Positions 1 through 64,000 of a stretch of DNA of 64,000 bases are shown one piece after another. The DNA lies in the NCBI GenBank assembly GCA_017469745.1, contig JAFUFS010000001.1, positions 50,581 to 114,580 of the forward strand, written 5' to 3'. Source of the DNA: Bacteroidales bacterium (GTDB lineage: Bacteria; Bacteroidota; Bacteroidia; Bacteroidales; UBA932). The first letter of the stretch is position 1. Each line of letters begins with the position of its first letter. Under the pieces are notes generated by a model, which was given only the letters and a program-made list of their open reading frames with translations, had not been told where the DNA came from and did not search any database. A program made the position numbers and the translations under genes.

Positions 1-2094
1 AGGAATGGAAGACAGGCCCTCAAGAAGAACCGTGACAAGCAGTTCGGTTCCAGGCAGGGCGGAAAGCGGAAATTCGAAGAAGTGACCGGAAAGGTCCACA
101 TGAGCAGGGACGGTTTTGTCTTCGTCGTCCCGGAAGGAGACGTCAAGGATAACGACGTCTTCGTGAAAGCATCAAAGACTCGCGGAGCCCTCAATGGCGA
201 CCTTGTCAGATGCGTCATTACCAAGGAAAAACAGACCAAGGCTCCTGTCGTAAGAGGCAAGGGAAAGCCGGCACCCGGCAGGGACGTCGTGCGTCGCCGT
301 GAAGGAGAGATCATTGAGATCGTCGAGAGGAGCAAGACTCCTTTCGTGGGAATCCTTCACCTCGTAGGCAGGCAGGCATGGGTGCTGATGCAGTCCAGGA
401 CCATGCCTTACGACATCACGGTCGACTTCGACACCCTCCCCGAAGGGGCGAAGAAGGGCATGAAGGTGGCTGCGATCATCGACCGCTGGGACCGCGGAGA
501 ACCCAACCCCCACGGATACATCTCCGACGTGCTCGGCGAACCCGGAGCCAACGAGACCGAGATGCATGCGATCCTCGCTGAATATGGTCTCCCTTATCGT
601 TTCGAGCCGGCCGTGGAGAACGCGGCGGATGCTATCAGCGAAGAGATCACCGAAATGGACCTGAAGGGCCGCAAGGACTTCCGCAAGACCCTTACCTTCA
701 CGATAGACCCTACCGATGCCAAGGACTTCGATGATGCCCTCTCGCTCACAAGACTCAAGAACGGCAACTTCGAGGTGGGCGTTCACATCGCAGATGTTTC
801 CTACTATGTCAAGCCCGGAACCCTGATGGACCAGGAGGCCCAGGCCCGCGGAACATCCGTCTACCTTGTGGACAGGACAGTTCCCATGCTGCCTGAGAAG
901 CTTTCCAACAAGCTCTGCTCCCTGCGTCCCAACGAGGACAAGCTCACTTTCTCGGCTGTGTTCGAGATGACTCCCGAGGCCCAGGTGGTTGACCGCTGGT
1001 TCGGACGTACCGTGATCTGCTCCGATTTCCGTTTCGACTATGAAGGAGCCCAGAAGATCATCGAGACCGAGGGCAAGGAGCCAGAGGATCCGGCAGTCAC
1101 CCAGGAGATCAGGGACGCTGTCCTTCAGCTCCACAAGCTGGCCTCCATCATGAGAAAGAAGCGTTTTTCGGCCGGAGCCATCAGTTTCGAGCGTCCTGAG
1201 ATGAAGGTCGAGGTCGACGAGACCGGAAAGCCTCTCAGGGTCTACGAAAAGATCTCCAAGGAAGCCAACTGGCTGATCGAAGAGTTCATGCTCCTTGCGA
1301 ACAAGAGCGTGGCCGAATTCATCGCCACCTCCGGAAAGATGAACGGCAAGGAGGACAAGAACGCCAAGACCTTTATCTACCGAATCCACGATGAACCCAA
1401 TTCGGAGAAGATCGCCGGACTGGGCCGTTTCGTCGGCAACTTCGGTTACAAGCTGGGTCCTACCGGCTCCGGAAGGGACATCGCCAAGTCGCTTAACTCC
1501 CTTCTCGTAGATGCCAAGGGCAAGCCGGAGTGCGACGCCTTCCAGATGATAGCCCTCCGCTCCATGGCCAAGGCAGTATATTCAACGGACAACATCGGCC
1601 ACTACGGTCTGGCGTTCAAGTACTACACCCATTTCACCTCTCCGATCCGCCGTTATCCGGACACTATGGTCCACCGCCTGCTGGCGATGTATCTCGACAA
1701 CCGCGAGAGCCAGAACAAGGAGTATTATGAGCAGCAGTGCGTCCATGCGTCGGAGCGTGAGCAGATAGCCGCCAACGCCGAGCGCGACAGCATCAAGTAC
1801 AAGCTCATTGAATATATGGTCGACAAGGTTGGTCAGGAATATGACGGCACAGTCTCAGGCCTGACTGAATGGGGAATGTACGTAGAGATCAAGCCCGAGA
1901 TGATCGAGGGAATGGTCGCTCTCCGTGACATCCGCTCCGACTTCTTCGACTTCGACGAGGAGAACTACAGGATCGTCGGTAAGCACACCAAGAAGGTCTT
2001 CCGTCTCGGCGATCCGGTTAGGATCCGTGTCAAGTCAGCCAACCTGGAGCAGAGGCTGCTGGACTATGAACTGATTGAAAATGAACAACTCTAA
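1..2094 (+). CDS. rnr: Ribonuclease R (5'-truncated by window edge)
   Basis: RNase R is a processive 3'-5' exoribonuclease of the RNB family that degrades structured RNA. The frame is open from base 1, so the true start lies outside the window; about 697 residues are visible. A Lys/Arg-rich stretch comes first, then cold-shock type OB folds, then the RNB catalytic domain with the Asp-rich motif DPTDAKDFDDA (bases 706-738) and the motif HFTSPIRRYPD near base 1630. A C-terminal S1 domain (around VSGLTEWGMYVEI, near base 1855) closes the protein. A GTG at base 82 could be taken for a start, but conserved basic sequence continues upstream of it. The next gene begins 11 bases after the stop. Family assignment is secure. 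Confidence 0.95.
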   Translation, partial: RNGRQALKKNRDKQFGSRQGGKRKFEEVTGKVHMSRDGFVFVVPEGDVKDNDVFVKASKTRGALNGDLVRCVITKEKQTKAPVVRGKGKPAPGRDVVRRREGEIIEIVERSKTPFVGILHLVGRQAWVLMQSRTMPYDITVDFDTLPEGAKKGMKVAAIIDRWDRGEPNPHGYISDVLGEPGANETEMHAILAEYGLPYRFEPAVENAADAISEEITEMDLKGRKDFRKTLTFTIDPTDAKDFDDALSLTRLKNGNFEVGVHIADVSYYVKPGTLMDQEAQARGTSVYLVDRTVPMLPEKLSNKLCSLRPNEDKLTFSAVFEMTPEAQVVDRWFGRTVICSDFRFDYEGAQKIIETEGKEPEDPAVTQEIRDAVLQLHKLASIMRKKRFSAGAISFERPEMKVEVDETGKPLRVYEKISKEANWLIEEFMLLANKSVAEFIATSGKMNGKEDKNAKTFIYRIHDEPNSEKIAGLGRFVGNFGYKLGPTGSGRDIAKSLNSLLVDAKGKPECDAFQMIALRSMAKAVYSTDNIGHYGLAFKYYTHFTSPIRRYPDTMVHRLLAMYLDNRESQNKEYYEQQCVHASEREQIAANAERDSIKYKLIEYMVDKVGQEYDGTVSGLTEWGMYVEIKPEMIEGMVALRDIRSDFFDFDEENYRIVGKHTKKVFRLGDPVRIRVKSANLEQRLLDYELIENEQL

Positions 2095-2105
2095 TCACTA
2101 TTAAT

Positions 2106-2387
2106 ATGATCAGGATCAATTGCTTCTTCAAGGCTGCCGAGAATGAGGCCGCCATGGGAAAGGCCGTGGAGGCCGCAAAGGCTCTTACCTCCAAATCACT
2201 TGGACACGAAGGCTGCATCGCCTATGACACTTTCTGCAGCGCCACCCGCCCGGATGTGTTCATGATCTGCGAGACCTGGAAGGACCAGGCCTGTCTCGAC
2301 AAGCACTCCGCCACTCCTGAATTTGCCGAATATGTCGGCATCATCCAGGAGAACGGCACCCTCAAGATCGAGACCTTCGAGTTCTAG
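2106..2387 (+). CDS. Antibiotic biosynthesis monooxygenase (ABM) family protein
   Basis: A 93-residue single-domain protein of the ABM/YgiN ferredoxin-like fold, which typically acts as a cofactor-free monooxygenase on quinol-like compounds or as a stress protein. The length and pattern fit: an N-terminal strand (MIRINCFF), an Ala-rich helix, a central HEGCIAYD segment, then ICETWKDQACLDKHSATPEF, which is characteristic of the family. It lies 11 bases after rnr and may be cotranscribed with it. Its stop codon shares the tetramer CTAG with the stop codon of the convergent transporter gene. The substrate cannot be told from sequence. Confidence 0.8.
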   Translation: MIRINCFFKAAENEAAMGKAVEAAKALTSKSLGHEGCIAYDTFCSATRPDVFMICETWKDQACLDKHSATPEFAEYVGIIQENGTLKIETFEF

Positions 2388-3835
2388 ATCTTGACCGGCT
2401 TGTACTTAGGGACGAGGATTCTCATTATTGTCCAGGCAAGAAGGTAAGCTATTCCGCAGAAGCAGAAAACAATGAAATAACCTGCGGGCTTTCCTTCAAA
2501 TCCAAGGAAGCGGAAAGCAGCACCTGCATTCTCTGCATAAGTGAACAGGTTGCCTGCCGCTTTCTGGATTATCATTGAACCGACACCTCCTGCCATCGCA
2601 CCTATCCCTGTGATAGTGGCAATCGCACCTTTAGGAAACATATCTCCTACTGTTGAGAATATATTCGCTGACCAAGCCTGATGTCCGGCGGCTGCCAAGC
2701 CGATAAGGACTGCAGGCCACCAAGGAGAATTGAAATGGACTCCCAAGGGTTGAGCGAATAAGGCGCAAAGAGGGAAGAATGCGAATATCAACATTGCCAG
2801 CATGCGTCCTGAATAGGGATGCATGCCTTTCTTTTCTACAAACAGTTTTGGAAGATAGCCTCCGAATATGGAGACGACTGTCACAATCAGGTAAAGAGTG
2901 AAAATCAGAGCCTGACCCTTGAATGATGTGGCAGGAGCGTTGAATTGGTTGCTGAAATACGAAGGAGCCCAGAATAGGAAGAACCACCAGACACCGTCTG
3001 TCATGAACTTTCCGACAATGAAAGACCAAGTCTGGCGATACTTGAAAGCTTGGATGAACGGGATTGACTTCTCCTGAGAGAGTGCAGCCTTTTCTGCAGC
3101 CTCTTCAGCATCATCCTGATGAATGTATTCCAGTTCAGCTTCATTTACATGCTTGCTGACTTCGGGTTTGTCGTACATGAAATCCCAGAAGAACATCCAG
3201 ATGAATCCAAGGCCACCGATAATGATGAATGCCCATTCCCAGCCAAGAGCCTTTGCCAGAGGTGGGATGCATAGGGGAGCCGCAAGGGCGCCCACTGAAG
3301 CACCGGCATTGAAGATTGAGGTAGCAAAAGCCCTGTCTTTCTTTGGGAAATACTCAGCAGTGACTTTTATCGCAGCAGGAAAGTTCCCCGATTCTCCCAG
3401 GGCGAGGATTCCACGGCATAGGAGGAACAGATACACTGAAGTAGTGGCAACTGCAAGTGCGGCATTGCTCCCTGCTTCCACTGCACGCATTGCGGCTACT
3501 GAGCCGAACCCACCAAGATGAGCGGTAGCCCATCCGCAGGCTGCATGCAGGACAGCTCCGGCGGACCATACTCCGATAGAAATCAAATATCCTTTTTTCG
3601 TGCCCATCCAGTCTACGAATTTGCCTGCAAAGAGGCATGCTATTGCGTAGAAAATAGAGAAAAAGGATGTGATGGTTCCGTAATTTGCATCAGACCAGTG
3701 GAACTCAGGTTTGATGAATTCCTCATAAGTCAAAGAAAGGACCTGGCGATCCAGATAATTAACGGTTGTGGCAACGAAGAGAAGGCTGCAAATCCACCAT
3801 CTCCAGTCAGTCATCAGCTTTTTCTGTGTTGACAT
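2384..3835 (-). CDS. MFS transporter, hexuronate (ExuT-like)
   Basis: A 483-residue major facilitator protein of the anion:cation symporter group, which includes glucuronate and galacturonate carriers. The N-terminus shows WWICSLLFVATTVNYLDRQ, a signature of ExuT-like transporters, and about 12 hydrophobic segments follow. LALGESGNFPAAIK in the first half is also typical. It is the last gene of the minus operon lacI-kdgK-eda-transporter and starts 1 base after the eda stop, so translational coupling is likely. The context says it imports the uronate or 2-keto-3-deoxy sugar that kdgK and eda consume. The exact substrate is inferred from neighbours. Confidence 0.88.
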   Translation of the reverse strand: MSTQKKLMTDWRWWICSLLFVATTVNYLDRQVLSLTYEEFIKPEFHWSDANYGTITSFFSIFYAIACLFAGKFVDWMGTKKGYLISIGVWSAGAVLHAACGWATAHLGGFGSVAAMRAVEAGSNAALAVATTSVYLFLLCRGILALGESGNFPAAIKVTAEYFPKKDRAFATSIFNAGASVGALAAPLCIPPLAKALGWEWAFIIIGGLGFIWMFFWDFMYDKPEVSKHVNEAELEYIHQDDAEEAAEKAALSQEKSIPFIQAFKYRQTWSFIVGKFMTDGVWWFFLFWAPSYFSNQFNAPATSFKGQALIFTLYLIVTVVSIFGGYLPKLFVEKKGMHPYSGRMLAMLIFAFFPLCALFAQPLGVHFNSPWWPAVLIGLAAAGHQAWSANIFSTVGDMFPKGAIATITGIGAMAGGVGSMIIQKAAGNLFTYAENAGAAFRFLGFEGKPAGYFIVFCFCGIAYLLAWTIMRILVPKYKPVKI

Positions 3836-3836
3836 G

Positions 3837-4502
3837 TTATTTCAATGATTTAATGATCTCTAGAGTTTCAGCGCATAATTGGGTGATCTTCCCCCATTCA
3901 CCAGCAGCAATCACATCTTTATGGAAAAGGTTGGAGCCCATCCCAACACAGGTTACACCTGCTTTGAACCATGCCTCAAGGTTTTCCCGGGTAGGTTTAA
4001 CTCCTCCTGTGACCATGAGCTGGCTCCATGGCATAGGGGCCTTGATACCTTTTACAAAGGCAGGTCCAAGTACATCCCCAGGAAAGACTTTGCAGATGTC
4101 GCATCCGGCTTCCTGGGCAGTTCCGATCTCACTCGGAGTCGCACAACCAGGGCAGTAGGGGATGAGCCTTCGGTTACAGACCGGAGCTACCTCGGGATTG
4201 AAAAGAGGCCCGACTACAAAGTTGGCTCCAAGTTGAATGTACATTACAGCTGTGGCTGGATCTATTACTGAACCGACACCTACGATCATTCCAGGGAGTT
4301 CTTCAACCGAGAACTTAACAAGTTCTCCGAAAACTTCCTGAGCGAAATCTCCTCGGTTTGTAAACTCGAAAACCCTGACACCCCCTTCGTAGCAAGCCTT
4401 CAGGACCTTCTTGGAAGTCTCGGGATCTGCGTTGTAGAAGACGGGAACCATGCCCGTCTCTTTCATTGTCTGGATGACTTGTAACTTAGTATATTTTGCC
4501 AT
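3837..4502 (-). CDS. eda: KDPG/KHG aldolase
   Basis: 2-Keto-3-deoxy-6-phosphogluconate aldolase, which splits KDPG into pyruvate and glyceraldehyde 3-phosphate. It is a 221-residue class I aldolase of the usual family length. Glu46 in VFEFTNRG and Lys138 in [11 protein letters not shown] sit at the positions of the catalytic Glu and Schiff-base Lys. The phosphate-binding region ([19 protein letters not shown]) is intact. It follows kdgK after a 94-base gap that holds an imperfect inverted pair of the short dispersed repeat. It supplies the last step of uronate catabolism in this locus. Confidence 0.93.
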
Positions 4503-4525
4503 ATAAAAACGTTATTTGTGTTTTC

Positions 4526-4580
4526 TGTCATCCTGAGGCTTGCCGAAGAATATAGATTCTTCGCTTTGCTCAGAATGACA
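4526..4580 (-). repeat. Short dispersed repeat, inverted pair (copy a)
   Basis: Two copies of the short repeat (core GATTCTTCGCTTTGCTCAG and its complement) face each other and form an imperfect palindrome of about 55 bases, centred near 4553. It lies in the transcribed gap between kdgK and eda, so the RNA could form a long hairpin. That might act as a processing, stability or attenuation element; this is inference. Confidence 0.75.
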
Positions 4581-4596
4581 CAATTCGGAGCGACAC

Positions 4597-5637
4597 CTAG
4601 CGGGAGACTCTGCCAGAGCCGTCGCCATTCATAAGGTTCTCGACCTCGTCCACGGTGACCTGATTGAAATCTCCAAAAACAGTATGTTTCAAGCAGGAGG
4701 CCGCGACAGCGAAGTTGAGGGCCTTCTGATCATCTCCTTCATATGTAAGCAATCCGTAGATAAGACCTCCCATGAAACTGTCTCCGCCGCCTACACGGTC
4801 CACGATGTGAGTAATATCATAACGCGGTGATTGCCAGAGTGTCTTTCCGTCCCAGAGGACGCCACCCCAAGTGTTGTGGTTGGCATTGATTGAGCCACGC
4901 AAAGTAATTATTACCTTTTTTGCACGAGGGAATCTGGTCATCAACTGCTCTCCTACGCTCTGGAACCTTTTCTGATCAATAGCGCCACCGGTGGCGGTCA
5001 CTTCGAAACCTTCTGGTTTGATGCCAAAGACTTTTTCTGCATCTTCTTCATTTCCCAGAATGATATCGCAACCTTCAACGAGTGCGGGCATGACTTCGGA
5101 AGCTTTCTTGCCGTATTTCCATAGATTTTTACGGTAGTTGAGGTCGCAGGAGACAGTGACTCCCCGGCGGTTCGCGGCCTTTATGGCTTCAAGACAGACA
5201 TCTGCAGCTCCTTGGCTGATGGCGGGAGTTATTCCCGTCCAATGGAACCAGTCTGCTCCGTCGAACACCTTGTCCCAGTCAATCATCCCGGTCTCGATAG
5301 TAGAAATAGCCGAGTGTGCCCTGTCGTATACAACCTTGCTGGGACGAGCAACAGCTCCGGTTTCAAGGAAATATATTCCTAGGCGTTCACCTCCGAAGAT
5401 ACAGAAGTCTGTGTTGACTCCGTATGAATGGAGGTCGCGGATGCAGCTCTTTGCAATATCATTGTCCGGGAATCGGGTGACGAATTGAACGTCTATCCCG
5501 TAATTGGCAAGGGAAACTGCAACGTTAGCCTCGCCTCCACCGAAAGTGGCGTCGTATTGTCTGGCTTGCGAGAATCGAAGGTAGCCAGGAGTGGACAACC
5601 GGAGCATGATTTCTCCGAAAGTGATTACTCTCTTCAT
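4597..5637 (-). CDS. kdgK: 2-keto-3-deoxygluconate kinase (PfkB family)
   Basis: Sugar kinase that phosphorylates 2-keto-3-deoxygluconate to KDPG with ATP. It is a 346-residue ribokinase/PfkB fold protein. The N-terminus (VITFGEIMLRLSTPG) and GGGEANVAVSLANYG are typical of KDG kinases. The C-terminal PfkB signature DRVGGGDSFMGGL carries the catalytic Asp of the GGGD motif. It begins 12 bases after the lacI stop and is second in the operon. It acts directly before eda. KDG kinase is favoured over fructokinase because of the uronate neighbours. Confidence 0.9.
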   Translation of the reverse strand: MKRVITFGEIMLRLSTPGYLRFSQARQYDATFGGGEANVAVSLANYGIDVQFVTRFPDNDIAKSCIRDLHSYGVNTDFCIFGGERLGIYFLETGAVARPSKVVYDRAHSAISTIETGMIDWDKVFDGADWFHWTGITPAISQGAADVCLEAIKAANRRGVTVSCDLNYRKNLWKYGKKASEVMPALVEGCDIILGNEEDAEKVFGIKPEGFEVTATGGAIDQKRFQSVGEQLMTRFPRAKKVIITLRGSINANHNTWGGVLWDGKTLWQSPRYDITHIVDRVGGGDSFMGGLIYGLLTYEGDDQKALNFAVAASCLKHTVFGDFNQVTVDEVENLMNGDGSGRVSR

Positions 5638-5649
5638 GGTATCTGATTG

Positions 5650-6654
5650 TTATCTGCCGGTTTTTCTTAAAGAAGACTCTCTTGCTTTGATTTCCATCGC
5701 AACCACGATTTTACCTACGTTGGCTCCCGGTTTCAAAGAAGTAAGGAATGCTTGGGCGGCGCGTCTGCCGATTTCATAGGGATGTTGTGCGATTGAACTG
5801 ATCGAAGGAGACATGATTGTTGTAAAGAACTCGTTGGCAGTGCCGATTATTCCGAAATCATCAGGGATGCGGACCCCACTCTCCTTGACCGCGATATATG
5901 CTCCCAATGCGGAGAAGTCTCCTGCACAGTAGATGGCATCACATCCTCGTTCGAGGGCGATCTTTCCGGCTTTGTATCCGCTTTCTTCAACGATGGAATC
6001 ATAAAAAATGATATCTTCATCGATTTCGATCCCCATATCGGTCAGGGCCTGCTTGTAACCATTCAGACGGTCCATGTAGGCTTCAGTGTCCCTGAATCCT
6101 GCGATGTGGCCGATCCTTTTATAGCCTTGTTCAATCAAGTGATGGGTGCCTTCATAAGCACCATGGAAATTGTCATTGACAATTTTGGGTCCCGGAAGGT
6201 CGCTGAAGACTCGGTCAAATTGTACCAGGACAGTGCCTTGCCTGACGTTTTCCAAAATGTGGTCGCCCGATGTGGAAGAGCTGGCATGAGAGATCAGGAC
6301 TCCGGCGACACGGTTGCTCTTCAATGTCTTAAGGGCCTTTATCTCGTCATCCAGGTTTTCATGAGTCTGACAGATGATCACTGAATAGCCGTGTTCGTTC
6401 AGCACCGTTTCCGCTCCACTGATTGCACTGCTGAAGAATGCCCTGTTTATTCTTGGTACGACAATCCCAACAACATTGGAATGACCTTTTCGTAAAGAAG
6501 AAGCGGGCTCATTTCGTTCGTAGCCCATCGATGCTGCCGCTTCAGAGATGGCCTTGCGAGTAGACTCTTTAACTCTGGGGCTTCCTGCGAGAGCCCTTGA
6601 AACGGTTGAAGGCGTCACCCCGAGGGATTTCGCGATGTCGGAGATGGTTACCAT
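5650..6654 (-). CDS. LacI-family transcriptional regulator of the uronate locus
   Basis: A 334-residue LacI/GalR repressor. The N-terminal helix-turn-helix and hinge are plain (TISDIAKSLGVTPSTVSRAL), followed by a periplasmic-binding-protein-like effector domain. The start at 6654 is chosen because the HTH begins two residues later; ten codons of in-frame sequence upstream are not family-like. It is the first gene of its operon, and its promoter (TATATTTG on the minus strand, 6681-6674) touches the operator at 6681-6692, so autoregulation is likely. The effector is presumably a uronate catabolite such as KDG or KDPG; this is inferred. Confidence 0.92.
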   Translation of the reverse strand: MVTISDIAKSLGVTPSTVSRALAGSPRVKESTRKAISEAAASMGYERNEPASSLRKGHSNVVGIVVPRINRAFFSSAISGAETVLNEHGYSVIICQTHENLDDEIKALKTLKSNRVAGVLISHASSSTSGDHILENVRQGTVLVQFDRVFSDLPGPKIVNDNFHGAYEGTHHLIEQGYKRIGHIAGFRDTEAYMDRLNGYKQALTDMGIEIDEDIIFYDSIVEESGYKAGKIALERGCDAIYCAGDFSALGAYIAVKESGVRIPDDFGIIGTANEFFTTIMSPSISSIAQHPYEIGRRAAQAFLTSLKPGANVGKIVVAMEIKARESSLRKTGR

Positions 6655-6673
6655 GCTGATTTTATATGATATC

Positions 6674-6681
6674 CAAATATA
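6674..6681 (-). promoter_or_regulatory. Predicted -7 element for lacI operon
   Basis: TATATTTG on the minus strand matches the Bacteroidota -7 consensus TAnnTTTG exactly. It ends 20 bases before the lacI start and shares one base with the operator at 6681-6692. Confidence 0.6.
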
Positions 6682-6692
6682 CAAACGTTTGT
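6681..6692. promoter_or_regulatory. LacI-type operator 1
   Basis: ACAAACGTTTGT, a perfect 12-base palindrome with the central CG typical of LacI-family operators. An identical site lies 107 bases away. It sits at the promoter of the lacI-kdgK-eda-transporter operon. Confidence 0.8.
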
Positions 6693-6787
6693 GGTAATAA
6701 GCGAATATTTTTGAAATAATTGTAAAGAATCTAACCGGCGAAGTGGTTTTTTACAGATTTTTTACAAGAATGGTATTGTTTTTAAAT

Positions 6788-6799
6788 ACAAACGTTTGT
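6788..6799. promoter_or_regulatory. LacI-type operator 2
   Basis: A second perfect ACAAACGTTTGT palindrome, immediately upstream of and sharing a base with the predicted -7 element of kduD. Two identical sites 107 bases centre to centre suggest repression of both divergent operons, possibly with DNA looping. Confidence 0.8.
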
Positions 6800-6806
6800 A
6801 TATTCG
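6799..6806 (+). promoter_or_regulatory. Predicted -7 element for the kduD operon
   Basis: TATATTCG, one mismatch from TAnnTTTG, 25 bases before the kduD ATG at 6832. This spacing matches other genes in the window (22-27 bases). A repressor bound to the adjacent operator would block this promoter. Confidence 0.5.
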
Positions 6807-6831
6807 CTACCGATATCAAATTAGCTATAGC

Positions 6832-7635
6832 ATGAATGATTTATTCTCTTTGAAAGGCAAGAATGCCTGGATTACCGGGGCATCTTACGGTATAGGCTTC
6901 AACATAGCAAAGGCCTTTGTTGCAGCTGGTGCTCAGAACATCATCTTCAATGATATCAACGATGCAGCGCTTCAGAGAGGGCTTGATAACTACCGTGAGG
7001 CAGGGATCGAAAACGTCCACGGATATGTCTGCGACGTGACTGATGAAGTTGCTGTAAAGGCTCTTGTCGAGACGATTCACAAGGACGTCGGTCAGATTGA
7101 CATCCTGGTCAACAATGCAGGAATCATCAAGCGTATCCCCATGCATGAGATGGAGCGGAAAGAGTTCCAGCAGGTCATAGATGTTGACCTTGTTGCACCG
7201 TTCATCGTATCTTCGGCTGTCCTGCCGGAAATGATGGAGAGACGGGAGGGAAAGATCATCAACATCTGTTCTATGATGTCCGAACCCGGCCGTGAGACTG
7301 TCTCTGCCTATGCCGCAGCAAAAGGTGGTCTCAAGATGTTGACAAGGAACATCTGCTCTGAGTATGGTGAGTACAACATCCAGTGTAATGGCATCGGTCC
7401 CGGCTACATTGCAACTCCCCAGACTGCTCCGCTACGCGAGACACAGCCCGACGGCAGCCGCCATCCTTTTGACTCTTTTATCTGTGCCAAGACTCCTGCA
7501 GGACGCTGGCTCGATCCTTCTGAACTTGGTGGACCGGCAGTCTTTCTCGCTTCGCATGCCTCTGATGCCGTGAACGGCCACATACTCTATGTTGATGGAG
7601 GAATACTGGCTTATATCGGGAAGCAGCCGAAGTAG
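6832..7635 (+). CDS. kduD: 2-deoxy-D-gluconate 3-dehydrogenase / DKII dehydrogenase (SDR)
   Basis: Short-chain dehydrogenase of 267 residues that converts 3-deoxy-D-glycero-2,5-hexodiulosonate (the KduI product) to 2-keto-3-deoxygluconate with NAD(P)H. The cofactor motif TGASYGIG, the NNAG motif in LVNNAGI, and the catalytic Tyr-x3-Lys in SAYAAAKGG are all present. The start at 6832 is chosen because an upstream in-frame start would overlap the promoter and operator. It is the first gene of the plus operon, followed by kduI. Its TAG stop lies inside a copy of the short dispersed repeat. Confidence 0.9.
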   Translation: MNDLFSLKGKNAWITGASYGIGFNIAKAFVAAGAQNIIFNDINDAALQRGLDNYREAGIENVHGYVCDVTDEVAVKALVETIHKDVGQIDILVNNAGIIKRIPMHEMERKEFQQVIDVDLVAPFIVSSAVLPEMMERREGKIINICSMMSEPGRETVSAYAAAKGGLKMLTRNICSEYGEYNIQCNGIGPGYIATPQTAPLRETQPDGSRHPFDSFICAKTPAGRWLDPSELGGPAVFLASHASDAVNGHILYVDGGILAYIGKQPK

Positions 7636-7672
7636 ATTCTTCACTTCGTTCAGAATGACAAGGTTCAGAATG
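7633..7672 (+). repeat. Short dispersed repeat (copy b) overlapping the kduD stop
   Basis: Begins with the kduD stop codon: TAGATTCTTCACTTCGTTCA followed by GAATGACA, with a partial second unit after it. It fills most of the gap between kduD and kduI. Confidence 0.8.
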
Positions 7673-7685
7673 AAATTTTACTATT

Positions 7686-8528
7686 ATGAAAATTAATTGT
7701 GAGGTTCGCCAGGCATCCAGCAATTTGGATGCGAAGCACTATGACACGGAGCGCATCCGGAAGGAATATCTGGTTGAAAAGGTCATGGCTCCTGATGAGA
7801 TCAACATGGTCTATTCCATGTTCGACAGGATCATAACCGGAGGTGCCGTTCCTGTAAGGGAAGAGCTGATCCTTTCTGCTCCGGATATTCTGAGAGCAGA
7901 GTATTTCACACAGAGAAGGGAAGTCGGAATCATCAATGTCGGTGGCCGCGGATGTGTAAAAGTGGGCGATGATGAATACCTTCTTGATTATAAGGAGGCC
8001 CTCTACGTGGGACGTGGAGACCGTCACATTGTTTTTACCAGTGCCGATCCGGAGGCCCCTGCTCATTACTACTTCTGTTCAGCACCTGCACATCGCGAGA
8101 CGGGAGTCAAGAAGGTGACTAAGAAAGATGCAGTGGTGATGCACCTTGGATCGCTTGAAGAATCCAATGAAAGGACTATCAACCGTCTGCTTGTCAAGGA
8201 AGTTGTACCGTGCTGCCAGCTTCAAATGGGAATGACGGAACTCGCCCCTGGAAGCACCTGGAACACCATGCCTGCACATACCCATGACAGGCGCATGGAG
8301 GTGTATTTCTATTTCGAGGTTCCTGAGAATGCGGCAGTCTGCCATTTCATGGGAGAGCCTCAGGAAACCAGGCACATTTGGATGCATAATGAACAGTCTG
8401 TCATTTCTCCTCAATGGAGCATTCATTCAGCCTGCGCAACCCGGAACTACACTTTTATCTGGGCGATGTGTGGAGAGAATGATGACTATAACGACATGGA
8501 TTGGTGCGATACCAAAGATTTGAAATAA
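7686..8528 (+). CDS. kduI: 5-dehydro-4-deoxy-D-glucuronate isomerase
   Basis: KduI isomerises 4-deoxy-L-threo-5-hexosulose uronate, released from unsaturated uronates, to the diketo intermediate used by KduD. The protein has 280 residues, the usual family length, and is a cupin-type metalloenzyme. The zinc-binding region is seen in MPAHTHDRRMEVYFYFE (His, His and Glu ligands), with a further His in the WSIHSACATRNY segment. The stop codon TAA overlaps the next start by one base (TAATG). Presence of kduI shows that the upstream glycan is cut by lyases or yields unsaturated uronates. Confidence 0.95.
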   Translation: MKINCEVRQASSNLDAKHYDTERIRKEYLVEKVMAPDEINMVYSMFDRIITGGAVPVREELILSAPDILRAEYFTQRREVGIINVGGRGCVKVGDDEYLLDYKEALYVGRGDRHIVFTSADPEAPAHYYFCSAPAHRETGVKKVTKKDAVVMHLGSLEESNERTINRLLVKEVVPCCQLQMGMTELAPGSTWNTMPAHTHDRRMEVYFYFEVPENAAVCHFMGEPQETRHIWMHNEQSVISPQWSIHSACATRNYTFIWAMCGENDDYNDMDWCDTKDLK

Positions 8529-9412
8529 TGAAAAAAGCCTTATCAATCGCATGTGCCGTACTTTTGGCAGTTACTGGCTGTAGGGACAACCCTGCCCCTA
8601 AGGTCATGGCTCGTGAGGTTCCTGAGAGGGCGGATGATTTCGTGTTTGAGAACAATCTGATCGCCGGACGTTTCTACGGGAAGGCCCTTGAAGGCGATCC
8701 CACTTCCCCAGGACTTGATGTCTGGGTGAAGTTGCCTGGCAGGCTTGTGGCTGATGATTGGTATGCAGGTGCAATGAAAGATGGGAGCTACTATCACCAT
8801 GATCACGGCGGCAAGGATTGTTACAAAGTGGCTGTAAGTCTCGGAGGCGGGGCTTCTGTTCCCTACTTATACAATCGTTTGTGCTGGCCTGCTACGAACT
8901 ACCGCTCAAGTACAGTGCTTGAGAAATCGGATGACAGGATTGTTTTTGTCCTAGGCTATCCTGAATGGGAGGCATCGGAAGGAATCAATGTGAGCCTGGA
9001 GAAAAAAGTGACCGTTGAGGCGGACTCTTATTTTATTAAGGTGGAAGACACTTATGTTTTCACAGGAACGGACTCTCTGACTGTTGCAGCAGGTTTCAAA
9101 TTACATGGGGATCAGTCCACGGTGGTAGATCGCCTGGACAGTCCCGGAAGACTTGCTATCTGGGAAAAGGCTTCTGATCAGAGCGTGGAACCGGAAGATG
9201 GCCTTATCGGAGTTGCTATCGTCATGCCGGATTCTGAGTCTCATCTATTCTCGAAGGAACTCGATCATGCATTGATTCTCAAGGATATAATTTCGGGACA
9301 GACTATCAGTTACATGGTTGGATCGTGCTGGTCGAAAGCTGAAATCAAGGATTCTGAAACATGGTTCGGAATGATCAAAGCAGTTTCAAGAAAGAGCAGA
9401 TCGGATGGATAG
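8528..9412 (+). CDS. DUF4861 lipoprotein
   Basis: A 294-residue protein with a signal peptide and lipobox (LLAVTGC), so probably an exported lipoprotein. The segments ENNLIAGRFYGKAL, GLDVWVKLPG and YYHHDHGGKDCYKV are characteristic of DUF4861, a family found in uronate polysaccharide loci and thought to act on or bind acidic sugars. The function is not established. Its start overlaps the kduI stop by one base, so coupling is likely. The C-terminus (SGQTISYMVGSCWSKAE) resembles the normal family end, so the protein looks complete although somewhat short. Confidence 0.75.
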   Translation: MKKALSIACAVLLAVTGCRDNPAPKVMAREVPERADDFVFENNLIAGRFYGKALEGDPTSPGLDVWVKLPGRLVADDWYAGAMKDGSYYHHDHGGKDCYKVAVSLGGGASVPYLYNRLCWPATNYRSSTVLEKSDDRIVFVLGYPEWEASEGINVSLEKKVTVEADSYFIKVEDTYVFTGTDSLTVAAGFKLHGDQSTVVDRLDSPGRLAIWEKASDQSVEPEDGLIGVAIVMPDSESHLFSKELDHALILKDIISGQTISYMVGSCWSKAEIKDSETWFGMIKAVSRKSRSDG

Positions 9413-9613
9413 GAGCCGTGGCCCGCAGATATGGAAGACCTGTTTTCGCTTTCATTGACGGTAATAAAATTGGAGATGCGGATGCCGTCCTTGATCTGCT
9501 TTCTCGTACTCAGCTTTATTGGTGGACATCGGCGACTCTTGCTCCGGATGCCTTGGAATCTTTCCGGTTCGTACTTACGAATGATTGGAAATAGTATTAA
9601 CGAAACACCTTAA
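9413..9613 (+). other. Gap with an unexplained open frame (possible gene remnant)
   Basis: Two hundred bases between the DUF4861 gene and the next start, longer than other gaps in this operon. A frame open from 9361 to 9594 shifts from the DUF4861 frame and reads protein-like text (RRYGRPVFAFIDGNK, then LESFRFVLTNDWK). It has no convincing start or ribosome binding site and I do not recognise it. It could be the 3' remnant of a lost gene or a frameshifted tail. Confidence 0.35.
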
Positions 9614-11314
9614 ATGAAGAGAACTCTCCTAACAGCTTTGGCTTTTTTGGGAATAACGGTTGGATCGATCCTCTTTGGAGGAGAACGTTCATCCGTCTAT
9701 CTCGACATTATGCAGAAGTCTGTTGAGGCCTATTCTCCTGAACGAATCCGGGATTACGTTAAGCGTGTTGACCGGGACGGAATTACGGAACACGGGTATG
9801 CACGTCTTACTGCAAATCTCGGAATCTTGATTTCGCAGGGAAGGATGGTCGGGAATAAAGGCCTTTTTGAGGAGATGATGGACATCTGTGTCCGCGAGCT
9901 ACCGATAGCACGCCAGAAGAACCAGGGAAAAGGGGAGATAGGTAATGATTTCGCCGTCAAGGAGATAGTGTGCTGCATCATGGAACTTGAGAAGGCTGGG
10001 ACATTCCCCCTTGAGAAAACAAGCACCTGGCGCAAAGCCTTAGAGGACATGAAGGCGGAAGACATCTACTCCGTTCAACCTGTTCCAGGTGATCAGACAG
10101 CCAGGAACTGGTGTGTTTTCGGTGCAGCCAGCGAATGTGCCAGGATCATGGCCGGCATTGGCGGGGAGAAGGAATATGCGGACCGTTATCTCAAGGATCA
10201 ACTTCGTTTCTTCGACGAGAACGGAATGTATAGGGACCCGCATAGCCCAATGGTCTATGACCTTGTTACACGGCTGCAGTATATGGCTGCGCTTGACTTC
10301 GGCTATGATGGGCCGGCCAAGGAAGCGATTGAGGAGCAACTCCTTAAATCGGCAGGAAGAACCCTTCAGATGCAATCAGTCACAGGTGAGATTCCCTATG
10401 GAGGAAGAAGCAACCAGTTCCTTCACAACGAGGCTTTCTATGCTGCGGTGTGCGAGTACTATGCTTCCTGGATGAAAGAACGGGGAGACATGGCTTCAGC
10501 CCGACGTTTCAAGTCTGCTGCTATGCGAGCTGTCAGTTCATTAGCCTATTGGCTAGGGCAGGAACCTGTGCATCACGTCAAAAACCGTTATCCTGTTGAA
10601 AGCGGTTACGGTTGCGAGACTTATGCCTATTTCGATAAGTATATGGTCACGACGGCATCATGGGCTTACCTTGCCTGGCGTTTTGCGGATGACACCATAG
10701 AACCATCCCACAGCAGGATGGAACGTTCTACCTTCATTACCTCAGATGATTTCCACCGTATAATAATGAATGCGGGAGGTTACACCGTTCAGTTTGACTG
10801 GAAAGCTCAGCCCGGATATGATTCTCCCGGAATAGGGCGGGTGCAAAAAGAGAATGCTCCGCCTACCTTGGCCTTGGCGTCTCCATGCCCTTCGGTACGG
10901 CATCCGAGCTACAGGATTGATGTAGAGAATGAAGGTCCGTTAGCCATCGCTCCGTGTTGGGATGAATATGAGATAGTAGCTGCAAAAAAGGGGAAGGTCG
11001 TAATGACCGATGGAAAAGGATCTTACTGGATATGCCGCCTGGGACGTCATGGACTGGCGATGAAACTGAAAGGAGAAGGGGAAATGTCCTTGACCCTGCC
11101 GGTCCTCGTTTTCGACGGAGAGAGGGAAAGAACTCCCATGACAAGCGGCAGTACCATGTCGGTCATAGATGAGGGATGGATATGCCACTATAAGTCGAAT
11201 GGGGAAATCATTGACTCAGGCAAGGAATACGGGAGCAGGAATGGACATCTCAGACGCTATGAAGCAAAGGCCAAAGGTTGCCTTAAAGTCCGTATATTCA
11301 TGTCTCCGGAGTAG
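9614..11314 (+). CDS. Secreted (alpha/alpha)-toroid glycan-active protein, GH154-like
   Basis: A 566-residue protein with an N-terminal signal or anchor segment. The Trp/Tyr-rich helical repeats and the motif GEIPYGGRSNQFLHNEA recall (alpha/alpha)6 toroid enzymes close to heparinase II/III and GH154 beta-glucuronidases. The C-terminal third is beta-rich. Position between DUF4861 and a heparinase-type lyase supports a role on uronate-containing glycans. I am confident of the fold type only; the reaction and family number are inference. Alternatives are an uncharacterised lyase or a glucuronidase. Confidence 0.5.
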   Translation: MKRTLLTALAFLGITVGSILFGGERSSVYLDIMQKSVEAYSPERIRDYVKRVDRDGITEHGYARLTANLGILISQGRMVGNKGLFEEMMDICVRELPIARQKNQGKGEIGNDFAVKEIVCCIMELEKAGTFPLEKTSTWRKALEDMKAEDIYSVQPVPGDQTARNWCVFGAASECARIMAGIGGEKEYADRYLKDQLRFFDENGMYRDPHSPMVYDLVTRLQYMAALDFGYDGPAKEAIEEQLLKSAGRTLQMQSVTGEIPYGGRSNQFLHNEAFYAAVCEYYASWMKERGDMASARRFKSAAMRAVSSLAYWLGQEPVHHVKNRYPVESGYGCETYAYFDKYMVTTASWAYLAWRFADDTIEPSHSRMERSTFITSDDFHRIIMNAGGYTVQFDWKAQPGYDSPGIGRVQKENAPPTLALASPCPSVRHPSYRIDVENEGPLAIAPCWDEYEIVAAKKGKVVMTDGKGSYWICRLGRHGLAMKLKGEGEMSLTLPVLVFDGERERTPMTSGSTMSVIDEGWICHYKSNGEIIDSGKEYGSRNGHLRRYEAKAKGCLKVRIFMSPE

Positions 11315-11359
11315 TACTCACGTTTTTTTTAATACTGAAACTATATTAAATTATTGATA

Positions 11360-13282
11360 ATGAAAAGAATAGTTGCAATTATCGCCTTCTTCGGATGTGT
11401 TCTTTCATACGCTCAGGCCCCTGTTCAATCCGTTGAAAGAAACCTGATACAGAACAGGACAAGCCTGGAGAATCTGAAGCAGGTTATCGTTCAGGAACGC
11501 GCTTGGGTGCCCTATCCTTCTTACAATGATCGCGCAGGATGGGATCGCATGATGGGAGAATATAAGAATGACGTCATTGCCAAAGGGGAGAAATACCTTA
11601 ATTACGCCTGGCAGGTTGTCGAAGCGACCGACTACATCGAATTTGAGAAGTCCGGCGACCGAGACATAATGCAGGTACCACTGAATGCCAATTTAAGTGC
11701 GATTGCTTCTCTTTTCGCAGCCGAACTGGCAGAAGGGAAAGGTCGCTTCGTCCCTATGATAGCGAATGGCGTGTGGCACACTTGTGAAATGACGTCCTGG
11801 GCGCTTTCTGCTCATCTGGCTCCCTATTCATATGCTAAGCGCTCATTGCCAGTGAAAGGAGACAATACTCTGGAGCTTACCCAAGGTGGTATTTCACAGA
11901 TGTTTTCATGGATTTATTATTTCCTGAAAGATGAGTTGGACAAGCTCCAGCCAGAAATCAGCAAAAGATTGAAAGAAGAGATAAAGTATCGTGAATTGGA
12001 TTCTTATCTGGAGAGAGAGGATTTTTGGTGGATGGGATTTGCAAAGACCCAGAAGCAGAACAACTGGAACCCATGGTGCAATTCCAATGCTCTTCTTTGT
12101 TTCATGCTGATGGAAGACGATCCTGAGAGGCTTGCCCAGGGTGTTTGGAAAACAGTTCGGTCCGTTGACTTGTATATTAATGACATTCAAGGAGATGGCG
12201 GTATTGAGGAGGGCCCTACCTACTGGGGGCATGCGGCCGGGAAGCTGTATGATTATCTCAACGCCTTGTACATGATCACCGGAGGAAAGGTGTCCATTTT
12301 TGATGAGAAAATGGTCCGGGACATGGGAGAATTCATTGCTAGGTCTTATGTCGGAGATGGCTGGAGTGTCAATTTTGCAGATGCGTCTGCTCACAGTGGC
12401 TCAGGATTGATGGATCTCATCTACAGGTATGGCGATGCTGTTGGTAGTGATTTGATGAAAGGCTATGCAGCAATGCGTTCGGCAGAGTCTCCGTTCAAAC
12501 CCTCTGCAACCATTGATTTTTCTCGTTATCTGGAAAGCCTTATGCATGCCGAGGAATTCAAGAATGCGAAAGAGACGTTTGTTCCGAGCAATTACACATG
12601 GTATCCTGAAACTGAATTCCACTACATGTCCAATGACAACGGAGTTTTCGTAGCATCAAGAGGAGGATACAACGATGAGAGTCATAACCATAATGACATT
12701 GGCAGTTTCAATCTTTATTATGACAATCAGCCTATGATCATCGACGTTGGAGTCGGAACCTACACCAGGCAGACTTTCAGCAGTGAACGGTACAGCATCT
12801 GGACAATGCAGTCGAACTATCATAATGTTCCCATGATCAACGGAGTCCCCCAGGAACATGGGTTCAATTTCAGGGCCGCAGACGCCAAATCGACACCAAC
12901 GACTTTCTCTGTTGACATTTCCAAAGCTTACCCTGAAGCAGCCGCTGTCAAGAAGTGGGTGCGTGCCTATAAGATGGACAAGAAGGTTCTTACAGTTGCG
13001 GATTCCTTTACGTTGTCTGAAGCCAAGGAACCCAACCAGATCAATTTCATGACCTGGGGGAATGTTGATGCATCCGTACCTGGGATTGTTACAGTTGAGG
13101 TGAGTGGCAAGAGGATGGAATTGAAATATGACAAGAATGTTTTCTCGGCAGGAGTTGAGACCATAGATCTTACTGATAAACAACTGACTTCTGTCTGGGG
13201 AGACAAGATCTACAGGATCTCCCTCAAAGCTAAAAAGCTTCAGAAATCCGGAAATTATCGCTACATTATAACCAAGAAATAA
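11360..13282 (+). CDS. Heparinase II/III-family polysaccharide lyase
   Basis: A 640-residue secreted lyase (signal peptide ending near SYAQA). The first part is an (alpha/alpha) toroid domain; the second is the heparinase II/III-like beta-sandwich, marked by SHNHNDIGSFNLYYDNQP with His442 and His444. These enzymes cleave uronate polysaccharides by beta-elimination and leave an unsaturated uronate, which the GH88 encoded next would remove. The start at 11360 is preferred to a TTG six bases upstream. Family size and motif fit PL33- or PL12-like groups, but I cannot assign one. No sulfatase is nearby, which argues against a sulfated substrate. Confidence 0.8.
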   Translation: MKRIVAIIAFFGCVLSYAQAPVQSVERNLIQNRTSLENLKQVIVQERAWVPYPSYNDRAGWDRMMGEYKNDVIAKGEKYLNYAWQVVEATDYIEFEKSGDRDIMQVPLNANLSAIASLFAAELAEGKGRFVPMIANGVWHTCEMTSWALSAHLAPYSYAKRSLPVKGDNTLELTQGGISQMFSWIYYFLKDELDKLQPEISKRLKEEIKYRELDSYLEREDFWWMGFAKTQKQNNWNPWCNSNALLCFMLMEDDPERLAQGVWKTVRSVDLYINDIQGDGGIEEGPTYWGHAAGKLYDYLNALYMITGGKVSIFDEKMVRDMGEFIARSYVGDGWSVNFADASAHSGSGLMDLIYRYGDAVGSDLMKGYAAMRSAESPFKPSATIDFSRYLESLMHAEEFKNAKETFVPSNYTWYPETEFHYMSNDNGVFVASRGGYNDESHNHNDIGSFNLYYDNQPMIIDVGVGTYTRQTFSSERYSIWTMQSNYHNVPMINGVPQEHGFNFRAADAKSTPTTFSVDISKAYPEAAAVKKWVRAYKMDKKVLTVADSFTLSEAKEPNQINFMTWGNVDASVPGIVTVEVSGKRMELKYDKNVFSAGVETIDLTDKQLTSVWGDKIYRISLKAKKLQKSGNYRYIITKK

Positions 13283-13294
13283 TCAAGTTGTTCT

Positions 13295-14476
13295 ATGAAG
13301 CATAGTTATTTGTTGATTCTTTTCCTTGTTCCTCTGCTTTTTATCGGTGGGTGCAAGGATTCTAAGGAGTCCATGGACGCATTGACAGACCGGGTGTTCA
13401 CATTGGCAAGTACACAGTACCCGATTCTTGCGAAGAGCCTGCCTCAGGACAAGACTCCCAGGACCTTGAATGAGAATGGTGGTCTGGTCACCGCTGACAT
13501 AGGCTGGTGGTGCAGCGGTTTCTTCCCCGGCAACCTCTGGCTGGTCTACGAGTACACCGGAGATGAAGCCCTTAAGGATCTGGCAATCCAGCAGACACAC
13601 AAGCTTGATTCCCTGATTGTCAAGACCAAGACCGACCATGACATCGGTTTCCAGCTTAACTGCAGTTTCGGCAATGCTCTCCGGCTCACCGGGGACAACC
13701 AGTGGAGTGCTATGCTTCATGAGGGCGCCAAGGTCTTGGCTGCAAGGTTCTCACCCACGACAGGGGTCATTCGCAGTTGGAACCATAACGGAGGAGGAAA
13801 GTGGGAATTCCCGGTTATCATCGATAACATGATGAACCTCGAGCTCCTCATGCGTTTCGGAGATGATTCACTCAAGCAGATCGCGCTTACCCATGCCAGG
13901 ACGACAATAAAGAATCATTTCCGTCCGGACGGTACATCTTACCATCTTGTTGACTATGATCCCGAGACCGGTGCAGTGAGACTGAAGCAGACAGTCCAGG
14001 GCCTTTCGGATGATTCTGCATGGGCACGTGGAAATGCCTGGGGCCTGTATGGCTACACCATGATGTACGAGCTCAGCAAGGAGGCGGACATGCTGTCCAA
14101 GGCAGAGGACATAGCAAGGACTTTGCTGCCGAAGTTTCCTGAAGACGGAATCCCGTTCTGGGACTTCGATTCTCCTGACATCCCCAATGACCTGAGGGAT
14201 GCATCCGCAGGTGCGATCATTGCATCCGCCCTTATCAAATTGAGCACCCTTACTGCTGATAGTGGGCTGAAAGGACAATGCCTGAAAGTCGCTGAACAGC
14301 AGCTGCGTACTTTGGCTTCACCAGAGTACCTGGCAGCTCCGGGAGAGCTCTGCGGCTTCCTCCTGAAGCACAGCGTAGGTCATAAACTCGCCGGAAGCGA
14401 GGTGGATGTTCCTCTGACCTATGCGGACTACTATTTCCTTGAGGCCTTGTTAAGATTCAGATCCGTTAACAAATGA
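13295..14476 (+). CDS. GH88 unsaturated glucuronyl hydrolase
   Basis: A 393-residue lipoprotein (lipobox LLFIGGC) of glycoside hydrolase family 88, which hydrates and releases the 4,5-unsaturated uronate from the non-reducing end of lyase products. Asp116 (in TDHDIGFQ) and Asp177 (in IIDNMMNLELL) are 61 residues apart, the same spacing as the catalytic Asp pair of the Bacillus GL1 enzyme. DDSAWARGNAWGLYGY is also a family hallmark. It overlaps the next gene by four bases (ATGA). Its product would feed KduI and KduD. Confidence 0.92.
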   Translation: MKHSYLLILFLVPLLFIGGCKDSKESMDALTDRVFTLASTQYPILAKSLPQDKTPRTLNENGGLVTADIGWWCSGFFPGNLWLVYEYTGDEALKDLAIQQTHKLDSLIVKTKTDHDIGFQLNCSFGNALRLTGDNQWSAMLHEGAKVLAARFSPTTGVIRSWNHNGGGKWEFPVIIDNMMNLELLMRFGDDSLKQIALTHARTTIKNHFRPDGTSYHLVDYDPETGAVRLKQTVQGLSDDSAWARGNAWGLYGYTMMYELSKEADMLSKAEDIARTLLPKFPEDGIPFWDFDSPDIPNDLRDASAGAIIASALIKLSTLTADSGLKGQCLKVAEQQLRTLASPEYLAAPGELCGFLLKHSVGHKLAGSEVDVPLTYADYYFLEALLRFRSVNK

Positions 14477-15588
14477 AACAGATGTCAGGACTGATCAAAA
14501 ATGCCTTTGCGGTTCTCGTGGGTTTCTGTGTGGCTCTTATCTCTTGTGCGAAAGGGAATGACAACACAGTTTCCCCCGAGACCCATGCGGCGATAGAAAA
14601 AGGATATGTCGTAGTGACTGATTATCTCAGAGCTGACGGCGTAAATGATGTCAGTGATGCACTTCAGAGGGTGATTGATAACAATCCTAACCGTACATTG
14701 TTCTTTCCGGACGGAGTCTATCTGATTTCAAAGCCGATCAACACTCCGGCTGATCCTTCGAAAAGCGTAGCCCTCCAGCTTTCAAACTACGCTACCATCC
14801 GTGCAACGAAAGATTGGTCTCATCAAGAAGCCATGATCCGTTTAGGCGGCAAGGATCCCTTCAACACGGTTTATGTTCCCGGCAGCAATTACTATCTTGA
14901 CGGCGGCATTATCGACGGCAATGGTGTAGCCGCAGGTGTGTCAATTGACAGCGGGCGTGAGACAGTGATCCGTAACACTTCAATCAAGAACGTCCAGATT
15001 GGAATACAGATCAACAAAGGCGCCAATAACGGTTCTTCTGATTGTGACATTCATGACGTTAACATAGTAGGCAACAAGAATCCTTCCAGTGTCGGTGTCC
15101 TGGTTATCGGCTATGACAACACATTCTCAAACATGAGGATAACTGGAGTTCACATCGGCGTGAAACTTTGTTCCGGAGGCAACAGCCTTCGTAATATTCA
15201 TCCTCTTTATTCTTTGGGTGGATATGAAAATGGCGAATATGAGACTAGCTGTGGGTTTGTAGATGAAAGCCATAACAATTGGTACAGCTTCTGCTACAGC
15301 GACCAATACTGCATAGGCTTCATGAGCAAAGGCGGTCATAGCGTTTACACCGACTGTTTCTGTTACTGGTACTCCAGCAAAGGAATGTTCCACACCGTGT
15401 TCAAGTCGGAAGGCGCTTTCAACGGAGTGGTTACCAACATGACAGTCGGGATGAGCAAGGGTAATGCAGCGCCTCAGAACTTCATCCTCGACGCAGCCGA
15501 GGAAGGAGGTATGGGAGTGTTTACTAATCTGTTTGTGTCAGATTATTCTGTACTTACGGACAGTGACTATGAAAAATATGTGAAATAG
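14473..15588 (+). CDS. Right-handed beta-helix lipoprotein (pectate lyase superfamily)
   Basis: A 371-residue lipoprotein (lipobox VALISC) with a parallel beta-helix architecture. The N-terminal pattern YLRADGVNDVSDALQRVIDN and TLFFPDGVYLIS matches the pectate-lyase-3 type superfamily that starts many GH28-like and phage-tail-like helices. Short turns rich in Asn, Gly and Asp repeat through the middle. A Cys/Tyr/Trp-rich patch (YSFCYSDQYC, then DCFCYWYSS) may form a binding groove. Catalytic residues cannot be fixed. The operon setting suggests a lyase, hydrolase or epimerase acting on the same glycan. Confidence 0.65.
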   Translation: MKQMSGLIKNAFAVLVGFCVALISCAKGNDNTVSPETHAAIEKGYVVVTDYLRADGVNDVSDALQRVIDNNPNRTLFFPDGVYLISKPINTPADPSKSVALQLSNYATIRATKDWSHQEAMIRLGGKDPFNTVYVPGSNYYLDGGIIDGNGVAAGVSIDSGRETVIRNTSIKNVQIGIQINKGANNGSSDCDIHDVNIVGNKNPSSVGVLVIGYDNTFSNMRITGVHIGVKLCSGGNSLRNIHPLYSLGGYENGEYETSCGFVDESHNNWYSFCYSDQYCIGFMSKGGHSVYTDCFCYWYSSKGMFHTVFKSEGAFNGVVTNMTVGMSKGNAAPQNFILDAAEEGGMGVFTNLFVSDYSVLTDSDYEKYVK

Positions 15589-15598
15589 TTTGTGGTAA

Positions 15599-16714
15599 AT
15601 GAATAAGTGGTTGCAGTTGGTGGCCACCTTCCTGGTGGCCGCCTGTTCTGCAAAGCCAGAACCGGCTTTGCTTGACGAAACAAGATTCGACACCGTGGTA
15701 GATGAGAAGCCGGTGTCGTTGGTTACGATAAGGAATAAGCACCTAGCCCTGCAGGCGACAAATTTCGGCGGCAGGGTTGTTTCGCTTTTTGTCCCCGACA
15801 GAAACGGTGAGTATAAAGATGTGGTCCTTGGACGAAATACTATCGATGAATATGTCCACTATGCCAGCGACCGTTTCCTTGGTTCATGCGTAGGACCTGT
15901 CGCCAACCGGATCACCAATGCTTCTTTTACCATCGATGGGGTGACATACCATCTGGAGACGAACCATGGGGGAAAAGGAACTCTTCATGGTGGATTCAAG
16001 GGTTTGGATTCGATTGTGTGGGAGATTGAAAACGCGACCAAGAATTCCATTACCTTCCATTATATCCACAAAGATGGTGAAGGAGGATTCCCTGGCAACT
16101 TGGACATACGGATGAAATATTCCTTGACCAAGGACGATTCTTTCAAGATTGAATATGAAGCCACGACGGACAAAACCCGGCCGGTCAACATCTCCAATCA
16201 CCCTTATTTCAACTTTTCACAGGGAGGTACAATAGAAGATTACGTGTTGTACATCAATGGTGACAAGATAACGGGTATCGACGGACTGGATGTCATGGAT
16301 CCCCCGATAGACATAAAGGGGACTCCAATGGACTACAGGACACCTCACAAGATCGGGGATGCCTTCGAAAGCGATTTCGAGCAGTTGCTCCGTGGTCGAG
16401 GTGGTTTCGACCATAATTATTGCATCAATCTGTCTTCAGAGAAGCTGACGGAGGCTGCTTCCGTTTATGATCCATCTTCGGGAATATTCCTTGAAGTGTT
16501 CTCAGACCAACCAGGTCTTCAGGTTTACAGCGGGCAGTACATGAGTGGTAAGACTGAAGGGAAATATGGTACCAAGTTGGAGAAATATGGGTCCATAACT
16601 CTTGAGACCCAGAACTGGCCGGATGCCCCGAATAAGCCGGATTTCCCGGATCCGTATCTGAAGCCTGGTGAAAAATATACCCACACCTGTATCTATCGTT
16701 TCTCGACGAAATAA
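15599..16714 (+). CDS. Aldose 1-epimerase (exported lipoprotein)
   Basis: A 371-residue galactose mutarotase-family protein, which interconverts the alpha and beta anomers of aldoses. NHPYFNF and the GRGGFDHNYCI segment carry family-typical His and Asp residues, and the acidic ETQNWPDAPN segment matches the usual catalytic Glu region. A lipobox (VAACSA) marks export, unlike cytoplasmic GalM. It probably provides the right anomer after glycosidase action in the periplasm. It begins 10 bases after the beta-helix gene and is followed by GH2 with a 13-base gap. Confidence 0.88.
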   Translation: MNKWLQLVATFLVAACSAKPEPALLDETRFDTVVDEKPVSLVTIRNKHLALQATNFGGRVVSLFVPDRNGEYKDVVLGRNTIDEYVHYASDRFLGSCVGPVANRITNASFTIDGVTYHLETNHGGKGTLHGGFKGLDSIVWEIENATKNSITFHYIHKDGEGGFPGNLDIRMKYSLTKDDSFKIEYEATTDKTRPVNISNHPYFNFSQGGTIEDYVLYINGDKITGIDGLDVMDPPIDIKGTPMDYRTPHKIGDAFESDFEQLLRGRGGFDHNYCINLSSEKLTEAASVYDPSSGIFLEVFSDQPGLQVYSGQYMSGKTEGKYGTKLEKYGSITLETQNWPDAPNKPDFPDPYLKPGEKYTHTCIYRFSTK

Positions 16715-16727
16715 CCGATATCATATT

Positions 16728-18746
16728 ATGAAAAAAGTCGTCCTGTTCTTGTTCTTGTCATTGCTTCCACTGTCCGCTCTGGCCCAGAGAAGGACTGTGA
16801 ATCTCAATGACGGCTGGATGTTCCGTTATGGATATGAGTTTGACAAGCGAGCCGGTGTGATGGTTCAGCTTCCTCACTGCTGGAATGCCCTGGACGGGAC
16901 AAGAGGCACCTATGATTATCACCGTGGAATTGGTAATTATACCAAAAAAGTGATCATTCCTGCGGAGTGGGAAGGGAAGAGAGTGTTCATCAAATTTGAA
17001 GGTGCCAACAGCGTATGTGACTTTTTTCTCAACGGTAAGTTTGTAGGGGAGCACCGCGGTGGTTACACGGCATTCGTATATGACATCACTGACCGCCTTG
17101 AGTATGGTAAGGAGAACGAACTCTGGGCCAGGGTGAACAATTCCGAACAGCTTGACGTGATGCCGCTGGTGGGAGATTTTAACATAGGTGGCGGTCTCTA
17201 TCGGGATGTGTATTTCATCATCACTGAGAAGGTTTGCATATCTCCTGAGGACTTTGCTTCTCCTGGGGTTTATTTTTACCAGAAAAAGGTTACAGACAAG
17301 TCAGCAGATGTAGACCTTAAGGTTATGCTGTCCAATTCTTCTGACAGGGACCGTAACCTGAAAGTCAGGCTGGACATAAGTGACGGGAATAATACGGTAC
17401 TTGCCAAGGAAAAGACACTCAAGCTGGCAGCTGGCACGAAGATAACAGGGGAGACGATCGGATTTTCGATAAAGAACCCGCATTTGTGGAATTCGCGCCA
17501 GGACCCGTTTTTGTACAATGCTGTCGTAACTCTTCTCGAAGATGGAAAAGAGCTGGATAGGGTGCACCAGAACCTCGGGCTCAGATATTTCCGGTTCGAT
17601 TCTCAAGACGGTTTTTTCCTTAACGGTAGACACCTTCAACTCAGGGGAGTATGCCGTCATCAGGAACGCTCAGAGATTGGAAACGCGCTAAGGAAAGAAC
17701 ACCATGAGGAGGACGTCCGACTCATGTACGAGATGGGAGTAAATGCACTCAGAGGTTCGCATTACCCTCACGCAACTTATTTCTATGACATGCTGGACAA
17801 GTATGGGATAGTCACATGGGCTGAAATCCCATTCGTCGGTCCAGGAGGGTACGCGGATAAAGGTTTTGTGGATAAAGAATCATTCAAGGAGAATGGAAGA
17901 CAGCAGCTGGCTGAATTGATCCATCAGCAATACAACCATCCTGGAATCTGCGTATGGGGTCTTTTCAATGAACTGAAGAGTCAAGGGGACAACCCTATCG
18001 AATACATCAAAGAACTCAATTCCATGGCTCATGAACTTGATCCGTACCGGCCTACCACTGCTGCGTCTAATCAAAGTGATGACCCGATGAATGAAGTCAC
18101 AGATGAGATAGGATTCAATCGTTATGACGGGTGGTACGGCAGTTCTCCAAGGACGTTGGCGACCTTCCTTGATAAGTATCACGCCGAGCATCCGGAGGCA
18201 AGACTATCAATCAGTGAATACGGAGCAGGAGCAAGCATTTTCCATCAGCAGGATTCTCTTAAACAACCTGTTCCCACGTCATACTGGCATCCAGAGAACT
18301 GGCAGACATTCTATCATATTGAGAACTGGAAAATCATCAACGAGAGACCCTTTGTCTGGGGTTCGTTCATCTGGAACATGTTCGATTTCGGCGCTGCCAA
18401 CCGCACCGAAGGCGATCGTCCAGGAATCAACGACAATGGCCTTGTAACACGTGACCGTAAAGTCTGCAAGGATGCCTATTATTTTTACCAGGCCAACTGG
18501 TCGGAAGTGCCCATGGTCTACATTGAGGGCCGGCGCAACAATCTCCGCCTTCACTCACAGACTGAGGTGATGGTCTTCAGCAACGCTCCAAGAGTAACGC
18601 TCACGCTAAATGGCAGGACCGTCGGTTCCTTGACTCCTGATGAATATCATATCTGCCGCTTCCCAGTTACTTTGGACAAGGGTGTCAATGTAATTAAGGC
18701 TCTCGCTGGCAACCTTGAGGATAGCTGCGAATGGAATCTTCAGTAA
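16728..18746 (+). CDS. GH2 beta-galactosidase/beta-glucuronidase
   Basis: A 672-residue secreted glycoside hydrolase family 2 enzyme with a signal peptide ending near ALAQ. It has the N-terminal sugar-binding jelly roll, an immunoglobulin-like domain, and a TIM barrel with the acid/base Glu415 in GLFNEL and nucleophile Glu497 in ISEYGAG. The start at 16728 is chosen because the signal peptide begins there; an in-frame GTG at 16668 would lie inside the preceding gene. It is the last gene of the plus operon. Galactosidase versus glucuronidase activity cannot be told from sequence alone. Confidence 0.9.
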   Translation: MKKVVLFLFLSLLPLSALAQRRTVNLNDGWMFRYGYEFDKRAGVMVQLPHCWNALDGTRGTYDYHRGIGNYTKKVIIPAEWEGKRVFIKFEGANSVCDFFLNGKFVGEHRGGYTAFVYDITDRLEYGKENELWARVNNSEQLDVMPLVGDFNIGGGLYRDVYFIITEKVCISPEDFASPGVYFYQKKVTDKSADVDLKVMLSNSSDRDRNLKVRLDISDGNNTVLAKEKTLKLAAGTKITGETIGFSIKNPHLWNSRQDPFLYNAVVTLLEDGKELDRVHQNLGLRYFRFDSQDGFFLNGRHLQLRGVCRHQERSEIGNALRKEHHEEDVRLMYEMGVNALRGSHYPHATYFYDMLDKYGIVTWAEIPFVGPGGYADKGFVDKESFKENGRQQLAELIHQQYNHPGICVWGLFNELKSQGDNPIEYIKELNSMAHELDPYRPTTAASNQSDDPMNEVTDEIGFNRYDGWYGSSPRTLATFLDKYHAEHPEARLSISEYGAGASIFHQQDSLKQPVPTSYWHPENWQTFYHIENWKIINERPFVWGSFIWNMFDFGAANRTEGDRPGINDNGLVTRDRKVCKDAYYFYQANWSEVPMVYIEGRRNNLRLHSQTEVMVFSNAPRVTLTLNGRTVGSLTPDEYHICRFPVTLDKGVNVIKALAGNLEDSCEWNLQ

Positions 18747-18782
18747 TCTTTGGCAGTAGTGCAGGGAAATGACCGGCAGCCA

Positions 18783-20885
18783 TTACTTGAACACGGGGCG
18801 CTGAACGAGCCATTCGGGACGGGTGGTAGGCTCGCCTTTGTGGTTCACGAAGGTGAGGGTTCCGTCGATGTCTTTCAATTCCATCAGCATCATAGGCCTG
18901 GGATGATAGCTTCCACGAAGCGGAATAAGTCCTACGCAATGGGTGTGCATGACCATGAACATCCTGCCCAGGCTGTCGGTTATGATCTCCCCGTTGTGGC
19001 CGGATCCGTTCAGGATGGCGTCCTGGCTGTCGGACTTAAGTACGGGGACAGGATCGGGCCATTCTCCGTCCAGCCTGTCAGAAACTGACATGCACAGAGT
19101 GTAGTCTGCGGTGTTGTAATAGCCCTTGGAGCAGAAGAAATAGTATTTCCCTCCATATTTGTAGATATATCCGCCCTCGTAGGCCTTGGTGATGTAGTGA
19201 GGCTTGCTGCCGGCCTTGTAACGGAGGCCGTCGCTGGCCAGTTCGCGCACGTAATTGCCCTTGCTGTTGACATCGCCCCAGACAAGGTATTTCCTTCCGT
19301 CGTCGTCCAGGAAGTACTGTCCGTCCTGAGGAGTCGGATGTTCAGGCGTGCCTACGTTGAGGGTTCCGGCATAGCGGAATTCTCCGTCGATGTCATCAGC
19401 GACGCAGACGACCTGCCTGTCATTCTCCATCGAGACGAAGAGCGTCAGGTACACTACGACTTTTCCGTTGATGACTGCCGGACTCGGAGCCCAGTAGTTG
19501 ATGCGGGTCTTGGCCCCGGTCTTCATAGGATCCTTCTTGCCATCGCCGTACGGATCGTCGGGAGAAGGGCCAGGGAACATATTCCTGTAGAATTCCCATT
19601 GGCAGAGGTCACGGCTCCTGTAGATTTTGACGGGGAAGCCGGTGGCGAAGCAGTAGAACCAGTCTCCTATCTTCACGACCGAGGGGTCTGCGCAGTCAAA
19701 GTCGGAGACGGGGTTCATGACCAAGTCGTTGCTGGCCAAGACTTTCCTGGCGTTCAGGAAATATGGTTCCGCTTCTGCAAAACCGTCATTCTTCGGCCCG
19801 TCCAGCTGGACCGGTGAGCCGGTACGGCCGCTTTTGACCGCTGCGGAGAGGATTTCCATCACGATCATGTTGTTTTCCAGGGAGCAGAGGTCGTAAGGCT
19901 TCACAATCAGTTCCCCTCTCACGGCTGCGGCAAGGTAACGGAAAGGATTGTCAATCGGGGCTGCCAGGGCCGGCGCTTCGACGCCCGGTTTGCCTGCTGC
20001 ATCGGTAACGTGCTTGGGATCAGGCTGGTAAAGGAATCCTTTCTGGCCGTAGACGTACATGTCCTTGCGATTGTAGGGCCAGCACCAGGATGCATTGATC
20101 TGGACTGTCGTTCCTGAATAGTCCAGGATGATCGTGGCATCGTCATCAACCTTGGGATAGACTTCAGGTTTGTTCTGTTTGAGGACTGCGTAGACGCTGG
20201 TCGGTCTTTGACCGCCCAGAATCCAGGTAGCCAGATTCGCTCCGTAGCATCCGAAATCCATCACTGCACCGCCTCCGTTGAGGACGGGGTCGGTCAGCCA
20301 GTCCAGGAACTTCTTGCTGCAACCTATCTCTGAAGGGCCCTGGTGGCCGTCGTAGACCTCTATCCTATGGATTGGTCCGATCCTGCCTGCATCGGTCTCC
20401 TGCTTGATGTAGTGGTTCGAGGCGTACCAGGTAGTCTCGTAATTGGTCAGTAGCAGGATTCCGTATTTCTTCGCCAGCGCTTCCATCTCCTTGGCTTCCT
20501 CGAAGGTAGTGGCAAGGGGTTTCTCGACCATCACATGGATTCCTCTTGGTGCGCAGGCTTTCACGACTGCAAGGTGCTCCTTGATCGATCCATAGGCGAC
20601 AACGGCTTCCGGACGGGTCTCATCCAGCATTTTGCCGAGGTCTGAGTAGAAGAGGTTTTCCGGGACAAGCCTGGTCAGGGAATTTGAATGCAGGTAGCGC
20701 TCATCGGGTTCCCAGACACCCACCACCTGGATGTCTCCCTGCTTGAGCTGGGACACGACGCCGTTGAGGTGGTCATGAGTCACTCCAGCGACGCCGATGC
20801 GGAATGGTTCTGCAGCGGATGCCGTCACACAAAAGAGTGCGGACAGCAGAAGGATCTGCAGGATCCGTTTGCCTATGTCAGTCAT
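18783..20885 (-). CDS. Secreted Gfo/Idh/MocA oxidoreductase-GH43 fusion
   Basis: A 700-residue two-domain protein with a signal peptide (residues 1-25). Residues about 27-360 form a Gfo/Idh/MocA domain, with a Rossmann start (RIGVAGVTHDH) and the EKP motif at 121-123. Residues about 385-700 form a five-bladed propeller of GH43 type, with Asp400 (DCADPSVV), Asp521 (PQDGQYFLDDDG) and Glu570 (AYEGGYIYK) at the positions of base, modulator and acid. The reading frame is continuous across the join. Export of a nucleotide-dependent oxidoreductase suggests a tightly bound cofactor, as in GH109. Activity is inferred; the domain calls are strong. Confidence 0.85.
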   Translation of the reverse strand: MTDIGKRILQILLLSALFCVTASAAEPFRIGVAGVTHDHLNGVVSQLKQGDIQVVGVWEPDERYLHSNSLTRLVPENLFYSDLGKMLDETRPEAVVAYGSIKEHLAVVKACAPRGIHVMVEKPLATTFEEAKEMEALAKKYGILLLTNYETTWYASNHYIKQETDAGRIGPIHRIEVYDGHQGPSEIGCSKKFLDWLTDPVLNGGGAVMDFGCYGANLATWILGGQRPTSVYAVLKQNKPEVYPKVDDDATIILDYSGTTVQINASWCWPYNRKDMYVYGQKGFLYQPDPKHVTDAAGKPGVEAPALAAPIDNPFRYLAAAVRGELIVKPYDLCSLENNMIVMEILSAAVKSGRTGSPVQLDGPKNDGFAEAEPYFLNARKVLASNDLVMNPVSDFDCADPSVVKIGDWFYCFATGFPVKIYRSRDLCQWEFYRNMFPGPSPDDPYGDGKKDPMKTGAKTRINYWAPSPAVINGKVVVYLTLFVSMENDRQVVCVADDIDGEFRYAGTLNVGTPEHPTPQDGQYFLDDDGRKYLVWGDVNSKGNYVRELASDGLRYKAGSKPHYITKAYEGGYIYKYGGKYYFFCSKGYYNTADYTLCMSVSDRLDGEWPDPVPVLKSDSQDAILNGSGHNGEIITDSLGRMFMVMHTHCVGLIPLRGSYHPRPMMLMELKDIDGTLTFVNHKGEPTTRPEWLVQRPVFK

Positions 20886-20903
20886 GATGTATGTGAATAT
20901 GTT

Positions 20904-22514
20904 CTAGTAGCTGATCAGCGGCTTGGTAAGGGCCTCCTTGAGCTGCTCATCGTAGCGCAGGCGGACCTTGATCCCGGCTTCCTGGAAGTAGTAGCGGACC
21001 ATGATCTCTTCCTCCACGAACGGCACGATCTCATCCTTCTTGAGATTGAGGAAGGTCTCCTTGTCCATCTCCAGGGCCTTCTGCATGGCTTCGACCTGAT
21101 CCTTCATGCTGTCCGAGAGACCGTCCTTGTCGAGCTCCTTCTTTAGCAGGTCGAAGTAGGTCTTGGCGCTTGAGCGGTAGTCGAATTCCTTCGTCTTGGC
21201 GTAATCCACGAAATCCTTCCAGTCGGCGTCGCTCATCGTCCAGTCCTCAGGAACGCTCCTGTGCTCCTTCACGAACTTGATTGCGTAGTCCTGGATGATC
21301 GATGAATATACCAACGAATAGGTCAGGCGGCTGTATTCATGTCCCTTTACGATAACGTCGGGAGTGATTCCGCCTCCGTCCTTTACGATCCTTCCGTGGG
21401 CGGTCTTGAATTCGGTAGTGAGCGAGTCAGGAATATATCCCACGCTGCCGTCTTCGTTGCGGTGGGCGTAGTCGATGGCCTGGACGCAGCGGCCTGAGGG
21501 GGTGTAGTACTTGGCGGTCGTGACCTTCAGCTGTCCGTTGTAGGGGAGCGGCCTGATGCTCTGTACCAGTCCCTTTCCGAAGGTCCTGGTGCCCATGACG
21601 GTAGCCCTGTCAAGGTCCTGGAGGGCGCCGGTCACGATCTCTGAAGAAGATGCCGAGCCGGAGTCGACCATCACGATAAGAGGGATCTCAGTGTCAATCG
21701 GTTCCGTGGTGGTCTTGTATTTCTGTTCGCTTATTCCCTGGCCCTTGGAGGAGACCACGAGCGATCCCTTCGGAACGAAGAGGGAGACGATGTTGATGGC
21801 TTCGTTCATCAAGCCTCCGCCGTTACCGCGAAGGTCGAGGACCAGCTTCTTCATGCCCTGCTTCTTGAGCTTCAGGACGGCGTTGCGGATGTCGCCGGAG
21901 ACATTCTCAGTGAATCCGCTCTGGTAGATGTAGCCGGTCTCGGCATCCAGCATCCCGGCATATTCAACATCGGGGAGATGGATCCTTTCGCGGACGACGT
22001 CGATCTCCACGATCTCGTCGGTGTAAACCTTCTTGACCTTGAACTTGACGGTGGTTCCGGGCTTGCCCTTCATCCTGTCCGAGCACTCCTGGCTGGTCAG
22101 TCCGTGGGTGGACACTCCGTCGATCTCAAGAATCTCGTCACCGCAGCGCAGGCCGTACCTCACCGCAGGCGATCCGGCATAGGGTTCGTTGATGATCACA
22201 TTCCCGTCCTTGTCCGGCTTGTAGATGACTGCACCGATGCCTCCGTAGCTCTTGCTCACCATCATCTGGAGGTCTTCGTTCTCCTCCTCAGGGATGTAGA
22301 CGGTGTAAGGATCCAGGTCGCCGAGCATGGCGTCTATTCCCGCCCTTTCGATCCTGTCTATGGGGAGGGAATCAACGTAGGAGCGGTTGAGCTCCTTGAT
22401 GATGGCATTCTGGATTTCTGTCCATTTCCCGAGCTTGAAACTCTGGGACTGCGCGGAGGCCATGCAGCTGACAAACAATGCAGCAACGGCCAGTATTATA
22501 GTTCTTTTTTTCAT
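20904..22514 (-). CDS. S41 family C-terminal processing peptidase
   Basis: A 536-residue periplasmic Ctp/Tsp-type serine protease. A signal peptide (ending near ASAQS) is followed by a PDZ domain (GLRCGDEILEIDGVS) and the S41 catalytic core. The nucleophile Ser lies in VDSGSASSSEIV and the general base Lys in TRTFGKGLVQ. The start at 22514 is preferred to in-frame upstream codons because the signal peptide begins with MKKRTI. The gene is 18 bases upstream of the oxidoreductase-GH43 fusion on the same strand, so the two may share a transcript. Such proteases trim envelope proteins. Confidence 0.9.
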   Translation of the reverse strand: MKKRTIILAVAALFVSCMASAQSQSFKLGKWTEIQNAIIKELNRSYVDSLPIDRIERAGIDAMLGDLDPYTVYIPEEENEDLQMMVSKSYGGIGAVIYKPDKDGNVIINEPYAGSPAVRYGLRCGDEILEIDGVSTHGLTSQECSDRMKGKPGTTVKFKVKKVYTDEIVEIDVVRERIHLPDVEYAGMLDAETGYIYQSGFTENVSGDIRNAVLKLKKQGMKKLVLDLRGNGGGLMNEAINIVSLFVPKGSLVVSSKGQGISEQKYKTTTEPIDTEIPLIVMVDSGSASSSEIVTGALQDLDRATVMGTRTFGKGLVQSIRPLPYNGQLKVTTAKYYTPSGRCVQAIDYAHRNEDGSVGYIPDSLTTEFKTAHGRIVKDGGGITPDVIVKGHEYSRLTYSLVYSSIIQDYAIKFVKEHRSVPEDWTMSDADWKDFVDYAKTKEFDYRSSAKTYFDLLKKELDKDGLSDSMKDQVEAMQKALEMDKETFLNLKKDEIVPFVEEEIMVRYYFQEAGIKVRLRYDEQLKEALTKPLISY

Positions 22515-22562
22515 ATTCAATTCTCCGTCCTGCAAAAATACTAAATATCGTGCCATTCTGGA

Positions 22563-23561
22563 TTATTCAAAATGCACCTTGCAGACAGAGAGCATGTAAT
22601 TGCCGTCAGGGGAGTCCTTGCCCTGGAAGAAGAGATAGGCCTGGCCGTCCTCGTCCTGGAAGACTCCCGGGTGGCCGCTTTCCCCATGATTCCATGTCCC
22701 CTCCTCGCCGTGGGTGAACAGGAGACCGTCCGGATCTATCCTTGTGAAGTTTATTCCGTCCATCGATGTGGCGAGACCTATCTGCTGCTGCTCGTGGTTG
22801 TAGGCACCAGCGTAGAACATGTACCAGACACCCTTGTGCTCTATGACGGTCGGAGCCTCGATGCAGCTCATTTCCCATTCCATGTCCGGCTTAAGGAAGG
22901 GACCTTCTGTCGACATGAGGGTCCATTTGTCAGGGCCATAGTCACTTCCGTAGGGAGCTTCAGCCATGCCGAGCATCTGGTAGGTGCCGGTCTTGTCCCT
23001 GGTTGCGAACATCAGGATCAGCTTGTCCTTCACACGGTAGACCTCAGCGTCGATGGACCTGTTGATGGACCAGGAAGTCTCCGGGATGAAAACCGGAGTG
23101 TCGCAGGTGTTGGTGAAGGTTATTCCGTCTTCGCTCGTAGCATGCCAGATGTTGTTGTTCTTGGCTTCATCCCAGAAGCGCTGGTAGAACATGTGGATCT
23201 GTCCGTCTATCACCTTGACGCAGGGAGCCACAGCTCCGTAGATCCTGTTGCCCTTTGAGTCCCGCAGGTCCAGGTCGCAGACCCTTGTCCAGTTGACAAG
23301 GTCGGTGCTCTTGGCTATTCCGGTGTGCCAGCCATTGACGGTTTCAGGGCTGACAGGCTTTTCATAGGATTTGATTGAATAGTAGATCAGGTAGGCGTCG
23401 CCTTTCCGGATGACTGTCGGATCCTTGGAAAAGGGCAGGACAGTCCGGGACGAATCTCCGTAGAGCATGGGCATAGGTTCCAGCGTAACCTTCTGGACCT
23501 TCGGCCCGCACGATGAAAGGCATAATGCAGCTGCAGCTACCAGGATAGCGATCTTCTTCAT
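22563..23561 (-). CDS. Five-bladed beta-propeller glycosidase-like lipoprotein
   Basis: A 332-residue lipoprotein (lipobox LCLSSC) with a GH43/GH117-like propeller. Candidate acidic residues are in FSKDPTVI, NRSIDAEVY and CIEAPTVIE, at positions resembling the Asp, Asp, Glu triad of these families. Repeats of the pattern G-W-Y-M-F-Y and AKSTDLVNWTRV are typical blades. It precedes the S41 protease gene by 48 bases on the same strand. Substrate unknown; the neighbouring GH43 fusion suggests the same pathway. Confidence 0.75.
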   Translation of the reverse strand: MKKIAILVAAAALCLSSCGPKVQKVTLEPMPMLYGDSSRTVLPFSKDPTVIRKGDAYLIYYSIKSYEKPVSPETVNGWHTGIAKSTDLVNWTRVCDLDLRDSKGNRIYGAVAPCVKVIDGQIHMFYQRFWDEAKNNNIWHATSEDGITFTNTCDTPVFIPETSWSINRSIDAEVYRVKDKLILMFATRDKTGTYQMLGMAEAPYGSDYGPDKWTLMSTEGPFLKPDMEWEMSCIEAPTVIEHKGVWYMFYAGAYNHEQQQIGLATSMDGINFTRIDPDGLLFTHGEEGTWNHGESGHPGVFQDEDGQAYLFFQGKDSPDGNYMLSVCKVHFE

Positions 23562-23618
23562 TTTTACTCGACTTTTCTACAAGATAGGAATATTCCCATG
23601 AATAACAAAGTCCGCGGG

Positions 23619-24317
23619 CTAACCGTAGATCTCGCGGAGGACGGCAAGGGAGCGGACGTTGACGGCGGATTCGGTGTGGAATTCGATGTAGCGGAGGATG
23701 GATTCAGCGATGGCGTTGCGGTCGGCTCCAGAAAGGGGGATGAGGAGGGCCTCGGCGAAGGGTAGTTTGATGAGGGAGTCGATGGCAGGGAGGTTAGATC
23801 CTTCGCTGCGCTCAGGATGACAATTGTCAGGATGACAATTGGAAGAAGTGACGAACGGGGCGAGGCCGGCGGTGTCTGGGTCGAAGCCGAGGGCAGAGCA
23901 GAGGTTCAGCAGGAAAAGCAGGTGGAAATTGGCGAAGTCGCTCTGAAGGGCGTCCAGAGTCAGGATCTGGCCCTTGAGCCAGTCCGCCAGCCCGTCTTCA
24001 TTGGTCTGGTCCTTCACCACCCGGTAGAGGACCTCGCTCATGAACAGGGTCATCGTGTTCTTGTGAATATTGCTCCTTATCCCGTTCAATGGGGTGACGC
24101 TCACGAAGTTCCGGGCGAACCACAGGTCGGACTTGGGGTTCTCGGTCACCTCGGCCTGAAGGATGTTAAGCGGCAGGAAGAGAGCCATCGCCGTCTTCGG
24201 GCTGACCTTCACCAGAAAACCATGGCGGCCATATTCCGCACTGAGGGTGTGCAGGACTATGGAGTTCTCACCGAACTTGGTGTGGTTGAGGACTATTAGT
24301 TCGGCCTTGGACTTCAT
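23619..24317 (-). CDS. recO: DNA repair protein RecO with repeat-derived insertion
   Basis: RecO helps load RecA by annealing SSB-coated DNA in the RecFOR pathway. The 232-residue protein shows the N-terminal OB fold (LIVLNHTKFGENSIVLHTLS, bases 24241-24300) and the helical C-terminal domain. Residues about 158-175 read NCHPDNCHPERSEGSNLP, which is translation of the short dispersed repeat rather than family sequence. The frame remains open, so the protein is probably made with an extra loop. Its start overlaps the rdgB stop by the ATGA arrangement. Confidence 0.88.
   Translation of the reverse strand: MKSKAELIVLNHTKFGENSIVLHTLSAEYGRHGFLVKVSPKTAMALFLPLNILQAEVTENPKSDLWFARNFVSVTPLNGIRSNIHKNTMTLFMSEVLYRVVKDQTNEDGLADWLKGQILTLDALQSDFANFHLLFLLNLCSALGFDPDTAGLAPFVTSSNCHPDNCHPERSEGSNLPAIDSLIKLPFAEALLIPLSGADRNAIAESILRYIEFHTESAVNVRSLAVLREIYG
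23795..23840 (+). repeat. Short dispersed repeat (copy c) inside recO
   Basis: TAGATCCTTCGCTGCGCTCA then GGATGACA, with a partial second unit. On the recO coding strand it is read in the orientation without stops, giving CHPERSEGS-like text. Confidence 0.85.
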
Positions 24318-24967
24318 GAATCAGATCCTTCGTTTTGCTCAGGATGACAGGGGTGCTCAGGATGACAGGAACGAAGGAAGGCGGCCATGGCGCGGAGGGC
24401 CTTGCCCCTGTGGGAGATCTCGTTCTTCTGCTCCTCGGTGATGTCCGCAGCAGTCAGCCCGGGATATTCATCGGGAATGAATATGGGGTCGTAGCCGAAG
24501 CCTCCGCGGCCGGATTTCTCGCGGGCGATGGTTCCGTTCATTATGCCTTCGAACTGGTGGACCTTGCCGTCCAGGATCAGGGTCACGACGCTGCGGAACC
24601 GGGCCCTTCTGGTTGTGGAAGGATCTGAAGCTTCCAGGGCCGCAAGTTCTGCGAGTACCTTATCCATATTCTTTCCGAAATCCTTAGATTCTCCGGCATA
24701 GCGTGCCGTGTAGACCCCCGGGGCCCCTCCGAGGGCTTCCACTTCGAGGCCGGTGTCGTCGGCGAAACAGTTGCAATGCTTCCTTTCGAAAATATATTCA
24801 GCTTTCTGGAGGGAATTCTCTTCGAGTGTGGTGCCGGTCTCGGGGATGTCGTCGGTGAGTCCGAAGTCCATGGGAGTGAAGAGTTCGAAGCCTTCCCCGA
24901 GGATTTCGGAAGCCTCACGGAGCTTGCCGCGGTTGCCGGTGGCGAAAATGATTTTTGTGGCGTCCAT
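24314..24967 (-). CDS. rdgB: dITP/XTP pyrophosphatase
   Basis: Ham1/RdgB hydrolyses non-canonical purine triphosphates (dITP, XTP) to monophosphates, keeping them out of DNA. The motif FATGNRGKLREA at the start, the GRGGFGYDPIF loop and ISHRGKALRAM helix are all present. The normal family end is near AAFLRS; about 19 further residues (SCHPEHPCHPEQNEGSDS) come from the short dispersed repeat, which carries the frame on until the stop overlaps the recO start. The body of the enzyme is intact, so it is probably active. Confidence 0.93.
   Translation of the reverse strand: MDATKIIFATGNRGKLREASEILGEGFELFTPMDFGLTDDIPETGTTLEENSLQKAEYIFERKHCNCFADDTGLEVEALGGAPGVYTARYAGESKDFGKNMDKVLAELAALEASDPSTTRRARFRSVVTLILDGKVHQFEGIMNGTIAREKSGRGGFGYDPIFIPDEYPGLTAADITEEQKNEISHRGKALRAMAAFLRSCHPEHPCHPEQNEGSDS
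24323..24370 (+). repeat. Short dispersed repeat (copy d) at the rdgB 3' end
   Basis: Core AGATCCTTCGTTTTGCTCAG with a tandem partial unit. It is read through in the rdgB frame and extends that protein by about 19 residues. Confidence 0.8.
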
Positions 24968-25012
24968 GGATGCAAATATCCGAAAAATGCGGGTTTATTC
25001 CTCTTAAATGGC

Positions 25013-25020
25013 TAAATTTG
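25013..25020 (+). promoter_or_regulatory. Predicted -7 element for purM
   Basis: TAAATTTG matches TAnnTTTG and ends 22 bases before the purM ATG. The wider string GCTAAATTTGTA is repeated exactly upstream of purH. Confidence 0.6.
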
Positions 25021-25042
25021 TAAGAATAAAACTTTATCAGAC

Positions 25043-26077
25043 ATGGCAGTTGACTACGAGAAGGCAGGCGTCAGCCTGGAAGCAGGTTACGATGTTGTAA
25101 GAAGGATCAAGAAACATGTGGCGTCCACCGCCCGTCTTGGCGTGATGGGCAATATCGGTGCGTTCGGAGGAATGTTCGACCTCAGCGCCCTGAACATCAA
25201 GGAACCCGTCCTCGTCAGCGGAACTGACGGAGTGGGAACCAAGCTAAAGATCGCCTTCGCGATGGACAAGCACGACACCATCGGCATAGACGCAGTTGCT
25301 ATGTGCGTCAACGACGTTCTGGCCCAGGGAGCTGAGCCGCTCGTCTTTCTTGACTATGTGGCCCAGGGAAAGACCCGTCCCGAGGTGGTCGAAGCCATAG
25401 TGGCCGGAGTGGCAGAAGGCTGCCGCCAGGCCGGCTGCGCCCTCGTCGGCGGCGAGACTGCCGAAATGCCTGGCATGTACGAGGACGGTGAATATGACAT
25501 CGCTGGTTACACCACCGGTGTAGTCGAGAAGAGCAAGCTCATCGACGGGACAAGGGTCAAGGTCGGAGACGTGCTTGTAGGAATCGCTTCCACAGGTGTC
25601 CACAGCAACGGCTTCAGCCTGGTAAGGAAGATATTCACCGACAACGGGCTGGATCTCCATGAGGCTTATCCCGAGCTCGGAACCGACGAGCCCCTCGGCC
25701 TCGTGGCCCTCACTCCCACCAGGATCTATGTCAAGCAGGTGCTGGACGTGATCGGTCAGCTGGACGTCCATGGAGTCGCCCACATCACCGGCGGCGGCTT
25801 CGACGAGAACATCCCGAGGATCCTTCAGGAAGGCCAGGGAATAGAGGTCCATGAAGGTTCATGGGAGATTCTGCCGATCTTCCATTTCCTTGAGAAGTAC
25901 GGAAAGATTCCGCACAGGGAGATGTTCAACATATTCAACATGGGTATCGGAATGGTGCTGGCCATCGATGCCGCCCAGGCCGGCGAGGCTATCGACATTC
26001 TCGCCCAGCATGGCGACAAGGCCTCAGTCATCGGCAAGGTCACCGACAAGCCCGGAGTAGAGATTCTGCCTTTTTAG
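25043..26077 (+). CDS. purM: Phosphoribosylformylglycinamidine cyclo-ligase
   Basis: AIR synthetase, which closes the imidazole ring in purine synthesis using ATP. The 344-residue protein has all family marks: [36 protein letters not shown] split across two segments, [11 protein letters not shown], and the C-terminal [12 protein letters not shown]. It is monocistronic here, with rdgB divergent on the other side. A -7 element shared with purH suggests that the two purine genes are expressed similarly. Confidence 0.95.
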
Positions 26078-26133
26078 ATGCAAGGTTTTAAGTTTTGTGG
26101 ATTTAAAGAGTGTAGATGAATAACTTTTAGATT

Positions 26134-26592
26134 ATGAAAACTCTTTTCCACAAAGTTTTTTCCTCCCTCGGTACTTTTGTGCTGGGTGTGTTGGGTTTCA
26201 CTTCTTGTGATGGAATCAATGGAATTATCGATGGCCCGATTTTGTGCGAGTACGGCACTCCCCATGGAGAATTCAAGGTTGACATAAGGGTGACTGATGA
26301 GTCAGGTTCTCCCTTGAAAGACATTCATGTTTCGCCGGTCCTTCTGCATCCATCGAACTATGACATCAGGCGTCAGGAGTTGGAAACCATCAAGACTGAC
26401 GCTTCCGGTAAGGCAGTCAGGACCTATGACAATTCCTGGATAGATGATGTCCGGGTGATTTTCGAGGATACGACCGGGGTTTACGCAAAGGACAGTGCCG
26501 ACTTCAAGCCTGTCCAGACAAAGGAAGGAGACAACCATTGGTACAGAGGGGAAAAGACCGTCTCCGGTACCCAGAAACTTAAGAAGAAGTAA
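26134..26592 (+). CDS. rSAM-associated lipoprotein
   Basis: A 152-residue lipoprotein (signal peptide, then lipobox GFTSC) followed by a predicted Ig-like or carboxypeptidase-regulatory-like beta domain (GEFKVDIRVTDESGSPLKDI). The family, known in Bacteroidota as the lipoprotein partner of an rSAM/lipoprotein system, is encoded directly before its radical SAM protein. The stop overlaps the next ATG by one base (TAATG), so the two are made together. The function is unknown; modification of the lipoprotein by the partner enzyme is a hypothesis. Confidence 0.78.
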   Translation: MKTLFHKVFSSLGTFVLGVLGFTSCDGINGIIDGPILCEYGTPHGEFKVDIRVTDESGSPLKDIHVSPVLLHPSNYDIRRQELETIKTDASGKAVRTYDNSWIDDVRVIFEDTTGVYAKDSADFKPVQTKEGDNHWYRGEKTVSGTQKLKKK

Positions 26593-27662
26593 TGGCAGAA
26601 GTATCGCTCAGAAGAAGGATCGCACTGGACATCGCGGCCTCCATCAGGAAGTCCGAGACGGCGGACCATCCGCTGCTGCAGCTCTTCTGGGAGAGTACCT
26701 TGCGCTGCAACCTCAAGTGCCGCCACTGCGGAAGCGACTGCAAGCAGATTGCGAACACGCCTGACATGCCCAAGGAGGACTTCTTCAAGGTCCTTGACGG
26801 AATAGCCTCACACACCGATCCCCACAAGGTTTTCGTCATCGTCTCCGGCGGCGAGCCCACCATGCGCCCCGATCTCGAAGAATGTGGTAAAGGAATATAT
26901 TCACGAGGCTTCCCCTGGGGCATGGTCACGAATGCCTACGGCCTCACTCCGGAAAGGTATTCCCGGCTTTTGAAGTCCGGGCTCCATTCAATGACCATCA
27001 GCCTGGACGGCCTCCAGGAGAACCATGACTGGCTCCGTGGCCGCGAGAACAGTTTCGAACGGGCTTCCAAGGCCATCAAGATGGTTGTGGATTCGAATGC
27101 CATCGCCTTCGACGTGGTCACTTGTGTCAACAGGCGCAACTTCAAGGAACTGCCTTTGATCAAGGAGCACCTTATCGGCCTGGGGCTCAAGAACTGGAGG
27201 CTTTTCTCCATATTCCCGACCGGCCGTGCCGCCCAGGATCCTGACCTCCAGCTTCCCTCCGAGATGTTCAGGGGCCTTCTGGACTTCATCAAGGAGACCC
27301 GCAAGGAGGGTAGGATCAAGGCCAGCTTCGGTTGCGAAGGCTTCCTGGGCCATTATGAAGGCGAGGTCCGGGATCATTTCTACACCTGCCAGGCCGGCGT
27401 GACAGTCGGTTCCGTCCTGATCGACGGTTCGATCTCGGCATGTACCAGCATCCGTTCGGACTATCACCAGGGCAACATCTACAAGGACGACTTCTGGGAT
27501 GTCTGGCAGAACCGCTTCCAGCCCTACCGGGATCGCTCGTGGATGAAGAAGGACGAGTGCGGGGACTGCAAGTGGTGGAAATGGTGCGAGGGCAACGGCA
27601 TGCACCTTCGCGACTCTGACGGCAAGCTCATGCTCTGCCACATGAAAAGGATCACGGCGTAG
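26592..27662 (+). CDS. Radical SAM/SPASM protein of the rSAM/lipoprotein system
   Basis: A 356-residue radical SAM enzyme. Cys39, Cys43 and Cys46 (RCNLKCRHC) bind the SAM-cleaving 4Fe-4S cluster; SGGEPTMRPDLEE follows. The C-terminal part has a SPASM-like Cys pattern (YTCQAGVTVGSVLIDGSISACTS, given here as landmarks near bases 27381-27450, then ECGDCKWWKWCEGNG and LCHMKR) for auxiliary clusters. Such proteins modify peptides or proteins. Coupling to the upstream lipoprotein points to that as substrate or co-factor. It converges with lgt, with four bases between the stops. Confidence 0.85.
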   Translation: MAEVSLRRRIALDIAASIRKSETADHPLLQLFWESTLRCNLKCRHCGSDCKQIANTPDMPKEDFFKVLDGIASHTDPHKVFVIVSGGEPTMRPDLEECGKGIYSRGFPWGMVTNAYGLTPERYSRLLKSGLHSMTISLDGLQENHDWLRGRENSFERASKAIKMVVDSNAIAFDVVTCVNRRNFKELPLIKEHLIGLGLKNWRLFSIFPTGRAAQDPDLQLPSEMFRGLLDFIKETRKEGRIKASFGCEGFLGHYEGEVRDHFYTCQAGVTVGSVLIDGSISACTSIRSDYHQGNIYKDDFWDVWQNRFQPYRDRSWMKKDECGDCKWWKWCEGNGMHLRDSDGKLMLCHMKRITA

Positions 27663-27666
27663 CTGT

Positions 27667-28491
27667 TCAGTTCTTCCTGAACAAGAAGAATATTCCTATA
27701 ATAATGAATGGAACGCTCAGGAGTTGTCCCATGTTCATCCCTATGGTTCCCCTTAATCCGACTTCAAAAGGTTCCTGCACTTCTTTGAAGAATTCTATGA
27801 TGAAACGAGACAGGAATATCAGCACGATTGAAAGTCCGAAAAGAGTACCTGGTTGATGCTTCTTGCGGTGTCTGATGTAATACGCTAGTACAAGGAAGCT
27901 GATGAGGTACGCCAGTGCCTCATATAGTTGTGCTGGATGCCTTGGAATCATATCGACCCTGTCGAAGATGACGCCCCAATCGGTTCCTGTCGGAGCCCCA
28001 AGTATTTCTGAATTAAAGAAATTCCCAATCCTGATGAACGCCCCTGCCAGAGGGGCTGCAAAGGCTAGGTAGTCAAGTAGGTTAAGCAAGGGAACATGAT
28101 ATTTCTTGCTGAATAACAAAAGACAAAGTATCAGCCCGATTGCTCCTCCATGACTGGCTAGGCCAGCGTAACCGGTGAACCTTACCCCGGACTGCGTGAT
28201 TGAAATTGGCAGGATGATCTCAAGCGGGTGGTGGGAGAAATATTTCCAGTCATAAAAGAAGCAGTGACCAAGTCTTGCCCCGATCAAGGCTCCAAGTATG
28301 ACATAGAGCAGGAGAGGCTCAAGGAGAGAAAGGTCCATTTGATCTTTCCGGAACTTTTGCCTGATGACAAAGTATCCCAGAATGAACCCGATTACCCAGC
28401 ACAAGCTATAATAGCGGATTCCGAAGTCCCCGATGGAGAACAGCACCGGGTCAAAGTTCCAATGAATAAATGATTCTGTACCAATTCTCAT
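27667..28491 (-). CDS. lgt: Prolipoprotein diacylglyceryl transferase
   Basis: Lgt transfers diacylglycerol from phosphatidylglycerol to the lipobox Cys of prolipoproteins in the inner membrane. It is 274 residues long with about seven membrane segments. The Lgt signature is seen in RIGNFFNSEILGAPT, and the catalytic region HPAQLYEAL is intact, as is the conserved GGAIGLIL stretch. The many lipoproteins encoded in this window depend on it. It is convergent with the rSAM/lipoprotein pair; whether that nearness matters is unknown. Confidence 0.94.
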   Translation of the reverse strand: MRIGTESFIHWNFDPVLFSIGDFGIRYYSLCWVIGFILGYFVIRQKFRKDQMDLSLLEPLLLYVILGALIGARLGHCFFYDWKYFSHHPLEIILPISITQSGVRFTGYAGLASHGGAIGLILCLLLFSKKYHVPLLNLLDYLAFAAPLAGAFIRIGNFFNSEILGAPTGTDWGVIFDRVDMIPRHPAQLYEALAYLISFLVLAYYIRHRKKHQPGTLFGLSIVLIFLSRFIIEFFKEVQEPFEVGLRGTIGMNMGQLLSVPFIIIGIFFLFRKN

Positions 28492-28647
28492 AGTGTAAGC
28501 TAAATTATCTATCGCAATATTATAAAATAATATTCAAAACCTAAAATGATTTAAGTCTCAAAATTGGAGACTATTAGCCGGAGACATCTTCAAATTGAAT
28601 GTCAGTGAATTGTTGTGAAAGATGCTGAAATAATCCTTGTAAATAGC

Positions 28648-28655
28648 TAAATTTG
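28648..28655 (+). promoter_or_regulatory. Predicted -7 element for purH
   Basis: TAAATTTG, 22 bases before the purH ATG, within GCTAAATTTGTA, the same 12-mer at the same distance as at purM. The rest of the 186-base gap (28492-28677) holds a weak hairpin (AGTCTC...GAGACT near 28551) and nothing else recognised. Confidence 0.6.
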
Positions 28656-28677
28656 TAGTTAAGAAAAAGATCATTTC

Positions 28678-30315
28678 ATGAGGGCTTTAATAAGTGTTAG
28701 CGACAAGACGGGCGTGGTTGAATTCGCCCGCGAACTTGTGTCGCTGGGTTGGGAACTGCTTTCCACCAGCGGAACGATGAAGATGTTGAAAGAGGCAGGT
28801 CTGCCCGTCACCAGCGTCAGCGACGTGACCGGCTTTCCGGAGATCTGCGACGGCAGGGTAAAGACTCTCCATCCGAAGATCCACGGAGCCCTTCTGGCCC
28901 GCCGGGACCTTCCCGACCACATGCGCCAGCTTGAAGAGAACGGGATCGGAACCATCGACCTTGTGTGCGTCAACCTTTATCCTTTCCGTGAGACGGTTGC
29001 CAAGCCGGACGTCACGATGGAGGATGCAATCGAGCACATCGACATCGGCGGTCCTTCCATGGTCCGCAGCGCCGCCAAGAACTGGGAGAGCGTCACGATC
29101 GTTGTGAACCCCGAGGACTATGCCGTCGTCCTGGCCGAACTTCGCAGGGATGGCCATACCAGCCGTGAAACCCGCTTGCAGCTTTCCGCAAAGGCCTATA
29201 CACACACTGCCGAGTACGACATGGCCATTGCCTCATGGATGCGCCCCCAGGCCGGCCTTCCCGAGAAGCTATTCCTTGAATATGACATCTGCCAGCCTCT
29301 TCGCTACGGTGAGAACCCTCATCAGGAGGCCAAGTTCTACAAGACCTTGAAGAAGGCTCCATATTCATTGGCAACAGCAGAGAAGCTGAACGGCAAGGAA
29401 CTGTCCTACAACAACATCCAGGATGCCAACGCCGCCCTTAACATAGTCCGTGAGTTCACCGACAAGCCCTTCGCTGTCGGCCTCAAGCACATGAATCCCT
29501 GTGGCGCAGGAGTCGGTGAGACAATTGCCGAGGCTTGGACCAAGGCTTACGAAGGCGACAAGACTTCCATTTTCGGTGGCATCGTGGCCTTCAACCGCGA
29601 GGTCGATCTCGAGACTGCCCAGATGCTCAAGCCCATATTCCTTGAGATCGTGATGGCTCCTTCGTTCGCTCCGGACGCCCTTGAGCTTCTCTGCACGAAG
29701 AAGAACCTGAGGGTCCTTAAGGTCGATATGGGGGTCGAGGTCAAGGAGCAGATGAGCTGCGTCAGCGTAAACGGCGGCCTTCTGGTCCAGAACCAGGACC
29801 TTTCGATCTGTCCTCTGTCCCTCGACCAGTGCGTCACCGAGACGAAGCCCACTGAGGAGCAGATGCGCGATCTTGAGTTCACCTGGAAGATGGTCAAGCA
29901 CGTCAAGTCCAATGCAATCGCAGTCGGCTGCGGCGGCATGCTCCTCGGCGTCGGCGCCGGCCAGATGAACCGTGTCGGCAGTGCAAGGATTGCCTTGGAA
30001 CAGGCAATAGGAGGGGAAGGAGGTTTGGCAAGTCCGGCCACTGCCACCCTCGGCACGTTAAGAGGGGGGACCGTGAACGAAGTGAACGGTGGGGTCGAGC
30101 GAAGCGAGACGGCCGGACTGCCAGAACCTCCTTCCTTAGTATTGGCCTCCGACGCGTTCTTCCCGTTCGATGACTGCGTAACACTGGCGGCCGAGTACGG
30201 CGTCAAGGCCATAGTCCAGCCCGGCGGCTCGATCCGCGACGAAGACTCCATCAAGAAATGCAATGAGCTCGGCATCGCCATGCTCTTCACCGGAGAAAGA
30301 CACTTCAAACATTGA
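28678..30315 (+). CDS. purH: Bifunctional AICAR transformylase/IMP cyclohydrolase with palindromic insert
   Basis: PurH catalyses the last two steps of IMP synthesis. The N-terminal MGS-like cyclohydrolase domain (ALISVSDKTGVVEFAREL) and the transformylase domain (KYGEN-type motif seen as PLRYGENPHQ, and GLKHMNPCGAG) are intact, as is the C-terminus FTGERHF. At 545 residues it is longer than usual. The extra length maps to residues about 446-486, encoded by a 121-base palindromic element that keeps the frame open. The insert falls between the helix ending RIALEQA and the strand starting LVLASDAFF, a place where a loop may tolerate it. Confidence 0.93.
   Translation: MRALISVSDKTGVVEFARELVSLGWELLSTSGTMKMLKEAGLPVTSVSDVTGFPEICDGRVKTLHPKIHGALLARRDLPDHMRQLEENGIGTIDLVCVNLYPFRETVAKPDVTMEDAIEHIDIGGPSMVRSAAKNWESVTIVVNPEDYAVVLAELRRDGHTSRETRLQLSAKAYTHTAEYDMAIASWMRPQAGLPEKLFLEYDICQPLRYGENPHQEAKFYKTLKKAPYSLATAEKLNGKELSYNNIQDANAALNIVREFTDKPFAVGLKHMNPCGAGVGETIAEAWTKAYEGDKTSIFGGIVAFNREVDLETAQMLKPIFLEIVMAPSFAPDALELLCTKKNLRVLKVDMGVEVKEQMSCVSVNGGLLVQNQDLSICPLSLDQCVTETKPTEEQMRDLEFTWKMVKHVKSNAIAVGCGGMLLGVGAGQMNRVGSARIALEQAIGGEGGLASPATATLGTLRGGTVNEVNGGVERSETAGLPEPPSLVLASDAFFPFDDCVTLAAEYGVKAIVQPGGSIRDEDSIKKCNELGIAMLFTGERHFKH
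30015..30135. repeat. 121-bp palindromic element inserted within purH
   Basis: The outer arms are near-perfect inverted repeats of 25 bases: 30015-30039 (GGAAGGAGGT...AGTCCGGCC) and 30111-30135 (GGCCGGACT...ACCTCCTTCC), with one indel each way. Between them are smaller imperfect hairpins (ACCGT...ACGGT and GTCGAGCGAAGCGAGAC). Its translation (GGVERSETAG in the middle) is unlike PurH. It is a different sequence from the short dispersed repeat and from the REP near the transposase. Confidence 0.85.
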
Positions 30316-30321
30316 TAGGCC

Positions 30322-31713
30322 ATGGGAGTATTCCATTTGAGACAAATCCAGAAGCAGGATGGCAAAACCATCAACCTGGAAGATTACTTGGGCAAAAGCG
30401 TCCTCGTTGTCGGAGGAGGCGGTAGGGAACACGCCATTGTGGACGCCCTTTCCCGCTCGAGGCACGTCCGCAAAATCTACTGCGCTCCGGGCAATGCAGG
30501 AATAGCAGCCCAGGCTGAGTGCGTGCCAATCAAAGACACTGAAATAGAGAAGCTTCTGGAGTTCGTCAAGGAAAACGGAGTGGACCTTACAGTCGTAGGT
30601 CCTGAAGCGTCTCTCTCTGCAGGCATCGTTGACGCTTTCACTGAGGCCGGGCAGGCTATATTCGGTCCCTCCAAGGCCGCCGCGACCATCGAGTCCAGCA
30701 AGGACTTCGCCAAGCGGATCATGGAGAAATACAATGTCCCGACTGCGGCCTACAAGACTTTCGACGAATATGACGAGGCTCTGGGATATGTCCGTCGTCA
30801 GATGATGCCGGTCGTCCTGAAGTACGACGGACTGGCTGCAGGGAAAGGCGTCGTAATCGCAGAGTCCATGACAGAAGCTGAGGCTGCCCTCAAGGACATG
30901 CTTCTGGACGACAAATTCGGGCACGGGAAGGTCGTAGTAGAGGAGTTCATGACGGGCCCTGAGTTCTCGTTCCTCTGCTTCGTCTGCGGTGAAGAGGTGT
31001 TCCCGATGGTGCTCTCCCAGGACCACAAGCGTGCCTTCGAGGGCGACAAAGGCCCCAACACCGGAGGCATGGGAGCATATTCCCCGCTCCCTTTCATCAC
31101 CGACGAGGATTATGAATATGCCCTTGAGCACATCATGAAGCCTGTTGCTGCCGGCATGGTGGCTGAAGGCTGCCCGTTCAAGGGCGTCCTTTACGGCGGG
31201 CTTATGAAGACTCCCCAGGGCATCAAGGTGGTGGAATTCAACTGCCGTTTCGGCGATCCGGAAACCGAGGTTGTCCTGCCTCGTCTTAAGACCGACATCT
31301 ATGAGGTGTTCAGTGCGATTGCTGAAGGTGGCACAGCGATGGAATCTCTTGAGGGAACGATGGATAAGGAAGGGGAGATCGTCCCTGCATCGGAATTGAT
31401 GCCGGAGCTTGAGTGGTCAGACGAGGCCACTCTTGGTTTCGTCTTGGCTTCAAGGGGCTACCCGGGCTCATATTCAAAGGGATTCGAGATTTCTGGTCTT
31501 GAGGATGCTTTGGAAGAGCCTTCAATCCGCATCTATCACATGGGCACGAAGGCAGAATCCGGGCAGATCTTGACTGCCGGTGGCCGCGTGCTTATGGTGG
31601 TCGGCTCCGGAAAGGATCTTAGGGAAGCCCGAGACAAGGCTTTGGCAGCGGTCCGGAAGATCCACTGCGACAACCTGTTCTACAGGACTGACATCGGTCA
31701 TTGGGTGCTGTGA
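30322..31713 (+). CDS. purD: Phosphoribosylamine-glycine ligase
   Basis: GAR synthetase, an ATP-grasp ligase that joins phosphoribosylamine and glycine in purine synthesis. It follows purH by six bases, a likely operon. The family start VLVVGGGGREHAIV appears only after about 27 residues, so the annotated ATG at 30322 gives an unusual N-terminal extension; a TTG at 30388, three codons before that motif, is an alternative start. GPEASLSAGIVDAF, PVVLKYDGLAAGKGV and FNCRFGDPETEVV are all typical. The TGA stop is the first codon of a short dispersed repeat. Confidence 0.93.
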   Translation: MGVFHLRQIQKQDGKTINLEDYLGKSVLVVGGGGREHAIVDALSRSRHVRKIYCAPGNAGIAAQAECVPIKDTEIEKLLEFVKENGVDLTVVGPEASLSAGIVDAFTEAGQAIFGPSKAAATIESSKDFAKRIMEKYNVPTAAYKTFDEYDEALGYVRRQMMPVVLKYDGLAAGKGVVIAESMTEAEAALKDMLLDDKFGHGKVVVEEFMTGPEFSFLCFVCGEEVFPMVLSQDHKRAFEGDKGPNTGGMGAYSPLPFITDEDYEYALEHIMKPVAAGMVAEGCPFKGVLYGGLMKTPQGIKVVEFNCRFGDPETEVVLPRLKTDIYEVFSAIAEGGTAMESLEGTMDKEGEIVPASELMPELEWSDEATLGFVLASRGYPGSYSKGFEISGLEDALEEPSIRIYHMGTKAESGQILTAGGRVLMVVGSGKDLREARDKALAAVRKIHCDNLFYRTDIGHWVL

Positions 31714-31740
31714 GATTCTTCGCTTCGCTCAGAATGACAG
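31711..31740 (+). repeat. Short dispersed repeat (copy e) overlapping the purD stop
   Basis: TGAGATTCTTCGCTTCGCTC then AGAATGACAG; the TGA is the purD stop. Confidence 0.85.
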
Positions 31741-31791
31741 AAGTTTGTTTGTTTTTGGGAAGTAATTGAATAATAGTTAGTTTACAATACG

Positions 31792-32643
31792 ATGGTAATA
31801 AGCGGCAAAGAACTGGCGGCCAAGTTGAAGGCCGAGATGGCGGAGCAGGTGGCGACATTTCCGGAGAAGTACGGAAGGGTGCCACATCTGGTGGTGATCC
31901 TGGTGGGTACTGATCCCGGGAGCCAGACGTATGTAAGGAACAAGGAAAAAGCCTGCGATGTCGTAGGTTTCAAGCACACGACTTATCGCCTGCCAGAAGA
32001 CACTCCTGAGCAGGAAGTGCTGGACAGGATTGCATCGCTCAATGCTGACGACACCGTGGACGGAATCCTGGTGCAGCTGCCTCTTCCCAAACACATAAGC
32101 GAGACCAAGGTCATCGAGGCAATCGCCAAGGAAAAGGACGTGGACGGATTCCATCCGCTCAACACTGCTGCCCTCTGGCAGAAACGCCCCAACAATACCT
32201 GCGTAGTTCCATGTACTCCGATGGGCATCATCAAGCTTCTGGAGGAAGGGAATGTTGAGATCGCTGGGAAGAAAGCCGTAGTTCTCGGCAGGAGCCAGAT
32301 CGTAGGTCTTCCTATTTCGAAACTGCTTCTTGACAGGAATGCAACCGTAACCATCTGCCACTCAAGGACGAAGGACCTGGCTGAGGTCACAAGGCAGGCT
32401 GATATCCTTGTCGCTGCCATCGGCAAGGCCAAGTTCGTGACCGGTGACATGGTCAAGGAAGGAGCTGCAGTCATTGACGTCGGAATGGACCTGGATGAGA
32501 ACGGCAAACTTTGCGGTGACGTGGATTTCGCTTCGGTCGAGCCCAAGGCGTCGGTGATTACCCCTGTCCCCGGAGGTGTAGGTCCGATGACCATCTGCTG
32601 CTTGATGTCCAACACCATCCAGTGCTTCCTGAACAGATTCTGA
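31792..32643 (+). CDS. folD: Methylenetetrahydrofolate dehydrogenase/cyclohydrolase
   Basis: FolD interconverts methylene- and 10-formyl-tetrahydrofolate; the latter is the formyl donor for PurH. The 283-residue protein has the catalytic region YVRNKEKACDVVGF, the motif VQLPLPKH, KDVDGFHPLN, and the C-terminal PGGVGPMT. It follows purD at a distance of 78 bases that includes the repeat. Clustering with purH and purD makes functional sense. Confidence 0.95.
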   Translation: MVISGKELAAKLKAEMAEQVATFPEKYGRVPHLVVILVGTDPGSQTYVRNKEKACDVVGFKHTTYRLPEDTPEQEVLDRIASLNADDTVDGILVQLPLPKHISETKVIEAIAKEKDVDGFHPLNTAALWQKRPNNTCVVPCTPMGIIKLLEEGNVEIAGKKAVVLGRSQIVGLPISKLLLDRNATVTICHSRTKDLAEVTRQADILVAAIGKAKFVTGDMVKEGAAVIDVGMDLDENGKLCGDVDFASVEPKASVITPVPGGVGPMTICCLMSNTIQCFLNRF

Positions 32644-32667
32644 CGCTCAAGGATTTGTCTTTATGCA

Positions 32668-32705
32668 GATTATTTCCAATATTTGTAAAACGACTGGAAA
32701 TAATC
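32668..32705. promoter_or_regulatory. 11-bp perfect inverted repeat around the M28 gene promoter
   Basis: GATTATTTCCA (32668-32678) and TGGAAATAATC (32695-32705) are perfect inverted repeats separated by 16 bases that contain AATATTTG, one mismatch from the -7 consensus. It lies 17 bases before the M28 start. It could be an operator or, if transcribed, a leader hairpin. Confidence 0.5.
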
Positions 32706-32722
32706 TATTGATTCAGTACAAT

Positions 32723-34279
32723 ATGAAAAGAATCGTCAGTTTTTGGATGACGGCCGTCATGGCTGTCGCATTGGCTGTGCCCTCAATGGCACAGGACAAG
32801 ACCGTCAAGAAGATCATCGAGACGGGAAAGAATGACAATCAGGTGATGGTCCATGAAAACCATCTGGCCAATTACATCGGAGGCCGTCCCGTCGGATCTT
32901 CCGCCCTGACTCATGCCGAGGCCTGGGTCAAGGAACAGTTCGAATCCTGGGGCCTTGAAGTGATGGTTCAGGAAGCCGGTGAAATCAACGTAGGTTTCGA
33001 CCGCGGTCCCTGGTACGGCCGCATGCTCAGCGAAGACGGTTTCCCTCTCCACTTCGGTACCCCTGCCTACACTGCACCAACTCGCGGAAAGCAGACCGGC
33101 CATGTACTGGTCGAACCTCATTCCAGAAGGGAGTTTGAGAGGATGAAGGGAGCCCTCAAGGGAGCTTGGGTACTTCTTGACGCCCCGTCCACGGGAATGG
33201 CGATCGACTGGTCAGAAAAGGCCAACCAGGACCGTGCCGAGATCATCAAGCAGAACGAGGAGATCGACCGCCAGAACATGGAAATCCGCCGTTACAACAT
33301 GACTCACAGGGACGAGACTCCGAAGGAGATGCTCCCTTACAAGCAGGTCACCGCTCCTTTCTATAAGGAGATGGTCGAGGCCGGAGTCCTCGGTTTCATC
33401 CGTTCCGCTGCGGTTCCTCTCAGGATCATGTACGACCGTGCCAACTGCTACAACATCACCATGGAAAACCTGCCGACCGTCTGCGACATCTGCCTGGACG
33501 AGGCTCAGTTCAAGGTGATCAAGGAGAAAGTCCTGCGCAAGGACATCTTCCAGCTCGAGTTTGACATCCGCAACCACTTCTATCGCGGCCCGGTCAAGTA
33601 CCACAACATCATCGGAATCATCCGCGGCAGCAAGTATCCCAATGAATATGTCCTCACTGGCGGCCATCTTGACGCTTATGACAACGGTACCGGTGCCGTC
33701 GACGACGGCAACGGAGCCAGCCTCAATCTTGAGGTCGCGAGGCTTCTCGCCACTTCAGGCGCCAAGCCGAAGCGTTCCATCATGGTCTGCATCTGGACAG
33801 GCGAGGAGTACGGACTGCTCGGTTCCAAGTTCTTCGTCGAGAACAAGACCGTTCCTCTCGAGAAGATCTCCAATTACATCAACCGCGACGGCGGTCCTCT
33901 CATGTCGACAGGCGTGACTGTTCCTCCGGCAATGTACGATGACTACGTGGAAATCTGCAAGCCCATCATGGATCTTGATCCCGAGGTCCCGTTCACAGTC
34001 AACAAACGCCCCGGTGAGCCCCAGCCTCGTCCGAAGAGCGCCGGCGGAAGCGACCATGCTTACTTTGCGATGAACGGTGTTCCCACTATCGGTTTCCAGG
34101 AGTCCGATCCCAAGGGCTACAATTTCGAGTACCAGGAGATCTGGCACACTGAGAGGGACATCTACAACAAGGTAATTCCCGAGTACATGGAGCACTCTGC
34201 CACCGTCACTGCCGTAGTCGTCTACGGTCTTGCCAACCTGGACCACCAGCTCTCCCGCCAGGGACTCTACAAGGAGTAG
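32723..34279 (+). CDS. M28 family zinc peptidase (secreted)
   Basis: A 518-residue secreted metallopeptidase, probably an aminopeptidase or carboxypeptidase. A signal peptide (MKRIVSFWMT to PSMAQ) supports the start at 32723. A PA-like inserted domain lies in the first half. The M28 metal motifs are in order: GGHLDAYDNGTGAVDDGNGA (given as His and Asp ligands near base 33660), WTGEEYGLLGS (Glu base and Glu ligand), NRDGGP and GGSDHAYF (final His). A strong hairpin follows the stop. Confidence 0.9.
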   Translation: MKRIVSFWMTAVMAVALAVPSMAQDKTVKKIIETGKNDNQVMVHENHLANYIGGRPVGSSALTHAEAWVKEQFESWGLEVMVQEAGEINVGFDRGPWYGRMLSEDGFPLHFGTPAYTAPTRGKQTGHVLVEPHSRREFERMKGALKGAWVLLDAPSTGMAIDWSEKANQDRAEIIKQNEEIDRQNMEIRRYNMTHRDETPKEMLPYKQVTAPFYKEMVEAGVLGFIRSAAVPLRIMYDRANCYNITMENLPTVCDICLDEAQFKVIKEKVLRKDIFQLEFDIRNHFYRGPVKYHNIIGIIRGSKYPNEYVLTGGHLDAYDNGTGAVDDGNGASLNLEVARLLATSGAKPKRSIMVCIWTGEEYGLLGSKFFVENKTVPLEKISNYINRDGGPLMSTGVTVPPAMYDDYVEICKPIMDLDPEVPFTVNKRPGEPQPRPKSAGGSDHAYFAMNGVPTIGFQESDPKGYNFEYQEIWHTERDIYNKVIPEYMEHSATVTAVVVYGLANLDHQLSRQGLYKE

Positions 34280-34326
34280 CCTGACCCTTTTTTGAAAACT
34301 CTACAATAACTCTATATCACCCCCTC

Positions 34327-34361
34327 CAGAGTGGCCTGCATTACCGATGCGGGCCACTCTG
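34327..34361 (+). terminator. Hairpin terminator after the M28 gene
   Basis: A perfect 10-bp stem (CAGAGTGGCC and GGCCACTCTG) with a 15-base loop, followed by a T-rich stretch (TTTCTCTACAACTTTTT). It lies 47 bases after the M28 stop. Confidence 0.7.
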
Positions 34362-34426
34362 TTTCTCTACAACTTTTTGATTTTAGAGCAAATATTCTTA
34401 TCATTACATCAATAATAACGCTCTAT

Positions 34427-35092
34427 ATGGGACTCTTCGACATATTCTCAAGGAAGAAAGCGGACAATCTGATCGGCAGCATGGACAAGCTTCTGGGCAT
34501 CGTGGATCATTCCCTGCTGGTTTTCCGCGACGGTGTTAAGAATTACCTCTACAGGGATGAATCCGGCTTCATAGAGAACCTCACTTCCATGGCATCCCTG
34601 GAGACCGAGGCCGGTGCCATCATCCGTGAAATTGAGAGCACACTTTACTCGAGGGGTTACCTGATCCGCTCCCGCGGAGACATCATGCGTCTCCTCGAAC
34701 GTTTCGACCACATCATTTCCATTATCAGCGTCGACCTTGTCCAGTTCGAGATAGAGACTCCGAAAGTCCCCGACGAGCTCCGGCGCGAGTTCGTGAAGCT
34801 CAGTGAACTGGCATCGCTTGCAGTCGAGAGCACAATCCCTGGCGCGAAGGCTTATTTTACTCAGCCAGGAGACGTGGCTGAAACGACCGACAGGGTCTAT
34901 TTTTATGAAAAGGAAGCGGTCAAGCTTTCACAGTCGATCAAGCGCACAGTTTTCCACAACATGGTCAACGACCTCAAGCTCAGTGAAAAATTCCATCTCC
35001 GCTACTTCGCCCTTCACATAGAGGATCTTGCCAAGGCGGCGGTGAAGGTAGCGGAGCAGCTTTCGGTCATGGCAATCAAGCGGTCTTTGTAA
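34427..35092 (+). CDS. DUF47 (PhoU-like) family protein
   Basis: A 221-residue all-helical protein of the DUF47/PhoU-like family, which usually sits next to a PiT phosphate transporter and is thought to regulate it. The start MGLFDIFSRKKADN is typical of the family and decides 34427 over an earlier in-frame codon. It ends six bases before the following membrane protein gene, so the two are an operon. In most genomes a PiT transporter would follow here; instead the next gene encodes a membrane protein with a DNA-binding tail. Confidence 0.85.
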   Translation: MGLFDIFSRKKADNLIGSMDKLLGIVDHSLLVFRDGVKNYLYRDESGFIENLTSMASLETEAGAIIREIESTLYSRGYLIRSRGDIMRLLERFDHIISIISVDLVQFEIETPKVPDELRREFVKLSELASLAVESTIPGAKAYFTQPGDVAETTDRVYFYEKEAVKLSQSIKRTVFHNMVNDLKLSEKFHLRYFALHIEDLAKAAVKVAEQLSVMAIKRSL

Positions 35093-35098
35093 AGAATC

Positions 35099-36715
35099 AT
35101 GGGAGCCTACCTGTACATCATAGCATCCATCCTTCTGGCAGGATCGCTGACCGTCCTCCGTGATCTCCCGGTGGTGAACGGCAGCATTCTTGCCTCCGGA
35201 GCCGGGGAGCGGTTGTCAGTCAGGTACCTTTGGCCCATCCTGATGCTTTTCTGTCTTGTCCTTCCTTTATTTATAGATTATTCTCCTGTTTCAGACACTG
35301 CTTCGGGCCTTTTCGCCCCGGATTCGGCAGGAGTTGTCCTTCCCATAGGACTGGCCACGGCAGGAGCGTCTCTGATTGCAGGATTATTCTGCCGTTACCC
35401 GGCTGTACCTTATGCTTTCATAGCGTCACTGGCGGGAGTGTCTCTTGCCTTGACCGGTAGCATCAGCCCTTCTACAGGCTGTTCATATATTCTTTCATGG
35501 GTGGCTGCACCTTTACTTTGTGCCCTTCTGGCTGGAGGTTTTTACAGGCTCTATGCATTGTCCCTGCGTAACCGGACAATCCATCTCGCAATCCTGGATG
35601 CAAGGCTGCAGGGTGTTTCCATCCTGGCCTCCTTCCTGCTCCTGGCCGCATATTCATTGAACAATTCTATCCTTTTCACATACATTACCAAGGCGGCACC
35701 TGTTTCCGATGCGTTCAGGGCAAGCATCGCGGCCGGGTGCGCCCTTGTCCTTTATCCGTTCATGCACAAGGAAGTCTCAATGGCTACTTGGAACCTGGCG
35801 GATTATGACCTGGACATCAATGCCCAGTCCATTTCTTCCGTAATCATTTCCATGGCAGCGGTTTTGCTCCTCTTCACATCTCCGCTTCCCGCCTTTGCCG
35901 GAATGGCTGCGACTCCGCTTCCTGTCGGATTGTTGTTCATTGCCGCCCTTTATGGAATCAGCGTCGCCCGGCAGCGAGCCCTGGTGCTTGGCCAGGAGAT
36001 ATTGAAGACTCTGGCAGCGTCAATCCTGTCTCCGGTCCTTGCCCTGATGTTCGCCTATTGCCTTGTGAAGGTTATGGACGGTACACCGGCGGGGACTGTC
36101 TTCGTCCTTGTCCTGGTCTTCCTCATCGCCGGAGGAGTCTTTTTCTTCCGCTGGCAGACGGGCAAGGACCTGCAGAAACAGATCCTCCGCTCCCGCGAGC
36201 AGCAGGTCTATTCCACCCAGAAGTCCCTTTCCGCCCTGGAGGTCAAGGCCGAAATGACCGAAAAGGACCTTTTGAACAAGCTTGATCTCAAGCGCAAGGA
36301 ACTGGTGGATTTCGCTCTCAACATCGGAGACCAGAAGAAGTTCATGGAACAGTTCTACGAGGATCTGAGCATAGTCCGCTCTCTGCCGGACGGCGAGGAG
36401 AAGGACGCCAGGACAGACAAACTTCTGTCTTCGCTCCGTGAAAGGATGTACTTCACACGGGAAATCAATGACTTCTACGCCCGAAGCGAAGTACTTCACA
36501 GGGACTTCAACCTCCGCCTTTCGGAGGCCTATCCCAATCTCACTGAAAATGAAAAGAAGCTTGCCAACCTGCTGCGCCAGGGCTTTTCCAGCAAGTACAT
36601 AGCTTCCCTTATGAATATAACCCCTAAAAGTGTCGAGATCAACCGCTACCGTCTGCGCTCCAAACTGGGGCTCAACCGGAGCGACAATCTTATAAAGTTT
36701 ATCAAATCCATATAG
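35099..36715 (+). CDS. Polytopic membrane protein (degenerate PiT-like) with C-terminal LuxR-type HTH
   Basis: A 538-residue protein with about ten hydrophobic segments (residues 1-355), a coiled-coil linker (about 360-430) and a LuxR-type helix-turn-helix (481-538, with SSKYIASLMNITPKSVEINR). The tail matches the HTH end of Bacteroidota regulators. The membrane part has weak likeness to PiT phosphate carriers: SWVAAPLLCALLAGGFYRL at 133-151, and NN at 188-189 where PiT has Asn-Asp. The first PiT motif is largely lost. With DUF47 upstream and an OprP porin downstream, a phosphate-sensing regulator is plausible. The HTH is certain; the PiT origin is inference. Confidence 0.6.
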   Translation: MGAYLYIIASILLAGSLTVLRDLPVVNGSILASGAGERLSVRYLWPILMLFCLVLPLFIDYSPVSDTASGLFAPDSAGVVLPIGLATAGASLIAGLFCRYPAVPYAFIASLAGVSLALTGSISPSTGCSYILSWVAAPLLCALLAGGFYRLYALSLRNRTIHLAILDARLQGVSILASFLLLAAYSLNNSILFTYITKAAPVSDAFRASIAAGCALVLYPFMHKEVSMATWNLADYDLDINAQSISSVIISMAAVLLLFTSPLPAFAGMAATPLPVGLLFIAALYGISVARQRALVLGQEILKTLAASILSPVLALMFAYCLVKVMDGTPAGTVFVLVLVFLIAGGVFFFRWQTGKDLQKQILRSREQQVYSTQKSLSALEVKAEMTEKDLLNKLDLKRKELVDFALNIGDQKKFMEQFYEDLSIVRSLPDGEEKDARTDKLLSSLRERMYFTREINDFYARSEVLHRDFNLRLSEAYPNLTENEKKLANLLRQGFSSKYIASLMNITPKSVEINRYRLRSKLGLNRSDNLIKFIKSI

Positions 36716-36737
36716 TTAATCAATTACCTAACTAATT

Positions 36738-38108
36738 ATGCGTAAAATACCTTTCATAATCGCGTTGTTGCTGCTGGCAGTGCCTGCAGCCCTCGCCCAG
36801 AAACAGACGGTCAAGTACAATCAGTACGGAGTGGCTGTCCAATCCGACCGCCTGGATGTAGAGGCACAGGACGGAATCCTGGTTCTCGAGTCTCCTAATT
36901 CGGGCTACAAACTATGGTTCGACATCCGTGCCCAGGCAGACGGTGCCGTGTTCTTCGGGGCTCCCGACTACGCCGACAAGATCGGTAACGGAGTTCAGAT
37001 CCGCCGCGCCCGTTTCGCTGTCAAGGGCCAGATCGATGAGAATTGGTACGGAGAGTTCGACATGGACCTTGCGAATGGTCTGGCGGAATTGAAAGACGCC
37101 ATCGTCCGCTATACCGGTGTCAAGTATCTCGATCTCCAGGTCGGTAACTTCAAGGAGAATTTCTCGATCCAGAGGAACACTACATCCCGTTACCTCCAAT
37201 TCATGGAGCGCCCCATGGTCTGTTCCGCATTGTCTCCTTCCCGTCATCTCGGAATCAACGCCAAATACGCCAAGGATTGGATTTGGTTCTCAGCCGGTGC
37301 TTTCTCACAGGTCATAGCCGGGGCAGAGGAATGGACCAACGTCGCTGACAACAACAAGGACTTCGGCCGCAATTCAGGATACTCCCTGACCACCAAGCTG
37401 GTCTTCCGTCCTCTTTACAAGCTGGACAATGCCAGCCTGCACATCGGTGCCGCATATTCCTATCGCACCACCACCACCGACCTGGCGACAGGCGAGTGGG
37501 GTACTTACCGTGCCAGCGCCCGCAACTCCACTTCCATCAACCGCAAGAAGTACATTGACACCAACAACCTTCCCGGATTCGACCACAACAACCTCTGGAC
37601 GGCCGAGCTTGCCGGTCACTGGAACGGTCTCCGTTACGAGGCTGCCTACATCGGTGACAATGTCCATTTCAAACCGGATGCAGCTGATCCTGAGACTAAG
37701 AACTTCGGTGGCTGGTACGTCCAGGCCGGTTACCTTCTCTTCGGCGGAAAGCAGCGCTATGATGCCAACGGTGGCAAGTACACCAAGATCCAGCGTGGAC
37801 GCGACTGGGGTGACATTGAACTCTGCGCCCGCTATGAGACTTGCGACCTCAATTTCGGCAATGTCTACGGCGGCGCCTCCGAGGCCTATGCCCTGGGACT
37901 CAACTGGTGGGTGAACAACAACGTCAAGATGCAGCTCAACTATCAGTTCAACAACAACGACCGCTATGCTAACGGCAAGGACAAGCTGAATGTTGGCTTG
38001 GATTCTGCAGGCAAGCCTACCAAGGACTACAAGAAGGTCGTTGCTGCTGATGGAAAGGCCGGTGTCGACTACCACATGCTTGCCCTTCGTTTCGAAATCG
38101 ACTTCTAG
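36738..38108 (+). CDS. OprP/OprO-type (phosphate-selective) porin
   Basis: A 456-residue outer-membrane beta-barrel with a signal peptide ending near ALAQ. The segments RIRRARF-like (IRRARFAVKGQID), YGEFDMDLANG, LQVGNFKENFSI and a C-terminal aromatic residue (RFEIDF) fit the phosphate-selective porin O/P family. It starts 22 bases after the PiT-like/LuxR gene and would supply outer-membrane passage of phosphate or polyphosphate. Specificity is inferred from the family and the DUF47 context. It is not a SusC protein: it lacks a plug domain and is too short. Confidence 0.82.
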   Translation: MRKIPFIIALLLLAVPAALAQKQTVKYNQYGVAVQSDRLDVEAQDGILVLESPNSGYKLWFDIRAQADGAVFFGAPDYADKIGNGVQIRRARFAVKGQIDENWYGEFDMDLANGLAELKDAIVRYTGVKYLDLQVGNFKENFSIQRNTTSRYLQFMERPMVCSALSPSRHLGINAKYAKDWIWFSAGAFSQVIAGAEEWTNVADNNKDFGRNSGYSLTTKLVFRPLYKLDNASLHIGAAYSYRTTTTDLATGEWGTYRASARNSTSINRKKYIDTNNLPGFDHNNLWTAELAGHWNGLRYEAAYIGDNVHFKPDAADPETKNFGGWYVQAGYLLFGGKQRYDANGGKYTKIQRGRDWGDIELCARYETCDLNFGNVYGGASEAYALGLNWWVNNNVKMQLNYQFNNNDRYANGKDKLNVGLDSAGKPTKDYKKVVAADGKAGVDYHMLALRFEIDF

Positions 38109-38133
38109 TATGACATTTTAAAAGACACTGATC

Positions 38134-38958
38134 ATGAAAAAGATATTCTTTATTTCTGCAGCAGTCCTTCTGGCACTCACCGGATGCGTGAAAGACGAAA
38201 TCTACAAGGGCCCTTCGACAATCGAGAAAGTGGTCTTCAGCCCGGAGGCTCCGACCTCCATAGCTCCTGTCCAGGTGACTGCCACCGTGACAGGCCTTCA
38301 GGCCGTGACTTCCGCCACCCTTAACTACAATGGCGGAACCGTGACCATGAGCGGATCAGGAACCAGTTTCACCGCAACTATCCCTGCAATGGCTGACGGA
38401 ACCGAGGTCAGCTTTACGGTTGTTGTCAACAATGATGCAGGTTTCACCACCACTTCGGACAAATATTCCTACAAGGTAGGCGACCCTGCAACCGACTGGA
38501 GCAAACTCAAGCTCAACGAGGTCTACGGCGCCGGTGCCGACGAGGAGAAATTCTTCGAGCTCTACAACGCCAGCGACTATCCTATCAAGCTCACCGGTGT
38601 CACCATCAGCAAGGACGAGTCCAACTGCTGGACCGGAATCGACGGCGAGGTCGTGCCTGCCAAGGGCTTCTTCGCCATTGTCGGTGGAAAGGGAACTACT
38701 CCCAGAGGATTCTCAAGCGGCTTCTCCGCCAAGAAGAGCGTCCTGATCGAGCTGTTCGACACCAAGGGCAACAAGATTGACTATTTCCAGAGAGGTGAGA
38801 AGATGGATTCCGGCGAATGGGGTGCATCGCTCTCCAACAACAAGGGTTCCTGGAGCCGTATTCCTGACGGAAGCGGAAAGTGGATGCAGACAGATGCTTT
38901 CACTCCCGGCGCAGCCAACTCAAAGGATGGTAAGGAAGATCCTGATGTAAAACAATAA
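38134..38958 (+). CDS. Lamin-tail domain lipoprotein
   Basis: A 274-residue lipoprotein (lipobox LALTGC). Residues about 30-120 are Ig-like beta sequence; residues about 130-265 form a lamin-tail domain (LKLNEVYGAGADEEKFFELYN, given as bases 38508-38570, then PIKLTGVTISK and FTPGAANSKDG at the end). Lamin-tail domains occur in secreted nucleases and phosphatases and may bind surfaces. It lies 25 bases after the porin gene. The role is unknown; with the porin it may capture a phosphorylated substrate at the surface. Confidence 0.75.
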   Translation: MKKIFFISAAVLLALTGCVKDEIYKGPSTIEKVVFSPEAPTSIAPVQVTATVTGLQAVTSATLNYNGGTVTMSGSGTSFTATIPAMADGTEVSFTVVVNNDAGFTTTSDKYSYKVGDPATDWSKLKLNEVYGAGADEEKFFELYNASDYPIKLTGVTISKDESNCWTGIDGEVVPAKGFFAIVGGKGTTPRGFSSGFSAKKSVLIELFDTKGNKIDYFQRGEKMDSGEWGASLSNNKGSWSRIPDGSGKWMQTDAFTPGAANSKDGKEDPDVKQ

Positions 38959-38979
38959 CCTATTAATAATCAAAAAAAT

Positions 38980-39618
38980 ATGGCAGAACTTAAAATCGGC
39001 GAGCAGAGCAAGCCTCGCTTTGAATTCCGCAGCTTCGGTCAGTGCTTCTGCGAAGCACACAAGAGAATGGCACGTCTTTCCGTCCCCGTCCCCGAGAAGG
39101 TCTGGGAGAGGGAGAGTGATGAGATCTACATCATCTCATCCAAGAACGACATCAACAACACCAAGATCCGTAACGGCAAGATGGACATCAAGACCTATGT
39201 CCAGACTGTCGATGGTCTCGAGCAGTGGAATCCTCTCATGAAGGGTGAATTCCCCATCTCCCGCGAAGTGCTTGAGAAAGAAGTCTTCCCTGCCTTCATG
39301 GTCGAGATGCCTGCCCTCACCAAGGACACATACACCTACGAAGAGTTTATCGCCATGGTCAAGGCCAATCCTGACCTTGCCGCCGTCCGCGTCCACAAGC
39401 AGCGCTTCGGCTACATGGTCAACGACACTATCTGCGAGGTGGGCAATGTGCTCATCAACGGTGCCAAGGTCGTGACCATCAATTCCGAATCCACCGAGAT
39501 CGAGGACATCAAGAAGACCATCGCCGACTGCGGCCTCGAAGGAGTCGAGAACATCAACTACCTCCAGGCTATCAAGAGGGTTATCGGCATGATTGACAAA
39601 CCTTTAGCAAACGAATAA
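38980..39618 (+). CDS. Conserved protein, possible divergent CYTH/triphosphate-tunnel fold
   Basis: A 212-residue cytoplasmic protein with no signal peptide. I do not recognise a named family. The N-terminal half has alternating strands with charged residues (FEFRSFGQ, EIYIISSKNDINNTKIRNGK, DIKTYVQ) that resemble the beta-tunnel of CYTH enzymes. The adjoining gene, four bases on, is a clear CYTH protein. A related pair of tunnel proteins acting on tri- or polyphosphate is possible but unproven. Confidence 0.4.
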   Translation: MAELKIGEQSKPRFEFRSFGQCFCEAHKRMARLSVPVPEKVWERESDEIYIISSKNDINNTKIRNGKMDIKTYVQTVDGLEQWNPLMKGEFPISREVLEKEVFPAFMVEMPALTKDTYTYEEFIAMVKANPDLAAVRVHKQRFGYMVNDTICEVGNVLINGAKVVTINSESTEIEDIKKTIADCGLEGVENINYLQAIKRVIGMIDKPLANE

Positions 39619-39622
39619 GAAT

Positions 39623-40099
39623 ATGGCTCAGGAAATAGAAAAGAAATTCTTGGTCAAGGGAGACTTCAAGAACGAGGCCTTCAAGGCCACACGTATCACC
39701 CAGGGTTACCTCAGCAGCGTTCCCGAGAGGACAGTCCGCATCAGGGTGAAGGGTGACAAAGGTTTCATCACTGTCAAGGGAATAGGCAACGCCTCCGGCG
39801 CTTCCCGTTTCGAGTGGGAGAAGGAAATCCCCGTGGACGAGGTGAAGGCCCTTCTCGACCTCGCCGAGCCCGGCGTTATCGACAAGACCCGCTACTTGGT
39901 GAAGAACACCGACGGCAAGCACACTTGGGAAGTTGACGAGTTCTACGGCGACAACGACGGCCTGACCGTCGCCGAGGTGGAGCTCGCAGACGAGAACGAG
40001 CCCTTCGACAAGCCTGAGTGGCTGGGCGAAGAGGTCACCGGCGATCCCAAGTACTTCAATTCAATGTTGATGAAGAACCCTTATAAGAACTGGAAGTAA
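39623..40099 (+). CDS. CYTH domain triphosphatase
   Basis: A 158-residue triphosphate tunnel metalloenzyme. The ExExK motif is at the start (EIEKKFLV), followed by paired basic and acidic strands (RTVRIRVKGDKGFITVKG, FEWEKEIP, EVDEFYG, AEVELADENE). This short class hydrolyses inorganic tripolyphosphate or similar substrates; cyclase activity is less likely. It starts four bases after the previous gene and two bases before the next, so it is part of a tight operon with a phosphate theme. Confidence 0.88.
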   Translation: MAQEIEKKFLVKGDFKNEAFKATRITQGYLSSVPERTVRIRVKGDKGFITVKGIGNASGASRFEWEKEIPVDEVKALLDLAEPGVIDKTRYLVKNTDGKHTWEVDEFYGDNDGLTVAEVELADENEPFDKPEWLGEEVTGDPKYFNSMLMKNPYKNWK

Positions 40100-40101
40100 C
40101 C

Positions 40102-41712
40102 ATGGCAGCAGATATCGGGACAAAGGCGGCTCCGGCATTCGACCCGCTGGACATGAACAACTACAAGATCGAGAAACTGCCTAAGATGCAGAAATCCAAA
40201 TTCGAGATCTGGATGGCTCGTCTGGGCGGTCCTTTGGCGATAGTCGCCTTTGTCTGGATATGCTGGTTCTGCCACATAGGCTTCATCGACAACATAGACC
40301 AGAGCGGCCTTGCCGCCACCGCGCAGAAGCGGCTCGGCGTACTCGGCCTCGATGGTTTCATCCGCGCCAACTATGCAATGCTGGCGATCTTCGTGGCGAG
40401 CCTCATCCTCTGGATGACCGAGGCCCTGCCCAATTATCTCACATCCCTCCTGCTGATCCTGGGTGTGGTCCTTTTCAACGTGACCACCCAGAAGGAGGCC
40501 CTGGCCCAGCTCGGCCACCCTGTGATGTGGCTGAACATACTGAGTTTCGTGCTGGCCTCCATGCTGGTCAAGACCCAGTTTGCCAAGCGACTGGCCCTGG
40601 CCTTCGTGATCAAGTTCGGAAAAAGCGCTAAGGGAGTGCTCTGGAGTTTCCTGGTGATCAACCTTGTGCTGTCGGCCTTCATCTCGGCTACCACGGTCAA
40701 GGCTACCATCATGCTCCCGATATTCATGGTGATCTGCGCCATCTACGGAGCATCTGACGGCCACCGCAACAACTTCGGCCGCAACCTCGTGATCCAGAAC
40801 CTGTTCCAGGTCAACATCGGAGCCAACGCCTTCTACACCGGGTCCGGCGCCCACCTGCTTGCGATCTCCCTGATCGCCGGCTTCCTCGGCTCCTGCGATT
40901 TCGGTTATGCAGACTGGCTGATCGCCGTAGGCCCCATGAGCGTCATAATCCTGATCGTGGGCCTGCTGGTGGGGATGTATATCTTCTTCCCGATGAAAAA
41001 GGACGAGCAGAAGCCCCAGATCGAGGGAGGAATAGAAAGACTGAAAGTGGAGCTCGACGCAATGGGCAAGATGAGCGCCCAGGAATGGAGAGCCGTCTGC
41101 ATATTCCTTGTCGTCCTCTTCCTCTGGGTCACGAAGGGCACCTTCCATAACATCGACGAGACCATCGTCGCTTTGATCGGAGCCTGCCTTGCCTTGCTTC
41201 CGGGAATAGGAGTGGTGAAGTGGAACGACGTGGACATCCCCTGGCACCTGATGCTCTTCTCTGCCGGAGCCTATGTCCTTGGAAGCGGCCTCAATGCCAC
41301 AGACCTTCCCAACACGATGGTCAATGCGGCCTTCGATTCCATGGGCATCACTTCCGGAACACCTTACTGGGTCCTGTACGTGATCCTGACCTTCCTGATG
41401 ATGTATTCAGGACTGGTGTTCCAGAGCAAGACCATCCGCACGATGGTGTTCGTGCCGATCGCCCTGGGAGTCGAGCAGCGTTTCGGCTTCATGCCCATGA
41501 GCCTTGCCCTTCCGGTCTCTATGCTCATCGAGCACTGCTACGTGCTGCCTTTCAACAGCAAGCCGGCGGCCTTGCTTTACAACACCAACCAGTACAGCCA
41601 GACTGATGCCTTCAAGTTCGGCATCACCATGATGACTTTCAGCTGGCTGCTTATCCTTCTGTTCGGCCAGACCGTCCTTAAGTGGCTGAGCATTACTCCA
41701 GGTTTGTTTTAA
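40102..41712 (+). CDS. DASS/SLC13-family sodium:anion symporter
   Basis: A 536-residue inner-membrane transporter of the divalent anion:Na+ symporter family, with about 12 hydrophobic segments. VLSAFISATTVKATIMLPIF corresponds to the first ion and substrate clamp, though the family Ser-Asn-Thr is Ser-Ala-Thr-Thr here. Family members carry dicarboxylates, sulfate or phosphate. The start is two bases after the CYTH stop. Given its neighbours a phosphate-type anion is plausible, but a dicarboxylate cannot be excluded. Confidence 0.82.
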   Translation: MAADIGTKAAPAFDPLDMNNYKIEKLPKMQKSKFEIWMARLGGPLAIVAFVWICWFCHIGFIDNIDQSGLAATAQKRLGVLGLDGFIRANYAMLAIFVASLILWMTEALPNYLTSLLLILGVVLFNVTTQKEALAQLGHPVMWLNILSFVLASMLVKTQFAKRLALAFVIKFGKSAKGVLWSFLVINLVLSAFISATTVKATIMLPIFMVICAIYGASDGHRNNFGRNLVIQNLFQVNIGANAFYTGSGAHLLAISLIAGFLGSCDFGYADWLIAVGPMSVIILIVGLLVGMYIFFPMKKDEQKPQIEGGIERLKVELDAMGKMSAQEWRAVCIFLVVLFLWVTKGTFHNIDETIVALIGACLALLPGIGVVKWNDVDIPWHLMLFSAGAYVLGSGLNATDLPNTMVNAAFDSMGITSGTPYWVLYVILTFLMMYSGLVFQSKTIRTMVFVPIALGVEQRFGFMPMSLALPVSMLIEHCYVLPFNSKPAALLYNTNQYSQTDAFKFGITMMTFSWLLILLFGQTVLKWLSITPGLF

Positions 41713-41724
41713 ACTTATTCAGAC

Positions 41725-42345
41725 ATGATGATAGAGTGGAATTTTATCCTTAGGATTTTCGTGGCCGGCATTCTTGGCGGGGTCATAGGTTTCGAGCGTG
41801 AATTCAGGGCAAAGGAGGCCGGAGTGCGTACGCATTTCATCGTGGCCCTCGGCAGCGCCCTCTTCATGATAATCTCGCAATATGCCTTCAAGGGTCAGTT
41901 CGACCATGCCAGGGTAGCGGCGCAGGTTGTTTCAGGAATAGGTTTCATCGGAGCCGGAGTAATCATATTCCAGAAAAACGTAATCAGGGGCATCACCACG
42001 GCGGCAGGACTCTGGGTCGCAGCTGCCATCGGTCTTGCGTGCGGGGCAGGGATGTATTCCCTGTCCGTTGCGGCCATGCTCCTTACCGTCATTTGCCTCG
42101 AGGCCATGCATTTCATTACAAGCAAGTACAGTGAGCGCATCCTCACCGTGACATTGTCTCCGGTCACCAGCGAAAGGCTCCTCGAATTCATGGACGAAGC
42201 CAAGGCCGGCAAGATCGAGATAGATTCATTTGTCGTGACTGACGACAAGGCCATCCTCCAGGTCCGTACCAAGCTCCTTCAGAGCACAGAGACCTCCAAG
42301 AAGCTCCTCGCCCTCAGCAAAGGCCTCAAGATCGAGATCTCCTGA
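41725..42345 (+). CDS. MgtC/SapB family membrane protein
   Basis: A 206-residue protein with four to five N-terminal membrane segments and a small C-terminal cytosolic domain. GGVIGFEREFRAKEAGVRTHFIVALG (bases 41776-41853) is the MgtC hallmark. MgtC proteins modulate ATP, Mg2+ and phosphate homeostasis. It follows the DASS gene by 12 bases, and a REP element begins 10 bases after its stop. Placement in a phosphate-linked run agrees with known effects of MgtC on phosphate uptake. Confidence 0.9.
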   Translation: MMIEWNFILRIFVAGILGGVIGFEREFRAKEAGVRTHFIVALGSALFMIISQYAFKGQFDHARVAAQVVSGIGFIGAGVIIFQKNVIRGITTAAGLWVAAAIGLACGAGMYSLSVAAMLLTVICLEAMHFITSKYSERILTVTLSPVTSERLLEFMDEAKAGKIEIDSFVVTDDKAILQVRTKLLQSTETSKKLLALSKGLKIEIS

Positions 42346-42355
42346 TCAACCCGAC

Positions 42356-42492
42356 ATTCACCTGCCCGCCCGGGACCCCCTGCAGGGCCCTGGGTGGCAT
42401 ATTCAACGGGCAGGCCAGCCTTTTTCGCCTCGCCTGCCCGGCAGACATGTCCCTGAGACAATTCTGTGGTTGATTATCCGGGCAGGTGAATT
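42356..42492 (+). repeat. REP/BIME-like element, copy 1 (upstream of the transposase)
   Basis: A 137-base element bounded by ATTCACCTGCCCG and its complement CGGGCAGGTGAAT, with an inner hairpin (GGGCAGG...CCTGCCC) and the internal marker GGGACCCCCTG. A second copy in the same orientation follows the transposase gene; a third, inverted, is at 45201. Confidence 0.9.
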
Positions 42493-42523
42493 CCCAGTTG
42501 GTGATTTTTTGCGTCGATTTAAC

Positions 42524-42531
42524 TATCTTCG
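42524..42531 (+). promoter_or_regulatory. Predicted -7 element for the transposase gene
   Basis: TATCTTCG, one mismatch from TAnnTTTG, 22 bases before the ATG at 42554. Confidence 0.4.
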
Positions 42532-42553
42532 CAAAACATAAAACTTAAACATC

Positions 42554-43516
42554 ATGGATGAAGAACTTCTTAAAGAGATCATCTCGGATCTCGGACTGGA
42601 CAAGCCTTTTGTAAGGGGTCAGAAAATCATAATCAAGAATTGCTGGCATTTCAGTACGGACGGTAATACCGTAGACGCCATGTTCTACGGTGTGGAAGAT
42701 TTCATCGCCGGAATGAATCGCATCTACGTCACTGTGAAAAGTTTCAAAGTAGTCATCCTGGCCTTCTCGCTTATGGACACCCATGTCCATTTCGTGTTGT
42801 ACGGAGAATTCAGCGAATGCAACCGATTCATGCATGAATATGTCAGGCGCACTTCCCAGTACATCGCCACGGCTCATGGTGAAAGGCACAAACTGGACAA
42901 TGTCCCCGTTGACTATCAGTCTGTAACCGATGATGTGTATCTGAAAACTGTCATCTGTTACACAATAAAGAATGCTCCGGTGGGAGGAATCCCTTTCATG
43001 GGATGGGATTACCCTTGGTCAAGCGGTCCGTTATACTTCCGAAGGACCGGGCTTTGGAGTTCACCTGCCTGGATGGATCAGGCTGCCTATCAAAAAAACG
43101 CTCATTTTGTGAGCCGGCATGAAAGACTGAGGTTGCTCAGAACAAAGGTAGTCCCTGAAGAAAATGTACCGATGATCGGGAAGATTGTTTTTCCGGGAAT
43201 ATATTTGGCGTACGGGATAGTCGAAAAGATATTCAAGACATGCAAAAGCTTTAATTATTTCTTATGCAAAACAAAAGAGGATGATGTCGATGCGAGGGGC
43301 GGGACAATATCCCATTTAACCATGCCGATCCAGGAAATGCGACAACATAAGACGGAGTTATGCCTTGAATTATTCGGAGTTGAGACTGTCAGGACTCTTG
43401 ACACAAGGCAACGCCTGATACTGGCCAGGGCGCTTCGCTCCCGGTACAACAGTTCCCTTAAACAAATCACACGCCTTTCCGGCCTTGTTTACGAGGAGGT
43501 CAAAGACTTGATTTAA
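42554..43516 (+). CDS. REP-associated tyrosine transposase (Y1 HUH family)
   Basis: A 320-residue protein of the IS200-like Y1 transposase superfamily. The HUH motif is His77-Val-His79 (MDTHVHFVLYG) and the catalytic Tyr is probably Tyr136 (VICYTIKNAP), with the family marks NAPVGG and DYPWSS after it. The C-terminal 60 residues (RQRLILARALRSRYNSSLKQ) look like a DnaA-type HTH, as in longer members. It is flanked on both sides by copies of a 137-base palindromic element and has no IS200-type ends or orfB, which fits a domesticated REP-associated transposase rather than an insertion sequence. Confidence 0.85.
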   Translation: MDEELLKEIISDLGLDKPFVRGQKIIIKNCWHFSTDGNTVDAMFYGVEDFIAGMNRIYVTVKSFKVVILAFSLMDTHVHFVLYGEFSECNRFMHEYVRRTSQYIATAHGERHKLDNVPVDYQSVTDDVYLKTVICYTIKNAPVGGIPFMGWDYPWSSGPLYFRRTGLWSSPAWMDQAAYQKNAHFVSRHERLRLLRTKVVPEENVPMIGKIVFPGIYLAYGIVEKIFKTCKSFNYFLCKTKEDDVDARGGTISHLTMPIQEMRQHKTELCLELFGVETVRTLDTRQRLILARALRSRYNSSLKQITRLSGLVYEEVKDLI

Positions 43517-43538
43517 CCAGGCATTGACCCAACCCGAA

Positions 43539-43675
43539 AATCACCTGCCCGCCCGGGACCCCCTGTAGGGCCATGGGTGGTATATTCAACAGGCAGGCTA
43601 GCCTTTTTTCCCTTGCCTGCCCAGCTGGCATGCCCTTGAGACAATTCAGTGGTAGTTCACCCGGGCAGGTGAATT
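43539..43675 (+). repeat. REP/BIME-like element, copy 2 (downstream of the transposase)
   Basis: Same orientation and structure as copy 1, with scattered substitutions; it starts 22 bases after the transposase stop. A further 116 bases up to 43791 hold a ribosome binding site (TAGGAGGG) and a small hairpin only. Confidence 0.9.
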
Positions 43676-43791
43676 GCAAGTAAGGCAATAATGAAGGCAG
43701 CAGCTGTTTTCTGATAGAGTCTGACGAAATAATTATAGAAAACTATGCAAGGAAACCGGACTTCCGGATTTAGGAGGGTAAACTAAAAACA

Positions 43792-44286
43792 ATGAAAAAA
43801 GCTTTAAGAACTGCGATGTGTGCTCTCCTGCTGGTAGCGGGGCTGTGTGGTTGTGAGAAATGGACGAAAGACCTTTTCCCGGAGATTGATCTAGGAAAAC
43901 TTCCAGGGACATGGGAAAAGGTTTATCCGGAAGGTGTGCAGGATGCCGGACTTGTCAGATGGACCTTCTATGAAGGGGATCCGAATAATGGAGATTTCTT
44001 TCTGCTGGACATCCACGTCTCGGATGTATTTGCCGGAGACAGCGATGCCAGTTTCCATTTCACACCGCATCAGAACGGTTATCCCCTGGAAGGAGCACAA
44101 CCTCAGCTATACCTTTATGGGATTGACCACGATTGGTCGAACGATAATCAAGACATTTACAAGCCCGAAGTGCTTTATCAAGTGATGGAGTGCAGCGACA
44201 AGCAGCTGATCCTGAAGCGGGTGGAACTAAACATCAACGGCCCCAGCCTCCTCGAAGGAGACGTGACCTTCAAGCGGGTCAGATAA
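43792..44286 (+). CDS. Hypothetical lipoprotein, lipocalin-like
   Basis: A 164-residue lipoprotein (lipobox VAGLCGC). After the anchor the sequence LGKLPGTWEKVYPEG followed by beta strands with spaced aromatics resembles small lipocalin-like lipoproteins of Bacteroidota. A good Shine-Dalgarno (GGAGGG) lies 12-14 bases upstream. It converges on the CPBP protease gene with 16 bases between stops. Ligand and role unknown. Confidence 0.6.
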   Translation: MKKALRTAMCALLLVAGLCGCEKWTKDLFPEIDLGKLPGTWEKVYPEGVQDAGLVRWTFYEGDPNNGDFFLLDIHVSDVFAGDSDASFHFTPHQNGYPLEGAQPQLYLYGIDHDWSNDNQDIYKPEVLYQVMECSDKQLILKRVELNINGPSLLEGDVTFKRVR

Positions 44287-44302
44287 TATCTGGGAGGCGT
44301 GT

Positions 44303-45118
44303 TCAACGGACCTTGAGGGCCTTGAATATGAACCAGGCGGAAAGGGCGCTGCCGAACAGGACCGTGATGATCGAGGCTTCGGCGCCGAAGGGACCTCCTG
44401 TGAGGATGTCCGGGCCTGCCACGGAAGACTGGATCAGTGACGCCCCGGAATCGCTGCCTGAGACGGCAAATCCGAATATATTCCCTTGGAAGAAGTTCCA
44501 TGCCCAGTGGATTCCGATCGGGAGCCAAAGTGTTCCCGACCATTTATAGGCTGCGCCGAGGAGCAGTCCGGCCTCGATGGCAATGGCCAGCGAAGACCAC
44601 CAGGTCGCATTAGGCTGGGCTATGTGCATGACCCCGAAAAGAAGCGAAGAAACCAGCAAAGCTGCCAGGAAGCCCCATTTCTCATCGATCCAGCGGAACA
44701 GGACGCCCCTGAAAAGGATTTCTTCCGCCACTGCCACCATGGTGAACATGAAGAATGCCGATACTATCGCTCCTGGCCTGTCAGTCCCGAATCCAGTTAT
44801 CTTGTAAAGGCCTGCAGCCATCATCACCCCGACGACCAGGAAGAAAAACAGCATCCCGATGCCGAAACCTTTCGCGGTGTCGCCTGCCAATTTTCTAAGA
44901 GGGATGTCTTTCGCCTTGTGCTTCTCGAACCACTTCACGAACAGGCCGTAGAGCAGGATCATTATCACCGACACTGCCACAAAAGCGATCCAACGGATCC
45001 ATCCAGCCGGGGCAAGATCCGTCGCGAACTGGGCCAGGCCGTACATGATGAAGGCCAGGACGAAAGACAAAATAAGCAGAAGCACCCATTTCCAGACGGG
45101 CATGGACTTGATTGACAT
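44303..45118 (-). CDS. CPBP intramembrane glutamic endopeptidase
   Basis: A 271-residue Abi/CAAX-protease-like membrane protein with about eight hydrophobic segments. The catalytic motif EEILFRGVLFRW has the Glu-Glu and Arg pattern, and the later HIAQPN and GIHWAWNFF segments provide the His and the family Asn/Asp-type residues. Bacterial members process small peptides or confer immunity to bacteriocins, but the role is usually unknown. It stands alone between a convergent lipoprotein gene and a REP element. Confidence 0.88.
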   Translation of the reverse strand: MSIKSMPVWKWVLLLILSFVLAFIMYGLAQFATDLAPAGWIRWIAFVAVSVIMILLYGLFVKWFEKHKAKDIPLRKLAGDTAKGFGIGMLFFFLVVGVMMAAGLYKITGFGTDRPGAIVSAFFMFTMVAVAEEILFRGVLFRWIDEKWGFLAALLVSSLLFGVMHIAQPNATWWSSLAIAIEAGLLLGAAYKWSGTLWLPIGIHWAWNFFQGNIFGFAVSGSDSGASLIQSSVAGPDILTGGPFGAEASIITVLFGSALSAWFIFKALKVR

Positions 45119-45200
45119 GGCGATTACAGTTTTCAGCGAATATACTCAATTCCCCACGATAATACTGTGTTTTGTCTGAAGTAGCATCCAATCGGAAAGT

Positions 45201-45334
45201 CACCTGCCCGGGTGAACTACCACTGAATTGTCTCAAGGACATGCCTGCCGGGCAGGCGAGGCAAAAATGGCTGGCCTGCCCGGTGAATACGCCACCCACG
45301 GCCCTGCATGGGGTCCCGGGGGGGAAGGTGAATA
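45201..45334 (-). repeat. REP/BIME-like element, copy 3 (inverted)
   Basis: An inverted and more degenerate copy of the 137-base element, between the CPBP gene and the DUF5674 gene. The left end TCACCTGCCCGGGTGAACTA is clear; the right end is eroded. Confidence 0.88.
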
Positions 45335-45384
45335 TCAGGTTGGGGAAGAGTCATCTTGAGGTAGTGATGTTGCTCATTAATTTG

Positions 45385-45392
45385 TATCTTTG
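45385..45392 (+). promoter_or_regulatory. Predicted -7 element for the DUF5674 gene
   Basis: TATCTTTG matches TAnnTTTG exactly and ends 15 bases before the ATG at 45408. A TTG at 45390 that could be read as a start is part of this element, which decides for 45408. Confidence 0.6.
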
Positions 45393-45407
45393 TCAAAACG
45401 CGAGATT

Positions 45408-45749
45408 ATGCAGATTCTTCAAGAGCCTATTACCCGCATTGTGCTTAAAGAGTTAGCGCAAAATACTTTCGGTGACATGATTAAATGTGTAGCCGATGTA
45501 AGGCGCTGTCTGCTGGCCATTGATGCCGATCTTCATGCTGATCTTGAAAGATTGCTTCTAGAGGATGGCTCATCTGAGGAAGACCTTTGGGGCTTCAATC
45601 TATGGGTAGAGGAAGAAGGTGAGGATTCCATAGAGTATGATTCCCTGATCAATATCCGAACTTGGCAGGGAAATCCTTCGCGTGATGTCGAGAACCCACA
45701 GGTTCGTGAAGCCATTAAATCTATCGTCGATAAATTCATTACAGAGTAA
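45408..45749 (+). CDS. DUF5674 family protein
   Basis: A 113-residue protein matching DUF5674: an N-terminal LQEPITRIVLKELA, then FGDMIKCVADVRR, LHADLERLLLEDGS, DLWGFNLW and a C-terminal SLINIRTWQGNPSR. The biochemical function is not known. The TAA stop directly abuts the ATG of the following gene with no gap, so the two are surely translated together. Fixed small two-gene units of this kind often form a complex; a toxin-antitoxin role is possible but not shown by any motif. Confidence 0.75.
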   Translation: MQILQEPITRIVLKELAQNTFGDMIKCVADVRRCLLAIDADLHADLERLLLEDGSSEEDLWGFNLWVEEEGEDSIEYDSLINIRTWQGNPSRDVENPQVREAIKSIVDKFITE

Positions 45750-46079
45750 ATGCAGCATAGTTCCCTGGAAAACGGTCACTGGGCCGGGCTCAGTTTCCCG
45801 CAGCAGATGGCCAACATCGGCAGCGAGACATCGCGAGTTTTGAACGCTCTTAAGGCAGGAAAGGAAAACCGTGCCCTAAGTGCGTTCGTCCGTTTCCAGG
45901 AGCTCATCGATCTCACCATCAGGTACGGACGTAAGGACGAAGGAAAATCGGCCCGCAGTGCTATGTGGAAAGAACTATGTCGTTTCCGCGAGTTGTACTG
46001 CGCTGCCTTCGAGGAACGCAACCTCCCCGAACTTGCCGCTGCCAATCGATATTTGGATCAATTCGCTTCCCTGCGATAA
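45750..46079 (+). CDS. Small conserved helical protein paired with DUF5674
   Basis: A 109-residue all-helical protein that begins at the base after the DUF5674 stop. The pattern NGHWAGLSFPQQMANIGSE, then RFQELIDLTI and ELCRFRELYC resembles small HEPN-like proteins that accompany nucleotidyltransferase or DUF partners. The HEPN ribonuclease motif (R-x4-6-H) is not present, so nuclease activity is doubtful. A short dispersed repeat follows 14 bases after its stop. Confidence 0.6.
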   Translation: MQHSSLENGHWAGLSFPQQMANIGSETSRVLNALKAGKENRALSAFVRFQELIDLTIRYGRKDEGKSARSAMWKELCRFRELYCAAFEERNLPELAAANRYLDQFASLR

Positions 46080-46093
46080 TCAGGTTACCCAGT

Positions 46094-46145
46094 TGTCATC
46101 CTGAAGCCTGCCCTGAGCCTGTCGAAGGGCGTAGCTAAGGATCTA
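46094..46145 (-). repeat. Short dispersed repeat (copy f) abutting permease 1
   Basis: A longer variant (CCTGAGCCTGTCGAAGGGCG in the middle) of the short repeat. On the minus strand it starts with the TAG stop of the permease gene. Confidence 0.7.
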
Positions 46146-48479
46146 TTCCTTTTTCAGTGCCTCAGCCGGATTGGTGCGGGCGGCGCGGAGGGTCTGCCAG
46201 ATTATAGACAGCAAGGCTACCGCAAAGGTGATGAGCACAGCCAGGACGAAGATCCAACCGTAGTTGTCGATTTTCCAGGTAAACCTTTCCAGGTAGCTTC
46301 TGGCAGCCCATATTGCAAGCGGGATGCCGATGACGCAGGCCACACCGACCAGGATAAGATATTCCTTGATAGTTTTGATTGTTTCGGTCTCAACCGTGCC
46401 TCCGAAGACCTTCCGGATCGCGATGTCCTTGGAGCGGATGTCGGAGAAGTAGGTGCTCATGGCGACTAGCCCGAGCAGGGAGATCAGAACTGCGAGTAAG
46501 GTGAACAGTTCCATCAGGCGCATGTTGTTCCTGGTGGGTGCCAGTCCGGCCTTGAAATTGTCTTCCAGGTAGGAATTTACGTTGATGCTGAGCGTCTCGC
46601 CGCAATCCCATTCCTTGACCGTCTTCATGATGGCTTCTGCCGCTTCCTTATGGTTCCCGGTCGTCTTCAGGAGTATCGGAGCCCATCGGAGTGGGAAAGT
46701 CGCCGGATTGAGGATGCTTATGACGATGTTCCCGTCGCTCCCGATTTCCGAGCTTTTGAGGTTGGTATTGTCCCAAGGAATATCTTTGACTATGCCGGCC
46801 ATGTCCAAAGCTCCGCTGGTCCTTCTGGACAGGTCGCCGATGTCATGGTTGTCTTCGCTGTAGCCGGCTGCCGCGAAAGCTTTCTCCCCGAAATAGACGC
46901 AGTCAAGAACCTGTGTTCCGAAGTCCTTCACGACATCGATGCCAAGGAATCGGAAGACAGTGGTGTCCATCCTGAAGAACCGGTACAGGACAAAGTTGCC
47001 TTCCATGTCGGTGGCATACTGCCCTCCGGGATTGATCCCCGGCCCGCCTCCGAAGCCTGCCTCAAGCACGCAGGGTAGATTCTTCAGCTTTTCGAGGAGA
47101 ACCGCCTTGTCCTGAGAACTGTAAACGTTGAGCTGGTAGCAGTCGGAGATGTCGCAGTTGATTGGCCGGTTCAAGGTTCTGCGGTACTGGACCTCCATCA
47201 CCAGTGCAAGGGCGATCATCAGGACGGCCAGGACATTCTGGACAACTATGAATAACTTGCTGAGCCTCATCTTGCTGTTTCGGCGAAGGGTGCCTCTCAC
47301 GATGTCGATCGGTTTATACCTTCCGGCGACGGCGGCAGGCAGAAGGCCGGCCATCAGACCGATGGCGATGTCCAGAATCAGGAACAGGCTGATGTAGGCA
47401 GGGGTGAGGGATATCTTGACCGGGATGTCCGGATCATTGATAAAGGTGTTGAACACCGGGGTCATTGCCACGGCGATAAGCAAGGCGAACAGGAAGCAGA
47501 TTGTGGTGAAGAGGATGGATTCGCCAAGGTATTTGAGTCGGATCTGTCCGTTCGTGGCTCCATGGAGTTCCCTTGTCGCCATCTCCTTAGCCCTTTTGCC
47601 TCCTAGCGCCAAAGTCAGGTTGATGTAGTTCAGAACCGCCGAAGCCAGGAGCAGCAGGGCGACAATCACCAGCAGTCGCAGCGTCCCGGCATCTCCACGG
47701 CTGAAACGTCCGTCTATGGCCATTTCTTTATTGAAGAACATTTCGTCTAGCCTTGTCATGGAGACTTTTTCGAAAAATCCTGTCCCATAACCAGGATAGA
47801 TGTCCTTGCAGATCGCTATGACTTTGTCATAGAGAGCCTGCCTGTCAGTGCCTGTGCGGACCTTCGCGAAGGTAACATTGGCTCCGTACTGGTCGAATAG
47901 GCTGTAGTGGTCAAACTTTTGACTCCGTACGCTCAGGAGGATGTCACAGTTCTTGATAAAGGTTCTTTTGAAGTCCCGGACTATTCCTCCAACGGTGACG
48001 TCACTATCTATGCCGTTGATTTTCAGGATGCTGCCTTGTGAAAGGGAATGTGCCGCGGCAAAAGACTCGGTCACGAGGCACATCGAGGTCGATGACAGGG
48101 CCTCAAGGTTCCCTGAGACCATTGAATAGTTCGGGAATACCTTGAAGAAGTCCGTGTCAGTTCCAAACAGGCTTGTCTGGAGGGAAGTGCCGTCTTCGAA
48201 AGTGACGGCGACTGCCTCTTCCTTGATGAAGGAAGTGGCTGTTTCGACTTCCGGCACCCTCTCACGGAGCACATCCGTGAACCCCTTCGTGAGGCCGTAG
48301 TAGTCCTGAAGACCGAAACTGTAGATCTCCTTGCGGAGCGGATTCTCCCTCGCCACGGACGTCTGCTGCAGGATGTACGAGCCTATGATAATCACGAATG
48401 CCAGGCTCACCGCCAGTCCCACCGCCTCGATGGCGGTGTATAACTTATTGCGGCTTAAAAACTTCAGGTAACTACTCAT
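46143..48479 (-). CDS. ABC transporter permease, FtsX/MacB type (permease 1)
   Basis: A 778-residue inner-membrane permease with the double arrangement of a membrane segment, MacB-like periplasmic core, three-helix FtsX domain, and then a second core and FtsX domain. It starts MSSYLKFLSRNKLYTAIEAV, almost the same as permeases 3, 4 and 6, and ends ARTNPAEALKKE. The conserved RAKEMATRELHGA after the first membrane helices marks the coupling region to the ATPase. It follows permease 2 by two bases, so they form an operon. No ATPase is encoded in the window. Such proteins usually move lipoproteins, peptides or drugs across the envelope, or signal across it. Confidence 0.9.
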   Translation of the reverse strand: MSSYLKFLSRNKLYTAIEAVGLAVSLAFVIIIGSYILQQTSVARENPLRKEIYSFGLQDYYGLTKGFTDVLRERVPEVETATSFIKEEAVAVTFEDGTSLQTSLFGTDTDFFKVFPNYSMVSGNLEALSSTSMCLVTESFAAAHSLSQGSILKINGIDSDVTVGGIVRDFKRTFIKNCDILLSVRSQKFDHYSLFDQYGANVTFAKVRTGTDRQALYDKVIAICKDIYPGYGTGFFEKVSMTRLDEMFFNKEMAIDGRFSRGDAGTLRLLVIVALLLLASAVLNYINLTLALGGKRAKEMATRELHGATNGQIRLKYLGESILFTTICFLFALLIAVAMTPVFNTFINDPDIPVKISLTPAYISLFLILDIAIGLMAGLLPAAVAGRYKPIDIVRGTLRRNSKMRLSKLFIVVQNVLAVLMIALALVMEVQYRRTLNRPINCDISDCYQLNVYSSQDKAVLLEKLKNLPCVLEAGFGGGPGINPGGQYATDMEGNFVLYRFFRMDTTVFRFLGIDVVKDFGTQVLDCVYFGEKAFAAAGYSEDNHDIGDLSRRTSGALDMAGIVKDIPWDNTNLKSSEIGSDGNIVISILNPATFPLRWAPILLKTTGNHKEAAEAIMKTVKEWDCGETLSINVNSYLEDNFKAGLAPTRNNMRLMELFTLLAVLISLLGLVAMSTYFSDIRSKDIAIRKVFGGTVETETIKTIKEYLILVGVACVIGIPLAIWAARSYLERFTWKIDNYGWIFVLAVLITFAVALLSIIWQTLRAARTNPAEALKKE

Positions 48480-48481
48480 AA

Positions 48482-50824
48482 CTATTCATTTTTCAGGGAG
48501 TCGACGGGGTTGGAGGTGGAGATGCGCCAGGTGTTGAGGACGACCACTATGAGGACGATGAGGAGCACAGCCAGTGTTCCGGCGAGGAAATAGAATGGAT
48601 TGAGGGGGACTTTCTCGGCGAACTGCTCCAGCCACTTGCGGGCCACGAAGAAGGTTCCGGCGCAGGCGAAGGCGGCCATTACGAGGGAAAGTTTGAGGAT
48701 GTCGGAGGCGAATATTCCAAGAATATCCTTGGAAGTCGCTCCATTTATCTTTCTGACGGCCATCTCTTTGGAACGCCTAAGGCTTTCGTCCCGGATGAAG
48801 CCGATCAGGCCGAGCAGGGCAACGAGGAGCGAGAATATGGCTCCGATTGTCATCGTGTTCCTCATCTTCTTATTGTCCGCATAGGCCGCGCGCATCTGCT
48901 CCTCGTAGGAGATGATGTTGATCTCACGGCCTTCTAGGGCCTCTTCCAGGGCTTTTTTTGTCAAGCTGAGGCCTTCGGCCGAAGGATCTATCTTGAACAG
49001 GATGTGCGGCATCCAGGAAGACATCGAGCCGATCTCGCCGTAGAACAGGGCGCTGGGGCGCTGGTCCACACTGGTCAGATTGCCGATAAGGTAGCTCTTG
49101 TACACGCCGGAGATGGTGAAATAGCTCCGCTCCTCTTCACGCGAACGGTCGTGTCCGGTGATGAACACCTGCTTGCCAACGGCACCGTCGCTCCAATCCG
49201 CGAACTCCGCCATCTTGGATACGAACTTTTCGTCCACGACTATTTCCGAAGAATCCCTCGGAGCCCGTCCATCTATAATCTGAATATTCATCAAATCATA
49301 GAACTCCGGTGAGCACTCGTACTGGTCGGCAATGTTGAACAGCTCGCGGTCGTCATCGGGAAGATAGACATTGTCGCCGTTTGAGCCATTGAATGGCAGG
49401 TTGTAGGCAGTTGCCACGCCGCTCACTTCCGGCAGACTACTGAGTGTAGAAACCGCCCTTGACACCGCCTGCCGGTCACCATCGAATATGCTGATGTAGT
49501 ACAGGTTATCATAGTCATAGCCCGTGTCGGCATGGGAAACTATCTGATACTGCCGGCCGATTATAATCATCATCACCACGAGGAACACGTTGATGAGCAC
49601 CTGAACACCCAACAGGCCGAGTTTCCAAGCCCGGGAGTTCTCGGTGTAGTTCTTCAGGGCAGCATAGACCGGAATTCGCTGATAGAGTTCAGCCGGTACG
49701 ACGATGGAGACAAGAAGCACGAAAAGGATGACGGCGATGATTGCGGCGACACTCTTCGGCACCAACAGCGTCTGGAATGGCACGCCCAGCAGGTTCTCCA
49801 CGATGCTCCGGCCAGCGAAGATAATGATGGCGGCGAAGGCAAGGGAAAGAATAAGGTGAATAGATGCTTCCTTCGTCAGCATGACATAAATATGTTTGCC
49901 TTCTGCGCCGTAGCACTTTCGTACGCCCACTTCCTTGGAACGCTTAACCAGCGAGGAGATTACGATGAGGATATAATTGAGCAGGCTGATGAGAATAAGC
50001 AGTGCCGCCACAATCGACAGCAGAATCACCTGCTGTTTTATTTCCGGGGCCGACGTGTGCATCTTGCTGAAAGGCTTCAGGAAATAACGGAATGTGTTTC
50101 CCTGCGCCTCAATCATGTCCAGCGGCTGGTGCGCCTCCTGCATCTTTCGGATGCCGTCTGCCAGCGTATTCGGGTCCACGCCGGGCATCAACTTCACATA
50201 GCCTTTGTACCGGTCGTTGCCGTTCCAGTTGTCCGTACTTTGCTTGCCGTACGTCTCCATCGAGAGAAGGATGTCATAGTCCAGGCTCCCGTTCCTGGGG
50301 AAGTCCTCGAAGACACCTTCTATGGTCATTTTCAAGCCCTCCATGTCATCGTTGTAGATCTGCTTGCCGATGCATTCCTGTACACCGCCCAGTTTCTCGG
50401 CGAAGCTACGGCTGACCATCACGCAGCCAAAGTTCCCAAGCGCCTTCACCGGATCTCCGGCCAGGATCGGCCTGTCGAACACCTTGAAGAAGCAGGTGTC
50501 TGCACAGACGAGCGTGGCCTTCAGCTTGTTGCCGCCCTCGTCCACATAAGTGTCACCGTTGAAGACAAAGGTGGTGCGCGTGCCCACTTCCACACCCGGT
50601 ACCTCTTCCATGAAGCCCACCGCCACGGCGCCGCTCACTTGGCCATAGTCCTTCTCGTTTCCTTGCATGGAGATCCAGGTGTTGATGGTGTACACCCGGT
50701 CGATGTCCTTATAGAAACTGTCATAACTGAGTTCGAAAAACACCTTGGCGATGAGGACGATTCCCACCGCCAGTCCGATGCCCAAGGAAAGAACCTTGAT
50801 AAGGATGTCACTGTGTCTTTTCAT
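48482..50824 (-). CDS. ABC transporter permease, FtsX/MacB type (permease 2)
   Basis: A 780-residue double FtsX permease, the most divergent of the six at its N-terminus (MKRHSDILIKVLSLGIGLAV). LVKRSKEVGVRKCYGAEGKH and SLRRSKEMAVRKINGATSKD are the two coupling-helix regions. The start at 50824 is chosen because the basic N-terminus and first membrane helix follow directly. It heads the operon with permease 1 and has its own upstream region with a sigma-54-like -24 element and paired palindromes. It ends SNPVDSLKNE. Confidence 0.9.
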   Translation of the reverse strand: MKRHSDILIKVLSLGIGLAVGIVLIAKVFFELSYDSFYKDIDRVYTINTWISMQGNEKDYGQVSGAVAVGFMEEVPGVEVGTRTTFVFNGDTYVDEGGNKLKATLVCADTCFFKVFDRPILAGDPVKALGNFGCVMVSRSFAEKLGGVQECIGKQIYNDDMEGLKMTIEGVFEDFPRNGSLDYDILLSMETYGKQSTDNWNGNDRYKGYVKLMPGVDPNTLADGIRKMQEAHQPLDMIEAQGNTFRYFLKPFSKMHTSAPEIKQQVILLSIVAALLILISLLNYILIVISSLVKRSKEVGVRKCYGAEGKHIYVMLTKEASIHLILSLAFAAIIIFAGRSIVENLLGVPFQTLLVPKSVAAIIAVILFVLLVSIVVPAELYQRIPVYAALKNYTENSRAWKLGLLGVQVLINVFLVVMMIIIGRQYQIVSHADTGYDYDNLYYISIFDGDRQAVSRAVSTLSSLPEVSGVATAYNLPFNGSNGDNVYLPDDDRELFNIADQYECSPEFYDLMNIQIIDGRAPRDSSEIVVDEKFVSKMAEFADWSDGAVGKQVFITGHDRSREEERSYFTISGVYKSYLIGNLTSVDQRPSALFYGEIGSMSSWMPHILFKIDPSAEGLSLTKKALEEALEGREINIISYEEQMRAAYADNKKMRNTMTIGAIFSLLVALLGLIGFIRDESLRRSKEMAVRKINGATSKDILGIFASDILKLSLVMAAFACAGTFFVARKWLEQFAEKVPLNPFYFLAGTLAVLLIVLIVVVLNTWRISTSNPVDSLKNE

Positions 50825-50865
50825 ATTTGTTTTTTCTTTTATCAAACGTATCTCTGCCCGGAATG

Positions 50866-50882
50866 TAACACTTGCCGTGCCA
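50866..50882 (-). promoter_or_regulatory. Possible sigma-54-like -24/-12 element for permease 2
   Basis: On the minus strand TGGCACG matches the -24 block of sigma-54 promoters; four bases later GTGT stands where TTGC is expected, so the -12 block is weak. The start codon is 42 bases downstream. Called because of the paired upstream palindromes. Confidence 0.35.
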
Positions 50883-50940
50883 AACTATTTAACGAGAAGA
50901 ACATCAGCTATTTACGCTAAAACACAAGGTGTAAAACCAC

Positions 50941-50974
50941 TGTAAAGCTTTACACTTTTGTAAAGAACTTTACA
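50941..50974. promoter_or_regulatory. Tandem palindromes TGTAAAG...CTTTACA
   Basis: TGTAAAGCTTTACA (50941-50954) and TGTAAAGAACTTTACA (50959-50974) are two closely spaced palindromes, with a half-site GTGTAAA at 50930. They lie about 60-90 bases upstream of the possible -24 element, the usual distance for enhancer-binding activators. They could also serve the divergent LolA-like gene. Confidence 0.6.
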
Positions 50975-51007
50975 CCCGCACAACGGGGATTTTTCAATCT
51001 GAGGCAG

Positions 51008-51015
51008 TATATTTG
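51008..51015 (+). promoter_or_regulatory. Predicted -7 element for the LolA-like gene
   Basis: TATATTTG, an exact TAnnTTTG match, 35 bases before the ATG at 51051. Confidence 0.55.
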
Positions 51016-51050
51016 CAGAATCAAAACAAAACCGAACAAAAACCTACCAA

Positions 51051-51686
51051 ATGAAGATCAAGTACATAGTAGCGGCCTTTGTCGCAGTGTTGTTGGGCGC
51101 AGCAGGCCTTAATGCCCAAACTCCTGAGGAAATCGTCAAGAAGATGTCTGTCCAGTTGGACAGGGCTGAAGCCGAAGGCTTGATAATGGATCTGAACATA
51201 AAGATGCCTATCGTCGGAACAGTCAAGTCCCACAATATGGTCTTGGGAAAGAAGATGAAAACTGTCGCGACCGGGAAGGACAAGAAGGCCATCATGTGGA
51301 TGAATGAGACCACAAAGTGGGAATATGACCAGCAGACCAATGAAATTGTAATCACATCGAATGAACCGTCCAAAGACAAGGATAAGGGCAATTCGGAAAT
51401 GAAAGCATTCGACAGCCTGACAGACGGTTATGACCTGGTCCTTGAGAAAGAGACTGCCGATGCCTGGTACATACTCTGCAAGAAGTCAAAGTCCAACAAG
51501 GATAAGGATGATCCCAACAAGATGAATCTTGCCGTGTCCAAGGCTACCAATTTACCCATCTACCTGAGGATGAAGCAGTCAGTAGTTACTGTCAGCATCG
51601 AGAATGTGGGCATCGGTGTTTCCGAGAAGAGCGTCACCTTCAATCCGGCCGAATATCCCAATGCTAAGATAATCGATAAGAGATAA
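51051..51686 (+). CDS. LolA-like outer-membrane lipoprotein carrier protein
   Basis: A 211-residue periplasmic protein with a signal peptide ending near LNAQ. The unclosed beta-barrel pattern of the LolA family is suggested by TPEEIVKKMSVQLD, then LIMDLNIKM, KMKTVATGKDKKAIMWMNETTKWEYD (bases 51258-51332) and an extended C-terminal strand region. It may carry lipoproteins or sense lipids. It starts divergently from the permease 2-1 operon and shares its regulatory region. It ends five bases before the PAP2-VanX gene. The family call is moderate. Confidence 0.7.
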   Translation: MKIKYIVAAFVAVLLGAAGLNAQTPEEIVKKMSVQLDRAEAEGLIMDLNIKMPIVGTVKSHNMVLGKKMKTVATGKDKKAIMWMNETTKWEYDQQTNEIVITSNEPSKDKDKGNSEMKAFDSLTDGYDLVLEKETADAWYILCKKSKSNKDKDDPNKMNLAVSKATNLPIYLRMKQSVVTVSIENVGIGVSEKSVTFNPAEYPNAKIIDKR

Positions 51687-51691
51687 GTTCC

Positions 51692-53065
51692 ATGAGGCTT
51701 TATTTTGTTGCCATCCTTTCCCTCCTTGGCAGCGTCTTAGCGTGGTCACAGGAGAAGCCTGTGTATTTTACTACAGAGCAGCTTCCGGACCTTGTTAAAT
51801 GCCTTCCGGCCCCTCCTGAAAAGGGAACTCCTGCATTCAAGTTGGATGTCCAGCGTTACAATTGGGGAAAGCAGGAGAGAAAGGATCCCGCTCGTGCTGA
51901 AATGGCCCGTAGGGATGCAGTCTGGACGTATGAGGCCCTTCTGGACGAACTGGACGACAATTTCGGCATGGCAGTGTCGGAGGAAAAGACCCCGGCTATC
52001 TGGAACGTACTAGAAAGGAGCCTGCGCACTGTGGATCAGATTAGGGTGGCCCCGAAGGCCTGGTTCCACCGCATCCGTCCTTTTGAATATTTCAAGGAGA
52101 CGACACTGACCGGCGAAGATGACGTTCTTCGTGGCGAAGGAAGTTATCCTTCCGGCCATACCATCCGCTCCTGGCTCGCCGCCATGCTCCTTTCGGAGGT
52201 GAACCCTGCCGTGGCCGATTATGTCTATTCCAGGGCTTGGGAATATGGTAACAGCCGCGTGATCGCCGGCGCCCACTGGCAGAGCGATGTGGATGCGAGC
52301 CGAGTGGCAGCCAGCATCGGCTTCGCAAGTCTTCAGGCCAGTCCTGAATTCCAAGAGGACATGGCCGCCGCCCGCGAGGAGTTTTCCCGCCTGTCGATCG
52401 GCCGTGACTATTTCGTGAAGATCACCGAGGTTGTTCCGGATGTGGTTCTTGAGATAAGATATTTCAGCACCTACAACTTCGTAGGCAGCAGGGTAGACGG
52501 TTATGAAGAACCTACGGCACTGCTCACCAAGGAGGCTGCCGACAGCCTGAAGGCCGTCAGCGACGATGTGAAGGCACAGGGCTACCGCCTCAAGATCTAT
52601 GACGCTTACCGTCCGCAGAAAGCCGTTTCCCATTTCGTTCGCTGGGCGGCTGACCGTTCTGACACCTTGATGAAGAAGGCCTTCTACCCCGACCTTGACA
52701 AGAGCGTGCTTTTCGAGCAGGAATATATCATGGAGAAGAGCGGCCATTCCCGTGGTTCGACCGTTGACCTGACGCTTATCGATGGGATAACCGGCAAAGA
52801 CATCGACATGGGCGGCACCTTCGACTGGTTTGGCCCGGAGAGTCATCCTGACTTCTGCGGCAATCCTGACACCGGCGAATATAACGGCGACAACCACAAG
52901 AGCCCAGCCTCCCGGAGCATCACCCCCGAGCAGTTCGCCAACCGAATGGTCCTTCGCGAAGCCATGCTCCGCCACGGCTTCAAGGCCCTCGACAGCGAAT
53001 GGTGGCACTTTACCCTCCGTGACGAGCCCTTCCCGGACACCTATTTCACCTTCCCGGTGGAATAG
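51692..53065 (+). CDS. PAP2 acid phosphatase-VanX D-Ala-D-Ala dipeptidase fusion
   Basis: A 457-residue exported protein with two enzyme domains. Residues about 60-220 hold the complete PAP2 motif: Lys122 and Arg129-Pro130, Pro153-Ser-Gly-His156, and Ser188-Arg189 with His196 and Asp200. Residues about 235-457 form a VanX/M15D dipeptidase, with His352 and Asp359 (SGHSRGSTVDLT), Glu436 and His439 (SEWWH). PAP2 enzymes remove phosphates, for example from undecaprenyl pyrophosphate; VanX cleaves D-Ala-D-Ala. The pairing suggests a single protein for cell-wall precursor or turnover-product salvage. All catalytic residues are present in both halves. Confidence 0.92.
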   Translation: MRLYFVAILSLLGSVLAWSQEKPVYFTTEQLPDLVKCLPAPPEKGTPAFKLDVQRYNWGKQERKDPARAEMARRDAVWTYEALLDELDDNFGMAVSEEKTPAIWNVLERSLRTVDQIRVAPKAWFHRIRPFEYFKETTLTGEDDVLRGEGSYPSGHTIRSWLAAMLLSEVNPAVADYVYSRAWEYGNSRVIAGAHWQSDVDASRVAASIGFASLQASPEFQEDMAAAREEFSRLSIGRDYFVKITEVVPDVVLEIRYFSTYNFVGSRVDGYEEPTALLTKEAADSLKAVSDDVKAQGYRLKIYDAYRPQKAVSHFVRWAADRSDTLMKKAFYPDLDKSVLFEQEYIMEKSGHSRGSTVDLTLIDGITGKDIDMGGTFDWFGPESHPDFCGNPDTGEYNGDNHKSPASRSITPEQFANRMVLREAMLRHGFKALDSEWWHFTLRDEPFPDTYFTFPVE

Positions 53066-53068
53066 AAT

Positions 53069-53095
53069 GTCATTCTGAGCGCAGCGAAGAATCTA
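53069..53095 (-). repeat. Short dispersed repeat (copy g) overlapping the permease 3 stop
   Basis: On the minus strand it begins TAGATTCTTCGCTGCGCTCA, where TAG is the permease 3 stop. Confidence 0.85.
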
Positions 53096-55402
53096 TTCCT
53101 TTTTCAGTTCCGTTGCCGGATTCGTCCTGGCGGCCTTGAGGGTCTGCCAGAGGACGGAGAGAAGGGCTATGAGAGCGGCGGCAATGACTGCGACCGCAAA
53201 GACCCAGCCGTAGCCCGAGATCCTGTAGGAATATTGCTCCAGGAGCTTTCCGGCGAGCCAGACCGCAAGCGGTACGGCCACGACGGCAGCTATGGCCATC
53301 AAGACAAGATATTCAAGGACGGTCTTCTTGACCTCTCCTTCGACGGTGCTTCCGAACACCTTCCGTACCGCGATATCCCTGGAACTCTCATCCGCGTAGT
53401 AGCCGCTCATGGCCACGAGGCCGAGGGCCGACAAGAGCAGGCTCAAAAGCATGAACAGCCTGACCAGCGAAAGCCTGTCCTTCACCTCCGCAAGGTTCTC
53501 AGAAATTATCTCAGGAATATATCCGAACATGTAAGGCTTGTCTTCAATCCCGTTGCGCTCGATGCTTAGATCCCTGTAATGCTCGTACAGGCTCTTCCGT
53601 GCTTCCTTCTTGTCTCCGGCCGTCTCGATAAGCAGGCCGTATTGCTCCTCTGGCGGCCCTATCAGGACGTAACTCCCGGTTCCGGAATCGTACCTCAGCA
53701 CATCGTTCGGGGCGAAATCTCCTATAATTCCCCCGATCGACCGGCCGGTGACGTAGTGCTGGCTGAGATTCTCAGTGTTCCTGTCCACTCCGAATCGGGT
53801 CATCTCCTTCTCTGAGATCCAGATTGTCCCGATGGCAGGTTCCTCGAACTTCTCCTTGACGTCAAACCCGAACATGTCGAAAGCAGTGGCGTCGCAATTC
53901 AGGACGGCCAGGCTCAAGAGTTTGCCTTCCTTGTCCTCGGTAACCATCTCCTCGACCATTCCCGGGAAATAAGTGCTGTGGCCGATCCTGCTGACGCAAG
54001 AAAGGGACGAAGCCTTCTCTTCAAATGCTGTCTGAAGGTCGAAGTCGCTTAGCTGGACATAGAAATCGTTGTCCACATCCGCTCCGAGAGGGCGGCCCAT
54101 CATGTGTGAGACTTGCAGCCCCATCACGATGGCCAGTGCCAGGAGGACGATGGAGAACACGTGCTGCAGGACTATGAACACCTTGCTGAACACGTGCTTG
54201 TTTTTGGCCCGGAACTCTCCCTTGACGACCGAGATGGCCGGGAATCGGGTGCTTATCCAAGCAGGAAGGCTTCCCTGGATGAAGGAGACAAGGAGTATGA
54301 ATATGGCATAAACAGCCAGCCAACCCGGGGAATATCTGACCTGTACCGGAATGCTGCCTCCGATGATGCGGTTGAACCAGGGCGTAAGAGCCTCGGCGAG
54401 AAGGACTGCGAGCAGGAAGCATACTGTCGTGAACAGGATCGACTCCAGGATCCGGTTCCCGAACAGGCTTTCCTTCGAGGCTCCCAGCACCCTTCTGGTG
54501 GCCATTTCCCTGGCCCGCTTTCCCGTCATGGACACGCAGAGATTGATGTAATTGAATATCGCCGAGATGAGGAGGATTATAGTGATCAGCAGGATGATCC
54601 TTGTGTAAAAGCGGCTTCCGCTTTTGAGACTCTGGTTGTTGGCGGGGGAGTACCAGAGTTCGTCGTACCTGACTAATCCACTGTCCTCCAGGAAGTTCCT
54701 GGCTCCGAAAGCGTCAAAGGCCTTGGCCGCTAGGGAGTCGGCCTTCACTTCAAGTGCCGCCCTTTCGGTGCCTTTCTTGACTTTTACGAACGGGATCACA
54801 TCCAGCATGTGCGGCCTGTTTTTCCTGTTGGTGAGGTTCTCGATGCTGACTATCACATCCGGCTCCCCGAAAATCGGGTTTGGTGTGTCCTTGATAACCG
54901 CGGAGATGGTGTACTTCCCATCGATGACCTTGCCGATAGCCGCCGCCTCGCCGCCAATGCGGTTGGCGAAGGACCTTGAAATAATGGCGTTGGAGATGTC
55001 GTTCAGGACCGTGGCGTTTCCTCTATCGAATTCGGAAGGGAATATGTCGAAAAAGTCACCGCCGACCATGCACTCTTGGACATGGTATTTAGCGCCGTCA
55101 ATATCGATGGTGCTCTCTTCCTTCGACATCGCTTTCCAGAACATGGCGGCCTTCTCCACCTCGGGAATATCCTCCTTTGCCTGAAGGGCGGTTCCCCAGG
55201 AAAAGCCGACGCCGGAACTGCCGCGCATCGACCTGTAGAAAGTGTACACATCCTTGTAGTCCGGGACGTTCCTGGTCATCTGTCTCTGGAGCCAGACGAA
55301 ATGACCCGTCAGCAGCACGAACGCCAGGCTCACGATAAGCCCCACTGCCTCGATGGCCGTGTACAGTTTGTTTCTGCTTAAGAATTTCAGGTAACTTCTC
55401 AT
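53093..55402 (-). CDS. ABC transporter permease, FtsX/MacB type (permease 3)
   Basis: A 769-residue double FtsX permease that begins MRSYLKFLSRNKLYTAIEAV and ends RTNPATELKKE. KRAREMATRRVLGASKESLF and SRDIAVRKVFGSTVEGE are its coupling regions. It is divergent from ORF6N gene 1 with 51 bases between starts. The gene pair (permease plus divergent ORF6N) recurs as permease 4 with ORF6N gene 2, with closely similar spacer sequence, so this is one unit of a segmental duplication. A short dispersed repeat supplies its stop. Confidence 0.9.
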   Translation of the reverse strand: MRSYLKFLSRNKLYTAIEAVGLIVSLAFVLLTGHFVWLQRQMTRNVPDYKDVYTFYRSMRGSSGVGFSWGTALQAKEDIPEVEKAAMFWKAMSKEESTIDIDGAKYHVQECMVGGDFFDIFPSEFDRGNATVLNDISNAIISRSFANRIGGEAAAIGKVIDGKYTISAVIKDTPNPIFGEPDVIVSIENLTNRKNRPHMLDVIPFVKVKKGTERAALEVKADSLAAKAFDAFGARNFLEDSGLVRYDELWYSPANNQSLKSGSRFYTRIILLITIILLISAIFNYINLCVSMTGKRAREMATRRVLGASKESLFGNRILESILFTTVCFLLAVLLAEALTPWFNRIIGGSIPVQVRYSPGWLAVYAIFILLVSFIQGSLPAWISTRFPAISVVKGEFRAKNKHVFSKVFIVLQHVFSIVLLALAIVMGLQVSHMMGRPLGADVDNDFYVQLSDFDLQTAFEEKASSLSCVSRIGHSTYFPGMVEEMVTEDKEGKLLSLAVLNCDATAFDMFGFDVKEKFEEPAIGTIWISEKEMTRFGVDRNTENLSQHYVTGRSIGGIIGDFAPNDVLRYDSGTGSYVLIGPPEEQYGLLIETAGDKKEARKSLYEHYRDLSIERNGIEDKPYMFGYIPEIISENLAEVKDRLSLVRLFMLLSLLLSALGLVAMSGYYADESSRDIAVRKVFGSTVEGEVKKTVLEYLVLMAIAAVVAVPLAVWLAGKLLEQYSYRISGYGWVFAVAVIAAALIALLSVLWQTLKAARTNPATELKKE

Positions 55403-55419
55403 GTTTGGTAGGATTCTGC

Positions 55420-55427
55420 TATATTTG
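55420..55427 (+). promoter_or_regulatory. Predicted -7 element for ORF6N gene 1
   Basis: TATATTTG, exact consensus, 26 bases before the ATG at 55454; conserved at the same distance before ORF6N gene 2. Confidence 0.55.
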
Positions 55428-55453
55428 TAGAGTTATAATCTAAACTGTTTATT

Positions 55454-56398
55454 ATGAATAACGAAATAGTTCTTGTTCAAGACCTTATCCATGAGATCCG
55501 TGGAAAGAAAGTGATGCTGGACTTCGATCTGGCAAGGTTGTACCATGTGGAGACTAAAGCCTTAAACCAGGCCGTTAAGAGGAATATAAAAAGGTTTCCT
55601 CCAGATTTTATGTTCCAATTGAGCGCCGAGGAATACCAAGTTATCCGGTCACAAAATGTGACCGGATTGAAACGAAACACATCCGCCCCGCCTTTCGCTT
55701 TTACTGAGCAAGGTGTCGCGATGTTGTCAGGTTTATTGAAGAGTGATGTCGCTATTTCAGCCGACATCGCTATTATGCGAGCGTTTGTCCGGGTCCGGGA
55801 GTACTTGCTTGCTGCCTCATCGGTTACGCTGGAATTAAATGAACTCAGGGCCAGAGTTGATCTGCTGAAACAAGAACAGGAGGAAAACATGGAAGCAATG
55901 AACGACTTATCCGAAGACCTAAGGCAAGACATTGACAACCTATACTTGGCAATAGGCGAGCTCTCCTCAAAGATAGATGAGAAGCGGAAAGAGCCGAGGC
56001 AACGGATAGGTTTTAAACAATATGTCATTCTGAGCGTAGCGAAGGATCTATTCTTTCTTCAGTTCGGTTGCCGGGTTGGTGCGGGCGGCCTTCAGGGTCT
56101 GCCAGAGTACGGCGAGGAAGGAGATCACAAGTGCGATGACCGCGGCCACGACAAATATCCACCAATAGCCTTCCAGCCTGTAAATGAAGTCTTTAAGATA
56201 TTCCTGCGCAGCATAGACGGCTATTGGGATTCCGATCAGGCAGGCAATGCCGACAAGGATCATATAATCCCGGATCGTGCGCCTGGCCTCGCTGTTAACA
56301 GTTCCACCAAAGACCTTCCGGACGGCGATGTCACGGGATTTCTCATCGGCATAGTATGTACTCATGGCCAACAGGCCCAGGAGGGAGATAAGAATTGA
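55454..56398 (+). CDS. ORF6N domain protein 1, 3' end altered by a repeat
   Basis: An N-terminal ORF6N (KilA-N-related, DNA-binding) domain: [21 protein letters not shown] split over bases 55508-55570, then FPPDFMFQLSAEEYQVI and [14 protein letters not shown] coiled coil (about residues 135-180) follows. From residue 190 the frame runs into a short dispersed repeat (VILSVAKDLF) and then 350 bases antisense to permease 4, which is not native sequence. The true gene probably ended near 56021. Proteins of this type are common in phages and mobile elements; the role here is unknown. Confidence 0.7.
   Translation: MNNEIVLVQDLIHEIRGKKVMLDFDLARLYHVETKALNQAVKRNIKRFPPDFMFQLSAEEYQVIRSQNVTGLKRNTSAPPFAFTEQGVAMLSGLLKSDVAISADIAIMRAFVRVREYLLAASSVTLELNELRARVDLLKQEQEENMEAMNDLSEDLRQDIDNLYLAIGELSSKIDEKRKEPRQRIGFKQYVILSVAKDLFFLQFGCRVGAGGLQGLPEYGEEGDHKCDDRGHDKYPPIAFQPVNEVFKIFLRSIDGYWDSDQAGNADKDHIIPDRAPGLAVNSSTKDLPDGDVTGFLIGIVCTHGQQAQEGDKN
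56023..56050 (-). repeat. Short dispersed repeat (copy h) overlapping the permease 4 stop
   Basis: On the minus strand TAGATCCTTCGCTACGCTCA; TAG is the permease 4 stop. On the plus strand it is read through by ORF6N gene 1. Confidence 0.85.
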
Positions 56399-58330
56399 AA
56401 GCATCATAAAAATCTCCACCAGGCGCATGTTGTTGCGGGCGGGTTTCCAGGCCTCGGCTATGGTCTCGTCTATCCAGGAAGGGTAATTCAAATACACCTC
56501 ACGATCCTTTGCATAGGCCTCATAGGTTTCCATAATCTTCGAATATGCTTCTTGCCGATCCCCGGTCGTCTCGATGACAAGGCTGCCGGCCCACATGTCG
56601 TCCGGACGGATGGATATAATGGCATGTTCCTCTTCTCCCATATTGGAGTTGTTTGTTGGAAAGGCCCTGAAGATGCCTGCCAGTTGATCGCAGCCATTCG
56701 TCCGCTGTGAAAGTACGCTGATATCGTGATACTTATCGTCAAAGCCACTCGCGGCAAAACTTTCGTCAGAAAACCAGACGCTGTTGACGACCGGTGCGTT
56801 GTAATCCTTCAGAATATCGAATTCGAACATCTGAAAAGCAGTGCTGTCCATCCTGTAGAAGCGGTACATAATGTCCTGGCCGTCTCTTGTCTTGCTATAT
56901 TGCCCGCCGGCACTGATGCCAGGAGTGCCGGCGCATTTGCCGATACGTTTTACGAAAGGAAGTCGTAAGAGAGCGTCTTTCAGAGGATCTGGATCGTCTT
57001 CGGTGATGAATGAGAGATTGAACTTGTCAGAGAAGTTGTAATTCATCGGCCGCTTTTGTGTCTTGCGAGCCTGGGCCTCCATGGTGATGGCAAGAGCGAT
57101 CAAAACGACGGACATCGCGCTTTGAAGCACAATGAATATTTTGCTGAAGACCATCTTTGTCTTGCGCCGGAAGCCTCCCTTCATCACCTCCAACGCGTTG
57201 TACCGTCCCGCCATAATTGCCGGGATGACACCGCAAAGGCTCCCGACCGCGATGATAATTCCGATATATGCGAGAACATAACCGGGTGTCCAAGCTACCC
57301 GGATAGGCACGTCAGGATTGCTCAGCAGCCTGTTCATCAAAGGGGTGAAAGCCTCGGCGAGCAGAAGTCCAGCACCAAAGCAAATAGCTGTGAATATGAC
57401 GGATTCGCTAATGTACTTGCCGACTATCCGCCCTCTTGGTGCCCCGGACAATTGCCTGACGGCCATCTCCTTCGCTCTTTTGCCAGTGAGCGCTACGGAT
57501 AGATTGATGTAATTGAAAATCGCTGAGATCAGGAGCAGGAGTCCCACCAGCAGCAGTGTCCGGATAGTTTTCAGGTCTCCGTGGAGGAACCGGCTTCCAG
57601 TGTCCTTGAAAAACAACTCATCGAAACGGAATAGTTCCAGGTGGTCAAAAAATGACCGTCCGTACGTATCCGGATACACCCTCTTACAAACCGCTTCCAG
57701 TTTATCATACAGCACTTGCCGCTCCGTGCCGGGATGTACTTTAATGAAGCAGATGGTACTTCCGTAATTATCAAAAGGTTGCCAGGAGTCTTTAAAGTTC
57801 TCAATAGGGAGGAAAGCCTCATTGTCCCTCATAATCGTTCCCTTCGAATCTTCGATAATGGCCGCGACGGTATACTCCTTCCCGCTCAGTTCTAGTCTGT
57901 TCCCAAGAGAAAGATCCATTCTTCGCGCGAATGATTCCGTCACTATGATGTTCGACGGTGATGACAGTACATCCGGACTTCCTTCCACAAAATGGTAGTT
58001 TGGCAGCAACTCGAAAAACTGACGGTCAACGGCTCCTCCCCACAAAACTTCATTTTTCCCGTAAGAAGGTGCGACGCTACAGTACCTGGCTATCGTCTCT
58101 ATCTCAGGAATCTCAGTGATGACATCCGGAAATCCATAAGTCAGTCCCGGATAATCTGGCAGTCCGGGCAGATATATACTCTCCCTGTACGGATTCTCAC
58201 GTGTCACAGCGAATTGTTGCCACACATAGCTGCCGATAATGATCACGAAGGCCAGGCTCACAATAAGTCCTACCGCCTCGATGGCCGTGTACAGTTTGTT
58301 TCTGCTTAAGAACTTCAGGTAGCTTCTCAT
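56048..58330 (-). CDS. ABC transporter permease, FtsX/MacB type (permease 4)
   Basis: A 760-residue double FtsX permease with the shared start (MRSYLKFLSRNKLYTAIEAV) and shared end (RTNPATELKKE). KRAKEMAVRQLSGAPRGR and SRDIAVRKVFGGTVNSE are the coupling regions. It is closest in pattern to permease 1 (both have a Pro-Gly-rich TPGISAGGQYSK or GINPGGQYA segment in the second core). It is divergent from ORF6N gene 2. Both ends are defined by copies of the short dispersed repeat, at 56023 and, beyond ORF6N gene 2, at 58707. Confidence 0.9.
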   Translation of the reverse strand: MRSYLKFLSRNKLYTAIEAVGLIVSLAFVIIIGSYVWQQFAVTRENPYRESIYLPGLPDYPGLTYGFPDVITEIPEIETIARYCSVAPSYGKNEVLWGGAVDRQFFELLPNYHFVEGSPDVLSSPSNIIVTESFARRMDLSLGNRLELSGKEYTVAAIIEDSKGTIMRDNEAFLPIENFKDSWQPFDNYGSTICFIKVHPGTERQVLYDKLEAVCKRVYPDTYGRSFFDHLELFRFDELFFKDTGSRFLHGDLKTIRTLLLVGLLLLISAIFNYINLSVALTGKRAKEMAVRQLSGAPRGRIVGKYISESVIFTAICFGAGLLLAEAFTPLMNRLLSNPDVPIRVAWTPGYVLAYIGIIIAVGSLCGVIPAIMAGRYNALEVMKGGFRRKTKMVFSKIFIVLQSAMSVVLIALAITMEAQARKTQKRPMNYNFSDKFNLSFITEDDPDPLKDALLRLPFVKRIGKCAGTPGISAGGQYSKTRDGQDIMYRFYRMDSTAFQMFEFDILKDYNAPVVNSVWFSDESFAASGFDDKYHDISVLSQRTNGCDQLAGIFRAFPTNNSNMGEEEHAIISIRPDDMWAGSLVIETTGDRQEAYSKIMETYEAYAKDREVYLNYPSWIDETIAEAWKPARNNMRLVEIFMMLSILISLLGLLAMSTYYADEKSRDIAVRKVFGGTVNSEARRTIRDYMILVGIACLIGIPIAVYAAQEYLKDFIYRLEGYWWIFVVAAVIALVISFLAVLWQTLKAARTNPATELKKE

Positions 58331-58347
58331 ATTTGACAGGAATCTGT

Positions 58348-58355
58348 TATATTTG
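58348..58355 (+). promoter_or_regulatory. Predicted -7 element for ORF6N gene 2
   Basis: TATATTTG, exact consensus, 26 bases before the ATG at 58382. Confidence 0.55.
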
Positions 58356-58381
58356 TGACGTTACTATCTAAACTGTTTATT

Positions 58382-58717
58382 ATGAAAGACGAAATTGTTC
58401 TTGTTCAAGACCTTATCCATGAGATCCGTGGAAAGAAGGTGATGCTGGACTTCGATCTGGCAAGGTTGTACCAAGTGGAGACAAAAGCCTTGAAGCAGGC
58501 GGTGCGTAGGAATCTGGATCGATTTCCAGATGATTTTATGTTTACCTTGTCCCAAGAAGAGTACAATTCATTGAAAATCAGTTTGAGGTCACAATTTGTG
58601 ACCTCAAACGATGGGTCAAAAAGAGATAAATATACACGGTATGCTCCTTTCGCTTTTACCGAGCAAGGAGTCGCGATGCTAATATCCCCTTCATTCTTGT
58701 TTTTCTTGTCATTCTGA
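58382..58717 (+). pseudogene. Truncated ORF6N domain protein 2
   Basis: The first 35 or so codons are nearly identical at DNA level to ORF6N gene 1 ([20 protein letters not shown]), and the domain runs to [10 protein letters not shown]. There the family sequence stops and unrelated hydrophobic residues ([12 protein letters not shown]) lead to a stop inside a short dispersed repeat. The coiled-coil half present in copy 1 is missing. Only 111 residues remain, so this is probably a pseudogene, although the DNA-binding part is whole. Confidence 0.75.
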
Positions 58718-58738
58718 GAGCGAAGCTCGAGGAATCTA
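58707..58738 (+). repeat. Short dispersed repeat (copy i) at the ORF6N 2 break
   Basis: TGTCATTCTGAGAGCGAAGC then TCGAGGAATCTA. It marks the point where ORF6N gene 2 is cut. Confidence 0.75.
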
Positions 58739-58749
58739 AAAATTGAACT

Positions 58750-59031
58750 ATGTACATAACTTATTACACTTACATAATGTCCAGTAACAACAATTCCACG
58801 TTGTACATCGGTGTCACCGACGACTTGGAAAGAAGAGTCGCTGAGCATAAGTCCGGCAGTGGATCTGTATTTACCGCAAAATATCATTGTTACAAACTTG
58901 TTTACTATGAATCTTTCTCTGACATTATACAAGCGATCTCAAGGGAGAAACAACTGAAGGGTTGGAAACGTGTAAGGAAAGATGCTTTGATTGATAGTGT
59001 GAATAAACAGCGTATTGATTTGCTTCCTTAG
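58750..59031 (+). CDS. GIY-YIG domain protein
   Basis: A 93-residue GIY-YIG superfamily protein of the small UPF0213-like group. YYTYIMSSNNNSTLYIGVT gives the GIY-YIG pair, followed by LERRVAEH (Arg) and REKQLKGWKR, where the conserved Glu and Lys region lies. These stand-alone domains are possible nucleases of unknown role. It sits between two repeats in the space between duplicated units, and its TAG stop is the first codon of the next repeat copy. Confidence 0.85.
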   Translation: MYITYYTYIMSSNNNSTLYIGVTDDLERRVAEHKSGSGSVFTAKYHCYKLVYYESFSDIIQAISREKQLKGWKRVRKDALIDSVNKQRIDLLP

Positions 59032-59092
59032 ATTCTTCGCTTCGCTCAGAATGACATTGTTGCTCAGAATGACATTGTCGCTCAGAACGACA
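59029..59092 (+). repeat. Short dispersed repeat (copy j), overlapping the GIY-YIG stop
   Basis: TAGATTCTTCGCTTCGCTCA then GAATGACA, followed by two partial tandem units (TTGCTCAGAATGACA and TCGCTCAGAACGACA). TAG is the GIY-YIG stop. Confidence 0.85.
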
Positions 59093-59118
59093 GATAAAGG
59101 TTATCTTGACCATATTAC

Positions 59119-59146
59119 TGTCATTCTGAGCGTAGCGAAGGATCTA
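59119..59146 (-). repeat. Short dispersed repeat (copy k) overlapping the permease 5 stop
   Basis: On the minus strand TAGATCCTTCGCTACGCTCA, identical to the copy at permease 4; TAG is the permease 5 stop. It faces copy j, 26 bases away. Confidence 0.85.
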
Positions 59147-61528
59147 TTCTTTCTTCAGTTCGGTTGCCGGGTTGGTGCGGGAGACGACCAGGGCCATGGT
59201 TGAGATGACGGCTACGGTGGTCCCGATGACGATGAGCCAGGCGAGGAGGAATATCCAGGCCGGGACGGGCGCCTTCTCGGAGAACTGCTCCATCCAGCGG
59301 CTGATTATCCATATTCCCAGAGGAACGGAAACGGCGAACACAACAGTCCCGAAAACAATATACTTCCGAGCCATCATCCAGATCAGGTCTTTTGTGGATG
59401 CTCCCATGACTTTCCGGATCGCAACTTCCTTGCGGATGGTCTGAGCCTCAAGATAGACGAGTCCGAATATTCCCAGAAGCGCAAGCAGCAGCGAGAAGAT
59501 GGAGGATGTCTTTACCAAGGCGCTCTCCGCGGCGTTCCCGCTATAGAGTTTCCTTGCGGACGAAATGAGAAGGGACACCCTGGCATCCTTTGTCCCTCCT
59601 ATTTTGTGCAGGATCCCAGCCAACCTTCCGGCCATTTCTCCTGATTTCCCTTCAACGGTTTTCACTTCAGCCCGGAAATATCTTGGTGTCAGGTCTCCTT
59701 CTCGACTCGGCTCGCCGGAACAGTAGAATGCAAGAGGTTCTATCGGGTGTGTCAGGTCTTGGTAATTGAAGTCTTTTACGACCCCGACAATCTCCGCATC
59801 CGTATCAGGACAATTGACCCTGATTCCTTTCATGTGAGATCCTACCTTGATCTCCGGATAAGCTCTCATGAAAGCCTCATTCACCACATACACTCCTGTT
59901 GAGGCCTCTCCATCTTCTTCAGTGAAGCCTCTCCCTTCTACAATATCGAAACTAAAGAAATCCAGATAGTTAGGACTGACATCAATCCCTGCGAAACGGG
60001 CGGTGACCCCATTGGATTCCCTGGTGTTCAATATAGGGGATTTCATCAGAATAGACTGGTTGGCAAAAGTGATGTCGACAATGTCCTTGTCTTTCAGCAG
60101 CTCTTCCCTGACCGTCTCTTTCTTGGCTGCGGTCTCGAAACCAAGCCAGCAGTGTACTATGTCCTTTACCTGGAATCCCAGATCGAAATTCGAGACATAA
60201 TTATTCTGTATTCCTATCATCAGTCCGACTTCGATGAACAGGAATGAGAGCAGGAATTGAAGGGCCAAGGTTCCTATCCTGAATTCCTTACCCTTCCCTG
60301 ATAGGCTGATCCTTCCTTTCAGGACAGAGGAAGGGGAGAAGGAGTTGCCATAGCGCGATGGTATGTACGTGACAAGAAGTGATCCGGCCAATGCCACCAG
60401 GAGGCAACAAATGAGTACCGGACGAAGCGGTCCGATCCTAAGGGGGACAGTGAGGAATGATGCCAGAGGTGAGCCAGACACGAATATGGTGATAATCAGC
60501 GCTACTCCAAAAGACAGCAGGCAGAGGATGGCGGCTTTCATCAGGTCTTTTCCCAGAATCTGGGAGTTGTCAGCTCCAAAGATCTTCCGGACGCTGTTGC
60601 CCTGTATGCGGAACGGGAGTTCGGCATTAGTAAGATTGAAGACGTTAAGCAGGCCGACGAGAAGGAATATAAGCGCGATAGCTGTCAGTATGAAGTCCCG
60701 GCTAGGGCTTCCAGTACCGTTTAAGAATGAGTCGTAATGCGCTGAATGCAAGGTGACAAGCCTTGACTCATTCAGGACTCGTTCCCTTATGTCCGAAGGA
60801 GTGTCCTGGTCTTCCCACAGGACCCAGTTCTTCTCGAAAGCCTTGGCAAGGACCGGGGCGATTTTCTTATGATCCGCTCCTTTACGGAGCTTGACAAAAG
60901 CGTCGAAAGACTCATAGTTCGGGTCATTGTTCCCAGCGTACAGGTCGCCCAGTTGCCCGAAGGCTCCTATTCCCGCAATGAGCGAGTTGACCGGGAAATC
61001 CTTGAACACACCTATGACGGTAACTTCCTGGATCCCGTTCCTTTCCAATTTCAGATGTTTTCCTACAGCCTGGCCGCTTCCTCCGAATAAGGTCTTGGCC
61101 GAGGTTTCTGAAAGCAAAAGGGATTCAGGGTTGTCAAAGCCGTTGAGCGTTCCCGCCACCATGCGGAAAGGGAAAACATTCACGAAATCATTATCAACCA
61201 GTGCCGCCGCAAGGAACTCCATCGGGGTGTCATTGCTGGAATCAACCAGCATAGACTCACTCATTGTGCCTACAGCCTCCACTTCCGGCGAAGCATCCCT
61301 GATCGCCTGGATCTGGGGCCTGTTCATGAGACTCTGGTAGGGCGCCTGATTCCTTGTACGGCTCTGAGGCCATTCGAACAAATAAATCCTCCCGCTTCCC
61401 GGGTATGATTTGTCGAATGTGACATCGTACCATACCTGGCTCATCAGCACGATGAATACAGTGAAAGAAATGACCAGACCTACCGCCTCGATCAATGTGT
61501 TCAGTTTGTTCCGTGATAATAATTTCAT
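59144..61528 (-). CDS. ABC transporter permease, FtsX/MacB type (permease 5)
   Basis: A 794-residue double FtsX permease with a different N-terminus (MKLLSRNKLNTLIEAVGLVI), yet the same end (RTNPATELKKE) as permeases 3, 4 and 6. The first coupling region is degenerate (NAELPFRIQGNSVRKIFGAD), the second is normal (TIRKEVAIRKVMGASTKD). It begins 17 bases after permease 6, so the two are an operon. The shared 3' end despite a divergent body suggests gene conversion at the end, or selection there. Confidence 0.9.
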   Translation of the reverse strand: MKLLSRNKLNTLIEAVGLVISFTVFIVLMSQVWYDVTFDKSYPGSGRIYLFEWPQSRTRNQAPYQSLMNRPQIQAIRDASPEVEAVGTMSESMLVDSSNDTPMEFLAAALVDNDFVNVFPFRMVAGTLNGFDNPESLLLSETSAKTLFGGSGQAVGKHLKLERNGIQEVTVIGVFKDFPVNSLIAGIGAFGQLGDLYAGNNDPNYESFDAFVKLRKGADHKKIAPVLAKAFEKNWVLWEDQDTPSDIRERVLNESRLVTLHSAHYDSFLNGTGSPSRDFILTAIALIFLLVGLLNVFNLTNAELPFRIQGNSVRKIFGADNSQILGKDLMKAAILCLLSFGVALIITIFVSGSPLASFLTVPLRIGPLRPVLICCLLVALAGSLLVTYIPSRYGNSFSPSSVLKGRISLSGKGKEFRIGTLALQFLLSFLFIEVGLMIGIQNNYVSNFDLGFQVKDIVHCWLGFETAAKKETVREELLKDKDIVDITFANQSILMKSPILNTRESNGVTARFAGIDVSPNYLDFFSFDIVEGRGFTEEDGEASTGVYVVNEAFMRAYPEIKVGSHMKGIRVNCPDTDAEIVGVVKDFNYQDLTHPIEPLAFYCSGEPSREGDLTPRYFRAEVKTVEGKSGEMAGRLAGILHKIGGTKDARVSLLISSARKLYSGNAAESALVKTSSIFSLLLALLGIFGLVYLEAQTIRKEVAIRKVMGASTKDLIWMMARKYIVFGTVVFAVSVPLGIWIISRWMEQFSEKAPVPAWIFLLAWLIVIGTTVAVISTMALVVSRTNPATELKKE

Positions 61529-61545
61529 AATTCGTTAGTTTAATA

Positions 61546-63858
61546 TTACTCTTTCTTCAATTCCGTGGCGGGGTTGGTCCGGGCGGCGCGGAGGGTCTGC
61601 CAGAGTACGGCGAGGAAGGAGATCAGGATGGCGATAAGTGCGGCCACGACGAAGACCCAGCCGTAGCCTTCGATCCTGTACCAGAACTGCCTCAGGTAGC
61701 GCTCCGCGAGGAATATGGCGATCGGCACCCCGATCAGGATGGCTACCCCGACCAGGATAAGATATTCAGTGACAGCCTTCCAGGTCTCGGAAGCGACAGT
61801 CCCGCCGAAGACCTTGCGGACTGCGATGTCCTTGGTCTGAATCCCTGCGTAGTAGGCGCTCATGGCGACAAGTCCGAGGAGCGAGATGATGGTTGCGAGC
61901 AGCATGAACAACTCGATCAGGATGATGAAATTACGCTCCTTTGTCATTCCGTGCTCAATCAATTCGCTGATGGGTCCGAATTTGTCCACGTAGGATTCAT
62001 CTCCGGTAAGCCGGATGCTCTCCTGCCGGCCGATTTCCTTCAGTTCGGCCCTTACCTGTGAATCCAATCGGTTGAGTTTCAGAACTCTGCCACTCTGCCC
62101 CTGGGTGTCGTCAATGGACAAGATGCCGACTTGTGCACCCGTAACTTTACTGGGACCTTCCACGGCGAAGTCTTTAACGATTCCTCCAATCTCATGATCT
62201 TTAATCAGGTAATGGGACTTGAGCATGTCCGGAATTACAGGTTCGTCCTCGTCGATGGAATATGCCCTGATTGCTGATTCGCTGAACCAGACCGAACCCA
62301 TTTTAGGCCTATGGTAATCCCGGACTATTTCAAAACCGAACATGTCGAAAGCTTCCGAATCGCAATTTATAATGCCGATGTCAATCATGTTGTTATCCCC
62401 CAGATTAGCAGACATCATTATTTTCCGTTGTCCAGGGTAGCCGTTTGTCTTTCCAATGCGGTCAATATAAGGTTTTGCAGCGAATTGATCGTCTCCAATC
62501 GTACCGGAACTAATGTAATACAATCCAGACACGTCCGCACCGAGCGGCATGTCTACCATGTGCTTGAACTGGAGCTCCATGACGAGTGCAAGGGCTATCA
62601 GTCCTACTGTCAGGACGTTCTGGATTACGATGAATATCTTCGAGAACACAGCCTTCGTCTGGCGCCTTTGTTCTCCCTTGATGACAGCCACAGGATCCAG
62701 TCTTTGAGACATCCAGGCCGGGATGAGTCCGGAGATCATTCCGACCAGCACTGCAAGCAGGACGTAAGAAACAAGATAAGGAGCTGAATATGAAAGGTCA
62801 AGATTGATGTCCCCGGCCACTATCCTGTTGAAAACCGGCTCGAGAAACTTCGCCAGTACGAGGGCCAGTGCCATGCAGGCCGTAACGAAGAGGACGGCCT
62901 CCGAGACATATCTCCACGCTACCTTCCGGCGTGTTTCTCCCAGGGTGGAACGGATGGCCATTTCCTTTGAGCGCTTGCCGGCAAGGGCCACGCTCAGGTT
63001 GATGTAATTGAAAAGAGCTGAGAACAGAAGAAGGATCCCCACGGCAATCAAGGTGTAGACAAGGTTCTTGTTCCCTGTCCTTAATATGCTTCCTTTGTTT
63101 CTTGGAGAGAAATAGAGTTCGCCTATAGGCATTGTCATCCTGTATTCCGGCTCCCGAATCTTGTACCAGTCGGAAAACTCCTGCCTTATTACCGTGTCGA
63201 TAAGAGTCCTCGCGGCCTCCTGATCTGCTCCTTCACGGAGGCGTATGAGGGCCAGGGAGAGAGGTATGACAAATCCCCCGGTCGTGATTTCGTCCTTGTT
63301 TGGGAAAGCCCTGTAGACATCTCTCTCATTGATCTGCGAATTCTCGGGAATCCGGACGATGCCACCTATGAGGACAGTGTCTTTTCTGAGGACCATCGTC
63401 CTTCCGACAATGTTTTCATCCGGGGCGAGCTTTCTGGCGAAAGACTCCCCAAGGATGACCTGGTCCCTGTCCCTGAGAATTTCAGGTGATCCCTCTATGA
63501 AGTCGAACTTGAATATGTCGAAGAATTCGGGATCGATGTGACATACATCCACACCGCCTTGGATTACATTGTCTTTGAACCAGCCGCCGGTCCCATAATT
63601 CCAAAGCCTTGCCCCGGTTTCAATGTCAGGAACACGGTCCGTCAGTACGCTGATCTCTCCGGGGATGGCCTGCAGCTCCTCACGTCCTAGGGTTACAACG
63701 AAAGTCCTCTTGTAGTCAGGGGCTTCCCTGGTGACTGCAAACTGCTGCCAGACATAGCAGGATATAATAACCACGAAGGCCAGGCTCACTATGAGCCCGG
63801 CAGCTTCGATGGCCGTGTAAAGCTTGTTGCGACTTAAAAACTTCAGGTAGCTTCTCAT
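61546..63858 (-). CDS. ABC transporter permease, FtsX/MacB type (permease 6)
   Basis: A 770-residue double FtsX permease with the shared N-terminus (MRSYLKFLSRNKLYTAIEAA) and end (RTNPATELKKE). KRSKEMAIRSTLGETRRKVA and TKDIAVRKVFGGTVASE are its coupling regions. In the second core, the stretch ending in MSANLGDNNMIDIGIINCDSEAFDMFGFE (near bases 62330-62420) resembles permease 3 rather than permease 4. No short repeat follows its stop, unlike permeases 1, 3, 4 and 5. It heads the operon with permease 5. Confidence 0.9.
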   Translation of the reverse strand: MRSYLKFLSRNKLYTAIEAAGLIVSLAFVVIISCYVWQQFAVTREAPDYKRTFVVTLGREELQAIPGEISVLTDRVPDIETGARLWNYGTGGWFKDNVIQGGVDVCHIDPEFFDIFKFDFIEGSPEILRDRDQVILGESFARKLAPDENIVGRTMVLRKDTVLIGGIVRIPENSQINERDVYRAFPNKDEITTGGFVIPLSLALIRLREGADQEAARTLIDTVIRQEFSDWYKIREPEYRMTMPIGELYFSPRNKGSILRTGNKNLVYTLIAVGILLLFSALFNYINLSVALAGKRSKEMAIRSTLGETRRKVAWRYVSEAVLFVTACMALALVLAKFLEPVFNRIVAGDINLDLSYSAPYLVSYVLLAVLVGMISGLIPAWMSQRLDPVAVIKGEQRRQTKAVFSKIFIVIQNVLTVGLIALALVMELQFKHMVDMPLGADVSGLYYISSGTIGDDQFAAKPYIDRIGKTNGYPGQRKIMMSANLGDNNMIDIGIINCDSEAFDMFGFEIVRDYHRPKMGSVWFSESAIRAYSIDEDEPVIPDMLKSHYLIKDHEIGGIVKDFAVEGPSKVTGAQVGILSIDDTQGQSGRVLKLNRLDSQVRAELKEIGRQESIRLTGDESYVDKFGPISELIEHGMTKERNFIILIELFMLLATIISLLGLVAMSAYYAGIQTKDIAVRKVFGGTVASETWKAVTEYLILVGVAILIGVPIAIFLAERYLRQFWYRIEGYGWVFVVAALIAILISFLAVLWQTLRAARTNPATELKKE

Positions 63859-63949
63859 ATTTTAGAAGCTGTTTTGAAATGAATGAAAAAAGTTGCTATA
63901 AGAGCTCGTAAATAGTTGAAAATCAGTAGGTTAATTGAAATATTTTTCG

Positions 63950-63957
63950 TAACTTTA
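63950..63957 (+). promoter_or_regulatory. Possible -7 element for the gene at the window end
   Basis: TAACTTTA, one mismatch from TAnnTTTG, 24 bases before an ATG at 63982. Confidence 0.3.
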
Positions 63958-63981
63958 TGATTATCAGATCATTACAAAGTT

Positions 63982-64000
63982 ATGAGCAATTATTCAACTA
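63982..64000 (+). CDS. Start of an unidentified gene (cut by the window end)
   Basis: ATG followed by five sense codons (MSNYST) at the window edge, divergent from permease 6 and preceded by a possible -7 element at the usual distance. Too short to identify. Confidence 0.3.

Follow-up and report, generated by a model that had tools for sequence, protein, structure and literature searches.

A PiT-derived membrane protein with a LuxR-type tail, encoded beside DUF47, as a candidate membrane-anchored regulator in Bacteroidales

Introduction

Can a phosphate transporter give up transport and serve as a membrane-bound regulator of genes? This question is raised by one gene in a 64,000-nucleotide stretch of DNA (here called the window) from an uncultured gut bacterium of the order Bacteroidales (assembly of 2.38 Mb in 66 contigs). 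A sequence-only reading had described its product as a membrane protein with PiT-like features and a LuxR-type helix-turn-helix (HTH), lying between a DUF47/PhoU-like gene and an OprP-type porin gene, and had proposed that a transporter had lost transport and become a sensor controlling phosphate genes from the membrane. Here, the protein, its neighbors, and its upstream DNA were compared with those of relatives. Loci compared are named L### and genomes G###, with G000 denoting the window's own genome.

Results

Architecture of the protein and its operon

The PiT-LuxR gene at 35099-36715 (+) is an intact open reading frame of 538 codons. From N to C terminus, the protein runs from a PiT-derived membrane domain through one additional transmembrane helix and a coiled-coil-like stretch to a LuxR HTH. 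The features of the gene and its operon are as follows.

34427..35092, + strand: DUF47/PitR-like gene, 221 aa from the start common to relatives (PF01865 at cut-off)
35099..36715, + strand: gene for the eroded PiT domain, coiled coil, and LuxR HTH, 538 aa (Pfam, PDB profile match, hhalign)
35099..36076, + strand: PiT-derived membrane domain, residues 1-326 (hhalign for residues 75-326; N-terminal part by alignment with fusions)
36092..36148, + strand: extra transmembrane segment, residues 332-350, at the junction of PiT core and tail (hydropathy)
36152..36508, + strand: linker resembling a coiled coil, residues ~352-470 (modeled as long helices at low confidence; kept in orthologs)
36536..36691, + strand: LuxR/GerE HTH, residues 480-531 (PF00196, 29.9 bits)
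36738..38108, + strand: OprO/P-type porin gene (PF07396, E 2e-43)
38134..38958, + strand: Lamin-tail-domain protein, conserved operon member (PF00932)
38980..39618, + strand: conserved 212-aa protein, operon member (no Pfam match)
39623..40099, + strand: CYTH-domain protein, operon member (PF01928)
40102..41712, + strand: SLC13-type symporter gene, conserved neighbor (PF00939)

A simple Kyte-Doolittle script found ten hydrophobic segments, in agreement with the earlier estimate of about ten. The GerE match exceeded its Pfam cut-off of 23.5 bits and coincided with the HTH previously placed at residues 481 to 538. With ten hydrophobic segments and a C-terminal GerE domain, the protein has the architecture of the 10-12-TM LuxR proteins. 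The extra hydrophobic segment is strong in the profiled fusions (residues 332-350 in the window protein, 373-391 in L156), and tail-less L175, L183, and L101 (344-376 aa) end without it. Such a helix would help to put the HTH on the cytoplasmic side, where the tail presumably lies. By eye, a segment of this kind was also seen, without an HTH, in two longer tail-less PiTs (L171 and L181); the L171 PiT gene is followed by a gene for a GAF/PAS-domain protein (2757-4631), another possible output. An AlphaFold model from the window protein and four relatives (five sequences only) had a pLDDT of 50.6 and is given no weight in judging the fold.

Both immediate neighbors were as the sequence-only reading had described them. 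The DUF47 gene directly upstream scored 24.4 bits against PF01865, exactly at the cut-off of 24.4; its open reading frame is listed from 34331 (GTG), and the start common to relatives is 34427. Directly downstream, the Porin_O_P gene scored 149 bits. The 212-aa protein adjoins a CYTH gene in many loci.

PiT origin of the membrane domain

Scored alone, the window protein reached 12.3 bits against PHO4 (PF01384), below the cut-off of 33.7, and its genome contained no PHO4 match at E≤0.001. Pfam otherwise matched the membrane part only to DUF6526, below threshold (E 0.036). An ortholog in G028 did exceed the PHO4 cut-off, with 44 bits summed over its stretches in frame. A profile of 24 family members found the PiT structure 6L85 as its best PDB match (E 2e-6), and hhalign of the family alignment (A2) against a PiT alignment (A3) gave 98.2% with an E value of 3e-14 over 242 columns. 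Related fusions L145 and L156 matched PHO4 at E 1e-56 and 4.9e-58 (193 and 197 bits), respectively; L156 passes the GerE cut-off, and L145 is below it (19.9 versus 23.5). The stretch previously singled out as PiT-like, SWVAAPLLCALLAGGFYRL, has a counterpart, SWVSGPLLGMLFAAGLFVL, in L156, a clear PiT-LuxR relative. These comparisons matched the membrane part to PiT and to nothing else convincingly, and the PiT-like character proposed for it holds. As judged by homology, the membrane domain of the window protein is the descendant of a PiT phosphate transporter.

Conservation and distribution of the fusion

The gene occupies the same place in 27 of the 28 loci compared, which is more than chance would give. 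The set includes some redundant loci and was drawn from the window, its genus, and named records; the 28th (L099) encodes a DUF47-LuxR protein. The five named records with the protein are from uncultured Bacteroidia/Bacteroidales, three of them from reindeer, water buffalo rumen, and roe deer omasum. Conservation of the DUF47 adjacency in relatives, on which the earlier proposal depended, was found in all 24 loci in which the upstream side could be judged (this side was excluded for L010 and L034, which begin at the gene, and for L031, which has a run of N) and in the 25 PiT-LuxR loci of the order described below. The porin gene lies directly downstream in 27/27. An apparent 711-aa DUF47-regulator fusion in L031 was rejected as an artifact that spans the run of N.

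Within the genus, 16 of the 45 genomes (own included) have a DUF47 gene, and the same 16 have the tail, which is fused to DUF47 in G043 and is part of the PiT-derived protein in the other 15. The other 29 genomes, with several assemblies incomplete, gave no DUF47 match. Across the order, the DUF47 profile matched 44 places in 43 of 393 genomes. The 42 order loci analyzed (40 plus L100 and L101; the DUF47 place in G347 was left out) comprise, by profile, 25 PiT-LuxR genes, 12 tail-less PiT genes, two eroded forms with the tail (L146 and L100), and three loci cut by contig ends (L160, L169, and L182), which take no class from their own locus. The rest of the L160 gene, tail included, is on another contig of G447. 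Of the 25 PiT-LuxR proteins, 24 match the 584-position model end to end, one of them (G147) having an internal stop, and the porin gene is next in 21 of the 25 loci. Among the 25, the PiT-LuxR gene at L149 (4490-6307) has an in-frame stop, reflecting decay or an assembly error.

Outside the order, two loci in a class sample of 395 genomes passed E 1e-30: a fusion matched end to end (L194) and a PiT without the tail (L195); the remaining matches among those listed were to the tail only. A phylum sample of 395 genomes matched the PiT domain without the tail in 12 genomes, and none of the 11 loci inspected (the place in G930 was left out) had a tail. The model scans for end-to-end fusions and of both samples scored no more than three candidates per genome, and absences are accordingly soft. 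Elsewhere in the phylum, L196-L204 are PiTs by DUF47 and porin genes with a different C-terminal extension of ~140 residues and without the LuxR tail.

Erosion of the transport site and inverted constraint

PiT transporters carry a signature of two Asn-Asp type motifs and two P-x-S-x-x-[HQ] elements. The same elements were read from the alignments made here; they are eroded in the window's family, and all four are degraded in the window protein. At 11 signature positions, an identical residue set was found in 22/24 readable fusions and 10/12 tail-less PiTs (L149 enters this table by its second piece only and counts for the last three positions). The signature is eroded in 14 sequences of the window's family, L146 included, and in L100. 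An acidic residue aligned to the Asp of the first motif and the Asn of the second motif are kept in 13 of these 14, with the first-motif alignment uncertain, such that some ion or ligand binding could remain. The sequence-only reading had taken both Asn-Asp motifs to be degraded, citing NN at residues 188-189. Most of the signature is indeed lost in the family, but NN by itself does not indicate decay: GANN stands at that place in intact relatives too, tailed as well as tail-less.

Constraint on the two halves of the protein is inverted. The tail is more conserved than the membrane part in 231/231 pairs within the window's family, compared to 27/253 pairs among other fusions. Where DUF47 identity is ~58 to 60%, mean membrane and tail identities are 21% and 48% in the window's family and 53% and 37% in other fusions; where DUF47 keeps 51 to 58% in the window's family, the membrane part averages 19 to 21%. 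(Both comparisons leave out L010, L034, L096-L098, L100, and L168; the mean identities also leave out L149.)

The eroded motifs and the inverted constraint support the loss of transport that had been proposed, and the window protein would presumably no longer transport. Its genome has two NptA-type phosphate transporter genes, and Pst-like permeases only below cut-off, such that loss of PiT transport would be tolerable. Tailed relatives with intact motifs probably still transport, as transporter-receptors. The term "transceptor," previously applied to the window protein, fits these relatives better than it fits the window protein.

A series of living relatives

In L099, DUF47 and GerE are joined in one 322-aa protein in which both domains are above their Pfam cut-offs and no hydrophobic segment is present; by eye, the gene that follows starts like the porin. 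Hydrophobic segments in the group of L099 number 11 in L091, 10 in L096, 7 in L097 and L098, and 0 in L099, and the seven profiled family members with a membrane part have 7 to 11. In a DUF47 tree, the window's family, L146, and L099 form one starred group of 26 rows (100/98), and this eroded group is joined to a fusion group, 46 rows in all (100/96). Outside the 46-row group, the remaining fusions are intermixed with the tail-less rows on long branches that leave their order uncertain, and L100 stands apart on a very long branch. With rows of both kinds intermingled at its base, the tree does not settle the direction of tail gain or loss. The relatives suggest a series, from an apparently working transporter with a tail, through a worn-out form that would act as a regulator alone, to one without the membrane part, and with it a way in which a nutrient pump could become a gene switch.

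CTCTACA boxes track the tail

Upstream of the DUF47 gene are short repeats and a promoter-like site.

34299..34305, + strand: CTCTACA box 1, candidate operator, kept upstream of the DUF47 gene
34310..34316, + strand: CTCTATA box 2, 11 bp after box 1; the 11-bp pair is recurrent in the family
34365..34371, + strand: CTCTACA box 3, 66 bp past box 1 and 55 bp past box 2, immediately preceding the promoter-like site
34377..34404, + strand: promoter-like TTGATT-N16-TATCAT (one match versus a shuffle mean of 0.4; weak alone)

CTCTACA-like boxes upstream of DUF47 are kept in the window and its 11 nearest relatives. Boxes 1 and 2 together read CTCTACAN4CTCTA, which occurs exactly once in the genome; a double box with one mismatch occurs at two more places, compared to 25 for the reversed control, and a wider regulon in the genome was rejected. 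Of the 23 upstream regions in the window's family, 15 had the 11-bp pair, against a shuffle mean of 0.03. Exact CTCTACA was present in 19/23 regions of the window's family (L099 included) and 13/23 of the fusions, against a shuffle mean of 0.4 each, and in 0/12 tail-less loci. Spacings between boxes cluster near 11, 55, and 66 bp for the window's family; for the fusions, the clusters are at 42 to 43, 54 to 56, and 96 to 98 bp.

At least two boxes within one mismatch precede the DUF47 gene in 46/50 tailed loci, compared to 0/24 tail-less loci and 10/548 other upstream regions. Counted among the 46 are every one of the 22 eroded loci in the window's family, 21/23 fusions, and L194, L149, and L160; the tailed loci without two boxes are L165, L170, L100, and L099. 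The 24 tail-less loci are the 12 of the order and L195-L206, seven of which 24 have a single box. The 548 background regions precede all open reading frames of at least 180 aa in tailed and unclassed loci, spurious frames included. The count excludes L169 and L182 (cut by contig ends, neither with a box), L066, L096, L097, and L161 (too little upstream sequence), L010 and L034 (without a DUF47 gene), and L031 (a near copy). Fisher's test on the counts gave a P value of 1e-15, which is no true probability, since the motif was noticed in some of the counted sequences and the loci are related, so that counts are not independent.

The association was also seen at close range. In G188, boxes are present at a tailed locus and missing from a tail-less one, and in family f62, boxes occur in tailed L162 and L168 and not in tail-less L166. 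L194, from another order, has two boxes 56 bp apart; it and L195, both examined after the motif was fixed, behaved as predicted. Neither of the NptA-type gene loci contained an exact CTCTACA, and the two Pst-like loci contained one, on the reverse strand in L190. The boxes upstream of the protein's own operon lend support to the suggestion that it would control phosphate genes.

Between boxes 2 and 3 is a terminator-like hairpin (34327-34361), and in several relatives, a GC-rich hairpin of different bases was seen by eye in the same place. Elsewhere in the genome, at L080 (G000:C7), a TPR-like transmembrane LuxR paralog is encoded next to a SusC-like gene; this locus has a pair of exact CTCTACA boxes spaced by 33 bp, followed some 56 bp later by another CTCTAC (4556-4660). 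Members of this tail family may in general use CTCTAC repeats as operators.

Discussion

We consider it likely that the window protein is a membrane-anchored one-component regulator derived from PiT, with transport lost, input from DUF47, and autoregulation of its operon through CTCTACA boxes. Homology, operon conservation, motif erosion, constraint inversion, and the association of boxes with the tail were computed; DNA binding, autoregulation, phosphate as the signal, DUF47 as the sensor, a cytoplasmic position of the tail, and the absence of transport are inferred. In the form that many relatives of the order still have, a PiT encoded beside DUF47/PitR bears the extra transmembrane helix, the coiled coil, and the LuxR HTH, and an intact fusion of this kind could both carry phosphate and report on phosphate to DNA. 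The window's family would have lost the transport site together with the constraint on it, keeping DUF47 and the membrane-held LuxR tail. The tail most likely binds the CTCTACA repeats, which precede the DUF47 gene in helical phase, and would control its own operon (DUF47, the regulator, the OprO/P-type porin, and the following genes). DUF47 is the most likely point of entry for the signal, which would be phosphate or a phosphate-dependent state, and together with the tail it most likely makes up the core for sensing and output at the membrane.

Where the signal enters is the point on which one alternative turns. The eroded membrane domain might itself be the sensor, a reshaped phosphate or ligand site signaling through the last helix and the coiled coil to the HTH. 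The 7 to 11 hydrophobic segments of the seven profiled members and the acidic residue and Asn kept in 13/14 eroded sequences are consistent with such a role, but DUF47 and the tail are both better conserved than the membrane part (which has 19 to 21% identity where DUF47 has 51 to 58%), and L099 has no membrane part at all. We regard a membrane-domain sensor as unlikely, with DUF47 the better conserved candidate. Very unlikely is a protein that still transports through an altered site, with the tail only tuning its own expression. It does occupy the usual PiT position, and its intact-motif tailed relatives probably transport; against this, each of the four signature elements is degraded, the membrane part is under relaxed constraint, and the two NptA-type genes give another uptake route.

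The ligand might also be sulfate or another oxyanion, with the domain coming from a CysP-like branch. The NCBIfam sulfate permease model CysP matched the window protein (E 1e-5) and six of seven relatives scanned (E 1e-17 to 1e-28), all below cut-off, and both GANN and the replacement of His by Gln are as in CysP-like relatives. The DUF47/PitR neighbor, the OprO/P-type porin, and the CYTH protein instead indicate phosphate, which we favor as ligand on their account, keeping sulfate as a serious contender; according to PMC13170248, 97.8% of PitR-bearing genomes also have PitA. A CysP-branch origin with such a ligand is distinctly improbable. We are similarly doubtful that the boxes are the operator of a different regulator, the tail acting elsewhere or not at all: boxes do not name their binder, and a TPR-LuxR paralog also lies beside CTCTAC repeats, but the boxes track the tail (46/50 versus 0/24), even within G188 and family f62.

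Beyond the window's own regulator, a wider picture is offered tentatively, as one slightly short of evenly balanced: many members of the order would couple phosphate uptake and transcription in one PiT-LuxR protein that replaces PhoR/PhoB, and the window's lineage would have passed from transporter to transporter-receptor to membrane regulator and, in one species, to DUF47-LuxR. PiT-LuxR is a testable candidate for phosphate regulation in Bacteroidota. The stages of a change from transporter to regulator can be compared in living relatives, together with a matching DNA element, and DUF47 signaling becomes testable where one relative (L099) joins DUF47 straight to an HTH.

No PiT-LuxR protein was found among the listings of an open-access library, in keeping with the sequence-only reading, which knew of none described, and no paper on a bacterial PiT structure was listed there. 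Transporter domains with regulatory outputs (PMC7918813 and PMC9734109) and the pairing of PitR/DUF47 with PitA (PMC13170248) are already known, as far as the consulted portions of these papers extend. In Staphylococcus aureus, PitR (DUF47) modulates a phosphate-responsive system, and its gene is adjacent to the PiT gene, as here; the signal there goes to the PhoPR two-component system, whereas in the window, the LuxR HTH is on the transporter chain itself (PMC13170248, in part). The same excerpt lists Bacteroidota among taxa with genomes in which PhoPR was not found.

The 10-12-TM LuxR proteins of Coriobacteriia, such as DadR of Eggerthella lenta, share a polytopic N terminus, a LuxR HTH, and control of neighboring genes (PMC9734109). 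They are likened to the window protein by architecture alone; the characterized members respond to catechols, and the sections of that paper used here mention no PiT origin or DUF47 partner. In CbrA and related SSS-transporter sensor kinases, a transporter domain is likewise joined to a regulatory output, but the output is a histidine kinase and the transporter is of the SSS type, in place of LuxR HTH and PiT; CbrA without its membrane part still activates a target when highly expressed (PMC7918813, in the extract consulted). A further comparison is in the same genome, where a TPR-TM-coiled-coil-LuxR protein (G000:C7) has a homologous tail (37% identity over residues 383-536) with CTCTAC repeats nearby. 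Its input is TPR-like (by eye), and it is encoded beside SusC/SusD-like genes, whereas the input of the window protein is transporter derived.
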